Part shown: in pieces, positions 1 to 64,000 of the stretch
How the letters are laid out: every line of letters begins with the position of its first letter
Position numbering within the stretch: position 1 is the first letter of the stretch
Source: Nicotiana tabacum
Taxonomy: Eukaryota; Streptophyta; Magnoliopsida; Solanales; Solanaceae
Assembly (NCBI RefSeq): GCF_000715075.1
Contig: NC_134082.1
Location: forward strand, 194,917,948 to 194,981,947
Length of the DNA: 64,000 nt
Reading direction: 5' to 3'
The notes under the pieces: model-generated
What the model was told of the DNA's origin: nothing
Databases searched by the model: none
What the model saw: only the letters and a program-made list of their open reading frames with translations
Program-made: the position numbers and the translations under genes

Positions 1-110
1 TTGACAGAAAATGGCACAAAAATCCACAAAATTGCAACCAATGGAAAAAAAATTATTTTGTTTTGAACTTATGGGAGTAATTCATATAGGGAAAAAATCA
101 CGTGCTCACA
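1..110 (-). repeat. Element A 3' LTR, first 110 bp (rest lies left of the window)
   Basis: This stretch matches 18751-18860 with only a few differences. On the minus strand the LTR starts at 110 with TGTGAGCACGTG, so a CACGTG G-box lies at the very tip of U3. Confidence 0.9.
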
Positions 111-127
111 GCTGCCCTTCTTTTCTC
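111..127 (-). promoter_or_regulatory. Element A polypurine tract
   Basis: Directly before the 3' LTR, the minus strand reads GAGAAAAGAAGGG followed by CAGC. Element B has AATAGGGGCAG in the same place, so this is the plus-strand priming site. Confidence 0.8.
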
Positions 128-225
128 AGAAACACAAAGAATTTTCGTGCAAAGATAAAGTGAGCGGATACGAGTAATCTTTGCCCGTTTGAATACTCCG
201 TTGGAAGCATTTTTGAAAGATTTGA

Positions 226-290
226 CCGCACCTTGCTTCTGAGGTTGCCTATATATCCTTGGCTAAAAAGAAATCAGGTCAGTGTAGTTC
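226..290 (-). other. Two-hairpin motif, copy A4 (before PPT)
   Basis: On the minus strand it reads GAACTACAC, then CTGAT, a stem TTCTT/AAGGA (one G-U pair), TATATAGGC, and a second stem ACCT/AGGT (positions 242-245 and 230-233). It is one of eight related copies at the untranslated junctions of the three Ogre elements. The outer CTAC/GTAG stem is weakened here by a G-to-A change. Confidence 0.6.
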
Positions 291-589
291 AGGAAGTTCT
301 GGTAGCTGGGACTACCATGAAGCTGTGATTTAACTGTTGCTGCTGCTGCTACTGCTTACTGAACCCCCTTATTACACCATGTCAAAAATAAAAGAAGCTA
401 GACTAGACTATGACCTACGCTTTCCAAAATCCTATCTAGATCTTCAAACTTGCTTTTGTGTTTCTTGTTGCCTTGTTGTCCTCTATTCTCTCGATGGCAT
501 CCATTTGTGCCACCTTGAATTGTAAGCTGAGATGTTTTCCCCTTCTTTAAGTGGGTGTCTGACTACTGAACTTGATATGTATTCCTATG

Positions 590-1560
590 ATCTCCAGGTG
601 GGCTCCTGACTTCGAAACGTGAATGTATTCCCATACTATCCAGGCGGGCTCCTGACTTCGAAACGTGAATGTATTCCTATGTTATCTAGGCGGGCTCCTA
701 ACTTCAGCAAAATAGACAAAAACAAAGAAAATTTTCTGCCCCAGTTTGGGTATGTGGGCCCATGTGTAAGTGTAAAACGAAACACATTGCCGAATATCAA
801 AGAATTTTGAAAACCAAAACTTGAGTTGTACTCCCTTGTTCTCCAGGCGGGCTCCTGACTGCTAAACTTGAAAGTATTCCCTGCTTTCCAGGAGGGCTCC
901 TGACTTCAACTTGAAAGTATTCCCTGCTCTCCAGGCGGGCTCCTGACTTCAAAATAGACAAAACAAAGAATTTGAAAGCTAAAACTTAAATTGTACTCCC
1001 TTGTTTTCCAGGCGGGCTCCTGAATACTGCGTTTGAATGTATTCCCTGCTTTCCAGGCGGGCTCCTGACTTCAACTTGACATGTATTCCCTGCTTTCCAG
1101 GCGGGCTCCTGACTACTGACCTGAAATGTGTTCCCTGCTCTCCAGGCGGGCTCCTGACTGCTAACTTGAAATGTATTCCCTGCTTTCTAGGCGGGCTCCT
1201 GACTTCAACTTGAAAGTATTCCTTGCTCTCCAGGCGGGCTCCTGACTTCAAAATAGACAAAACAAAGAATTTGAAAGCTGAAACATAAATTGTACTCCCT
1301 TTTTTTCCAGGCGGGCTCCTGACTACTGCGCTTGAATGTATTCCCTGCTCTCCAGGCGGGCTCCTGACTTCTAACTTGACATGTATTCCCTGCTTTCCAG
1401 GCGGGATCCTGACTACTGACTTGAAATGTGTTCCCTGCTCTCCAGGCGGGCTCCTGACTGCTAACTTGAAATGTATTCCCTGCTTTCCAGGCGGGCTCCT
1501 AACTGATGACTTGAATGTATTCCCTTCTCTCCAGGCGAGCTCTTGACTTCAACAAAATGA
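590..1560 (-). repeat. Minisatellite III of element A, about 18 units of about 47 bp
   Basis: Units on the plus strand carry TCCAGGCGGGCTCCTGAC followed by an A/T-rich spacer and GTATTCCCTGC. On the sense (minus) strand each unit has CAGG-N6-CCTGGA and then AGGGAATAC. Several larger blocks interrupt the array (about 720-830, 955-1000, 1250-1300). It corresponds in position and core sequence to 26560-27600 of element B. Confidence 0.9.
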
Positions 1561-1664
1561 CAAAAACAGTGGAAATTTTCTGTCCTAGTTTGGTAGCTGG
1601 GCACATATGTGAGTGTTAAACTGAATTATATAACCAAGTATTACTAAGAAATTGAAAGCTAAGT

Positions 1665-2080
1665 CCTATTATCCAGGGAGGTCCTGCCAACTGACAATTA
1701 TAGATCTAAGCTATATCTTCTAAAGGTATTGCTTCCGCTAAGTCCTGTTACCTAAGAGGGTTTTAAACTACATCCTATTATCCAGGAAGGCCATGAAAAT
1801 CAAAATCGAGTCTTGTCCTAAAAATGACACTTTAATGACTGAATTGTACTACCTTATGACAGGATTTTATGCTACATCTTGTGATCCAATGTAAATCTTT
1901 AAGACTAGGTCCCATTATTCAGGAGGATCCTGAAAGCTCCTAATTAAATCCTATTTTAAACATGCAGACCAACTTATATTCCTCTAGGGATACATTTGTG
2001 CTAAATTATGTGACTCATGATTGTTTTGAATTTTAAACTAGGTCTCATTTTTCAGGAGGGTCCTGAAAATCAAAAATCAA
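1665..2080 (-). repeat. Degenerate minisatellite II of element A
   Basis: A few worn units containing ATTATCCAGGGAGGTCCTG or TTTTTCAGGAGGGTCCTGA lie at irregular spacing. On the minus strand they match the CAGGACCCTCCTGGATAATG units of element B at 25895-26450, where about 12 regular copies remain. Confidence 0.7.
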
Positions 2081-2869
2081 ACCTGTTTGGTGATTGCCCT
2101 TCTCCACAGAGGGTTTCTCCGAAACAACCGAAATTTTCTGCCCCTGTTTTAATCGAAGAAATTTTTTGTCAATTTAAAATGTGGTGGTTGGTTGATGGCA
2201 TTCTTTGTTGATGGTCTCTCCGCTGCATTGTTTTGTTTTGATTGGCTTCCCCGAACTGGCTCTGAACCTCTTGACTTTCCGACTGACTTTCAAAACCCCA
2301 TGACTTTGGATGACCCGAGTGTTCTATACCCGAACCATTGTTTCACCCCTCTGACCCCTTTAACTGAACCCCTGTATCTCCCATGAAATTACTAAATCAT
2401 TTTGCTGATGGAACTCTTACTGGCACTTTACCCCATTTTACATCATGCTATCTTTGGTATGCTTTGGCCACGCTGTGCTTTGCAATCCTGAAGATGGTAG
2501 TGAGCTTTGAAATTCCTTCTTATTTGCTTAAACAGAACTGACATTGGGAACATCTTAGAGAAATAAACCCAAAAGAAATGAAATGCAATGACTTTCAGAG
2601 CTAAGGATAAGAAATCCAAAACTGGAAGACTATCTGAAGTGGAACATGAAAAGGACTTATCTGGATAGAGCAGCGGGCGCCAATGATCATGACATGCATT
2701 TTGGATTAATCGGCTCAATCTGTCCAACTAATCAACTTTTGATTGCCATACGTTGTTGCCCCGGAATTTTCATAACCTGATTTCTTCACCCAAATCCTGA
2801 CATTGTGCATCATGTGGTGACTTGGAAGGTTTCTACCAGCAGACCCCTCTCATCCGTTCGTCTCTCAAC

Positions 2870-3065
2870 TTACTTTTGCCTTACGGTGCCCGTGAGGGTT
2901 TTCACCCATAAGACTCTCATATTGATTTCTCTCAGCTCCCGTCGCCTTACGGTGCCCGTGAAGATTCTCACCAATTAGACTCTCTCATTTTAATTTCTCC
3001 CAGCTCTCGTCGCCTTACGGTGCCCGTGAGGGTTTTCACCAGTAAGTCTCTCTCATTTTTGAGTT
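2870..3065 (-). repeat. Minisatellite I of element A, 3 units of about 65-70 bp
   Basis: Three copies of CTTACGGTGCCCGTGAGG followed by TTTTCACC and CTCTCATT occur near 2879, 2945 and 3012. Element B carries the same units on its sense strand at 24895-25080. Confidence 0.8.
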
Positions 3066-3326
3066 CTTTTCCCTGTTTGGACCAAACCGTTGCCCCTGAC
3101 ATGAATCACCTCTACCTGCTTGACTTGGCATTTCCCGAAGACTGATCGGAAGGTCTTTCTTTGGACCGTAATATGGCTTTTGGATGGGTTTAGAAAGGAA
3201 GGGTATAAAAAGCTCAAAACTGTTTGATTGGGTTCAAATTTACAACCTTCGGAATCAGATTTCTGATAACAACCACAACTTCTGCCCCAATTTCTTGTTT
3301 GGGGACTTTTGGGTTTTTACTTTGCT

Positions 3327-3385
3327 GGGACCAAACCGTGAGGCTGCCTACGTATCCTTAAAAGGAATCAGGTCGAACGTAGTTC
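3327..3385 (-). other. Two-hairpin motif, copy A3 (after pol)
   Basis: In sense it reads GAA-CTACGT, an unpaired stretch ending CCTGAT, TCCT-TTTA-AGGA, T, ACGTAG, GC, then AGCC-TCAC-GGTT. CTACGT and ACGTAG form a perfect 6-bp outer stem. It is almost identical to copy B1 in element B. Confidence 0.7.
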
Positions 3386-3394
3386 ATGACATAG

Positions 3395-3600
3395 GAATTA
3401 CTTTGTTTGTTGTGATTTTTCTTCTCTTTTTCTTTCTCTTCTTTTCCTCTTTTGTTTTCCTTTTGTTGTGTTTTCTTTTTTTTCCCTTTTTTCTTTTTCT
3501 TTTCATTCTTTTCTTTCTCCTTCCATTCTTTTCTTTCTCTTTTCTTTTTCCTTTCTCTTTTTCTCTCCTTCCTTTACTTATCTTTACGCTTATGTTTCCG
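3395..3600 (-). repeat. Long polypurine stretch (sense strand) next to motif A3
   Basis: The plus strand is almost pure C/T for about 200 bp, so the element transcript is A/G-rich here, just upstream of the hairpin motif. A shorter purine-rich stretch sits in the same place in element B (24475-24545). The long open frames across it are compositional artefacts. Confidence 0.8.
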
Positions 3601-3758
3601 ATATTTGCCATTGATTCCGAAGGAGGGGTATGAATGAAAATAAATGAGGCTCAAAGGGGTAACGATGGATAAACTATTTAGATAGCAGAACAAAATGCCT
3701 TCGTCATTTCAATATTCGAGACATGCCAAATACAAACAAGTATAATCAAAGAAAGAAA

Positions 3759-5005
3759 TCATACATAATATCTCTATATTTGCCTTCTATATATGTCAAA
3801 TACAATGCACCATTGGACAACACTCTAGTCACAACGAACGACCCCTACCAATTTGGGGCGAATTTTCCTTTTGCTTCAACCTGATGAGAAAGAATGCATT
3901 TCAATACTAACTGCCCCACTTCAAACTTTCTTGGACGCACCTTCTTATTGTATGCTCTTGCCATTCTCTGTTGATACAACTGGCCATAACACACTGCTGC
4001 CAGTCTCTTCTCATCGATCAAACTCAATTGTTCTAAGCGGGTCTTGACCTATTCCTCATCATCGATCTCAGCCTCCGCGACAATTCGAAGGGATGAAATT
4101 TCCACTTCTGCGGGTATCACTGCTTTAGTGCCATACACCAACGAATAAGGAGTCGCCCCTACTGAAGTACAAGCAGTAGTGCGATAACCTAGCAATGCAA
4201 ACGACAACTTTTCATGCCACTGCCTAGAACCTTCCACCATTTTTTGAAGTATCTTCTTTATATTCTTGTTGGCCTCCTCAACTGCTCTGTTTTTCTTAGG
4301 GCGGTATGGGGTAGAATTGCGATGCGTAATCTTGAACTGCTGACATAGCTCTTTCATCAGATGACTATTGAGATTAGCCCTATTGTCTGTAATGATTACC
4401 TTCGGTATCCTGAACCGGCAAATGATATGTGAATGCACAAAATGAACCACCGCCTTCTTGGTTACAGACTTGAATGTTTTAGCCTCTACCCACTTGGTAA
4501 AATAATCGATGGCCACCAGAATAAACCGGTGCCCGTTGGACGCTGATGGCTCGATTGGTCTAATGACATCCATTCCCCAAGCAACAAAAGGCCATGGTGC
4601 AGACATTGTATGTAATTCAGATGGGGGAGAATGAATCAAATCTTCATGCGCTTGGCACTGGTGACATTTACACACGAAACTGATACAATCTCGCTCCATA
4701 GTGAGCCAATAATAACCCGCCCGGAGAATCTTCTTTGCCAGCACATACCCATTCATATGCGGTCCACAGATTCCAGAATGTACTTCGGTCATGATATCCG
4801 CAGCCTGTCTGGCATCTACACATCTTAATAACCCGAGATCTGGAGTTCTTTTGTACAAAACTCCTCCACTGAAGAAAATTCTACTTGCCAAGCGAGGAAT
4901 TGTTCTCTTTTGATCACCTGTGGCATGTACCGGATATACTCCCTTTCGGATGTATTCCTTGATGTCGTGAAACCAAGGTTCCCCATCGAGCTCTTCCTCC
5001 ACCAT
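3759..5005 (-). pseudogene. Element A integrase (IN), broken
   Basis: The 318-residue open stretch starting at 5005 carries the integrase part of the polyprotein, which would insert element cDNA into the genome. An HHCC zinc-binding region ends in CKCHQC. It is followed by the DDE core: D in AWGMDVI, D in VIITDN, and E in the AVEEANKN segment. The conserved GATPYSLVYG segment follows. A stop near 4049 and a stop in the C-terminal part near 3843 interrupt it. About 40 bp near the C-terminus are deleted relative to element B, before a stop at about 3759. The DDE residues are present but the chain cannot be translated whole. It is the last domain of pol, followed directly by the hairpin motif A3. 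Confidence 0.9.
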
Positions 5006-5059
5006 GTTATAATAAGCAACAGATCACGGACCTGAATATGCAACGGGTCAATATAAGCC

Positions 5060-5460
5060 TTATTCGGATGATGTAACATCGATACCAGGGTAGCCAAAGC
5101 ATCGACGACCTCATTGTGGATCCTCGGAATATGCCTGAACTCTATTGATTGAAACCGTTGACAAAGATCATGCAAGCATTGTCGGTACGGTATGAGTTTT
5201 AAATCCCGTGTTTCCCATTCTCCCTGAATCTGGTGTACTAGAAGGTCCGAGTTACCCAAAACCAAGACTTCCTGGACACCCATGTACACAGCCATCCTCA
5301 AACCCAAAATGCATGCCTCGTATTCCGCCATGTTGTTAGTACTGTAGAACCGAAGTTATGTTGTAACAGGGTAATGATGCCCAATTTCAGAAACAAGTAC
5401 CGCTCCTATTCCAATGTCTCTCATGTTAGAAGCACCATCAAAGAAAATCTTTCATCCTGG
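5060..5460 (-). pseudogene. Element A second RNase H (archaeal/plant type, aRNH), broken
   Basis: Between the ordinary RNase H and integrase lies a second RNase H domain: KIFFDG (first acidic residue), NNMAEYEACILGL (glutamate), the NSDLLVHQIQGEWE segment where element B keeps DSDLL, and HIPRIHNEVVDALATL (C-terminal motif). This dual RNase H arrangement is known for Tat-lineage gypsy elements, in which the extra enzyme is close to the archaeal/plant type. In this copy stops interrupt the frame before 5331, and the third acidic residue reads N (GNSDLL) where D is expected. Its job would be removal of RNA from the RNA/DNA hybrid or of primers during reverse transcription. Confidence 0.85.
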
Positions 5461-5631
5461 ACTTTCAATCTGTTCCAACTCATCAATGTGCATTACCTCT
5501 TCATCAGGGAAGTAACTCTTCAAAGGTTCGTATTTTTCATCCACAGGATTCTCAGCCAAATGGTCGGCCAATGCTTATGATTTCATTGTGGTCCTAGTCA
5601 CATAGATAATGTCAAATTGTGTGAGCAAGAT

Positions 5632-7202
5632 CTACCACTTTGCGAGCCTTCCTGTGGGCATAGGCTTCTGGAAGATATACTTCAACGGATCCAAGCGAGA
5701 GATGAGGTAAGTAGTATAAGATGACAAATAATGTTTCCGCTTCTGTGCTACCCAAGTTAGGGCACACCACGTCCTCTCAAGATGAGTGTACTTAACCTCG
5801 TAAGATGTGAACTTCTTGCTGAGATAATATATAGCCTGCTCCTTTCTACCAGTGATGTCATGCTGTCCCAACACGTATCCAAATGAATTGTCCAAGACTG
5901 TCAAATACAGAATCAAAGGTCTCTCTGGTTCTGGCAGGACCAACACAGGTGGGTTTGACAAGTACCCCTTTATCTTATCAAATGCTTCCTGACATTCATC
6001 TGTCCACTTGACTGCAGCATCTTTCTGTAACAATTTGAAGATAGGCTCACAAGTTGTTGTGAGCTGAGCAATAAACCGGTTGATGTAATTCAATCTTCCC
6101 AACAGACTCATCACCTCAGTCTTGTTCTTTGGGGGCGGCAACTCCTGGATAGCTTTGATCTTTGATGGGTCTAATTCAATACCTCAGCGGCTGACTATGA
6201 ATCCCAACAACTTTCCAGACGGGACACCGAATGCGCATTTTACAGGGTTGAGCTTGAGATTGTACCTGCGAAGCCTTTGGAAGAACTTTCTCAGATCTCT
6301 TACATGATCAGACTGCTTTCTAGACTTTACAATCACATCATCCACATAAACCTCGATCTCCCTGTGTATCATGTCATGGAATATAGTCGTCATTGCCCTC
6401 ATGTATGTTGCCCCAGCATTTTTCAAACCAAATGGCATGACCCGATAGCAGTACGTTCCCTATGGCATAATGAATGCTGTCTTTTCTACGTCCTCCTCAT
6501 CCATTAAGATCTGGTGGTAACCCACATAACAATCCACAAAAGAACCAATCTCATGTTTGGCACAATTATCAATCAATATATGGATGTTCAGTAGTGGGAA
6601 GTTATCCTTGGGACTCGCCTTGTAGAGGTCTCGATAATCAACACACACCCTGGTCTTGCCGTCTTTCTTCGGCACAGGCACTACATTGGCTAACCAAGTG
6701 GGATACTGAGTGACCCGAATGACCTTGGCCTCAAACTGTTTGGTGACCTCTTCCTTGATTTTCACACTCATATCAGTTTTAAATTTCCTCAGCTTCTGCT
6801 TGACAGGGGGAATGCCGGATCAGTGGGCAATTTGTGAACCACCAAGCCAGTGCTTAGACCTGGCATGTCGCCATAGGACCATGCAAAAACATCTTTATAC
6901 TCGAACAATGTTTTAATTATCTCCTCTTTGAGTTGTGGTTCAAGATGGATACTTATTTTAGTTTCCCGAACACTATCTTGGTCCCTAAATTGATTGCTTC
7001 TGTATCACTCAGGTTAGGCTTGGGTTTTTCTTCAAAATGGCTTAATTCTTTACTAATCACTTCAAAGGCTTCATCCTCGTCATATTTTGATTCAACATCA
7101 CATCCTATTTCTTGAATTACTATTTCAGAACTAGATTGGCTTTTAAGACTTGGCTGGAGATTCCGCATGCATGTCATATCATTGCGGCCAGCATAAAAAG
7201 GA
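5632..7202 (-). pseudogene. Element A reverse transcriptase and Ty3-type RNase H, broken
   Basis: The second exon of pol starts at 7202, after the intron, with a linker rich in acidic residues. RT proper begins near 6771 and has KKDGKTRVCVDYRDL. The catalytic box EVYVDDVIVKS lies in 6184-6438, and MPFGLKNAGATYMRAM comes just before it. The Ty3 RNase H follows in 5632-6141 (LYLTVLDNSFGYVLGQHD, then YYLSKKFTSYE). Stops and frame changes fall at about 6952, 6459, 6183 and 5631. One turns the conserved Tyr before GTYCYR into TAG. The domain order RT, RNH, aRNH, IN is that of Tat elements. Confidence 0.9.
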
Positions 7203-7380
7203 CTGTACAAGGAAGAAAGAAAAACAAAAATAAAACTATCAGGAAGAAAGGAAAAGAGAAATTGCATTTCATTGAAATTAAAGACAGCGGGGTTTATACA
7301 TCCAAACAGACAGAACATAGAATCTGAATTACAACCCTGGAATAATCCAGATAAATTGAAAGAAAATCAAATCAAACTAC
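7203..7380 (-). other. Element A intron between protease and RT (178 bp)
   Basis: The protease frame runs to KEF and then hits TAG. Taking GT at 7380-7379 as donor (TTTTG/GTAG) and AG at 7204-7203 as acceptor (TTGTACAG) removes that stop and puts the upstream frame in register with the YAGRNDMTCM frame of RT. Element B has the same pair of sites. Ogre elements are known to carry an intron here. The sites are called from sequence only. Confidence 0.75.
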
Positions 7381-9212
7381 CAAAACTCCTTACTGGTGGA
7401 GATAGGAGTAGCTTCCCAATTGTTAATCTTTGCACCGGGCCCAACAAATTGCACATCCGCTTTGCTAGAACCCTCTCCAGCTTCCAACACATTCACATCG
7501 GCGAATATCCTCTCGATCCTTTCTATCAAATCTCCATCCACATCAACCACCGAACTAGGAACCGACGTCACTCGGTGCTTTCTGGTACCAGGCCTGACAA
7601 ATGATCGGGAAAGATGCAGGACTAGCTTTGGAAGGGCCCATGCTCTCTGTTTCATTTTTCTAGCTCTTCTCACGTCTGCAACAGTGGGCTTGAACCCTAG
7701 ACCAAATGTATCCAAGTTTTTAGGAAGAGAAACAGGTTGTACGATACCTTGTAGAGATGTGCCCAAACCTTTGACCGGTACAAAATCATTTTTTAACATT
7801 TCAACTGCTACCATGACTGATGTCGCAGCTACCTTTGGAGTCGGCACACACTTCCCTTCAGGAATTTTCTTTACCACTACCGTGTCAAAAACCTAGTAAA
7901 CCCACGACCCCTTGTCGTCTTCAAACTCTATGAACGAAACAATGGCATTATTGGGAACACACAAATTATCTTCGCCATACACAACAATTTACTGTCTATC
8001 CCACTCAAACTTAACCATTTGATATAGAGTAGACGAGACCACTTTGGCAGTATGAATCCAGGGTCGTCCTAACAACAGATTGTAAGAAACAGCCATATCT
8101 AGCACTTGGAATTCCATAGTAAATTCAACTGGCCCTATTGTAAGCTCGAGCACTCTGTCCCCGACTGAATCTTTCCCTCCACCATCGAATCCCCGCACGT
8201 AGATACTGTTCTTGTGAATTCTTTCATCATCCACCTTTAACTTGTTCAAAGTGGAAAGAGGGAAAATGTTTGCACTGGAACCGTTGTCAACCAGTACCCG
8301 AGTAACCACGGAATATTCACATTTCACTGTCAGATAAAGGGCTCTATTGTGCTCAGTACCCTATACGGGCAACTCATCATCAGAAAAAGCGACTCTGTTT
8401 ACCTCAAATATCTTGTTAGCTATCTTTTCCAAGTGGTTTACTGAGATTTTGTCAGGAACGTGGGCTTCGTTCAAGATATTCATCAAATCCCGACGGTGCT
8501 CGTCTGAATGGATCAATAATGACAAGAGCGAGATCTGAGCCGGTGTCTTCCTTAACTGCTCCACAATAGAATAGTCCTATACTTTCATCTTTCTCAGAAA
8601 TTCTTCTGCTTCTTCCTCGGTCACCCCTTTTTTCACGAACACTGGATTATTTTTTAAGGTCTTAGCTTTTCTCAACTCTTCGGGGGCAAAGCATCTCCCC
8701 GATCGAGTCAAACCATGAGTCTCACACACTTCTTCTTTAACCTCTTTCCCCTTTTAAGTCACTTTCACTCGTTCATAATTCCATGGGACTGCCTTGATAT
8801 TGACTATGGGTAATTGAGTTACCGGTTTGATAATGACAGGATCTGTGTAGGCGCCCTTCACGATTACAACAGGCTTGTTCGTCACTCCTGGCACAACCAC
8901 TTTTACTCTTTCATGTTTTCCTGCAACGTTACTTGAGTACCCCTTTTTGACCTCCACGGATGGTTCGTTATTTGCCCCGTTCAACTTGATCACAAACTTC
9001 TCACTTGTTGACTTTTCAAATGGCTTGGCTTCGCTAGCCCAAATCATCATGATGGTTTGCGAGGGCTTCTTAGGCTCCCCTCCCTTATGCACTATCTCAA
9101 TCATATTAGTCTCATGATGGGCCGGCAACGGGTTCTGGTTGATGTTGGGTGACTCCGGGACTTGGACCTCAATCCGATTAGTATCAATGAGCTCTTGAAT
9201 AACTGTTTTCAA
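7381..9212 (-). pseudogene. Element A protease with G-patch-like tail, broken
   Basis: The linker (8754-9212) has PNINQNPLPAHHE and AVPWNYE. The retropepsin follows (7989-8327) with the catalytic VDNGSSANIF and the flap-side LLLGRPWIH. After it, 7381-7877 encodes EMLKNDFVPVKGLGTSLQG followed by FGLGFKP, which resembles a G-patch, a glycine-rich nucleic-acid-binding module. Breaks occur at about 8753, 8565, 8360-8328, 7988 and 7878. The protease would process the Gag-Pro-Pol polyprotein. The same order is seen in elements B and C. Protease identity is secure; the G-patch assignment rests on motif resemblance. Confidence 0.85.
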
Positions 9213-9215
9213 CTT

Positions 9216-10980
9216 CTAGCATTTCTCTATATCATGACCCAGGGTCCCTGAACAATACTCACAACTCACCGAGCGGTCAAGATTTCTGGGAGGGGGATTC
9301 GACAGTTTAGCCTCGATCGGATTCAACATACCCAACTGTCTCAGTCGATGGAATAGACTAACATATGATTCTCCCAAAAGAGTGAAGGTCTTCTGTTTCT
9401 GCAACCTCTCATTCTTAAAGGCTTGATTTGGCCGGAAACTTTTTCCAGGTGGATTTTTGTAGGCTCTCGGGGGTGTATGGGCATTTTGTGGAGCTAGGTA
9501 TGGACTTTGTGGAGCCGGCGCATGCCATTGTGCATGAGCGGGAGGTTGGGTATAGGTTTGTGCATGATGGACGGAAAAATAGGGATCGAGTGGTGGGTAG
9601 TAGTGTTGTGGTGGACTATATGGAGTGTGGGGGTAAGTTTGATGATAGGGTCGAGGCAAGTGGTAGTAACGTGGAAGGTTCTTGGATCCAACCTAAGCTC
9701 CCAACTCAATTGTAGCAACATCCTCTTTTTTCTTCTTCCCGAGTACACCCCCAGTACCGTTTTGAATGGTCTAGGTGGTCGCTTTGATTGCTGAATAACT
9801 CATGATCTTTTTGGACTTGAGTCCCTCCTCAACCATGCCTCCCATTTTTACAACTTCATTAAAGGACTTGCCTACTGCTGACACCAAGTGAGCAAAATAG
9901 GTGGTTCCAAAGCCTGCAAGAAATAATCAACCATCTCACTTTCTTTCATCGGAGGGTTAACCCTCACTGCTTGCTCTCTCCAACGGAATCCATATTCCCT
10001 GAAGCTCTCACCGGGCTTTTTCTCAATCTTTGTCAATGATAGACGGTCTGGGATAATTTCAAGGTTGTACTGGAAATGGAAGGCAAAGGCTTGGGCCAAA
10101 TCATCCCATGTGTACCACCTGTTGTGATCTTGTCTGGTATACCATTCTAATGCTGATCCACTCAGACTTTGGCTGAAATATGCCATCAGCAATTCATCTC
10201 TTCCACCTGCTCCTCTCATCTTGCTACAAAATCCTCTTAAGTGTGCTACTGGGTCACCATGCCCGTCGTACATATCAAACTTGGGCATTTTGAACCCTAC
10301 TGGTAACTGAACATCCGGTAACAGACATAAATCCTTATAGGCCACACTTACTTGACCTCCCAACCCCATCATATCTCGGAGCGATTGTTCTAAGCTTTTG
10401 ACCTTTCTGATCATCTCTTCATGCTCGGGATTTTTGGGGGCTTCTTGGTATCTGCCGGTAGATCAAGATGAGGGGTGTAAGAATATGGTTCTGGAACTTT
10501 GAAAGTGGGTTCAGAGGGATAGTACTAGTTGTCGTGAGTTTGGAACAGAGGCTCACTGGAAGATCGATGTAATGTAGCAGGTGGAGGTGCCACAAAAACG
10601 GGTGTAATTGGTGGGGGAGGGTATAGGACTTGTTTGGGTGGGGGAGCTTGGGAAGTATGGTAAGTGGCGCCATAGCATTGTTGGTAGAGGGGAAAGGCTG
10701 GAGATGAATTCATAGTGAGAGGCTCCAGAGGTTGGGCCGATGGTAGGATATAAGTAGGGTTGGCGGGATAAACCGGTGGTGGATGCCCTTTTGCCCAGGC
10801 TTGGTACATTTCAGCCATCTGCTGCTTTAACTTATACATCTCTTCCTTTATTGCATTAACATCCAGTTCCTTCACCTCTTTTGACGGGTCAACAATACTT
10901 GTCTCTGGTTCTTGGTTGACCATATTCAGCCTGTCTTTTGATCGGGTGTTGTATGAGTGAGTTGCCAGAATGCCAATCAA
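9216..10980 (-). pseudogene. Element A gag, broken
   Basis: From 10980 down there is a proline-rich N-terminal segment (ATHSYNTRSK, then PPPPITPVFVAPPPATLH). The capsid-like region at 9872-10414 has HLRGFCSKMRGAGGRDELLM and SLSGSALEWYTRQD, matching the retrotransposon gag family. A tyrosine/proline-rich stretch follows and then a zinc knuckle, CEYCSGTLGHDIEKC. The knuckle has five residues rather than the usual four between the second Cys and His. Stops or frame changes lie at about 10524, 10415 and 9870-9660. No ATG precedes the conserved N-terminal segment (see findings). Gag forms the particle that packages element RNA. Confidence 0.9.
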
Positions 10981-11149
10981 CTAACCACCTGCCTGAGCTC
11001 AATACATCAACAACAACAACCTTGTTAGTGGTTAAGGCTTTAACAAATTGGTAACCGCACATTTGGGGAATGAATGCACCTAAGTAGTTAACCGTTTCTA
11101 TCATGCATTTGATCGGCTGCTTGCGTCATCCAGGCTTTTCCACTTACAG

Positions 11150-11331
11150 CTTTCCTTCTTTTTCTCTTTCTTTTCATTCTGGCCTTAGCTCTTCTTTTTT
11201 CATTTCCCTCTTGTTTTTCCATTGTTTCTTTTCTCTTACTTTCTCTCTTTTTTTCCTTGTTTTTCCGCTCTTTTTCTTTTCTTTACTCTCTTGTTTTTCC
11301 TCTTATTTTCTTTCTCTCTTTTTCATTTAGT
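11150..11331 (-). repeat. Polypurine stretch (sense strand) between motif A2 and gag
   Basis: The plus strand is a C/T-rich run (TTTCTCTTTC-like) of about 180 bp. In sense this gives an A/G-rich spacer just after hairpin motif A2. Element C has a shorter version at 60248-60295. Confidence 0.7.
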
Positions 11332-11398
11332 TACGGTCGAATCCTATGGAGATTGCCTACGTATCATGACCCCGCATGAATCAGACCAAGCTTAGTTC
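11332..11398 (-). other. Two-hairpin motif, copy A2 (between ORF1 and gag)
   Basis: In sense: GAACTAAG, CTGAT, stem TCATG-CGGGGT-CATGA, TACGTAGGC, then stem AATC-TCCATAG-GATT. Both stems differ in sequence from the other copies but still pair fully. The tail GGATTCGACC loosely resembles a T-arm/B-box. Confidence 0.7.
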
Positions 11399-11612
11399 TT
11401 GGAGATAAAAATAATAAAACATTCTCTTTTGGAATTTTCTAATTTTTTCATAATAAGACTCGGAAATAGACATAAACAAAAAACTAACAGACTCTGATGA
11501 AAGACGAAATACATACTCGAAAAACAAACAACTCACATACTATAATAAAAGAAATATAGACTACAAGACAAACTGGCAGACTTTAACGGAAAGAAAATAC
11601 ATACTCAAGAAA

Positions 11613-13669
11613 TCACGAATACATCAGTGCCTCAATTGCCCCCGGGACCCGCGGGGCATCATTCGGCCTCGCCGCGGGCTGATTTGCTAAATCCCTTTGG
11701 AGATGGTAGAGATCTTCCATTACCCGGCGAACAAAAATCATCACAGTAGCGAAGAACATAGATCTAGTCATATCCTTATAGCTACTGCACTTCATCGTGA
11801 TGTAGTTGGCAACCCTTTTGACTCGTTCTCTTATGACACCCTTCTCTTGCAACAAACGCCCAATCTGTTCGGTTCTGGCTTCCAAAGTTTGTTCGGCTAC
11901 CTGGTTCTGCTCTTGGAGTTGTTGCAAGTCTCTTTCTAGCTGTTCCATTGTCGTATAACACTGTTCTCTTTCAGCCTTGAAGTCTTTCGCCTGTCTGATT
12001 GTTTTATTCTCCGTGGTGATGACCCTTTTCTTTTGTCCTGCGACCTCATTGTCGTACTTTTCTTTCAACTGCTTAACAAGGTGTGCTCGTTCATCTGCGT
12101 TTTTAGCCAATTGCTTTCGAGCCCTGGCTAGTTTACTTTCTACTTTGTTCAAATCGAAACTATAGTCATTCACTTTCTGCCTCAGGTTATTTATGAGCTT
12201 TTCATATTTGGCACTTTGGGTGGGGTTTTCTGCTGCTATTTCATTTTCTAAATTTGGGCTCGAAGGGCTTCATTTTCTTTGGCTAGCCTGTTCTTTTCTC
12301 CTTCGTCCGCCACGACTTTCAAGCCACTCTCGAATTGAAGCTCTCTAACTTACTTTTCCAATTTTCCTATTGTGGCCCTATACTCATTCTCCTTAGCCAA
12401 CCAAGCCCACTGTTCTTGCGACACCTCAACGAATTCCTGAATGTGAGGCTTTTTGGCTGGTCTTTCTGGTTCGGCCCTTGCAGTATTCTTCTTTCTATAC
12501 CAGGCAAGATAGGCGGGTGAGACTTCGCCTCTATATAGGTCATGCACTCGAGTGTTCACCGTTAAATAATGGCATTCATTCCAAATAGAACGAACTGTTT
12601 CTTCATGAAATTGGCCGTCGGAACTAACCTCGACCGCATAAATGCTAAGATCTTCATCTGGGTATATCACCTGACACATTCCCAACTGTCTCATCAGCCG
12701 GTGAGGGGAGTAGGGTTGAATACCTCACAGACCCATTATGAGGAAGTTAGGACCAGTGGAAGGCATATACACAATTTCTTCAACAGGAAGCCAACCCAAT
12801 GTCCATTCTATTTGTCCCGCAGTAACGGAATGAAGGCAGGATACCTAATCTCCAAACCCCTCTGGCAGCTTGAACCCTGAAATCCTTGTGGCAAACTCTT
12901 CAACGCAACTTTTCTTTGTAGATCCATAACTCATATACTGAGGGAGATGACACAGGTGCTCGATCATCCACATTTGTAACAGCAAATTGCATCCCTCGAA
13001 GAAATCTGCCCCAACTTTACATGCTGTGAGAGCCCGGTATATCTTAGACACTATCATAGGGTTGGCATTGGTAATCAGGACCTTGATGACTCCGTCCACT
13101 CGCAAATCGATATTCCCGTCTTTTCGGGGAAACACTACAAGGCCGAGAAAATCTACCATGAAGGCGAAATGCCTATGCTCATCCTATTTTGTTCGGTTTC
13201 CTTTGCTACAAATCCCTCTTTCCGGATCGTTGAACCCTCCTACATGCCCGTACCTCTGATATATAAAGCGTAGAGTGGAAAAATCACCCTCCAACTCGGC
13301 GTACGGGACTCCCTTGCTTATCTTTAACAAATCCATGAATTTGTGAGAGTTAACGGTTCATGGAGCGATCAGGTACTTATGCCTCAGCCCATCAGTACTC
13401 CCCATATAACCTGTTATTTCTTCCAAAGTTGGGGTGAGTTCAAAATCTGAAAAGTGAAATACGTTATGGGTCGGGTCCCAAAACATAACCAAAACCTTTA
13501 TGATATCTCCTCTAGGTCTGATTTTCAACAACCCGGTGAGACCTCCCAAATGTAGATTGACTTTATCTTGCTCCGATTTTACCAGATCTTCCCACCACAT
13601 ATGCAACTCCAAAGGGATCTTGTTCATGACTGTTATCGGCAAACTTGGACTCGTGCTCATTCTGCACAT
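11613..13669 (-). pseudogene. Element A ORF1 (extra ORF upstream of gag), broken
   Basis: This is the Ogre-specific ORF1 of about 680 codons, aligned by eye with 57936-59981 of element C. The N-terminal piece (13358-13669) has HMWWEDL, RPRGDIIKVL and NVFHFSDFELTPTLEEITGY. The middle piece (12845-13159) has FPRKDGNIDLR and FFEGCNLLLQMWMIEHL. The C-terminal piece (11613-12173) is a long coiled coil rich in Lys, Glu and Arg. At least four stops or shifts separate the open pieces (about 13357, 13160, 12695, 12349-12174). The protein's function in Ogre elements is unknown. Its N-terminal half resembles the plant mobile domain (see findings). Confidence 0.8.
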
Positions 13670-14798
13670 TTATTAGGGTGATTAAGCAAAAATCAAGACT
13701 CATTTGACTCAGACACAAAATTGACACTTTTCTTTTTTATTTATTTATTTAAAAATAAAATCCGGTTTTGCAAGTACAGCCTTTCAGCACCTCGGAGACG
13801 AAGATTTTAAGGCTGTATTGGCTAACCAGTGAAAACCTTGAAAAAAATGATCACAGGCGGTTGTTCTTACAAAATCAGCCTTCCAGCGCCCTTTTAGAGA
13901 CATTCGGCTATTTCTGACAAGAATGGCACCACCCTAATTATTTTTAAATAAAAGTAAATTGTTTGTTCTTTTGGGCTATTTTTGCAAAAAAAGGAAGTTG
14001 GACCCGATGGGGGTTGCCTACGTATCCCACATCCGGTGGGAATCAAAGTGGCTTAGTTCGGACAAAAAAAAAGAACTATTTTCGAAAACAAAACTCCTTT
14101 CTCATTTTTCAATTCGTTTTCTCTTTTGTTTTTTTAAAAATTTGGCAGAGTTTCAGCGCTATTTGGACACTGATTTTTCTTTAAACAGGTGATTCACTCC
14201 CTTGACCCTCTACACTGCTATTTCTTTTCCAAATTCTCTCCTTTCATTCCAAAGTCGGTCAGCATGCAATTCCGAAGCAAATAAATGCGCAAGTAGCAAG
14301 TAAGATGCATCAGGATGGTCTTTATATTTCGGGTGCACCTGTCCTAGACAGGCCCAACCCCTGTGTTGAGTCTCCAAAGTCAAAATGCACATGATGCAAA
14401 CAAACGTTCCTACTATGGATCCGGCATGAGGTATTGTTATACTAGGTTTAAAACCTGGGTTTATTGTTCTAGACCTGGCTCACCCGAGCGGACAACTCGA
14501 GCCGGGGGGGCTGCGTACCGGTAACCAAAAGATCATCCGGCTTTGAAACTTGTCTGAACCTCGTTCTATTTGGGATATGACACTAACATAAAGAAGTCAC
14601 GACCAGCGTGCACTCCTCGGGAGAGAGAAGAGAGGGGTTTCGTAGCAGTTTATATACAGTTCAGATAATATCAAAGCGGTAAAAGCAACATTTAGCACAT
14701 TAGGCCCAAACATGTAATAAAATCAGATAATAGATAAAGCCAAATATAATAATTCATCTAAGCTCGAATTCTGAACCCTGAACCAGAGATTCTGGGTT
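13670..14798 (-). other. Element A leader (5' UTR, no gene)
   Basis: This stretch runs from the primer site to ORF1. Near 14400-14510 it shares blocks with the leader of element C: CTCGAGTTGTCCGCTCGGGT, a nearby TCTAGAAC-like segment and GCCGGATCC. Closer to ORF1 it holds motif A1. The short open frames in it do not look coding. Confidence 0.7.
13999..14059 (-). other. Two-hairpin motif, copy A1 (before ORF1)
   Basis: In sense: GAACTAAG, TTTGAT, stem TCCCAC-CGGAT-GTGGGA (6 bp), TACGTAGGC, A, then stem ACCC-CCATC-GGGT. Both stems are perfectly paired with sequences unlike the other copies. Confidence 0.7.
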
Positions 14799-14816
14799 TC
14801 CCCAGCAGAGTCGCCA
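14799..14816 (-). promoter_or_regulatory. Element A primer-binding site, tRNA-Arg
   Basis: The minus strand reads TGGCGACTCTGCTGGGGA, four bases after the LTR end. It is the complement of a tRNA 3' end CCCCAGCAGAGTCG plus CCA, which from memory fits plant tRNA-Arg(ACG). Further complementarity to the same tRNA continues to about 14780 (see findings). Confidence 0.8.
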
Positions 14817-14928
14817 GAGCTATCACACCTCCTTTTTTACTACACCTCCGGAAGGGGTGTATAAGGGAGTTTTTCCAACTTAAAGTGACGATCGAAACGG
14901 GATTATTTTATTTAAAATCAGAGTCGCC

Positions 14929-14955
14929 ACTTGGGAGATTTATGGTGTCCCAAGT
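14929..14955 (-). other. U5 hairpin of element A
   Basis: ACTTGGGA and TCCCAAGT form a perfect 8-bp stem with an 11-nt loop, about 110 bp upstream of the PBS. Element C has the same stem. Element B has a different but equally perfect stem. Confidence 0.65.
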
Positions 14956-17058
14956 CACCGGTTTAAAATCTCGAATCGAGGAAAAGTTGACACTGTAATA
15001 CAGTCCGCGAACCAGAAATCCGAGTAAGGAATTCTGTTAACCCGGGAGAAGGTGTTAGGTATTTCCGAGTTCCGTGGTTCTAGCACGGTCGCTCAACTGT
15101 TATTATTGGCCTATTATCTGATTTTAATACATGTTTTAGCCTATGGCTCAATTTTAACTTTATAACCGCTTTTATTTAATTTTAAGAAAATATTGCAACG
15201 TCATTTAAAATACGTCTTGAACCACGTCACATAAATGCACTTGCGTCTCTCGAAATATTCTATCTAACATTGTTGAGATTTGGATTTGAGTCACATAAAT
15301 GCGCACCCAAGTTTAAGAACGTAATTTATTAAAATAATGCGCCTAAAGCAACTACGTGTTAGCAACTTGCGAGTGCAATGAATATTCGCTAAATGGCACG
15401 CCTCGGTTTCTAAGGACAAATAAGATCAATTAAATGAGGGCCATGCAATTAAGATTTTTGTTTGGCATGGCACGCCCCAATTCCAATTTTTTAAAGAGAA
15501 CTCAAACTAAACTTTGGAGGGCCATAAGCTATTTGTATTACCTAATATAGCACACTTCCAATCTATTCTTGAAAAGCCCAATTAATTAACTAAGGAAAAT
15601 TTGCGAAACTTCTACCTGTTTAAACTAAGGGTTCTACCCTACAAGTTTACTAAAATGCAGTGCATTAGAAAATTAAAGGCCCAAAGGGAAGCTATTTCAA
15701 ACACCAATGAACGGACTCCTTTTAAAATGTCTTCAAGCTTTGGGCTTAACCAAGCCCAATTTCTGATGAAAAAAAAAGCGTTCATGGGCCTGATTGTGAT
15801 TATTCTTCAGCTGGACCTGCATTAGGCCCAGCTTCTAAGCTCCAAATTATCATGCCAATCAAGAATGCCACTCAACTGATACCACAGGGAATGTGAAATC
15901 GAATTAGCAAGTTAGAATTATGATTTTAAACAACTGATACAAATTAATTAAACTAAAATTCTGATTTCATTTTTTCCAGCATGCGTTTGAATCAAGTCTG
16001 TTATGTGAAATGTCCAACAACAACAATACAAGCTATTGGGCTCAACAGACAAGTCCAATGCATCCAACGTGCCATCCTCTCTTTAAAATGGCCCAGAAAT
16101 ATAAGGTTCCATGGACCAAAGACTTGCAAAAACCCAAAATTGGAAATTAAGACTCGAAATCAAGTCCTATTACAACACCAAGGCCTCAACAATCTATCAG
16201 CTCTCCAAATATTTCTAACATCCCATGCATTGATAACAAACAACAGTGGTTCATACTTGCAATTAATTTCTAAATTATTCTCACAACAAAACATAGGAAA
16301 TTTAAGCCCACTCAGACCATTTAAATGGTAGTTTTAACTATGTAAAATACTACAAAACTTTCCAAATTGCAAAGTAAGACCTCAAACTATAGGAACACTA
16401 ACTTAACACTCAAATAGCCTTCTATTACAGCATGTCTGACAATCCACTCATATGATAGATCTCAAACCTTATTACAATGCCGACATTCTGAATTTAAACC
16501 TCTATTCTAAATAGCCAACACAGCCTTAAACCAATAGCTGAACAAGCAAACCAACATATGCAAAGAAGATTAAGTTACTATAGAACTGGGGAATTTACTA
16601 ACATAAGATAACCAAATCTAGCAGTAATTACAACAAGAGATGGTGTTTTCATTTAAATTCCAACTCAAGTTTCCAGATCTTTACACAAATTTAGTCAGGT
16701 TTCAATTCCATGACAGTCTCAAAGGCATACCTGGAAATTACAAAGGAAAAAGAAGTGAAGGATCGATAGTAAACAGTAGAACAAAAGCACAGTAGTATCA
16801 ATGCAACAGTGTCCTTGCAGCAGCTTGAAACCCTGACTTTACACCCAAAATCAAACTACTTCCCAACCCAGGTGCAAGATGTGAAACTTTTCAGAGATTT
16901 TAACTAATGAAGAAGATCAGAGACCTCTAGCTAATACAAAATTTGATCCGTTTTATCAAAGAAAATTGGTGGAAATTAGTGTAGTTTTAGAATTTTTCAG
17001 CTTTTTTGTTCTCTCAGAATGTTTCTCTTCTCTTTTCTTGAATAACAAGTCTTGGTGT

Positions 17059-17065
17059 CTTTATA
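17059..17065 (-). promoter_or_regulatory. Candidate LTR TATA box, element A
   Basis: The minus strand reads CCTATAAAGACACC, a good TATA context in the mid-LTR. It would define the U3/R start, giving an R-U5 of about 2.2 kb. Confidence 0.45.
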
Positions 17066-18253
17066 GGCAAGGCACTAGGGCAGCTTAAAATGAACTATGT
17101 TTTGCATTTCTACCCTTTTTATATTTTGGTTTTTTCTTATATACCCCTAATGTAAAATTCAGAATTTCAAAATAGTTTTAAACCCTCTTTCTTGGAAGCT
17201 TCCTATTCAGTTACTACAGATTCCCTTCACCTAGATTTCCTAAATTACCCTCCAATTCCCTCGTTTTTACTTTAGTTTCAACTATCTAACCTTCAGCTCG
17301 TGGGTCAATTTAAATAGGACCCTATCCAGACTATGGACCTGAATACTATAGCCCAGTTCCATCAGCTTCAGGCCATTAGCCATCGAGCATTGAGGCTAGA
17401 TGAACAAGACTGTCTGGGCTAAAGAAAGAAAAAGAAAAGGAAACAAGGGACGCAGAGAACTGAGTCCAAAGAACTTAAACGATTCCAACAAAACAAAAAA
17501 CAAACTTAATTAACCTATCAGCAATTATGAACCAGGCAAATGAATTCAAACAAAACAACCAAACAGGCTACTTAACAACATCTGGCCCCAAAAGAACTTA
17601 AACGATTTTAAATACTAACTATGAACACCAACCGAATTAATTCTAACCATTCTAACAAAATTTAAACAATATTAACTCATGGCTACTGCTTAACAAGACT
17701 AGTTAGAAACAGAAATAGAGGGACAAGAAAAGAAAAGGAAAGAATGGAGATGGAGTAGAAATAGAATATGAAAAAGACATTGTCAAGGAATACCTAAGGT
17801 CAGAGACCAATGGCTTGAGAGACTTGTCCGGCAACCTCTGATTCGACGCAAAACTGGTTAGTCGCATGTTCTCTTTGAGAATAAACGAACAATGCTAGTT
17901 CTAGGCCCGATCGTTCATGGAAACTTGAAAGCTTGAAAGGACTCCTTTTCTTTGTTTTAGATATGTGACTGACCCGATTTGGTGAAGATTTGGGGAGAGG
18001 AGGCGGTGGATTGGGACTCAAGGACGAACAGTGGTTGTATGGTTAGATTTTGGTGGTGTTTGGGAGGTCAACCACCTGTAACAATGGCAGAACCCTTAAG
18101 GCTGCTAGGGTTATGAGAGATGAGAGATACGAGAGAGATGACAGATGAGAAACTAAGTTGTCTCTGAACATTTCGGACATTCTTAAGTGGATAGTGAGAC
18201 ATGCCTTGGACTGTTGGATGAAATGAATTGAAGGGCCCAGATTTGCCGAGCTC

Positions 18254-18267
18254 AAACGGCACCGTTT
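18254..18267 (-). promoter_or_regulatory. Near-palindromic AAACGG/CCGTTT box in U3 of element A
   Basis: AAACGGCACCGTTT is close to the AAACGACCCCGTTT boxes in the LTR of element C (53494-53507 and neighbours), suggesting a shared protein-binding site upstream of the promoter. Confidence 0.35.
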
Positions 18268-18860
18268 GGTTGGATGACAGAATTGGACCGGGTATTGGGA
18301 CAATTGGGTTGGATTTTGGACGGGTAAAAAGGGAACCGAACATGGGCTTAAAAGATTTGGAAATAATTTAGCCCAGAATCTGTTTTTCATTTTTTTTCCT
18401 TTTCAATTTCTTTTATGTTTCAAATTAGTTCCTTTATTTTCAAACTCTTTCTTTTGATTAATTCTAAAAAATAAAACTAAAAATAATTCCTAAATCAAGT
18501 CAATTATAACACATTAAATTAATTAACTCTAATTAAAACCAACTTGAAAGAAAAATTACCAAGATTCAAAAATTAAAATTAAAAATCGCAAATTAAACTA
18601 TTTTTTGTGATTTTTCCCATTTTTATAAAACAACTACTTTGTTGATTAATCCTAAAATGTAGAATGAAATCCTTAATGCAAATGCAACATATTTCTTTTG
18701 TATTTTGCATTAATTAAATAAAGTAAACATGCACAAATAAATGCAAACAATTGACAGAAAATGCCATAAAAATCCACAAAATTGCAAACAATGGAAAAAC
18801 AATTATTTTGTTTTGAACTTATGGGAGTAATTCATATAGGGCAAAAATCACGTGCTCACA

Positions 18861-20652
18861 CCAAACATCAACCAAAACCCTTTGTCATCCCTTGAAGAGA
18901 CACATATGATTGAAATAGTTCACAAGGATGGGGAGCCCAAGAAGTCTTCTAAGTCCGTCATGATGATTCGGGCCAGTGAAAGTAATTTGGTTAAAGCTCC
19001 AGACTCTACTAAAGCAAAGCCCTTGACAGTTGAAGGGGAGACAGAAAAGTCGAGCTCGCTGAATTTGAAGCCACCGGTGTTGGTCGTGAAAGGGCCTTCA
19101 AAAGATATTGGGGCAAGTCCAGAAAGTTCAAAGGTGGTAGTGTCAGGGATTCCAAGTAAGCCTGTCATAGTTCTGAAGGGGGCTCCTATCACCCATATCA
19201 TCATTAAACCAGTAACCCAACTACCACTGGTGGATGCCAAGGCTGTTCCGTGGAATTATAAACAAGTGATAGTGACATACAAAGGAAAAGAAATAGAGGA
19301 AGAAGTTAATGAAACTGGAGGATTGACTCGTTCTGGGAGATGTTTCACCCAGAAGAATTAAGGAAAGCCAAGCCATTCAAGGATAGCCAAATGCCAGTAA
19401 AGAAATCGTTCACCAAGGAAGAGGCTGAGGAGTTCCTGAAAAAGATGAAAGTGTAGGATTATTCCATTGTGGAGCAGTTAAGGAAAACACCAGCTCAGAT
19501 TTCTCTTTTGTCTTTGTTGATACATTCAGATGAACATCGCAGGGTCTTGATGAAGATTTTGAATGAGGCACATGTTCCTGATAAGATCATAGTGAACCAC
19601 TTGGAAAAGATAGCTGGCAAGATCTTCGAAGCAAATAGGATCACTTTCTCGGATGATGAACTTCCTATGGAGGGTACAGAACACAACCGAGCTCTTTATC
19701 TCCCGATGAAGTGTGAAGATTCTATTGTTTCAAGGGTTTTGGTTGATAATGGCTCTAGTGCGAATATTTGTCCCCTGTCTACTCTGCAAAAACTGAAGAT
19801 CGGCACAGAAAGAATCCACTCGAATAGTGTGTAGGTTCAAGGCTTTGATGGGGGAGGTAAATATTCTGTTGGAGATATAATGCTCGAATTGTTGATAGGA
19901 CCTGTTGAGTTTACCATGGAATTCCAAGCGTTAGATGTGGTTGTCTCTTACAATCTGTTGTTGTGTAGGCCCTGAATACATACTGCTAAGGCAGTCCCAT
20001 CTTCTCTGCACCAAATGGTGAAGTTTGAATATGACACGCAGGAAATAGTTGTGCACGGTGACGAGGACATGTCATCTTGTAATGATACAATTGTTCTGTT
20101 CATCAAAGCTGAAGATGATAAGGGACCTTGGGTCTATCAGACTTTCGAAACAGTGTCTGTTGAGAAAATTCCTGAAGGAAAATGCATTCCGGGTCTTAAG
20201 CTATCCTCCGCATCCGTCATGGTTGCGAATGAAATGTTGAAGAATGGTTTTGTGCTGGGCAAGGGTTTGGGCTCATCCCTGTAGGGTATTGTGCATCCAG
20301 TGCGTCCTAGTGGGAATCCTGGTACGTTTGGTTTGGGATTCATGCCCACAGAGAAGGATGTGAAAAGGGTTAAAAATCTGAAACAGAAGGTATGGTCGCT
20401 CCCCAAGCCCGTTCCACTCATCTCTAAGTCTTTTGTCAAGCCAGGGGCCGAAAAACCTCCAACCTCCTCAATCCCAAAACTTGTGGTCGATGTTGATGAA
20501 GAGCTGATCAAGAGGTTCCAAAGTCTGTTCGAAAAGGTCAATATGGTAGAAGTTGGTGAAGGCTCTAGAAAAGCAGATGTGCAGCTCGTTGGCCCAAACG
20601 TGAAGCTTAGCAATTGGGAAGCTACTCCTCTCCCCACCAGGAAGGAGTTTTG
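18861..20652 (+). pseudogene. Element B gag-pro, 3' fragment with protease and G-patch-like tail
   Basis: Starting in the gag-pro linker just after the zinc-knuckle region, the frame carries HMIEIVHKDGEPKK, AVPWNYKQV and GLTRSGRCF. The protease catalytic segment VDNGSSANICP lies near 19741-19773. The tail has EMLKNGFVLGKGLGSSL, a G-patch-like glycine motif. It ends at EF before the intron. In-frame stops occur at about 19359, 19454, 19832, 19975 and 20282. The 5' end is set by the insertion of element A, not by a start codon. Confidence 0.9.
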
Positions 20653-20833
20653 GTAGTTTGCTTTGTTTTCCTTTCTGTTATCTGGGTTATTCCAGGGTTG
20701 TAATCCAGATTTTTAGGTTTTGCTTGTTTTGATGTTCAAACCCTTCTATCCTTTTATTTTTCAATGAAATGCAATTTCCCGTTTTCTGTTATTCTTAATA
20801 GTGTTTTATTTTGTTCTTTTTTCTTTTGTACAG
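20653..20833 (+). other. Element B intron between protease and RT (181 bp)
   Basis: The donor is TTTTG/GTAGTTTG at 20653 and the acceptor TTCTTTTGTACAG ends at 20833, preceded by a T-rich tract. Splicing removes the TAG that ends the protease frame and connects it to the YAG-SDMTCM frame of RT, as in element A. One TGA remains just after the junction; element A has CGC (Arg) at this position. Confidence 0.75.
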
Positions 20834-22440
20834 TTCCTTTTATGCTGGTTGAAGTGACATGACATGCATGAAGAATTTTCAGCCGAATCTTAAAAGCAAA
20901 TCTAATCCTGAAATAACAATCCAAGAAGTAGAATACGATGATGAAATAGAATATGACGAAGAAGCAGTATTTGAGGAAATCATTAAAGATCTAAAACAAT
21001 TTGAAGAAAAACCAAAGCCTAATTTGAGTGAAACTGAAGCAATCAATTTAGGGGACCATGATGGTGTTAGGGAAACCAAGATAAGTGTGCATTTAGAACC
21101 ACAAGTTAAGGATGAAATAATCAAAACGTTGTTTGAGTACAAAGATGTCTTTGCATGGTCATATGACGATATGCCGGGCTTGAGCACTGATCTAGTAGTT
21201 CATAAATTGCCAATTGATCCAACATTCCCTCCTGTTAAGCAAAAGTTGCGAAAGTTCAAGACTGATATGAGTGTGAAGATCAAAGAAGAAATCACAAAGC
21301 AGCTTACTGCAAAGGTCATTCGGGTCACTCGATATCCCACTTGGTTAGCCAATGTTGTGCCAGTACCAAAGAAAGATGGTAAGACCAGGGTATGTGTTGC
21401 TTACCGTGATCTTAACAAAGCAAGCCCAAAGGATGATTTTCCATTGCCAAACATTCACATTCTGATTGATAATTGTGCCAAGAATGAGATTGGGTCTTTT
21501 GTAGATTGTTACGCGAGATATCACCAGATCTTGATGGATGAGGAAGATGCAGAAAAGACAACGTTCATCACGCCATGGGGACATATTGCTACTGGGTAAT
21601 TCCATTCGGTCTGAAGAATGCTGGGGCAACATATATGAGGGCGATAACCACCATATTTCACGACATGATACACAAGGATATTGAGGTTTATGTAGACGAT
21701 GTGATCATAAAGTCAAAGAAGCAGTCTAACCAAGTCAGGGACTTGAGGAAGTTTTTCCAAAGGCTCCGCAGGTACAACCTCAAGCTCAATCCAGTAAAAT
21801 GTGCATTTGGTGTCCCCTCAGGGAAACTGCTGGGATTCATGGTCAGTAGACGTGGTATTAAGTTGGATCTGTCGAAGGTCAAAGCCATTCAAGAGTTACC
21901 ACCGCCAAAGAACAAAATAGAGGTGATGAGCCTACTTGGAAGGTTAAATTACATCACCAGGTTTATTGTTTAACTCACGACAACCTGTGAGCTCATCTTT
22001 AAGCTGCTGAAGAAGAATTCTGCATTAAAGTGGACTGACGAGTGTCAAGAAGCATTTGATAAGATCAAGAGGTACCTGTCGAATCTACCTGTGCTGATCC
22101 CACCAAAGCCTGGAATACCTTTATTTCTCTATTTGACAGTCTTGGATAATTCTTTTGGTTGTGTATTGGGTCAACATGACGTCACAAGAAAGAAGGAGCA
22201 AACAATCTATTATCTTAGTAAGAAGTTCACTCCCTATGAGGTTGAGTACACTCTGCTTGAGATGACATGTTGCGCCCTGACTTGGGTGGCGCAAAAGTTG
22301 AAGCATTATCTGTCGTCCTACACTACTTACCTCATTTCTCACATAGATCCTCTAAAGTATATCTTTCAGAAGCCTATGCCTACAGGAAGACTTGCCAAAT
22401 TGCAGATTTTACTTACAAAATTTGACATCATCTATATGAC
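20834..22440 (+). pseudogene. Element B reverse transcriptase and Ty3-type RNase H, broken
   Basis: The acidic N-terminal linker (20859 on) ends in KPKPNLSETEAINLG. RT follows with KKDGKTRVCVAYRDLNKASP, where the usual Asp of VDYRDL is Ala. The catalytic EVYVDDVIIKSK is near 21686-21721. RNase H begins near 22085 with LYLTVLDNSFGCVLGQHD. Breaks include a one-base loss near 21575 (just before GTYCYW) and a TAA at 21971-21973. The reading frame otherwise remains long, so B is only moderately decayed. Confidence 0.9.
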
Positions 22441-22559
22441 TCGGACCGCGATGAAAGCCCAAGCTTTGGCCGACCACTTGGCCGAGAATCCGGTGGATGA
22501 TGAATATGAGCCACTGAAGACTTATTTTCCTGATGAAGAGGTCATGTGTGTTGACGAGG

Positions 22560-22965
22560 TTGACCATGATGAAAAGCCAGGTTGGAAACTCTTCTTTGAT
22601 GGACCTGCTAACATGAAAGGGGTCGGAATAGGGGATGTACTTATCTTTGAAACAGGGGAACACTACCCTGTAATAGCCCAGCTTCGATTTTATTGCACCA
22701 ACAACATGGCTGAGTACGAAACATGCATTCTGGGTTTGAGGTTAGCTATAGACATGGGAGTCCAGGAAATACTTGTTCTGTGAGATTCAGATTTGTTGGT
22801 TCACCAGATTCAAGGAGAATGAGAGACTCGAGATTTGAAGCTCATACCATACCGATAGTGCCTGCATGATCTTTGTCAACGATTCAGGTCGGTTGAATTT
22901 AGACACATTCCCAGGATTCATAATGAGATTGCTGATGCCTTGGCTACTCTGGCATCAATGTTACA
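22560..22965 (+). pseudogene. Element B second RNase H (archaeal/plant type), broken
   Basis: It contains KLFFDGPANMKGVGIG (first Asp), NNMAEYETCILGLRLAIDMG (Glu), DSDLLVHQIQGE (second Asp) and HIPRIHNEIADALATLAS (last Asp and flanking residues). All four acidic positions are readable. Stops at 22781-22783 (before DSDLL), 22819-22821 and 22856-22858 break the frame. It sits between the Ty3 RNase H and integrase, the order known in Tat elements. Confidence 0.85.
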
Positions 22966-23157
22966 TCATCCGGACAAGGCTTATGTCGACCCCGTGCATA
23001 TCCAAGTTCATGATCAACATGCTTATTGTAATGTGGTGGAAGAGGAAATCGATGGTGGACCTTGGTTCCACGATGTCAAGGAATACATCAGGTTGGGGTG
23101 TATCCAGTACATGCTACAGGTGACCAAAAGAGAACCATTCGATGTCTGGCTAGTGGA

Positions 23158-24309
23158 TTTTTCTTAAGTGGAGGAATCTTGTATAAGAGGACTCCGGATT
23201 TAGGACTGCTGAGGCGCATAGATGCTAAAGAAGCTTCAACTATCATGGCCGAAGTGCATTCTGGAGTTTACGGGCTGCATATGAACGGGTATGTCTTGGC
23301 AAAGAAGATACTTTGAGTAGGTTATTATTGGCTCACCATGGAACGGGATTGTATCAGTTTTGTTCGCAAGTGTCATCAATGCCAGGTACATGGTGATTTG
23401 ATTCATTCTCCCCCATATGAGTTACACACAATGTCTGCACTTTGGCCCTTTGTTGCTTGGGGCATGGATGTTATTGGACCAATTGAGCCGGCAGTGTCAA
23501 ATGGGCATAGGTTTATTCTGGTGGCCATTGATTACTTTACCAAGTGGGTCGAAGCTGTAACTTTCAAGTCCGTGACCAAGAAGGTAGTGGTGAATTTTGT
23601 TCATTCAAACATGATTTGTCGGTTCAGGATTCCCAAGGTGATCATCACAGACAATGCTGCTAATCTCAACAGTCATTTGATGAAAGAGGTATGCCAACAG
23701 TTCAAGATCATGCATCGGAACTCCACTCCGTATCACCTCAAGGCAAATGGAGCTATTGAGGCTGCCAACAAGAACATAAAGAAGATACTTCGTAAGATGG
23801 TTCAAGGTTCTAGGCAGTGGCATGAAAAGATGTCTTTTGCCTTACTAGGTTATCGCACTACTGTTCGCACTTCAGTAGGTGCAACTCCTTATTTGATAGT
23901 ATATGGAACTGAGGCAGATATACCTGCAGAAGTTGAGATTCCATCCCTTCGGATCGTTACAGAAGCTAAAATTGATGATGATGAGTGGGTCAAAACCCGG
24001 CTAGAGCAGTTGAGCTTGATTGATGAGAAAAGATTGGTTGCAGTATGTCATGGTCAATTGTATCAGAAAAGAACAGCAAGAGCATACAACAAAAAGGTGC
24101 ATCCTCAGAAATTTGAAGTGGGCCAGATGGTATTGAAACACATCCTTCCTCATCAGGTGGAAGCCAAAGGCAAGTTCGCCCCAAACTGGCAGGGGCCATT
24201 CATTGTGACAAGAGTGTTGCCCAATGGTGCTTTATATTTAACAGACATAGAAGGCAAATGTGTAGATATGGCTATCAATTCTAATGTAGTTAAGAGGTAC
24301 TATGTATGA
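23158..24309 (+). pseudogene. Element B integrase, nearly complete
   Basis: The N-terminal zinc-binding region has histidines in MAEVHSGVYGLHMNG and cysteines in CHQC. A stop at 23314-23316 interrupts it. From 23338 the frame is open for 323 residues to RYYV and the stop at 24307-24309. The DDE core is AWGMDVIGP (D), IITDNAANL (D) and GAIEAANKN (E). The C-terminal part includes EVGQMVLKHILPHQVEAKGK, then GPFIVTRVLPNGALYLTDIE. It is better preserved than the element A copy and serves as the reference for it. Confidence 0.9.
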
Positions 24310-24565
24310 TTTCTTTGCTTACCTTCAGTTATATTTTGTACTTGGCATGTTCAAAGTTGAAATGACGAAGGCATTTTGTTCCGCTACCCAAACACTTTCA
24401 TCCTTTGTTACCCCTTTTGAGCTTTATTTATTTTCTTTCATACCCCTCTTTTGGAATCAGTAGTAGAAGTAGAGAATGAAAAAAATAATGATGAGTGAAA
24501 ATAAGAAAAACAAAAAAGAAGGAAAAAAGAAAAAAAAGGGAAACGAAAACAAACAACTTTCTTTT

Positions 24566-24624
24566 GAACTACGTTCAACCTGATTCCTTTTAAGGATACG
24601 TAGGCAGCCTCACGGTTCGGTCCC
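24566..24624 (+). other. Two-hairpin motif, copy B1 (after pol)
   Basis: GAA-CTACGT, CCTGAT, TCCT-TTTA-AGGA, T, ACGTAG, GC, AGCC-TCAC-GGTT, CGGTCC. The outer CTACGT/ACGTAG stem and both inner stems pair, with one G-U in the last. Confidence 0.7.
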
Positions 24625-24894
24625 ATCAAAATAAAAATAAAAATTCCCCAGACCCAAAGAAACTGGGGAAAAAGTTTTGGTTTTGAAAAGATCTGATTCC
24701 AAAAGTTGTAATTTTGACCCCTTTTCATCTTAAGTTAGTTTAAGCCTTCATGCCACCCTTTCTTTCTAACCCTGTCCAAAAGCCTACATTACGGTCCAAA
24801 AAAAGACCTTCCGATCAATCTTTGAGGATGCCAGATCAAGCGAGATAAAGGTATGATTTACATCATGGGTAACATTTTGTTCATGGGCGCAAGA

Positions 24895-25085
24895 GAGAAA
24901 ATTTAAAATGAGAGAATCTTATTGGTGAAAACCCTCACGGGCACAGTAAGGCGATGGTGAGCTGAGAAAAAATTTAAAATGAGAGAGTCTTATTGGTGAA
25001 AAACCTCATGAGCATCGTAAGGTGATGGTGAGTTGAGAGATGAACAAATGAGAGAGGCTTGTTGGTGAAAACCCTTCAGGGAACT
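24895..25085 (+). repeat. Minisatellite I of element B, 3 units
   Basis: Three units of about 65-70 bp contain GAGAGNNTCTTATTGGTGAA and AACCCTCACGGGCAC-GTAAGG. They are the sense-strand counterparts of 2870-3065. Confidence 0.8.
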
Positions 25086-25894
25086 ACAAGTCAAATGAGG
25101 CTCATGACCTTACAGAGAAATTGGATTAGTGAAAGCCCGATTTTGAAGTATGAAGACAAGACAAAAACTGTAAATATAATTGGTTGGACGGATTAGGCTG
25201 ATCAGTCTGAAATGCATGCCATGATCATTGGAGCTGGTTGCTTCCCTCAGATAAGTCTTGTTTTTCTCATTCTTCTTCATATGGTCATCTGTGTTCAAAA
25301 TTTTCCTTTGTTCCTTTTGTCAAAAATCATTTCGCTTTGCTCTTTGAGTTTATCTTTATGGGGCTCTTTCGAGTCAGCCCTTGTTGAACAAGCAGGAAAG
25401 GATTTCAAAGCCTACCACCAGCTTCTAAATTGCATAAAGCGGAGTCCGGCCAGGCACATCACAATTGACTTGATTTAGAATAAGCAGTATGGTGATAATT
25501 GAGGTTCAGGCAATCAAGTGAATCTTGAATTTTGAGAAAATACAAAGATTCAGCAACTTTCAAAATGAAAACACAATGCAGCAAGTGAGTGTGAGACATT
25601 CAGGTCATGCAGAGGTTTTGTGGTCCAATTCCAATCAAAAGGTCAAACAACTCTTTGCTAGCCCGAAGCAGCTAATCAGAATGAAGCATGGCAGTGGCGG
25701 AAGCAGACACTCAGCAATGATGCCACAAACTAACCACCACGTTTTCAAACTAACAAGATTTTATTTGTCTGAAACAGGGGCAAGAATTTTCTTTTTAATC
25801 CACAGGGACCTCCCATGGAAAAGCATGGTTTAGGGAGCAAGAAATTCTGTTCAGAATCCTCCAAGACGAGAACATGGCTCAGGTAAGTTCATTC

Positions 25895-26450
25895 TCAATT
25901 TTCAGGACCCTCCTGGATAATGGGATTTAATTTTAAAAGCTCTCAGGACCCTCCTGGATAATGTGATTTAATTTTAAAAAATTTCAGGACTCTCCTGGAT
26001 AATGGGATTTAGTTTTTAAATTTTCAGGACCCTCCTGGATAATGGGATTTAATTTAAAAGTTTTCAGGACCCTCCTGGATAATGGGATTTAATTTAAAAG
26101 TTTTCAGGACCGTTCTGGATAATGGAATTTAATTTAAAAGCTTTCAGGACCCTCTTGGATAATGGGATTTAATTTAAAAGTTCTCAGGATCCTCTTGGAT
26201 AATAGGATTTAATTTAAAATTTTAAGGACCCTCCTGGATAATGGGATTTAGTTTTTAAATTTTTAGGACCCTCCTGGATAATGGGATTTAGTTTTTAAAT
26301 TTTCAGGACCCTCCTGGATAATGAGATTTAGTTTTAAGTTTTAGCGTAAGTTCTCTCTTTAGAAAATATAATTTAGCTTTAAAGTTATCACTCTTAAGAT
26401 GAGAATTAATTCGAAGTTTTCAGGGCCCTCCTGGATAATGGGATTTAGCT
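25895..26450 (+). repeat. Minisatellite II of element B, about 12 units of about 41 bp
   Basis: Unit core CAGGACCCTCCTGGATAATG, then GGATTTAATTTTAAAAG. One gap near 26335-26415 contains diverged sequence. CAGG and CCTG in each unit are inverted repeats. Confidence 0.9.
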
Positions 26451-26559
26451 TTTAAAATCTTAGAGCTATGTAGGAAACATGATCCGATTAACACTCACAA
26501 ATATGCCCAGATCCCAAACAGGAGCAGAAAAATTTCTTTTATTTTGACTGTTTTGTAGC

Positions 26560-27600
26560 AATCAGGCGTCCACTTGGATAACGAGTGAATACAGTTTCAT
26601 GTTTTAGCAATCAGGCACCCACCTGGATAACGAGGGAATACAGTTTCAAGTTTTAGCAATCAGGTGCCCACCTGGATAACGAGGGAATACAGTTTCAAGT
26701 TTTAGCAATCAGGCGCCCACTTGGATAACGAGGGAATACAGTTTCAAGTTTTAGCAACCAGGCGCCCACTTGGCAATCAGGCGCCCACCTGGATAACGAG
26801 GGAATACAGTTTCAAGTTTTGGAATCAGGCGCCCACCTGAATAAAGAGGGAATACAATTTCAAGTTTTAGCAATCAAGCGCCCACCTGGATAACGAGGGA
26901 ATACAGTTCAAGTTTTGGTAATCAGGCGCTCACCTGGATAACGAGGGAATACAATTTCAAGTTTTAGTAATCAGGCGCCCAGCTAGATAACGAAGGAATA
27001 CAGTTTCAAGTTTTAGCAATCAGGCGCTCACCTGGATAACGAGGGAATACAATTTCAAGTTTTGGCAATCAGGTGTCCACCTGGATAACGAGGGAATACA
27101 GTTTCAAGTTCTGGTAATCAGGCGCCTACCTGGATAACGAGGGAATACAGTTTCAAGTTTTGGTAATCAGGTGCCCACCTGGATAACGAGGGAATACAGT
27201 TTCAAGTTTTGGTAATCAGGCGTCCACCTGGATAACGAGGGAATACAGTTTCAAGTTTTGGTAATCAGGAGCTCACCTGGATAACGAGGGAATACAGTTT
27301 CAAGTTTTAGCAATCAGGCGCCCACCTGGATAACGAGGGAATACAGTTCAAGTTTTGGTAATCTGGCACCCACCTGGATAACGAGGGAATACAATTCAAA
27401 TTGTTGATAATCAGGCGCCCACCTGGAGAACGAAGGAATACAATTCAAGTTTTGGAAATCAGCCACCCACCTGGAGAACGAGGGAACTCATTTTTACCAA
27501 AGTCAAGCTATTGGCAGGCGCCTACCTGGAGAACGAGGGAATTCATTTCAGAGTTACTTCAATTTGCAAATTCAAGAAGCATTAGGAGCCCGCCTGAAGA
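26560..27600 (+). repeat. Minisatellite III of element B, about 22 units of about 48 bp
   Basis: Unit core CAGGCGCCCACCTGGATAAC, then GAGGGAATACAGTTTCAAGT. Units vary mostly in the six bases between CAGG and CCTGG. One unit is a partial duplication (26759-26790). The last units drift to CCTGGAGAACGAGG. Confidence 0.95.
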
Positions 27601-27810
27601 ATAGGGTCCATTTTTCAGTTGCATATTGAAGATCAAGTAGAGATTCACGGAAGATTCAAGACAAGAAATAGATAGGATCTTGTATTTTCCTTTTATTTTT
27701 GCTGTAATTTTTCCTTTCATTTTTGATTAATGGCAGGAACCGCGGACCGGAACCTCGACGACACTTCACTCGACTCTCCACCTCGGTACTCCATCATCCT
27801 TCTCACTTGT

Positions 27811-27876
27811 GAATTACACGTGGCCTGATTCCTTTATAACCAAGGATATGTAGGCAACTCAGATACCGGGGCTCAG
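27811..27876 (+). other. Two-hairpin motif, copy B2 (before PPT)
   Basis: GAATTAC, CCTGAT, stem TCCTT-TATAACC-AAGGA, TATGTAGGC. The first hairpin pairs perfectly; the second is not convincing in this copy. Confidence 0.55.
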
Positions 27877-27976
27877 TCACATTCTCTTTTCTTTTAGTTT
27901 TTGTCTCTCTAAATAAGGGTCGGTTCAAAAACATGTCTTGTTGTTCTTTGTCTGAAAATACTTCGTGTTTTCCATC

Positions 27977-27989
27977 AAATAGGGGCAGT
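27977..27989 (+). promoter_or_regulatory. Element B polypurine tract
   Basis: AAATAGGGGCAGT directly precedes the LTR start TGTAGACATG at 27990. Confidence 0.8.
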
Positions 27990-30900
27990 TGTAGACATGT
28001 AATTTTTGGCCCACGCATTAAAATCACGTCTAATAGTCCTAGTATTTTTAGGATATTTATTTGAGTTTATTTCTATAGGATTTTACTTTATTGTTAATTT
28101 TAATTCTAGTTTTTAAAGCACATAAATTTGAAAACACAAAAATAGTTTCACTTTTATAATATTTCTCATGTTATACAAATATTTTTATATTTTCATACAA
28201 TTGAATATCACTAGTCTTTCTTATAGTGACGTTAGTCTAATTTTGCTATCTTTTCTATTTTTACTTTAACATAATCTTTGGGAAAATACAAAAAATATAT
28301 ATATAATTCCATTTTTAATACAGATTTAGTTTAGCTAAAATTAATTAGTATTTTGTTATTGTTTTGTTTAAAAATAAAAAGGAAAAAAATGAAAAATGAA
28401 AGAAAAGAAAAAAGAAGAATGAATTTTAGGGCTAGTCTTGTCTTAAAAAAAGACCAAATTGGGCCAAATTTGAGCCCAACAGTGCCAAGACCCAGCTGAC
28501 CCCTTACCTAGTCCGCCCGACCCGCGAAACCCGTCCAACCCGCCCCATCTCCCCACTCAAATCCCAGCCATCAATTTAATTTCATCCAATGGCCACGATT
28601 AATCCCCATACCCTAATATAAAAACTTAATCTTCATTAACCCTAACCTAACCAAAGAACACCAAATCGGCGGCCCACCCTTTCACACGCCTCTGCCGCCG
28701 TGACACCTCCCAAACCCACCGACAATTCCTTCCACGTAAGCACTGGTGCCCTCATGGTCCCCTCCTCATCATTAGTAATTGATTCTACGTGTTTTCTTCC
28801 TATTTCGCATCTTCGGATTTACTCTTTTAGGCGAAAATAGGAAAAATGGGGTGCGTAGGATTGAGTTGCACTCGATCTACTCCCTCCATTTCTCTTATCT
28901 CACCAATAGAAGAGATTTTTCCGATTTTTGTTTTGATTTTTTGGGAATTTCATTGAGATTTTTCGGTTTTCTTGGAGAGGAAGGAAGGAGAAGCTTCTAG
29001 GCTGCCTATATATTTGGGTCTTGTACAGAATGTTCGGGCAAAAAAAAGATAGGAGAGAGAAATTAGAGGAAAATTTGGAAAAATTTCGGACTAGAAGACA
29101 GAGACTTAGAGAAAAAGCACTGAAAAAAAGTTAGGGTTCTCTTCAGTTTTATTGAGATTTTCGTTTGGTTTGCTTTTCCAGAAAAACAGAAATTCAAAAA
29201 AAAAAATAGTGAGTTTAGATTTTTGTTCGAACTGGTTTCCATTTCGAAAAATGAGAAAGTATCCCAAAATATTTTAGTTTCTTCTTTTAATTTTGGTTTC
29301 AATATGGAGATTGATTGAGCCGAGATCGAGTTCTCCGTTCGAGTTCGAGTTCGAGTTCGTTGGTTTTGCATCCTGTCGCCTCTTAGCTGCAGTCTCATTC
29401 GGATTTTCATTGTCGTTGTATTCGATTCCAAACGAAATTAATCAAAGCCTCGATCAAACAGGTTCAATTTCCTTCTCTTTTCTTAATCTATCTTTGGTGT
29501 TTGATTGAAAATAGGATGAGAGTCGGGTTTAATCGGTTTATAGATTGTCTGATCCATTGTTACTTTGAGATTAACAAATGAACTCGGATTGTTCCTTTAG
29601 CTCATCATTCTATGTTGCAAATTTGGCTAGTTTCGTGTTTAATGAGATTAGTTCCATGAGTTTAAATTGAAACTCTGCTCTAGATTCTCTTGATATTTGT
29701 TTGTCGAAAATCGAATTAGGAGCATATAATCAGAACTGTTTGTTAGAGACTCAGTCGAACTTCTTGATTGAATTGTAGATTGAATTGAGTTATTTTTTGG
29801 AGATTGTATGAATTGAGTTGTGTCCTTAGGCTTTGCTTCTTGAAAATTTTGAGAGTTCACCATGAATTTTTTTTAAAACTTTCTTGTTAGCTAAGTTCCG
29901 TTGGTAGTTGATGGTTAGGAGATTTAGTGTAAAAAATATATACATTCAGTTGGTAATAGTTCCTTGATTCCTCGCATCTTGCATCAGTCGAAGTAACAAT
30001 GTGTGAGCCTTGTAATGTCATTCTCATAGTTGTTGGACTTCCATTTAGGTAAGCATGAATTGAAAGATTAAGGTTGATGTTAGTCTTCCTTCCACTCTTT
30101 ATAAATTTTTGCACCATATTTGCATCACGTGCATAGATTCTCCGCACCTGTTGGGGTAGTCTGCGCATCAACTGTTGCTCTAGTTTTCTGCAATGTCAAA
30201 GTGAACTTGTTTAACATCAGTGATGTATGAAATTTACTGCATCGATGATTAGGTCCCTGCTTAGGTTATTTTGGTGCCTTCTTGTTTCTCATATATACTG
30301 TAGCTATATGCTTCATTAATAATTTAATTTACAACTATCATTAAAAAGTGAAAAAATTTTGATGAAGAGGGAATATCATCTGGTTTGTTCTTGGTGTTTG
30401 CTTCTTCTGGCTTGGTATAAAATTTGAAGTATTTTGGTTTTCTGTCCTTTGTAAATGGATTTAAACATGGTGAAACACTCTATTAAAGGAAAATGTGTTT
30501 TTCATAAGAGTAGTATCTTAAGGTTTCGACATCATATGGGTTGGAGCTTAAAATCGCAATGTCGGTAACGTTGATATTCATTTTCAGTCATGAGTCTTTC
30601 TTGTAGAGTAGTTTTAAAGATGAAAATTCTGTAGTTAACTTTGCCAAGGTTGTGGTTATTTTCCTTGCTTTGTGTTGGTAGGTCACTATGAGAAATTGTT
30701 CAGTTGGCATTGCCAATTCCTTGTTTGTATTTAGATGATGTGATTTACGTTTAAGTATGCCTTTTATTTGCACCTTTCTTTCTTTTGTGTTTTGTCTGTT
30801 TTGAATGTCATACATCACATTGTGCATATATCTTTATTGATGAATACGGGTTATGAGGGTTGGGATTTAAGAGACTAAAAGAATTTGAGCATGAATGAAA

Positions 30901-31556
30901 TCTCCTTTTTACTTAGTTCTCTTTTATTTGTTATATTTCATCCGCTAGGAGCATGTTAGGCCGTCATCATTTGAGTAGGCAAGCCTTAGGACTTCTGTTA
31001 ATTTTGAGGCGAGAGGTCATTCCCTTAGTTAAATTTATCCGGGGAATGCCCCGAAGGACTTGTGTATATTTTATTCCGGGGATTGCCATGTGGTACCTGT
31101 ATTTGGAGGCCAAAAGTAGAGCTTGTAGTATTTTATTTTTATTTTTATTTTTCTTTTATTAGGCGGGGACGACCTCGAGCCCTTTTGTGTGTTTATTTTT
31201 CTGTGTTCGTTTTACCTCAATATTCTGAAAGCTAACTTGATCGAGTACGCAACCGTACTAGTTACAGGACTTGGGGAGTGCTTAACACCTTCTCCCCGAG
31301 TCAAATGAACCCTCTTACCCGAATCTCTGGTGCAGACTTAGTTTTGGAGTGTAAAGTATTTAAAAAGGAAAAATCATTTTTATAAAAACGGTGACCTGAC
31401 ACACTGAAACCAATGTCAGGTGGTGACTCTGAGTTATTTCCTTTTGAACCCAATTTTGTCACGTTCTAATTGAAAAACCCTTTTTAAGCTTTACTAAATC
31501 TTTTTTTATTTATTTAAGAGGGTTGGTGAGTTTGTAAAAAAGAATGGGGTGTGACA
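27990..31556 (+). repeat. Element B 3' LTR, 3567 bp
   Basis: It starts TGTAGACATGTAATTTTTGG and ends GGTGTGACA at 31556. A candidate TATA box (TATATAT at 29007-29013) lies mid-LTR. The terminal part has GCTTAACACCTTCTCCCCGA, the counterpart of CCTAACACCTTCTCCCGG in elements A and C. The host flank that follows starts GACAT. Confidence 0.9.
31394..31421 (+). other. U5 hairpin of element B (covaries with A and C)
   Basis: ACCTGACA and TGTCAGGT form a perfect 8-bp stem with a 12-nt loop, flanked by GGTG and GGTGACTCTG as in the other two elements. The stem differs from theirs at three base pairs, with both sides changed. Confidence 0.7.
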
Positions 31557-32740
31557 GACATGCAATAGATGTGAAAAAAATTAAATAAATTTATCATATA
31601 CCATGCTTTTTTCCCACCCTTAGAAAATAAAGGTATTTAGATCGTAGCTATTGCTTCTTGCATGATACTAGCTAACTCTTTTTTATAGTTTCGGTAGTTA
31701 ATTGTTTCTATATTTTTTCTTTTCTAAAAGTTTGCTGGTTTCGTTCTATAATACTAGTAATATGCAGCTATCGATCGTCTTCAATTCATTGGGCAAAGAC
31801 TGAAGAGCATTAAAGTTTGAAACGGGAAAAAATTAATTTAGGTGTCTATTACGGAGTCAAAAGAAAAAACGTGATTTTTTACTTGCTATACAATTAAAAC
31901 TGGGGAGGCTGATATTAACTAGAAAAAGCAAAATGGCAAGTTTTATGCATTATTGGCTAGACATGCATGAAGACCAAATGGGCAGTGCAGTACCAAAAAT
32001 GCATTTTATTATCATCATTGTTATTTTTTTTTATATATTTTTACATATTTGGATGGTTGAGGGGTAGAGATTTTCATTTATTGCTTTCTTCGTGTAGTTT
32101 TATACTTCGATTTTACTCTGGCTAGTGGGACTACTTGATTCAACAGCAAAAGTAGATTTTGATGGTTGGATTCAATTCATTACCAGTGCATGCAGACACC
32201 TGGCAATTTCTAAGTAAATAAATAGTACGTGGTTGTATTACTATCACTTAATGTTATGTGGTCCTAACTTAAAATTAAATTACCTTAAGTATGATTATTA
32301 TCTTGTTGTATTATATACTAATCTTTTTCCTAGTTATGTTCCATTATACGGAATGTTACTGACAAATTAGTAATCTACAAGACTGCAATGTAACACAACT
32401 GGGTACATTTTTCTTCTCCATAATATACAAACACATTTCAGGTTCAAATTAATCTCTTTCTTTCCCTAAATACTATCAAAATTATTGATAACTCAACTGT
32501 AATTAAGCATCGAACTTATACGGAGTATGAATCTCAAATCTAAGTTGGAAAAGGAAAATGAAGATAAAATGACAAGTTTTTCTAAAGTCAAGTAGATGTC
32601 AGATATAGTTGTCTTCCTACCAAGTAACTAAAATCTTTATGACTAGGTACGTCTATAGTAAATATTTCTGTTGAATACGCAATCAATATACGACCAGTAG
32701 GTAGATAAACTCATTCACTCCCATCCCTCCCAATCGTCTT
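31557..32740 (+). other. Host intergenic sequence upstream of the P450 gene
   Basis: It is AT-rich, unique-looking sequence with no convincing gene or repeat. It would hold the upstream promoter of the P450 gene. Confidence 0.6.
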
Positions 32741-32747
32741 TATAAAC
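32741..32747 (+). promoter_or_regulatory. TATA box of the CYP77A-like gene
   Basis: TATAAAC lies 98 bp upstream of the ATG. A (GA)n leader (GAGAGAGAGAGA, about 32806-32817) precedes the start codon. Confidence 0.6.
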
Positions 32748-32838
32748 AAATAATACACACCACAATTTCCTCACACTGCCCAAAAAGAATATACTAAGTC
32801 TGAAGAGAGAGAGAGAGAAAAGGAGCTGAAAAAAAAAG

Positions 32839-34660
32839 ATGGAGGTAATGGACATTGTAACACTAGGCTTAGCTATACTCTTTTTGTGTGTATGGTGGAA
32901 ATATTGGTCAGTGACTGGAGGTGGGAAGAAAAATCTCCCACCAGGGCCACCTGGTTGGCCATTAGTAGGAAATCTTTTCCAAGTTATTCTCCAACGTCGC
33001 CCTTTCATATTTATAGTACGTGATTTACGTAAAAAATATGGCCCTATTTTCACCATGCAAATGGGACAACGTACCCTTGTTATAATCACCAGCTCTGAAC
33101 TTATCCATGAAGCTCTAGTTCAGAATGGCCCTCTCTTTGCGAGTCGACCTGCAGATTCACCGATCCGCCTTATATTTAGCGTTGGAAAGTGTGCCATTAA
33201 CTCGGCCGAGTACGGCCCTCTATGGCGCGCTCTCCGGCGGAATTTTGTTACTGAGTTGATAAACCCTACAAGAATCAAGCAGTGCAGTTGGATAAGGAAA
33301 TGGGCTATGGAATACCACATGAAAAGGCTTGAAAATGAAGTTTCTCAACAGGGGTTTGTAGAGGTGATGGCTAATTGTAGGCTTACTATATGCAGCATTC
33401 TCATTTGCCTTTGTTTTGGTGCAAAAATTTCTGAAGAGAGAATCAAGAAAATTGAGAGCATACTCAAAGATGTTATGCTCATCACTGCTCCACAGCTTCC
33501 GGACTTCTTGCCCGTGTTCACACCATTGTTTCGCAGTCAAGTGAAACAGGCGAAGAAACTGAGACAGACACAACTAGAATACCTAGTGCCTTTGGTAAGT
33601 TAAACTGTTAGAGATAGTACACTTTTAATTAGTTAATTATATTATATATGTCTCAACACGCCCCCTCACGTGTGTGGGCCTGCATGATTCTTTTTCTTAG
33701 CCAAACACATAGAAATAATTTTGCGACATTTGAACCAAAGACCTTTTGCTCGCTCTAATATATTTTTGCACGCTCTAATATATACTATGTTGAAATGTGT
33801 GATCGTGTTATCTAAAAATTTAAGTGGTTAGAAGTATCACACTTTTAGTTGATTACTAAATTATATTATGTCTTCGATCACAGGTAAGAGACAGAAAGGC
33901 ATTTGTGGAGAGCAATGGGAACCCTAAAAGCAGCAGTTCAGAAATGGTGAGTCCAATTGGTGCAGCCTATGTTGATTCATTATTTAGTCTTGAAATTCCT
34001 GGCAGGAAATTAGGAGAAGCAGAAATTATCACACTTGTTTCAGAAACAATAGGTGCAGGAACTGATACTAGTGCCACTGCACTAGAATGGGCTTTGCTTC
34101 ACTTAGTGATGGACCAAGAAATCCAAGAAAAACTCTACAAAGAAATAGTTGATTGTGTTGGAAAACATGGTGATATATCAGAAAGTGATGTTGAGAAAAT
34201 GCCTTATCTTGGAGCCATTGTGAAGGAGACTTTTAGAAGACATCCACCTAGCCATTTTGTCTTGTCACATTCTGTAACAAATGACACTCAATTAGGAGGT
34301 TACAATATCCCTTCTGATGCTTATGTTGAATTTTACACTGCATGGGTAACGGAGGATCCTAGTTTATGGAAAGATCCCGGCGAGTTTAGGCCGGAGAGGT
34401 TTTTGACTGGGGACGGAGTTGACGTGGACATCACGGGAATGAGGGGTGTGAAGATGCTTCCATTCGGGGCGGGTCGTCGGATCTGCCCCGCTTGGTCATT
34501 GGGTACGTTGCATATTTACCTCATGCTTGCTAAGATGGTTCATAAGTTTAAGTGGATACCCATACCAGATAACCCACCCGACCCGACAGAGACATTTGCT
34601 TTTACTGTGGTAATGAAAAATCCCCTCAAAGCAATTATTTTGCCAAGGTCTAAAATTTGA
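32839..34660 (+). CDS. CYP77A: CYP77A-like cytochrome P450 (exons 32839-33594 and 33884-34660)
   Basis: Two exons joined by a 289-bp GT-AG intron (donor TTG/GTAAGT, acceptor CACAG/GTAAGA) encode about 510 residues, the usual P450 length. Near the N-terminus are a hydrophobic ER anchor (about residues 5-20) and the proline hinge LPPGPPGWP. Exon 1 has FASRPADSPIRLIFSVGKCA and ALRRNFVTELINPTRIKQCS, typical of CYP77A. Exon 2 has the I-helix GAGTDTS, the K-helix ETFR, RPERF and the haem ligand region PFGAGRRICPAWSLG, with Ala after the Cys-Pro. CYP77A enzymes oxidise fatty-acid chains (in-chain hydroxylation or epoxidation) for cutin monomers at the ER. Both exons are open with no lesion, so it looks functional. 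It is the only host gene seen in the window. The family is confident; the exact member and substrate are not. Confidence 0.92.
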
Positions 34661-34848
34661 GAAATTAGCTAATTGTTGTTTAGTTTCCAGAATTGTTCTG
34701 TGGTGTACGATATGTATTTGATCTTAGGTTTCTTCTTTTTTATGTTACATGGATAAATTGTTTCTTATTTTGCTTTTGTTGCAAGTGTATGGCTTCTCTA
34801 GATCTTAGAAGTAATGGTAGTGGGGCCTATTTTGTCCAAAATATTATA

Positions 34849-35034
34849 CTACCTCCGTTTCAATTTATGTGAACTCATTTGACTGGGCACGGAGTTTAAG
34901 GAAAAAGAAAAGACTTTTGATCTTGTGGTCTAAAATGAGGCAAATATATTATGTGTGGCTATAAATCTTTGTGTAAAGGTAAATTGTTTCCAAATAAGGA
35001 AATAAGTTCACCTAAATTAAAACGGAGGGAGTAG
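34849..35034. mobile_element. Stowaway-like MITE, 186 bp
   Basis: It begins CTACCTCCGTTTCAATTTATGTGAAC (first 20: CTACCTCCGTTTCAATTTAT) and ends with its inverted counterpart, GTTCACCTAAATTAAAACGG then AGGGAGTAG. It is flanked by TA on both sides (34847-34848, 35035-35036), as expected for Tc1/mariner-type MITEs. The paralogous position in copy 2 (about 37770) is empty. Confidence 0.85.
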
Positions 35035-36095
35035 TATGTATTAATGAATATCTTATCTATGTTCACTTGGTGTTATGCAATATAGTGCAGAATAATATTT
35101 CTTTATATGTATCAACAAAGCTTCTTATTCTCATTATTAATTGACGGCAAACTCAATATGGTTCAACTTTTATAGTACTAGCAATTATGCTTTAAACATG
35201 CCAAGAAAATTGCTAACACTATCATCTCTTTGTATTTCCTACAAGCGGTTAACTTGTATATAATTATGTTACACAATCAAGATTGATAATTATAACAATA
35301 AATTTAACTTTTTACATCAGATCTAATGTGGTAACATAAAAAATGAAATAAATAACTTACTATAATAAGTTAGAATACTCTAATATAGGAAGGATTTAAT
35401 TACTAAATACTTGTCAATGTAAAAACTTTCTGCAATAAATGGATGAGCAATAAAAAAAGGTGTAAGAGAGGACCTGAATTGATTCAGAGGCCATCCGTCA
35501 AAGCTAATGACTTTTCTAAGGTCCCACAAAAATTCATGACGGCACCTATTTAAAGAAATTAAACAAACAATATTAATCGTTTTTTTTTTCCTTTCTTTTT
35601 TGTTATGTTTTGTTCATATAATAGCTCAATTTAACTTGAATTAATGGGGCAATAAAAGATTCTTGTACGGAAAACTTTCTTAAAGCCTTCAACAACTCTC
35701 AGCAATGAAGCTTTATTGGTTCTGTACTTGATTTGGTCTAATCATTTAATATAAAGAAATTTAAAAAATCACGAGTTACGACACATTTCAAATTTTGGTT
35801 GGTCTTCCATATGCTTAGCAGATCTCTGTCAAGCTCATTTCAAATTAATGCTAAGATTGTGACTAACAGGATTGTGATCCGACACTGTTTTTTTCAAAAA
35901 AATTAAGTGATGAACATGTGACTTAGTACAAAGTTTATGTACTACTCCATTTGACATATCTCTAACCTGAAATGTTCATATACTGATCAGGCATCGTTAA
36001 CAAACAACAAAGCAAATATTATCAAATGATCACTTAAACTTTTTTCTACATACCATGCATCAACGGGTGTGGTGAGATAGTTGGAATTCCTTTAC

Positions 36096-36964
36096 TGTTA
36101 GTAAACTGTATTTGTAAAATATTTTAGAGAAAATAAAATAACATATAAACATAAATATAAAAGAAACAGAATTTAATCTGAGTTCACTGAATTCACATTG
36201 TTTCCTTAAGAAACTTAATTCCCTCCTAGTACCCAAGGTTATGGATTATTTTCTCCCAGGATAGAACGGAATTACACACTGGTGTAGCAGTACTTCAAAC
36301 CCCAGTGTTTCAGCGAACACAAAGATCGGTAGCAAATCACACTTACTGTTGCTTTCTTTGTAATTAAAACAATACAGAAGAAAGGAGAAGAATTCAGAAA
36401 TTCGTATGAAAAATCTGAGAGAATGGACTGCTATTTATAGCCAATATGTTGAGCTCAAATTGAAGAGGTGTAACTCTTCAGAAGGGTTGTTTACGTAAAA
36501 CGATCATAACGTAAATGGTTATTTACGCAACAATAAACTGGTAATTCATACCACGGAGGAAACTTAATTTTCCGTTACAAAAATGGAAAACGGAAAACAG
36601 ACACTTAATTTTCCGTTGGATTTAATATTAATTTTCCGTTTTCAAAAAATGGATATTTAATAATATTACGTTAAAATTTACTATTAATAAATAAATTTGG
36701 TCTAAAAAATCAATCAATCAATCGATCAAATCCGAAGCCGAAGCCGAGCCAAGCGAGCGACGACGACGACGACGCGAGAATTGCCTTCTTCTTAACTCTT
36801 TAAGAGCTAGAAGAAGAGCAATTGTATATGTACCCATCAAAAACCTTTTCCTCTTCCAATATGGGACAAATGTCCATTTGTCATGGAGGGAAACTTAAAA
36901 TTTTATTTTCCCTCCATTTCCCATTCACCATCTTTTAAGCTTATTTTTGCTTAAAAACTCAACA
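36096..36964 (-). mobile_element. Copia-type solo LTR, 869 bp, with perfect 5-bp target duplication
   Basis: TTTAC at 36091-36095 and 36965-36969 flank a sequence starting TGTTAG and ending TCAACA on the plus strand. On the minus strand it begins TGTTGAGTTTTTAAGC and has GACATTTGTCCCATATTGGA, a phrase common in plant Ty1/copia LTRs. No internal region or second LTR is present. Copy 2 of the duplication lacks the insertion (about 38845). Confidence 0.8.
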
Positions 36965-37049
36965 TTTACTCTTATCAAAAATTCTTGAGTTCAAACCCTG
37001 AAAAGAAGAACTTCTTGGTTGGGCTTTCAAATATATGTATTTGATCTTA

Positions 37050-37355
37050 GTGGGTGTTTGGACATAAGAATTGTAAAATTTCAAAAAAAAAAAGTGAAAA
37101 AAATTTCAAGTGAAAATGTTATTTGAAAATTAGAGTTGTGTCTCGACATGAACATAAATTTGGGTTGTTTTAGAAGTTTTATAAGTGATCTGAGTGAAAA
37201 TTTTGAAAAACTGCTTTTTGAAGTTTTTCAAATTTTCGAAAAATTCCAAAATTAATCTTGAAGTGAAAGTTGGAAATTTTATGACCAAACGCTAATTTCG
37301 GAAAAAAATAAAAAAATTCGAAAAAAGTAAAAAATTCTTATGTCCAAACGGGCCC
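37050..37355. mobile_element. Tourist-like MITE 1, 306 bp
   Basis: The ends GTGGGTGTTTGGACATAAGA and, inverted, GGGCCCGTTTGGACATAAGA are flanked by TTA on both sides (37047-37049, 37356-37358). The interior is A/T-rich with TTTTTCAAATTTT-like sequence. The TTA duplication suggests the PIF/Harbinger group. Confidence 0.7.
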
Positions 37356-37382
37356 TTAGGTTTCTTCTTTTTTATGTTACAT

Positions 37383-37679
37383 GGGCCCGTTTGTCCATGA
37401 AAAGTTTTTCACTTTTATTTTTTGAAATTTTTTTACTTTTTTTCGAAATCAATGTTTAGTCATAAAATTTTCAATTTTCACTTGAAGATGAATTTTGGAA
37501 TTTTTCAAAAATTTGGAAAACTCCAATTAATGATTTTTCAAAATATTTACTCAAATCACTCACAACAATTCAAAAACAATCCAAAATTATATTCATGTCC
37601 CAACACAAATCTACTTTTCAAATATCATTTTCATTAAAAAAAAATAGAAATTTTACAAATCTTATGTCCAAACGCCCAC
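37383..37679. mobile_element. Tourist-like MITE 2, about 297 bp, same family as MITE 1
   Basis: The ends GGGCCCGTTTGTCCATGAAA and, inverted, GTGGGCGTTTGGACATAAGA match MITE 1. It lies 27 bp from MITE 1, within copy 2 of the duplication. The exact target duplication is unclear. Confidence 0.6.
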
Positions 37680-38890
37680 TTTAAATGTTTCTTATTTTGC
37701 TTTTGTTCAAAGTGTATGGCCTCTCTAGATCCCAGAAGTAATGGTAGTATGGCCTATTTTGTCCAGAATATTAGAGTTTGTATTAGTGAAAATCTGAAGT
37801 ACTACTTTATATGTATCAACAAAGCATCTTATGCTCATTATTTAAGTGACGCCAAACTCAATTTGGACATATGGTTCAACCTTTATAGTACTAGCAATTA
37901 CGGTTTTAAGCATGCCAAGAAAATTGTTAACACTTCCATCTCTTTTATTTCCTACAAGCGTTTAACTTGTATGGAGCGTATAATTCTGTTGCACAATTTA
38001 GATATATATTAATAACAATAGATAACGTTTTACATCAGACCTACTGTGGTAACACAAAAATGAAATAAAATAACATACTTTAACAAGTTAAAATACTCTA
38101 ATATAGGAAGGATTTAATTACTAAATATTTGAAAATGTAACGCTTTTTCACATTATCATCTACTTCTGCAATAAATGGATGACCAAAGAAAGTGTGAGAG
38201 ATGAACTGAATTGATTCAGAAATCACCCGTCAAAGCTAGAGACTTCTAAAGTCCCACGAAAATTCAGGAACGGCACCTGTTTAATGGAATTAAACAAATT
38301 AAACAATATTATTCAGTTTTTTTTCTTTCTTTTTGGTTATGTTTTGTTCATAGCTCCTTAACTTGAAATGGGGCAATAAAGATTCTAGTACGGAAATCAT
38401 AAAGCCTTCAACCACCCTCAGCGATGAAGCTTTATGGTTTGGTGTAATCATTTAAGATAAAGAAATAAAAAGGTCACGAGTTACGACACATTTCAAAATT
38501 TGATTGGTCTTCCATATGCTTAGCAGATCTTTATCAAGCTTATTTGAAGAATGCTAAGATTGTGACTAATCTCATTCTTTTGTTGAAGTTTGATATGCTT
38601 CTATTAATCAGTGGCAGTCACATCTTAAGTTGTGATCAGACAATGCTTTGTCAAAAAATTTAATCGATGAACATGTGACTTCGTATAAAGTTTATATAAT
38701 ACTTGACATATCACTAACTTGAAATGTTCATATACTGAGGCATCATTAACAATGAGCGCAGCAATTATTATCAAATGATCACTTAAAACTTATTTCTACG
38801 TACCATACATCAATAGATGTGGTGGGATAGTTGGAATTCCTTTATTTTCATCAGAAATTCTTAAGTTCAACCCTGAAAATGAAGAACTTT

Positions 38891-39711
38891 TTGGTTGGGA
38901 GTGCTAGAAAACCTACCCGCCATGAATTCGAATTAGTCAAAGGCTTCGGACACTGAATGATTAAACTAAAAAAAAAAAAATGATTCTACTTAGTTACAGT
39001 ACGTCCTTCTAATTTTTAGTTAAGTATCATTCACATTATGATTATACCTCTTCCAATGTGAATTTTACTTTAAGCGGGAGTTTGGTTCAAGATCATATAA
39101 TTAGTATTTCCCAGTATACTTAAGTGGTTTTAATGGGGGGAAAACAGCTATTACTTGAATGCGTTAAATAGTCCTAAGACCTCTTAGTTATGATTCAATG
39201 GCTATCTATCCTCAAGCTAGTTTATGAGAAGAAATTAACAGTAGTACGTAGATGGTGATAAAAAGGCAGAGTAGAAGTAAATGCTATGTTTGGTAGTCGG
39301 TAACTGGTGGTTGGTTCCTTCTGACCTGTTTTATTATGAGTGGAGCCACCTCCTCAACAAGATATACTGATATATGGCCTGGTAATTTATAGTAAAACCA
39401 TCCCTACATACAATTTTTATTTTTATTTTCATTTTCCTCCTTTCAGAGAATTTATATCTTGCATAATAACTGTTGTTTCATAAGGAAACATAGGGATGGT
39501 CTCTGCAAAAAATGACTCATTTTCCCATTTTTTATTGTCTTTCATTGGATGGACAAAAAATCAGCTCTCTCTGCTGTTGATTATTGCCTATCCATTCTTT
39601 ACATTCAAGAAAATTAGTTGAACTCCAGCTGTTTTGAAAAACTTTTAATGCAATGATCAAAATTTTACTCCCTTGTTTAACCACAGCTTAAATAGATCAT
39701 AACGATCTCTG
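38891..39711. other. Host intergenic sequence left of the gypsy solo LTR
   Basis: No gene seen. The part from about 39440 to 39711 is a diverged copy of about 43410-43670 (shared ATGGTCTCT, ATTCAAGAAA, then CCAG-TGTTTTG), so an older duplication lies here too. Confidence 0.6.
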
Positions 39712-40448
39712 TGTGACGAGCTAAAGAGGTCATCACCTGTTTTCTTATCCATCTGTGTCTCCGAGGTCTTGAAAACCTCATTTAGAGTCGCCTCGATTTG
39801 CGTGTGCAGTCCGCGCGCGTAACCGGAAAGCTTAAATATGAAATTCTGTGAAAAATGCTAAATTTTGAGGTTAAAATGGATAAATTTGACTTCGGTCAAT
39901 ATTTTGGGTAAACGGACCCGGACCCGTGATTTGACGATCCCGGGAGGTCCGTAGAAAAATATGGGACTTGGGCGTATGCCCGGAATTGAATTCCGAGGTC
40001 CCAAGTCCGAGAAACGAATTTTTGAGTAAAAATTATTTTCTGAAATTTATAAAGAAAATTGAAATGAAAATTGTTTAGAACGTGTTGGTATCGGGCCCGC
40101 ATTTTAGTTCCAGACGCCCGGTACAAGTTTTATATGTAGTTTAAGATGTTTCTGTGAAGTTTGGTTGAAATTGGACGTCATTTGACGTGTTTCGAACTTA
40201 AAACTCTAAATTTGAAAGTTTATGAAGTTTGAAGAAAAAACTAGTGATTTTGAGGCTTGATTCGTTGTTTTTTATGTTATTTTGGCGATTTGATCGTACG
40301 GTCGAGTTCGTAGGATGTTTTTGAGTTAGAGTGCATGTTTGGTTAGGAGCCTCGAGGGCTCGGGTGTAATTCAGATGTGTCTCGGGATGGTTTTAGCATT
40401 AGAAAAAGTTGCAGAAAGTAGCAGTTCTGGTGTTCTGATATTTAATTC

Positions 40449-40731
40449 TATGTGATCGCATAGGCAGCATCGCGATCGCATAGTGTAACCTTCCAGGTGC
40501 CCAGTTTTGTTCTATGCGATCGCATAGATTCATCCGCGATCGCATAGCTTAGCCACAATTCATTCAATGCGATCGCATCCTTCTTCCGCGATCGCAGTTC
40601 ATAAAACCAAACCTAAAAGTGTGAAGTCCTTCTTCTATGCGATCACAATGCTTGGTTCGCGATCGCAGACACCAACCTTCCCTTCCCCTATGCGATCGCA
40701 TGACTCTCTTCGCGATCGCATAGAGCAATTT
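40449..40731 (+). repeat. Cluster of GCGATCGC palindromes in the solo LTR
   Basis: Nine GATCGC cores (plus one GATCAC) occur in about 280 bp, mostly as GCGATCGCAT, arranged as five pairs about 20 bp apart. Each pair has ATGCGATCGCAT-like then CGCGATCGCA-like members. Confidence 0.9.
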
Positions 40732-41677
40732 TGTCCAGTTATAAATTTTAATTCCAGAACAGTGTAGTTACGAGATTTTCATAAAAACACACAAACTCTT
40801 TCTTCTCCAAGGTCCTTAGGCGTCCATTGAAGCTCTCTTTCACCAATACTTCTTGTGTTAGTAAATTTCAACTCGTTTTCTTCATTTTCCATCAATATCT
40901 ATTGAATTCCTAAGCCTAAAACATGTAATTTAGAGTAGAAATTAGTGGTTTTGGGTAAAGTTAGGTTTTTGGAAATTTTGAGTGATTGTCCTCAATTTGG
41001 GGTCGGATCTTAAAATAAATTATATATTTGAACTCGTGGGGTTATGGGTAATCGGGTTTTGGTCTGAGCCTCATGTTTGGACCATGTGGGCCCGGGGTCG
41101 AATTTTGGTATTTTTGGAAGAATGCTAGAAACTTCATATCTAAGCTATGGGATTTTGTTATCGAGTCTTTATTGATATTATTGAATTAATTATGCCTAGA
41201 TATCGTTATAAAGGAAAGGCGGTATTTGAGGGTTGATTGCTATTCTTTGGACCGAGGTAAGTGTTTGTTCTAACTTTGGCTTGAGAGAATAGGATTAGAG
41301 TGTTGTTTGTTATTTGCTAATTGTTGAGTACGGTGTATAAGTATGGTGACGAATATCTATGCACCGGAGTCTAGCATGACCGTGAGTCTTGTTTGTGTTT
41401 ATTCGGATTTTGTGTTACCTCTTCCTTGTTAAATTGATAAATTTCATATAATGTGAAGAGTTTGAGGAAGAATTATGATTTGTACGTTCTTGGAGCATTG
41501 GCTCGAATGAGAATATGATAATTGAGGAAGAAGTGATCAAAAGAGAAAGTGATTTAATTATTCCCTTGCCGGGATTTAAGTATTATATTTGTTCTCCCTT
41601 GCCGAGATGTTTAATATTGTTTATTTATCCCCTCGCCCCGTTTGGTTGTGATTGTTGATTGGGTGAGGAAGAGCGAT

Positions 41678-42160
41678 TATGCACGAAGGGTCATACCGTG
41701 CCACGTTTTGAATATTTATGCACGAAGGGTCATTCCGTGCCATGTTTGAATATTTATGCACGAAGGGTCATACCGTGCCAGGTTTGAATATTTATGCACG
41801 AAGGGTCATTCCGTGCCATGTTTGAATATTTGTGCACGAAGGGTCATACCGTGCCACGTTTTGAATATTTATGCACGAAAGGTCATTCTGTGCCTTGATA
41901 TGAGAGTTTATGAGAGTAAAAGCACGAAGGGTGATGTCGTGCATTTGTTGCTTTCTGATTCTTTGTTGATATCCGAGAATTATTTTTTTTTCATTACTTG
42001 TTGTTATTTGATTTACTTCGAGGTTATAGCTTCCCTTACCCTAATTGTCTTGTGATTGTTGTTTGGGTGAGGAAGAGCGTAAAGCACGAAGGGTGATGCC
42101 GCGTATTGTTTTGGTGAGGACGAGAGTAAAAGCACGAAGGGTGATGTCATGCAAATTTTT
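41678..42160 (+). repeat. Hairpin-unit array in the solo LTR
   Basis: Six or more units of about 37 bp contain GCACGAAGGGTCAT-CCGTGC, in which GCACG and CGTGC can pair. Further units with GCACGAAGGGTGATG lie at about 41922 and 42080-42150. CCCTTGCCGGGA sits just upstream (about 41563). Confidence 0.8.
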
Positions 42161-42857
42161 GACTTTTGATTCTTATTTGATATTCTGACTTGTTGTTTCT
42201 TTCTGTTATTGAGGATTTCTATTTGAAACTGTTAACTCCCCACAACATGTTTCCCCCTCCCACATTGACTGATTATTTCTGTATCTCTTTTCCGCTGCAT
42301 GTGTATATATATATATGAACTATACAGGTTTATTTGGAGTCCGGTCCTAGCCTCGTCACTACTTTGCCGAGGTTAGGCTGGGCACTTACCAGCACATGGG
42401 GTCGGTTGTGCTGATGCTACACTCTATGCATCTTTTTGTACAGATCCAGGAGCAGCTTTTGGACCTCAGCAGTAGGATTTGATCGGGAGCTGACTTCAGT
42501 CCAGGGACTTTCGAGGTAGCCTAGCTGACGTCCGCAGGCCGGAGTCCCTTCCTATTTTACTTGGATTGTTTCCCTTTTGTATCGAAACAAAGCATTGTAT
42601 CTTTTATTCAAACCTTGTTTGTAGTACTCTCTAGTAGTTCGTGAGTTAGTGACACCAAACTCTGGGTAGAGACGTATTTAGACTTCCGCATTTAATTTCA
42701 GTTATCTAAGTTTAAAGACTTCCGCTTTTATTTAATTGTCTCGTTTGTTTATATTGTTGCGAAGGTTATCATAAATATTTTAATACTTGGCTGGCCTAGC
42801 TCCAATAGTAGGCGCTCACGACTCCCGATGGTGGGAAATCCGGGTCGTGACACTATG

Positions 42858-44120
42858 TCTTGATATTCTCGTACACTATGAGATAAATGTAAATATTTTA
42901 GCTAGATTTTATGTATACAGTCAACCATGTGTACCTATTTTTATAAAACGGTAGAAAATTATTTTTACAGTGTAGACACTTATTATGAACTAACCTTTAT
43001 GTCTTAGAGTAATAATTTCTATGGCATAACGATTTTATGGTTTTAATCAAAAATTCATAATGATACTCTCTACATAACGTTAAGGTTCGAACCTCAAACA
43101 AATCATTTTTTTGGCAAATATTTAAGAGAGTCTCTATTGTTAAAAGTTTTAGATAGGTACAATTAAACTCATGACTTCTTCTAACTTAATGACTCAACAA
43201 AATTAATGGACTAATGGTATTTTTTGTTAGAAAATGTGATAATTAATATTATTATTCTCCACTCTTTCATAAATATTGACATCGCTTACAAAAAATCATG
43301 TCTATGCTCCTGGTTGCAAATGCAAGTGCTCCAAGTAGAAGTTTTGTACACGGGTATCTTCATGCTATTAAGTATTTCTACTTCTATTCGAGTTCTTTTC
43401 TTTTTATGTAACTAATATTATATGTCATATTAACTGTTGCCTCGTATTGTAGCGATAGAAAAGATATGGTCTCTAACGAAAAATGAGTGATTGCCCATTT
43501 CTGTTGGTCTTTGACTGGTTGGACAAAGATCTGTTGATAGCTATATATATTTGCTCACACTCTGATATTCAAGAAAGTTGAATTTCCAGTTGTTTTGGCG
43601 TATTTTAAATGCAATCAAAAGTTGACACTGTTCAACCATAGGGCAAAAGTTCATAGGGATCTATGTCTCATAAAGTTTGTAGCCACAGAATGTTGAGCAA
43701 TTTAATGAGATATATTTGGTAGCTAGGTGGTTGGCCAAGTTCCCCAAATAGGATATCTAGAAATAAATGTGTGTCTTATATCTAGTTTGGCCATTCTGAA
43801 TATCTAATAAAAAAAATTCACAACTTCAATATTTACGCAATAATGTTTTTACAAGTGTCTTAGAACAAGCACCTTAACTAAGGGAAATGGAATATCAACT
43901 AGGCTACTTGTCCAATATTACCACCGACGGGATTTCATGGTTTGAGGGAATTGAAAGGGTTAGATCTCATTTAGGGATTTTAAAGACATGTTGGGTTATG
44001 TTTGGGTGAATCAAAATGGTGAAACTAGCACCTGCTAGCTAGTTTTCGGACTGATAAATAGAAAATAGTTAGTGTTTGCAAAGTCATTGAAAAATAACTA
44101 CTATTTTGCTGAAACACAAA
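42858..44120. other. Host intergenic sequence right of the solo LTR
   Basis: It is AT-rich with no gene seen. About 43410-43670 is the paralogue of the left flank of the solo LTR. Confidence 0.6.
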
Positions 44121-44124
44121 AAGT

Positions 44125-44300
44125 TTCAGCATAATATGCTGGATTATGGAGCTCTTGCGTATAAACTTACAGCATATTATATTGGAACTCCAACATATGG
44201 AAAGTTCCAACATAATAAGTTAGATTATGGAGCTCCTATATATAAACTTCCAGTATATTATGTTAGAACTCCAACACATTATGAAATTCCACTACATTAT
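44125..44300. repeat. Short AT-rich tandem repeat, about 2.5 units of about 83 bp
   Basis: GGATTATGGAGCTCTTGCGT and GATTATGGAGCTCCTATATA begin two adjacent units, each with TATTATATTGGAACTCCAAC-like sequence. A third partial unit follows. Confidence 0.7.
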
Positions 44301-45283
44301 GCTAGAATCTCATATGTAAAAAATTCGAACTCCAACATATAATGATGGAATTTTTCCGGATTTTAAAGGGTGCTTTTGTTCAGATTTTATCTTACATAAA
44401 AAATAACTAAATTTCGATTACTTTTGAAACTATGACTATTTTTCAATTACCAGTTGTAAATATGATTATTTCTGATTATTTTTTTTCCCATCAAAATGAG
44501 TTGTCCTATTGTATGCATGGGCCAAATGTGCAGTTAATTTGGGCTAAAATGGGTCATTATTTGATCTGTCAAGCTCAAAAAAATCCATGTGTTTGTCTCT
44601 TCTTCTATAATTGTTTAATTACCACATCAAACTAAGGGTGTGTTTGGTACTAAGGAAAATGTTTTCCAATTTTTTCATGTTTGGTTGGCTTAAATATTTT
44701 GGAAAATATTTTCCTTAGGAACTCATTTTCCTCCAATTGGAAGAAAATGTTTTCCTTATCAAGAAAAGGGAAAACATTTTCCAAAACTCCTCGTCAACCT
44801 TCCCACCCTATTCCCCACCTTCACCAACCCACCTCATACCCCCACACCCATCCACCCAACCCCACCCACGCTACCCACCCCACCCTCTCTCTCCAAAAAG
44901 GTTTTTTTTTTTCAAATTTCAGTTTTTTTTTTGTTTTTCTGCATCCCCCTCAACCCGCAAAACCCCACACCCACTGCCCCTACCCCACCCCCACCTCGCA
45001 CCAAATTTGTTTTTTTTTTGTAATTTTAAAATTTCTGTTTTTTCGTTTTTCTGCACCACCCATCCCACCCTAACTGCCCCCTCCCCCCGATATTTTTTTT
45101 TATTACATATTTTCAATTTTGGTTTTTTCATCTTTCAGTTTACATGTTTGAAATTTTACAAGCTCCAAAGTTATGAGTTTGGAGGTTTATGTGTTGAAAG
45201 TTTAGAGGTTTAGAAATTATAAATTTTACAGGTTCGAAAGTTTAGCGGTTCCGAAATTTGTGAAATTTGTGGGTTTAAAATGG
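44301..45283. other. Intergenic sequence with C-rich and T-rich low complexity
   Basis: A start like GTGTGTTTGGTACTAAGGAA at 44639 resembles a MITE end, but I found no matching right end. The stretch 44795-45100 alternates CCCCACCC-type and T-run sequence, which makes open frames that are not genes. Confidence 0.5.
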
Positions 45284-46347
<1,064 letters not shown>

Positions 46348-46800
46348 TTTGAAAGGTTGTTGGTTCAAAAGTTTATGGATTCATGTTTATTGTATATAAA
46401 TTATGGGTGATGCTAAACGGCTCAAATGGTGTGACCCAACTTTGGCCACACCAGTGAAAAGACATCCAAGACCCCCTAACTAATTAGCCTACATTTTTCC
46501 TTCCAAAACACAAAATTAAATTCCAAGCTTTGAAATATGCGAAAATTAAATATTGGGAGCTGAAGAGTCTTGTGTATTATATTTGTGTTTCCATTGTATT
46601 TATGTATATTTTATGTTTATACAAATTATACGATTTAGTTTGTATACAAATTATTGTATTTTCTTCCTTTCTTAAAAAAAATACGGTATACGATTTATTA
46701 TACTTCCTTCATATCAAACCAAGTCAAATGGACACTTTACCCTATCTAAAAAATGGATTCAAACCAAGAAAATTTGGTGGTGCAAGCAAATATGAATCCA
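46348..46800. other. Intergenic sequence, nothing recognised
   Basis: It is AT-rich. The 114-residue open frame beginning at 46530 has no recognisable motif. Confidence 0.5.
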
Positions 46801-48361
46801 TATCTACTTATTATTTATATTTCATAATTAAATTGCTAATTATATCCAAAAATATAACGATTGGTATCAATTGACTAGTGGAACCATATTAAACGTAATT
46901 ATATGGTCGCTATCAATATACGCATGACCTTAATAGTGGAACCATAGTAAACGTAATTACATGGTCGCTATCAATATATGCCTGACCTTAATGAATAAAA
47001 TTATATGTTGGCTACTATACACATATATATATAAACATTCAATGTAACTATATATAAAGCGCAACAATGTAATTAACTAGTGTCAATATCTACTTATTAT
47101 TTATATTTCATAATTAAATTGCTAATTAAATCCTAAAATATAACGATTGGTGTCAATTGACTAGTGGAACCATAGTAAACGTAATTTATGGTCGCTATCA
47201 ATATCTACTTATTATATATATAGACGTTCAATGTAACTATATATAAAGTGCAACAATGTAATTAACTAGCATCAATATCTACTTATTATTTATATTTCAT
47301 AGTTAAATTGCTAATTATATCCAAAATATAATGATTGGTGTCAATTGACTTGTGGAACTATAATAAACGTAATTATGTGGTCGCTATCAATATACACATG
47401 ACCTTAATGAATGAAATTATATGATGGCTACTATACACATATATATAAACGTTCAATGTAACTATATATAAAGCGCAACATTATAATTAACTAGCAACAA
47501 TATCCACTTATTATTTATATTTCATAATTAAATTGCTAATTATATCCCAAAATACAACGGTTGGTGTCAATTGACTAGTGGAACCATAGTAAACGTAATT
47601 TATGGTCGCTATCCAATATCTACTTATTATATATATAGACGTTCAATGTAACTATATATAAAGCGCAACAATGTAATTAACTAGTATCAATATCTACTTA
47701 TTATTTATATTTCATAATTAAATTGCTAATTATATCCAAAATATAACGATTGGTGTCAATTACTAGTGGAACCATAGTAAACATAATTTTATGGTCGCTA
47801 TCAATATCTACTTATTATATATATAGACGTTCAATGTGACTATATATAAAGCGCAACAATATAATTAATTAGTGTCAATATCTACTTATTATTTATATTT
47901 CATAATTAAATTGCTAATTATATCCCAAAATATAACGATTGGCGTCAATTGACTAGTGGAACCATAGTAAACGTAATTTATGGTCGCTATAAATATCTAC
48001 TTATTATATATATAGATGTTCATGTAACTATATATAAACCACAACAATGTAATTAACTAGTATCAATATCTACTTATTATTTATATTTCATAATTAAATT
48101 GCTAATTATATCCCAAAATATAACGATTGGTGTCAATTGACTAGTGGAACCATAGTAAATGTAATTTATGGTCGCTATCTGTCACGACCCAATTCCCGAC
48201 CCCGGTCGTGATGTCGCCTCTCGTGAAGACAAGGCCAGCCAGACCAAAACAGAACACCTCTTTTAAATAGTTAAAAATGTAATTAACTAGCATCAATATC
48301 TACTTATTATTTATATTTCATAATTTAATTGCTAATTGTATCCAAAATATAACGATTGGAC
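46801..48361. repeat. Satellite-like tandem array, unit about 188 bp, eight starts
   Basis: TATCTACTTATTATTTATAT recurs at 46801, 47087, 47276, 47501, 47691, 47879, 48067 and 48297. Spacings are 286, 189, 225, 190, 188, 188 and 230 bp. The common unit also carries AACGATTGGTGTCAATTGAC, GTGGAACCATAGTAAACGTA and ACTATATATAAAGCGCAACA. Longer spacings come from an extra segment with ATGACCTTAATG or, in the last unit, from a foreign insert. Element D interrupts the array at 48361. Confidence 0.9.
48180..48275 (-). repeat. Fragment of a gypsy LTR end in antisense, inside the satellite
   Basis: TGTCACGACCC replaces part of a satellite unit. It is the reverse complement of GGGTCGTGACA, the LTR terminus of element D and the solo LTR. 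TCACGACC (48182-48189) and GGTCGTGA (48204-48211) are a perfect inverted repeat. Confidence 0.6.
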
Positions 48362-51153
48362 TGTGATGACCTTTTCACTTGTTTTAAAAGTAAATTCTGC
48401 ATCCCGAGGCCTCAAAAACCTCTTTCGACATCACCTCAATTTGCGTGTGCAGTCCGGACGCGTAGCCGGAAAGCTATTTTGTGAAAATCCATGAAAATGA
48501 TGAATTTTGCCTTTAAAATGAGTTTAGTTCACTTCGGTCAACATTTTGGGTAAACGGACCCAAACCCATGATTTGATGGTCCCAGAGGGTCCGTAGAAAA
48601 ATGTGGGACTTGGGCGTTTGCCCGGAATCGAATTCCGAGGTCCCAAGCCCGAGAAATAAATTTTTAAAGAAAATTATTTTCTGGAATTATTTATGAGTTT
48701 TGGAAATGAAATGTGTTTAAAATTTGATGGTATCGGGCCGTACTATGGTTCCGGAGCCCGGTACAGGTCTTATATGTGGTTTAAGTCGAGTCTACGAAAT
48801 TTGGTAAGAAACGGACTTGAAACGATATGAATCGGACCTTATTTGAAGAAATTGGGAAATTTGATGTTCTTAAGTAATTTCATAATTTTGATGCTAAATT
48901 CATAGTTGTTGATGTTATTTTGGTGATTTGAATGCACGAGCAAGTCAGTATGAAGTTTTTAGGTTGGTGTACATGTTTGGGTTGGAGCCCCGAAGGCTCG
49001 GATGAGTTTTGGATAGGCCAAGGGGTGGATTTTGGACTTGGAAAATTGCAGGTTTTCAGCTGGTGTGATCAGGTCTGCAAGCTTCGCATGCGAGCTCGCA
49101 AATGCGAAGAATGGACCTGGCAGCCTGAGTCGCAAATGCGACTGTTTTCTCGCAAATGCGATTTCGCATTTGCGAACGGTCTCTCGCAAATGCGATGATG
49201 ACTGGAAAGCTAAGTGGATCGCAATTGCGACATCAGAGACCTGTAAATTCATAACATAGATGCATTTCAACCATTTTTCAGACTCTTTCAAAACCAAAAC
49301 ACTCTAGGGCAATTTTTCAAAGGTAATTTCCTCTCCAAATCAATTGTAAGTGATTTCTAACTAGTTTTCTTAAATCTTTAACATCTTTTCTCATGATTTC
49401 AAATCAAAATCAATGATTTTCATGGGAGAAATTGGGTCTTTTGGGTAGAACCTAGGTCTTTCAAAAATTGGGGATTTGGACCTCGATTTGAGGTCCGATT
49501 TCAAAACAAATTATATATTTGGGTTCGTGGGGGAATGGGTAATTGGGTTTTGGTTCGAACCTCAGGTTTTGACCATGTGGGCCCGGGGCGATTTTTTGAC
49601 TTTTTAGGTAAAACTTTGGAAAACTTATTTTCATGCATTGACATTGATTTATTTGGCGTTTATTGATGTAATTAAGTAACTTGTGACAAGATACGAGTGA
49701 GTTGGTGGTGGAATCAAGAGGTAAAGCTGATAGTTGAGGCTTGAATTGTGTTCGTGGCATCGAGGTAAGTGTATGGTCTAACCTTAGCTTTAGGGATTAG
49801 GAGTCGTGTCTTATTTGCTACGTGTTAATTGTGGAGTACGACGTATAGGCATGGTGACGAGTATCTATGCGTCGGTGTCAAGCATGCCCGTGAGTCTTGT
49901 ATTGTAATTGTTATAACTCCGTTGTGGTTTATTGTGCTTCACATGTTATTATCATTATTGTTCCCTTGCCGGGATGTTATTATCATTATTGTTCCCTTGC
50001 CGGGATGTTATTGTCATATTATTGTTCCCTTGCCGGGATGTTTGTCTTGATATTATTGTTCCTTTGCCAGGATATTGTTGAAATATAATTGTTCTCTTGT
50101 CGGGATTCTTTTGTGATTGTTGTTGATTTGTAAATGGGATCGGGTGGCACGCCGCACGGAAATATATGAAATGGGAGCGGGTTGCACGCCTACAACAAGA
50201 TATATGAAATGGGAGCGGGTTGCACGCCTGCAACGAGATATATGAAATGGGAGCGGGTTGCACGCCTGCTATGAGATATATGAAATGGGAGAGGGTTGCA
50301 CGAATGCAACGAGATATATGAAATGGGATCGGGTTGCATGCTTGCAACGAGATATATGAAATAGGATCGGGTTGCACGCCTGCAACGAGATACATGAAAT
50401 GCGATCGGGTTGCATGCCTGCAACAAAATGTGAAATGAAAGTGAACTCCGCATTTGTTTTCCTTATTCTTGTTAGTAACTGGATTTTGGTTTCTTTATAT
50501 TCCTTTTGATATTCTGTTGTTATCTGTTACTCCTCGCAGCATGTTTTCCCTGCACAATTAATCTGCTTCTATTTCTGTTGTATATGATTTAACTGCACGG
50601 GTTTATTTGGTAGTCTAGTTCTAGCCTCGTCACTGCTTCGCCGAGGTTAGGCTAGGCACTTACCAGCACATGGGGTCGATTGTGCTGATACTACACTCTA
50701 CATTCTTTTGTGTAGATCTATGTGTTGTAGACTTCGGACCGCAGTGAGATTGTTGTTCCTTGTTCACCAGGTGACTCGAGGTAGTCCTGCAGGCGTCTGC
50801 AGGCCTTGGCATCTCCTTTTATCTACTATTCATGTTTCTTTCATGTATATCTAGAGACAGTGTTGTATTTAATTCATTAAGACCTTTATTTGTAGTACTT
50901 CTAGACAGTCTGTGAAGTTGTGACACCAGCTCTGGGTAGTCGTTGTTCAAACAGTTGTATTAGATGTATATTCAGATAGTTTTATTGCTTTTCTTCCACT
51001 TGTTATAAATTCTGCTACCTACACGTTATTGCTTCATAATTGTTAAAGGACTAAAAATGGAAACAAGGTAAATAATTTAGTTGGTTGGCTTGCCTAGCTT
51101 TCACTGGTAGGCGCCATCACGACTCCCAAGGGTGGAAAATCCGGGTCGTGACA
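48362..51153 (+). repeat. Element D 5' LTR, 2792 bp
   Basis: It starts TGTGATGACC and ends GGGTCGTGACA. Internal arrays: TCGCAAATGCGA-type palindromes (49083-49231), CCCTTGCCGGGATGTTATT units (about 49960-50075) and about eight units of about 37 bp with GGGTTGCACGCCTGCAACGA (about 50135-50425). Close to the end, TCACGAC (51117-51123) pairs with GTCGTGA (51145-51151). Confidence 0.85.
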
Positions 51154-51156
51154 AGT

Positions 51157-51170
51157 TGGTATCAGAGCTC
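51157..51170 (+). promoter_or_regulatory. Element D primer-binding site, initiator tRNA-Met
   Basis: TGGTATCAGAGCTC lies three bases after the LTR end. TGGTATCAGAGC is the common plant initiator-Met primer site. Confidence 0.85.
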
Positions 51171-51353
51171 TAGGTTACATGGGTCTCACAGTTCACAGAC
51201 AAGCTTAGTTGAGTCTGAGGGATCGGTACAGAGACGTCTGTATTTATCCCCCGGAGACTACAGAGTTAGGAAAAACTTCACATTTATTCTTTCCTGTCGT
51301 TCGGTTTGGTGTCTCAATGCTAAATTGAAACCTCTACTCTTCTCCTTTCGCTA

Positions 51354-52886
51354 ATGGCGAGGTCACGTACTGCTTCCTCAGCCGAACAGCAGCACAGACT
51401 AGTGATAGATCAGCTACGTCTTTGGAGGCTTTGTGGAGGTTGGATAGGTTTCACCAAGCTCTTTATTACTACTTTCAGCGGTGCATCTTCTGAGGATCCC
51501 CATAATTAATTAGACAATTGTCGTGAGGTTCTCAGGAACATGGGGATAGTGGAGACCAATAGGGTAGATTTTGCTACTTTTCGCTTGTCTGAATCTGCCA
51601 AGACTTGGTGGAGAGATTATTGCTTGGCTAGACCAGCCGGATCACCAGCTTTGACTTGGGAGCTATTTACTCAGCTATTTCTGGAGAAGTTTCTCACCAT
51701 CACTCAGAGAGAGGCCTATCGGAGGCAGTTTGAGCGTCTCCAGCAGGTTTCTATGACCGTTACTCAGTATGAGACTAGATTCATCGACTTGGCTCGTCAT
51801 GCTCTTATTATACTTCCCACCGAGAGAGAGAGGGTGAGGAGGTTCATTGAGTGACTTATTCAGCTGATTCGACTTCAGATGGCCAAGGAGACAAGGAGTG
51901 AGATTTCTTTCCAGGAAGCGGCCAATGTGGCGAGGAGAGTTAAGATGGTTCTATCGCAGGGAGGTGGTCAGGGGTCTGATAAGAGGCCTCATCATTCAGG
52001 CTGATTCAGTGGTACCTCGTTTGGAGGAAGGGATCGTATGGTAGAGGCTATCCTCCTAGGTCTTTTCAGTCAGCACTTCAGGTTTCTCACGGTGCTTCAG
52101 GTGGTCGTGGTTCTCATATGCAGTATTCGGATCAGCAGACCTACAGTGCACTACCAGCTCCTATCAGTGCACTGTCGCTTTAGAGTTTCCAAGGTCATCA
52201 GCCCCAGCAACTGAGGGCTTGTTTTACTTGTGGCGACACGAGGCACATTGCTAGATATTGCCTTCAAAAGTCAAGCAACTCTCAGCATCAGGGTTCCCGT
52301 GCCATGGCTCAGGCACAGAGTGTTCCACAGCCTGCCCAACCAGCTAGAGGTCAGGGTAGAGGTGCTAGAGGTAGAGGTAGAGGTATTAGAAGTGGAGCTC
52401 AGGCCGCTAGAGGTGAAGGCCAGCCAGCAGCAGGTCGTCCCAGAGACGTAGTTCAGGGTGGTAAGGCCTAGCCCCAATGTTACGCTCTTCCAGCCAGGTC
52501 TGAGGCTGAGGCTTCTGATGCGGTTATCACAGGTATTGTTCGGGTTTGTGATAGATATGCTTCAGTTTTATTTGATCCAGGGTCTATATACTCCTATGTG
52601 TCATCCTATTTTGCACAGTATCTGGTCATGCCTAGTGATTCATTGAGTGTCCCTGTATATATGTCTACACCGGTGGGTGATTCTATTATGGTAGATCGAG
52701 TCCATCGTTCTTGTATAGTTGTGATTGGGGGTCTTGAGACCCGTGTAGATTTGTTACTTTTGGACATGGTTGATTTTGATTTCATACTGGGGATGGACTA
52801 GTTATCACCATACCATGCTATCTTGGACTGTCATGCCAAGACTGTGACCTTAGCCTTGCCGGGGTTACTTCGTTTGGAATGAAGAG
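51354..52886 (+). pseudogene. Element D gag and partial protease, broken
   Basis: A plausible start is ATG at 51354. The gag core (51540-51854) has ESAKTWWRDYCLARPAGSPA, LTWELFTQLFLEKF and QYETRFIDLARHA. A stop at 51852-51854 and frame changes near 52000-52180 follow. A standard zinc knuckle, CFTCGDTRHIARYC (about 52214-52255), precedes an Arg/Gly-rich tail. The protease start has VLFDPGSIYSYVSSYFAQYL and LLLLDMVDFDFILGMD, then a stop at 52799-52801. The frame ends where element C is inserted. Confidence 0.85.
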
Positions 52887-54943
52887 TGTAAGCACGTGAT
52901 TTTTGCTTCACGGACAATCACTCCAAAAGAAATCAAAAAATAATAACAAATGGCCCCACTGTACAATTTTTCGATTTTTACGTGACATGTGCTGGTAATC
53001 ATTTGTGGTTCTATCCATCTTTTATTTTATTTATTTAATCTTATCAAACAAAGTACCAAATATGTATGTCATGTATAATTAAACCATAATTCGATCAGTA
53101 AAAGAAAATTCACAAAATATGCATCTTTTATTCTAAGGTGTGATTTAACCTATTTTTATATTTTTGATATGTGAGTGATAATTGTGTTAAGTGTTAAATT
53201 AATGGTTGTTTAATTTCGTTTTTTATTTATTTTTAAAATTAGAAAAACAAAAGAAAAGAATGAAGAAAATCCGTTTGGGCCAAGAAATGAAACCAAAAAT
53301 AGGCCCAAACCAATTTTCGACCCAGTCCAAACCAGGCCTCAGGCAGACCCCCCCACCTCCCCAAACGACGTCGTATGAAGGCGTTGGATCTGAGCCGTCC
53401 GTCCAGGCCAATCCAACGGCCCAGGACCCCTTTTAGCAACCCGTTTCCAAACCCGATCCAGTAACCGATTCAACCCAACCCCTCACTTAAACCAAACGAC
53501 CCCGTTTCTATACTAAACGACCCCGTCCAGTCTCTCACCAGCGGATCCAAGCCGTTGAGATCATCTGATCTAAAGGCCCAGACCTAATCCCCTACCCCGT
53601 ATATAATCTCCCCATCACACCTCACGCCCCCCCAAACCAAACCCCACCTCTCACCCCACTGTTCATCATCTTCCAGAACCCCTTCCTCTCAAACCCTAGC
53701 AACCCTAGGATTTCCCCGCCGTAAACCCGGCCCCCCCGGACTCCGATGACCACCAAAATAACACCCCCGATGCACCCAACCATCCTGAACACGGATCCGT
53801 TAACCGTTAACCTCGAATCACCCCGTAGCTTCTCGAATCTTCGATCAAAGATTCGAGCAAAAACCAGACCTGCACCCCTTGACCCCAAACTCACACCACA
53901 ACATCTCCTGACCTCCCTCACCCCCTTAACGGCTTTGGTTCCGTTCAAATCTAACCAAAGAGGCTCGAGCCCCTAACTCGAACCTTAAGAACCCTAGGAC
54001 TAGGATCTATGGGTTCTGTCCGAATCAACAATAAGATCAGGGTCTAATAGACTTTTGCCGAGGTGTTCTCAGTTGAGAACACTTCGATTAAAGTCCATTC
54101 GACCCCAAAATGATCTGGCCCGAGTCCGAGCATTTTCAGTCTTAGTTTCCTTTCCCTGAGGTATTTTTCCTCTTCTTTTGTCCTCTTAAATTCTATCTGT
54201 CTTTCATGTTCTGGTGTTTTGGTTTCTGACTTGTCCGTCCATGTATGTGAATTGTGAGTTAAGGTTTAGTTTGTTTTGTGGTTTTGATGATTGTTTTCTA
54301 TATATTATAGTTCGCGTAGTCGTTTAAATAAGCGTCGTCAACTAAATTCACTTGAAAGATTAGAAAATCAGGAGTTGAAATTCAGTATTGATTACTATGC
54401 CTGTTTTTTTTTGGTATTACTTGTATCGGCATGACCAACTCGTACCCTTTAATTGGCACCCCTGTTTGATTGAATTGGAATCATTGGCTTGAATGTAGGC
54501 TGAAAATTGATTGTTAGCAGTGGAAAGCTAACAGATCCACCTGAAGGCAACATTGAGTTTAAGTTAAGTAATTAGTATTCAGTGATTAGCTGAAATCAGA
54601 GAGGTTTATATACTAATTATTAAGAGTTAGGGTAATACAGTAACATGCAAGGTTTAAGGGTAGTTTTGGCATAGGACAAAGTCTGGTTAGGGGATTTAAC
54701 TTAAGAATATGTCAAGTGATAATTAAAGTATTATTAGCCTAATGACAATGGGGAACAAAACATAAGAGTATGGGAATTAAATGAATACTTAACTAAACCC
54801 ATGACTCTTGAATAGAGCAATACGCCAGGCGTGGGGAACCAAATGACTTGCATCAAGAAGATGCTTAGGCATGGGGAATGAAAGGGATGGGCAGACCTTA
54901 GGCTGGAAATTCTAGGCAGACCTGAGGGGGTTCTCTTTTAGGT

Positions 54944-54951
54944 TATAAATA
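54944..54951 (+). promoter_or_regulatory. Candidate LTR TATA box, element C
   Basis: TATAAATA in GGTTATAAATAGAGC, followed by a purine-rich stretch (GAGAGGGAAAAACAGAAAG, about 54996), is the likely core promoter for the element transcript. Confidence 0.5.
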
Positions 54952-56557
54952 GAGCTATTTTTAGCTAAGAAGGGGCTGGACATTTTTATTCTTCAGAGAG
55001 GGAAAAACAGAAAGAAATTTCAGAATACTGTGAATGAGTACTGTCTGAAAACTGCATAAGAGTTCAAATTGGTCAAGCTATCTTTGCTAATTGTTGTTGG
55101 TTATTTGACGAGCTGTTTGTGATTGTTGAACTGTTGGTGCTGTTACATTGAATACTCTGGTTTTCTGTTGGTTCACCATTCTGTTTCTGGGATTGCTTGT
55201 TTATTGCTCGACCACTTGTGAGCTTCATCATTGTGGCTGGTTGTTTGTTGCTGGTTGTTGTTGCTGGTTGTTGTTGCTGTGTTGTTGCTGTTTGGTTGTT
55301 GTTGCTGATCATTCTTCTTCTTCTTTTGTTTTCCATACCAGGTACACGACTAATACACTATCAATGTAACCTGAAAGTTGAGCATGAATACGAAAGACAA
55401 GAGTTGAAGATGTTATGTTACACATAGTCTGTTACATTAAATATCATGCAATGTATAATGGTTTACGTTTTGCCTGGATACCGGAGTTAGCCCTCCCACA
55501 CAGTGAATGTAAATGTAGTGTAACTTAGTGTCATATTGTGTGTGTAGGCTGATAGACAACAGGATTGACAGTGTAGTAGGCTATATCTTAGAAGCTAGCT
55601 ACATTTGTGATTAGCATGTCATTAAATGCATGTCACGTATAAAGCTATCCATTGTTAGCTAATTTCATTTCCTTTTGATAAACTGTCCTGTTATAACTGA
55701 TAAACCACACCTTTAGAATAAAAACACAAGTTTCCGGCCTCAACCTCACGAAGGTCGAGCCCAAGTCGAAACGGGCTAAGCAGGCCTTCACCGAAAAATC
55801 GGTGGCCCAGGCCTGGCGAATCCCGTATAAGCTGGGTTTGGGCCCATGAGGTCCGATCGCTCGCCCATGGGTGTGGCCCTGTTTCTGATTTCTGTTTGAA
55901 AACGCATTCGGAATCCTGCTGTAAACTGTCAGCATGTAATTAACTAGGGTTATTTCTGCTTTCAACTGGTAGAGACAAATGCGACAAGAAACTTAGCCGC
56001 TATAGGATATCCTTTTAAAATAAAAAGATGAGATGAGCCTCGACAAATAAAAATACACAAGCTGCGGGGCCTCGTTGAATGTATATATTAAAATACTTAG
56101 AATTCGGGACATGCCGTTTAGCAAAATTCGCGGCCTTCCCAGGATAATAATACGATAGTCCCTTTAGGCGCGCGTTTAATAATCTTACCTTCTCAAACTC
56201 GGGTGTGCATTTCATGCGACCCAACTCCAAATCCTAAAACATTGAATAAAAATATGTTCCGGATCGCGGGTGCATTTCATGTGACGTGAGCTAAAGACAT
56301 GTTTTAAGCGATGTTCACGTTCTTTTAAAATAATAATAATAAAGCGGTAAAAAGTTAAAATTGGCACATCGGTTCATAAATGTATTAAAATCAGATAAAT
56401 AAGCCGAATATGACAGTTGAGCGACCGTGCTAGAACCACGGAATTCGGGAATGCCTAACACCTTCTCCCGGATTAACAGAATTCCTTATCCGGATTTCTG
56501 GTACGCAGACTGTAATATGGAGTCATTCTTTTCCTCGATTCGAGATTAAAATTGGTG

Positions 56558-56584
56558 ACTTGGGACACCCTAAATCTCCCAAGT
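56558..56584 (+). other. U5 hairpin of element C
   Basis: ACTTGGGA/TCCCAAGT form a perfect 8-bp stem with an 11-nt loop, flanked by GGTG and GGTGACTCTG. It matches element A; element B has a compensated variant. Confidence 0.65.
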
Positions 56585-56688
56585 GGTGACTCTGAAATAA
56601 ATAAATAAATCCCGTTTCGATTGTCCTTTAATTGGAAAAAAACTCCCTTGTACCCTCGCGGGTGCGGAAAAAGGAGGTGTGACAGCTC

Positions 56689-56706
56689 TGGCGACTCTGC
56701 TGGGGA
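56689..56706 (+). promoter_or_regulatory. Element C primer-binding site, tRNA-Arg
   Basis: TGGCGACTCTGCTGGGGA starts four bases after the LTR end, identical to the site in element A. AACCCAGAACCACTGGTTC follows at about 56714 and extends the resemblance to the complement of tRNA-Arg. Confidence 0.85.
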
Positions 56707-57935
56707 CAACGAAAACCCAGAACCACTGGTTCAGGGTTAGAAATTCAAGCTTAGATAAATTGTTATATTTGGTTTTATTTGATTTTGTTATATGTTTGGG
56801 CTCAATGTGCTAAATGAGGCTTTTACCGCTTTGATATTATTTGAACTGTATATAAATTATGCCGAAACCTTTCTCTTCTTACCTCCGGGGATGTGCTTAC
56901 TGGCTGAGACTCCCTATTATGTTAGCGTCATACCCTAAATAAAAGAGGCTCGGAAAGTTTCTAAGCCGGTTGGCCTTTTAGTTCCCGGAAAGAAGCTCCT
57001 TCCTCAACTCGAGTTGTCCGCTCGGGTACACTGTCTAGAACACCGACCCAGGTCTTTGAACATAGAATAACGTGACTTCATGCCGGATCCCTAGTAGGAA
57101 CGCTTATTTGCATCACGTTGCATTTGACTTAGGGGACTCAACACAGGGGTTGGGTCCGTCTAGGAATAGCAACTTGAAACAGAAAAGACCATCCTGATGC
57201 ATTTTACTTGCCATGTACATATATTTGTTTCGAACCTGCATGTTGACCGGTTTTTGAATCTCGGGAATGTTGAAAAAAAGGAGAAAAGAGAAAACAAAAA
57301 GAGAAGTAACAGTTAAGGCGTTAATTTATTATTTTAGAAAGTGAAAAATAGAAAAAAAAGTCTTTTATTTTTTGGAAAGTCGTTTGTTGAAAAAGAAAAT
57401 GAAAAAAAGAGTCTTTATTTTAGTTTGGAAAAATAGGTTGTTTTATTTTTGTTGAAAATGAAAAAAAGAGAGTTATTTGGTCTTGTTTTCAAAAATAGGA
57501 AAGGAAAATGGTTTGTCTTGCAATGAAAAATGAAAATAAAAAAGAGACTTGTTTTAAAACGGTTCGGTTAATTTGCCCGAACTACGCGGGTTTGATTCTC
57601 ATAGGGTGTGAGATACGTAGGCAACCTCCGTCAGGTCCAACCTCCCCCTTTTTTTTTGAAAATTGATAAAAGTAGCAAAAACGCCAAAGTATATTTTTCT
57701 GTCACAGGGTCGGGTGACGCCGCTTATATCAAAAATAGCCAAATGTTCCCAAAAGGAACTCCGGAAGGCTGCCTTTGTACAGACGGCCACCTCTTGTTGT
57801 TTTTTTATCACACAACCTTAAAAATCTTCGTTCACGAAGTGCTGAGAGGTCGTGTTCAGAAATCCTTTTGAGAAAAGTAGCATATGTTTTTGTTTTTATC
57901 AAAATAAGTTTCGTTTGTTAAAATCTTATTAATAA
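56707..57935 (+). other. Element C leader (5' UTR, no gene)
   Basis: It holds the palindrome CAACTCGAGTTG (57005-57016), a purine-rich stretch (about 57270-57545) and motif C1. About 100-200 bases around the palindrome are conserved with the leader of element A, including GCCGGATCC. Confidence 0.7.
57579..57638 (+). other. Two-hairpin motif, copy C1 (before ORF1)
   Basis: GAA-CTACG, TTTGAT, stem TCTCA-TAGGGTG-TGAGA, TA, CGTAG, GCA, stem ACCT-CCGTC-AGGT. The outer CTACG/CGTAG and both inner stems pair perfectly. Confidence 0.75.
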
Positions 57936-59981
57936 ATGTGCAGAATGAGCACGACTCCAAATGAACCCTTTTCAATCATGAATAAAATTCCCCTCCAATT
58001 GCGGCTCTGGTGGAATGATTTAGGCAAAGAAGGGCATGACGAAATCAAGAAATATCTGAAAGGCCTCACGAGTTTGTTGGATATCAGACCACGGGGAGAT
58101 ATCATAAGGGCACTGGTCCCCCACTGGGATCCTGCGCACAATGTCTTCCACTTCTCGGACTTTGAACTTACCCCAACTTTAGAAAAAATAGCAGGGTATA
58201 TCGGCAGTGCTGAGGCTCCATTGAGGCACAAATATCTGGTTGCTCCAAGAGCTGTGGCAATACACCGGTTTCTAGACTCATTAAAGATAGTCAGAACAAT
58301 TCATAACCCTGACTTGGCAAAAGGTTTTTGCACTATGAGTTTCATATACCAAAGATATGGTCACATAGGAGGATTCGACAAGCCAGAAAACCAGTTGTGC
58401 AGCAAAAGTAATCGTCAAAAGTGGGATGAACATAGACGGATTGCTTTCATGATAACTTTCTTAGGACTCTTAGTATTCCCAAGAAAAGACGGGAATATCG
58501 ACATAAAGAAAGCAGGGGTCGTCAGTACTTTGCTCACGCAAAAAGATAGTACACTGGCGCCAATGATAGTATCTGATATGTTCCGGGCTCTCACGTCTTG
58601 CAAGGCCGGAGGAAACTTTTTCGAGGGTTGCAACTTGTTGTTGCAAATGTGGATGACCGAACACCTATGTCACCGAGCCCAGTTTCTGAGCCATGAATCC
58701 GCTGAAAAGACCTGCATAGAGGAGTTCTATACCAGAGTTAATGAGGCCTACCTACCTGAAGGAGTCTCGGCATGGACCTCATATTTCCGTGCCCTCAACG
58801 CCAGTCAAATACAGTGGACGCTGGGATGGTTACCGATCGGCGAAGTCATATACATGCCAGCGGCCAGGCCCCATTTTCTTTTAATAGGACTCAAGAGCAT
58901 TCAACCATATGCGCCGCATCGGGTTTTAAGGCAACTTGGGAGGTGTCAAATAGTGCCGAAAGACGAGGATCTAAGCACCCAGGCGATTGAGATCAGTCCC
59001 GAGGGCCAGTTTCCTGAAGCAAGAGTTCGCCAAATTTGGAGCCAATGTCAATACTTAGAAGCAAATACTTGTGTAGTGAATCAGGCAAAAGGGGAAGTTT
59101 CGCCCGGGTATCAGGCTTGGTACAAAGGGGAAACATCATCTGGAAGGCCGACTAAAAGACCTCATCTGCAAGAATTTGCCAAGTCTTCACAAGAGCAATG
59201 GGGTTGATTGGCCAAAGAGCGGGAATATCTTGCCGAAACAGGAAGACTGAAACAACAACTCCAGGATATGAAGTTTGAAAGCCAACTACAGTTTGCCGCC
59301 CACAAGGGAGAAAAGAACAGATTAATCAAAGAAGGCGAGATCCTCAAAACCCAGATCCGGAAGATGAAAAGAGAGGCCAACAACCAACTGAGAAGTCGGG
59401 CGGATAAAAGGTTGATAGCAGGGTTAAGAAATCAGGTTGCGGAATGCCGGGAAGAGTTGGAAAGATCCAAGGCTAGCACAGCGAGATTACGGACCAAGTG
59501 GGCAAAAGGTACAATGGCCCGGAGGCAGTGCCTGCAACAAGTCATAAGGGATTACGAGCTGAGCATCGGGACATTAAGGGAAACGAACTCCACTCTTCAA
59601 GAGCGGATCTTCAAACAAACACGAGATGCCCAAGCCGACAGAAGGCGCTATTACGATGTAATGACCAGAATGGAAAGGCAAATGGAGATGTTCCAGGATC
59701 AACTTGCCAACAATGCGCAAACACTAGGATTGAAGAACCGACAAATAAGGCAGTTGTTCGTTGAAAGGGACAACATTCGAGGAAGGATCGACGAGATTGG
59801 GAACTACATCTACATAAGATGCCTAGCATGCGAGCAAATGCCTCGGAAAACCCTCCTTGTTTCCATCATGGGCTGCGTCCACCGGATCATGAATGAATTG
59901 AAAAGATTGCAGAGAGGCCTCACACCTAGAACCACGAAAAGGCCGAATGATGCATCGTGGGCCCTTAAGTTGGAAATTTAA
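57936..59981 (+). pseudogene. Element C ORF1, full length with one premature stop
   Basis: This is the Ogre-specific extra protein, about 681 codons. The start is ATG at 57936 or 57945. Residues 1-420 form a globular part: LWWNDL (about 25), RPRGDII (about 51), NVFHFSDFELTPTLEKIAGY (about 69-88), LGLLVFPRKDGNID, FFEGCNLLLQMWMTEHLC and LNASQIQWTLGWLP. Residues 425-640 are a long coiled coil (59208-59900) rich in Glu, Lys, Arg and Gln, followed by a short basic tail. The only lesion is TGA at 59205-59207, where element A has a Trp codon. Its role is unknown; the globular part resembles the plant mobile domain. It lies upstream of gag, separated by 578 bp holding motif C2. Confidence 0.85.
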
Positions 59982-60559
59982 TCTTCGGTCGAGTCATGTT
60001 CATTTGGCTTTTTGCTTTCCCATATGTTGTTTTATTTTCTTTTAGCCAAGTCAAGTTAAAAACTGTGGAGTCTGTACTGTTGCTATTCTTTGTTTGAAGT
60101 AATTTGTAATAGCAAATTTTGATGATGAATTCAATGATTCCAAAAAAGAATTTTGTGTATCTTTGCCTTATGGCAGAACTACGCCTGGTCTGATTCGCGC
60201 GGGGACGTGATACGCAGGCAATCCCCATAAGATTCGACCGCCTTTAATAAAGAAAGAAAGAAAGAAAAAGAGAGAAAAAGAAAAAAAATACAAAAATAAA
60301 ATAAAATACAGGGTTTCCCAAAATACTCTAAAAAAGGGGGACAAATGAGCAAGCCGGGATGACGCATGTTGTTTGAAGCAAAGCATGTAGAAACGGTTAA
60401 CTGCCTAGGAGCATTGCATCCTCTATGTGTTGTGATCAAATATATTAAACTCTAACGCTAACAAAGTTTGTTGTTGTCCATACCAGACAAGTTAGTTGTT
60501 AAAGAATTCTGGCAACACACTCTTACCAAACCAGATCCAAAGGACCGGTAGCAACAAGC
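59982..60559 (+). other. Element C spacer between ORF1 and gag (no gene)
   Basis: It contains motif C2, a purine tract of GAAA/GAGA repeats (60248-60295) and, from 60503, in-frame codons leading into gag without an ATG (encoding ATHSYQTRSK). Confidence 0.7.
60176..60240 (+). other. Two-hairpin motif, copy C2 (between ORF1 and gag)
   Basis: GAA-CTACG, GGTCTGAT, stem TCGCG-CGGGGA-CGTGA (one G-U pair), TACGCAGGC, stem AATC-CCCATAA-GATT, then CGACC. The outer stem has one mismatch caused by T to C in CGTAG. Confidence 0.7.
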
Positions 60560-63500
60560 ATGACTACTTCAGAGAATAGTAACGAGGAAGAAAGGCCGAT
60601 GAGCCAATTGTTAAAAGAAGCGATGGAAAAGATTGAAAGGATGGGACTAGAGATGAACGCAATGCAGCTAGCTTTAGCCAAGGCACAAAAGAGCCCTGAG
60701 CCACTGGGGCACATGCCGGAATACCCTCACTCTGGCCCTTCAACAAGCCTCCTGAATCCCCGTTATCATCAGAAAAGAAGCCCTCATGATTCCCAAGCTC
60801 CACCACCCCATCAACCTCTCCCAACATCAAATATTCCCACTTTTGTGGGACCCGCATCAGCCACCTTGCAAAGAACAACCAGTGAGCCATTGTTTCATGC
60901 TCACGATACGCAATACTATCCCCCTAAGCCTACATTCCATGCCCCCGAACCACAGGCCTACAATCCATACTTGGAGGTACCGGCAGAGATTGAAAAGCCG
61001 GTTAAAGACCCTGAACAAGATGAGGTATTGAGGAAGTTCAGAAGCCTGGAGCAGTCTTTCAAGAACCTGCACGGATTGGGCAACCAAGTCAGTGTGGCTT
61101 ACAAAGATCTATGCCCTTTCCCGGACGTCCAACTCCCGGCTGGGTTCAAGATGCCTAAGTTTGATTTATATGAAGGGCACGGTGATCCCATGGCACATTT
61201 GCGGGGATTTTGTAGCAAAATGAGAGGGGCAGGCGGCAAAGATGAGCTGCTGATAGCTTATTTCGGCCAAAGTCTGAGTGGATCTGCACTGGAATGGTAT
61301 ACCAGGCAGGATTCCAGCAGATGGTACACTTGGAATGATCTGGCGCAGGCTTTCGCGGGTCATTTCCAATACAATCTCGAGATAGTCCCTGATCGTCTCA
61401 CATTATTGAGGACCGGGAAGAAACTCGGGGAAAGTTTTCGCGAGTTCGGGTTCTGCTGGAGAGAGCAAATGGCCAGAGTCGATCCTCCCATGAGAGAGGG
61501 AGAGATGGTGGACTATTTCTTGCAAACATTAGATCCAACCTACTTTGGTCACTTGGTGACGACGGTTGGAAAATCCTTCAACGAGGTGGTGAAGATAGGG
61601 GTCATGATAGAAGAGGGTCTGAGGTCTGACAAAATCCTGAATTACTCAGCACTCAAAGCAACGACCCAGGCTATTCAGAACGACACGGGAGGTGCGCTGA
61701 GAAGAAAGAAAGAAGAAATTGCCACGATCGAGGCAGGTAGTTGGTCCGGGTCTGGCAAGCCACACTACAACCAACCCAGACCTCACAGGCCAAACTACCC
61801 ATAAAACCCACCACATCACTACTATCCACCCCAAGAACCGCATTTCACCGTCTATCAAGCCCAGACATACACCCAACCTCCGGTTCGCCCACAATGGCGT
61901 GCGCCAGCTCCCCACGATACATACCCAGCTCCACATAATACCTACCCACTACCACAAAGTACCTACCCTCCACCCAGAGCATACAGGAACCCTCCAGGGA
62001 CAGGTTTTCGAGGGAGTCAAGCTACCGAAAATGATAGGCTACAGAAACATAGAGCCTTTACTGAGCTGGGAGAGTCCTATACCGCCGTAATCCACAAATT
62101 GAGACGGTTGGGTTTGGTGAGTCCTGTCGAACCCAGAGAGCAAAACCCCCACCTCAAAATGTGAACAGGTCAATAAGCTGTGAATACTGCTCAAGAATGC
62201 TGGGACATGAAACTGAAAAATGTTGGAGACTGAAGCAGGCGATACAAGACCTCATTGATACTAACAAAATCGAGGTCCAGACACCGGAGGCACCTAGCAT
62301 CAATCAGAACCCACTGCCAGCGCACCACGAGACGCACATGATCGAGTTGGTGTATGAGGGAGGAGAGTTGAGACAGCCCTCACAGACAGTGATGATGATC
62401 CAGGCTGCTCCGAAAGAAGGATTGCCCAGTAGAGGAATGGGGGTACAGTCGCAGGGAGAAGGCGTAAAGCCAGTAGTGATATTGGGAAAGAGCCCGTCCG
62501 CCGTAACAAGCAAACCCGAGCCAAACAAGTTGGTAATATCAGGGACTCCACCCACACCTGCAGTTGTGTTGAAGGGGGTATACAGAGAACTGGTCATCAT
62601 AAAGCCTGTAGTCCAGCTGCCGATGATTGATAGCAAGGCCGTTCCTTGGAAATATGAAAAGGTGGTGGTGATGTACAAAGGAAAACAAGTGGAGGAAGTT
62701 AGTTGTGAAGGGCAAGGGCTGACTCGATCAGGTCGGTGTTTTGCTCCGGTGGAGCTGAGAAGAACCAACCCCGCTACAACCAAGAAACCTGTGTCCGAAG
62801 AAGAGGCTGAGGAGTTCTTAAGGAAGATGAAAGTGCAGGACTACTCCGTGGTCGAACAGCTGAGGAAAACACCAGCCCAGGTCTCGCTGCTGTCATTACT
62901 GATCCATTCTGAGGAACATCGCCGGGCCCTGATGAAGATATTGAACGAAGCTCATGTGCCCAACGAGATTTCTATAAACCACATGGAAACCATTGCCAAC
63001 AAGATTTTCGAGGTGAACAGGGTAACATTCTCAGATGATGATCTGCCGGTAGAAGGTACGGAGCATAATAAAGCTCTCTACCTAACTGTCAAATGTGAAA
63101 ACTCGGCAGTCACTCGGGTATTAGTGGACAACGGTTCAAGCGCCAATATTTGTCCATTATCCACCCTAAACCAGTTAAAGATCGACCACGGAAGAATCCG
63201 CAAGAATAACATATGCGTCCGAGGGTTTGACGGAAACGGAACAGCCACTGTGGGGGATGTTGTGCTTGAATTGACCATCGGTCCAGTCCTGTTCACCATG
63301 GAGTTCCAGGTGTTGGATGCCACAGTATCTTATAACCTTCTGTTAGGACGACCGTGTATTCATGCAGCCAAAGCAATGCCTTCCACCCTACATTAGATGG
63401 TCAAGTTCGAGTGGGATAGACAAGAGGTCATACTGCACGGCAAGGACACGGCATGCACCATGGGTGGCGCCATTGTGCCTTTCATAGAGACCGAGGATGA

Positions 63501-63999
63501 CAAAGGTCCTTGGGTCTACCAGATTTTCGATACAATGTCGGCAAATAAGATTTCTGAGGGTGAGATCCTTCAGTACCCTAGGGTAGCTTCCGCAACAATC
63601 ATGATGGTCTCGGAGATGCTGGGCAACGGGTTTGTGCCGGGAAAAGGCTTGGGGGTTGAGCTTCAGGGGATTGTCCAACCTGTCTCCCTGCTCAAGAACC
63701 TGGAAAACTTCGGTTTGGGGTTCAAACCAACCGCAGTAGATAGGAAGCAAGCGCGAAAAATGAAGAAGAGGGTTTGGTTTCTGCCCAAACCGGTGCCACG
63801 TCTCTCAAGGTCCTTTGTCAGAGCAAGTGCCAAGGGGCCGCCAGTCCCGAAGATTCTAGGACCATTGATTGGTATGGATGGGGACCTGAATCAGAGTTTC
63901 GAGAGGCTATTCGCTGATGTCAGTATGGTAGAAGCTGGAGAAGGTTCCAGCAGAGCAGAGATACAGTTTGTGGGGCCTGAGGCCAAAACCAACAATTGG
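60560..63999 (+). pseudogene. Element C gag-pro, nearly intact, cut by window end
   Basis: A Pro-rich N-terminal region with a short predicted coiled segment (about residues 10-45) is followed by a capsid-like region, HLRGFCSKMRGAGGKDELLI and SLSGSALEWYTRQD (about 215-260). Next come a Tyr/Pro-rich stretch, the zinc knuckle CEYCSRMLGHETEKC (62182-62226, five residues between Cys and His), the linker, the retropepsin VDNGSSANICP (about 63124-63156) with LLLGRPCIH, and the G-patch-like EMLGNGFVPGKGLGVELQG. Lesions are TAA at 61802-61804, a one-base loss in the C5 run at 62146-62150, and TAG at 63394-63396. The last codons before the window edge lie just upstream of the expected intron donor. 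Gag and Pro share one frame, as in Ogre. Confidence 0.88.
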
Positions 64000-64000
64000 A

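Follow-up and report, generated by a model that had tools for sequence, protein, structure and literature searches.

The window, a 64,000-nt stretch of Nicotiana tabacum DNA (NC_134082.1:194,917,948-194,981,947, forward strand; source assembly of 4.0 Gb), contains three retrotransposons, designated A, B, and C. Judged by the content and order of their domains alone, these elements appear to be of the Ogre (Ty3/gypsy, Tat) type, a name first given in the initial annotation. An extra ORF1 upstream of gag carries a plant mobile domain (PF10536, E = 1.1e-19 for ORF1 of element C), and one report places this domain in 57% of Ogre elements (PMC6317226). In element C, ORF1 occupies 57936..59981 (+) and is interrupted by one in-frame stop; gag occupies 60503..61804 (+; PF03732, 21.0 bits, slightly below the cut-off of 24.1). 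A short motif recurs in these elements at up to four sites, namely before ORF1 (position 1), in the gap between ORF1 and gag (position 2), after pol (position 3), and approximately 110 nt upstream of a purine-rich tract and putative LTR start (position 4). The eight copies that the initial annotation had listed were all located at the places and on the strands given, each in the sense of the ORF1, gag, pro, and pol blocks of its element, and the four sites were borne out as well.

Element C has copies C1 at position 1 (57579..57642, +, 74.7 bits with a covariance model) and C2 at position 2 (60176..60240, +, 72.3 bits), the latter approximately 195 nt past the ORF1 stop. Element A has A1 at position 1 (13996..14059, -, 68.2 bits), A2 at position 2 (11334..11398, -, 76.4 bits), A3 at position 3 (3329..3385, -, 59.8 bits), and A4 at position 4, before a putative polypurine tract (223..290, -, 60.3 bits). 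Element B has B1 at position 3, approximately 257 nt past the pol stop (24566..24622, +, 58.8 bits), and B2 at position 4, with the putative 3' LTR beginning approximately 110 nt further downstream (27811..27880, +, 60.3 bits). The model recovered 8 of 8 window copies, all of which were in the model. A gapped pattern derived from the eight recovered six of them from the window, with no match in 100 dinucleotide shuffles; A4 and B2 are slight deviants from it.

Sequence comparison supports the view that the motif, approximately 57-70 nt long, is a structured RNA that acts in cis on the sense transcript of these retrotransposons. The same comparison supports a three-way junction, which helix P1 closes and from which hairpins P2 and P3 extend, together with pairing of an upstream strand (conserved GAAC UACG) with CGUAG of the P2-P3 junction. 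Because this CUACG/CGUAG helix (PK) crosses P1, the predicted fold is a pseudoknot, specifically a nested double pseudoknot. In C1, the strand order is GAA, PK 5', P1 5', UGAU, P2, UA, PK 3', GCA, P3, CC, P1 3'. On its + strand, CUACG (57582..57586) would pair with CGUAG (57616..57620) within the P2-P3 junction, the P1 arm GGUU (57589..57592) with AACC (57639..57642), and the 5' arm of P2 (57597..57603) with 57607-57613, while P3 (ACCU/AGGU) spans 57624..57636. P2 and P3 are stems 1 and 2 of the initial annotation, which had listed both essentially correctly. Its pairing of CTACG with CGTAG also stood; its reading of that pairing as a simple outer stem around stem 1 did not, since the helix crosses P1, which had been missed.

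P1 joins the four bases directly 5' of TGATT to another four at the 3' end (GGTC/GACC, GACC/GGTC, GGTT/AACC), and the unpaired core GAA, UGAU, UA, and GCA is almost invariant. The window copies are imperfect. P1 is GGUC/GACC in C2 and A2, GACC/GGUC in A3, and UGACC/GGUCA in A4, and has a single mismatch in A1 (ACUU/AACU), B1 (AACC/GGUC), and B2 (UGGCC/AGUCA). Single mismatches also occur in P3 of B2 and in the PK helix of A1, A2, A4, and C2.

When 79 copies were aligned and 1575 cells scored, pairing was found in 90.5% of cells, compared to 79.0 ± 0.5% in shuffles and 23-38% in slid controls. Doubly changed paired cells numbered 269, compared to 86.6 ± 17.2 in shuffles. A tree-aware null agreed: the observed pairing was reached in 4 of 1000 simulations for PK, 0 of 1000 for P1 and likewise for P2, 2 of 1000 for the P3 core, and 45 of 1000 for P3 with all five pairs. 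These data uphold the earlier argument for a folded sense RNA beyond plain sequence conservation. Covariation held for all four helices against the shuffles and the tree-aware null, but a strict R-scape-like test gave just one pair at E < 0.05. A hairpin-only reading was rejected, since four helices, P1 and PK included, are supported in the 79 copies. The four main pairs of P1 were broken in 23 of 316 cells, and its fifth, outer pair failed in 32 of 79 copies. Within position types, the compensated P1 states GACU/AGUC, GGCU/AGUC, and UACU/AGUU occurred alongside GACC/GGUC, GGCC/GGUC, and UACC/GGUC; uncompensated states, such as GACC/AGUC, were present within types too. G-U outnumbered A-C 99 to 44 over 19 pairs, supporting the sense strand (100 to 73 when the weak 51-69 pair is counted in as the twentieth).

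The inner two bases on the 5' side of P1 (columns 15-16) are nearly always pyrimidines and could pair alternatively with the junction bases UAGG, which would allow the RNA to change from one fold to another. This YYUG/UAGG pairing was possible in 98.4% of cells, without two-sided change, and was returned together with P2 by RNAalifold on the first 8 copies; we retain it as a possible alternative fold or switch. A pairing of GAUU with GGUY (93.0% of cells) had zero covariation and was rejected. Single-sequence minimum-energy folding was ordinary (z of -0.61 to +0.58 compared to shuffles), as would be expected if the fold needs a pseudoknot, which the folding program cannot model; the evidence for the fold is comparative.

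The strict form of the motif occurred 56,818 times in the 4.0-Gb assembly, and its reversed control did not occur. Among 100 places listed, copies sorted into position types in the order 1-2-3-4. This typing and the kept order suggest that copies are maintained separately and that the role is local rather than one of the whole RNA. The sampled pieces, 280 kb in all, contained 14 copies, of which 11 had same-strand element genes in the piece and the remaining 3 were not assignable, which together with the type order sustains the tie to untranslated junctions proposed earlier. Positions 1 and 2 were separated by 0.5-1.5 kb in 13 of 22 pairs, too short for a full ORF1 (approximately 2 kb), and both copies were kept.

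The initial annotation knew of no description of the motif, and we likewise found none in Rfam 15 or among the papers listed by searches of the open-access literature. Against Rfam 15, the window gave 4 weak matches at E ≤ 1, none at any copy, and 20 copies gave a single weak match to a Yersinia sRNA at E ≤ 3, nothing convincing. One of the literature matches listed for motif sequence strings proved on examination to be an actin primer. One match in a viral contig was attributed to chance, as it sits inside a phage-like ORF, and two other scans of viral sequences gave no usable match.

Two copies outside the covariance model were recovered by it, at 49.9 bits and 42.1 bits (L007:767), with the next match at 11.8 bits. 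The former lies 52 nt past the stop of a maple-family-like hAT transposase gene and retains all four helices with different letters. Its contig is chimeric, with plant hAT DNA joined to DNA from Bacilli; a bacterial origin was rejected on that ground, and the weight of this copy is limited because it comes from a single chimeric contig. In the tobacco genome, none of 8 distant hATs (the first 8 without stops among 67 listed distant matches; 29-31% identical) had a model match at E ≤ 10 in the 300 nt read downstream, a read that clears the hAT stop by approximately 160-180 nt in 6 of the 8; the other two (L095 and L097) are apparently rearranged at the C-terminus.

The motif is probably a little-known RNA device governing the fate of transposon messages. 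Our leading reading, to which we assign a probability of approximately 0.35, is that the motif would act locally on RNA fate, most likely as a block to 5'-to-3' decay in the manner of exoribonuclease-resistant RNAs (xrRNAs). As described in two reports, mosquito-borne flavivirus xrRNAs combine a three-way junction with a 5' strand pairing into it (PMC5760640), and plant-virus xrRNAs are also intergenic, some of them located where coding subgenomic RNAs begin (PMC6299227). The motif resembles flavivirus class 1 xrRNAs in being compact and in having a three-way junction with an upstream 5' strand pairing in, here supported in 79 copies. Like the xrRNAs of flaviviruses and plant viruses, it occurs in untranslated regions and in gaps separating ORFs, and it may be present more than once. 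It differs in its sequence, its 5-bp crossing helix, and its retrotransposon host, and its nuclease resistance is putative. No xrRNA family of Rfam 15 matched the motif in the window or in 20 copies. The second pseudoknot of class 1 xrRNAs, in which the P3 apical loop pairs with downstream sequence, was not prominent among the top column pairs in the alignment, which has approximately 9 columns downstream of P1.

The main rival, which we consider possible but doubtful, is an export element that would recruit export factors for full-length, intron-retaining RNA, with copies acting additively. Structured export elements serve LTR elements elsewhere, and the MusD MTE contains a pseudoknot, according to one review (PMC12786077). 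Ogre RNAs of pea and Medicago are described as retaining an intron that is spliced in only a subset of transcripts (PMC6317226). The motif shares with the MusD MTE, the IAP RTE, and retroviral CTEs that it is a structured sense-strand RNA in LTR elements for which a need to export intron-retaining RNA is plausible. Those elements are located near the 3' end, and the site just before the polypurine tract, position 4 here, is the usual CTE-like location. Up to four position-typed copies in separate untranslated segments are unlike them, however, and exceed what a whole-RNA function needs; to our knowledge, plants also lack a clear NXF1. Re-initiation or internal entry, which the initial annotation had suggested, or a cap-independent enhancer for neighboring ORFs would suit positions 1 and 2, upstream of ORF1 and gag, and plant-virus 3' enhancers may be pseudoknotted and act from the 3' UTR. 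Yet copies at positions 3 and 4, like the hAT copy, lie beyond the last ORF, and both copies are kept across the 13 short gaps that cannot fit ORF1, so re-initiation or internal entry is unsupported as a general role and we consider a translation element improbable. We give similarly low credence to a packaging or dimerization signal to which Gag or the ORF1 protein would bind: all assignable copies in the sampled pieces are in one retrotransposon type and dispersed copies fit cooperative packaging, but DNA transposons package nothing and a hAT transposase gene has a copy, albeit on the one chimeric contig.

A self-cleaving ribozyme is suggested by the strand order, since HDV-like ribozymes run P1, P2, P3, P1', P4, P2' and the motif, running PK 5', P1 5', P2, PK 3', P3, P1 3', has two crossing helices nested in the same way. 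It has no recognizable catalytic core, however, and no match to the HDV-like or hammerhead families of Rfam 15; the motif's junction before the 3' strand of P1, where the catalytic C would be expected from the layout of HDV-like ribozymes, is too short at 1-2 nt; and cleavage at positions 1 and 2 would wreck the genomic RNA. We therefore regard this reading as very improbable. Equally hard to credit is the absence of any RNA function, with apparent covariation inherited by type from a short repeat that was duplicated a few times long ago. The small number of types does imply few independent events, and the strict test and the ordinary folding energy are consistent with that reading, but pairing exceeds same-tree expectation in each helix (less so for P3 with all five pairs), P1 is compensated as well as uncompensated within types, G-U outnumbers A-C, and the hAT copy keeps all four helices in other letters. 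Plant transposons such as Evade also carry ENEs and double ENEs, cis-acting structures linked to RNA stability (PMC12501189). The motif is likewise a probable cis-acting RNA structure on plant transposons; ENEs, in contrast, contain U-rich repeats, two tracts forming an internal loop for the poly(A) tail, whereas motif copies are also in 5' leaders. The ENE reading was rejected, as 0 of 79 copies had a pair of U4 tracts separated by more than 8 nt.

Under the decay-block reading, each module would act as a local mechanical block to 5'-to-3' exonucleases, which in plants are of the XRN4/XRN2 class, on flanking RNA, as viral xrRNAs do. Were the very long transcript decapped or cut under small-RNA guidance, decay would halt at the next copy, just upstream of GAACUACG. 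Position 1 would then spare ORF1 and everything downstream, a halt at position 2 would yield a truncated RNA headed by gag-pol, and what remained from positions 3 and 4 would be non-coding 3' fragments, possibly occupying the nuclease. Against this, copies at positions 3 and 4, as well as the hAT copy, would shield just non-coding 3' tails. It is a more speculative and rather unlikely extension that a widespread decay-blocking RNA family exists in both classes of plant mobile elements (Ogre here, hAT in a maple-family-like plant), splitting transcripts into decay-protected modules. If true, such a family would number at least 56,818 copies of the strict pattern in a single plant genome. We know of no exoribonuclease-resistant RNA outside viruses, and a transposon family would be the first.

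Such elements make up the bulk of many plant genomes, and little is known of how RNAs of this length persist, exit the nucleus, and allow expression of several ORFs; according to one review, export of plant LTR-element RNA has had no direct study (PMC12786077). A compact, predicted pseudoknotted RNA that sits at untranslated junctions and has natural variants by the tens of thousands in one genome offers a testable handle on these questions within only 70 nt. Should it block decay or drive export, the motif would be a transposon RNA-fate device against host RNA surveillance, possibly common to retrotransposons and DNA transposons.

All eight copies of the roughly 57-70-nt sense-strand RNA motif that the initial annotation had placed in three Ogre-type elements, A, B and C, were verified in the window with their coordinates and strands. 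The four junction positions were likewise verified. Position 1 precedes ORF1, position 2 separates ORF1 from gag, position 3 follows pol, and position 4 lies about 110 nt upstream of a purine-rich tract and the putative LTR start. Element proteins adjoin the copies on the same strand, namely ORF1 with a plant mobile domain (PF10536), gag, RT/RNase H and integrase. A strict gapped pattern drawn from the copies matched 6 of the 8 and nothing in 100 shuffles of the window. Between copies 3 and 4, the 3' untranslated region contains tandem repeats of about 49 nt in element B (26455-27555) and about 45 nt in element A (about 559-1625), the two arrays being related at approximately 73-80%. A cytochrome P450 fragment lies between transposons of the window at 32830-33603 (PF00067, E=1.3e-29).

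The first 15 aligned copies already jointly supported four helices: the CUACG/CGUAG pairing (PK), hairpins P2 and P3, and a closing helix, P1, that had been missed. The 5'-to-3' order is GAA, CUACG of PK, 1-3 nt, P1, UGAU, the P2 hairpin, UA, CGUAG of PK', GCA, the P3 hairpin, 1-2 nt and P1'. The predicted fold, supported by the aligned sequences, is a three-way junction in which the upstream strand would pair into the P2-P3 junction, with P1 and PK crossing. In the main alignment of 79 copies (8 from the window, 13 sampled and 58 fetched), 90.5% of 1575 cells were paired, compared to 79.0±0.5% with partners shuffled and only 23-38% with partners slid. Two-sided changes were found in 269 cells compared to 86.6±17.2 in shuffles. 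The claim that the motif is a folded RNA is supported by these changes and by pairing above both controls.

The paired share was 97.2% for PK, 86.1% for P1, 93.6% for P2 and 85.0% for P3. The commoner P1 arms were GGUC/GACC (14 copies), GACC/GGUC (11), GGUU/AACC (10), GGCC/GGUC (6) and GAUC/GGUC (5); AGUU/AACU (3), UACC/GGUC (3), GAUC/GAUC (2) and rarer forms, some with a mismatch, were also present. At PK pair 8-44, A-U replaced G-C in 17 of 79 copies. Single mismatches occurred in PK of window copies A1, A2, A4 and C2, and in P1 of A1, B1 and B2.

Because copies are inherited by type, independent columns were simulated along a tree. The observed pairing was reached in 4 of 1000 simulations for PK, none for P1 or P2, 2 for the three-pair core of P3 and 45 for all five P3 pairs. 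The R-scape-like covariation check was borne out in ranking, where predicted pairs came first to third among 2278 column pairs and 9 of the 20 reached the top 26, but not in significance, where only pair 53-67 passed E<0.05 (pair 24-38 had E=0.17). Since the motif itself supplied the tree, and the tested copies part of the structure, these tests support the fold rather than giving final statistical proof. Over 19 pairs there were 99 G-U cells against 44 A-C cells (100 against 73 with the weak pair 51-69 counted), which is what folding of the sense RNA would predict.

On its 5' side, the inner two positions of P1 (columns 15-16) hold a pyrimidine in 78 and 76 of the 79 copies and have the junction UAGG (columns 46-49) as an alternative partner (98.4% of cells), so a conformational switch or a base-triple constraint is possible. 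No two-sided changes were seen for this alternative pairing among the 79 copies.

Genome-wide, the strict pattern gave 56,818 matches (28,833 + 27,985) in the 3.996-Gb assembly of 700 contigs, where the window occupies G000:C3:194917948-194981947, and its reversed control gave none. The covariance model detected 14 copies in 9 of 28 dispersed 10-kb pieces (280 kb), or one per 20 kb; if these pieces are typical, this extrapolates very roughly to 200,000 copies. For 11 of the 14, the piece contained same-strand coding blocks of the window's element type, and the carrier assignment covers these 11; the others (in pieces L011, L016 and L031) had no such block, the only one in L031 belonging to a more remote kind and lying 6.7 kb away on the opposite strand. 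Where the corresponding junction fell within the piece, elements of this broad kind with greater divergence (31-56% protein identity) had no model match (upstream of gag in L013 and L019; ORF1-gag in L031). Nine pieces with only other Ty3-type elements (about 22-45% identity) had no copy; a hit in one, L009, was at chance level (11.8 bits, E=4.5). The motif therefore marks a subset of this retrotransposon lineage.

Simple sequence rules assigned 100 listed places, all within the initial 5.2 Mb of assembly sequence C1, to type 1 (42), 2 (33), 3 (8), 4 (13) or other (4). Neighbors within 15 kb shared a strand in 42 of 45 pairs, and in sense order these were 1-2 (22), 2-4 (6), 1-1 (5), 3-4 (4), 2-3 (2), and other-2, other-3 and 4-1 (1 each); the 4-1 pair, 12.8 kb apart, was taken for two successive elements. 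In 9 pairs, types 1 and 2 were 2.4-2.8 kb apart; in the other 13 the distance was 0.5-1.5 kb, too short for a full ORF1 (2.0 kb in element C). Both copies can thus persist where ORF1 has not. Close same-strand type-1 pairs, 0.2-0.8 kb apart (1644184/1645001, 1863548/1864253 and 3344824/3345045), may reflect extra copies in some elements. A further type (GAACTACGCATAC..., with a long P2) outside the four-type rules occurred at 386511, 1723094, 2564828 and 4550386, upstream of type 2 in one case and of type 3 in another.

Scanned against contigs of bacterial and archaeal genomes, the pattern matched once, in a roe deer gut MAG contig. About one chance match was expected there by our rough estimate, so its weight rests on its surroundings. 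This public Bacilli contig (JAFUBK010000065.1; piece L004, G001:C163:6500-9923) is a chimera in which the motif lies 52 nt downstream of the stop of a plant hAT transposase ORF (PF05699, E=1.9e-21), in the same sense, with Bacilli genes beyond it. Among the best 120 of 226 relatives of the transposase, the closest named ones come from Dipteronia, Acer and Xanthoceras; the plant DNA is probably dietary. The copy, absent from the model, scored 49.9 bits (E=1.2e-8 for 347 kb; roughly 0.01 scaled by our own arithmetic to the 257-Gb source collection, the underlying E-values being rough). Its helices differ in letters (P1 GGCCUU/AAGGCC, a 7-bp P2, P3 GCUUAAU/AUUAAGU), with PK being CUACG/CGUAG. Reliance on a single, chimeric contig weakens the hAT link; among distant hATs of the tobacco genome, 0 of 8 had the motif within 300 nt downstream.

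Rfam 15 gave four weak matches in the window at E<=1, none overlapping a copy, and for 20 fetched copies at E<=3 only one weak Yersinia sRNA match (14.3 bits, where the cut-off is 167), which falls mainly in flanking sequence of piece L067. Open-access literature on Ogre ORF1 and UTRs, plant LTR-element RNA structures, ENE and xrRNA, mostly titles and abstracts, did not describe the motif, in agreement with the initial annotation. An ENE is disfavored since the copies are without U-tracts, and a self-cleaving ribozyme is unlikely.

Copies downstream of the last ORF speak against a purely translational role, and the hAT copy, if sound, speaks against packaging. RNA export ranks second, as a somewhat less likely candidate than the first. 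An xrRNA-like decay block ranks first, at roughly one chance in three, because it suits the topology and intergenic placing. That position-typed copies seem to be maintained separately points to a motif that would act locally on the adjoining RNA.
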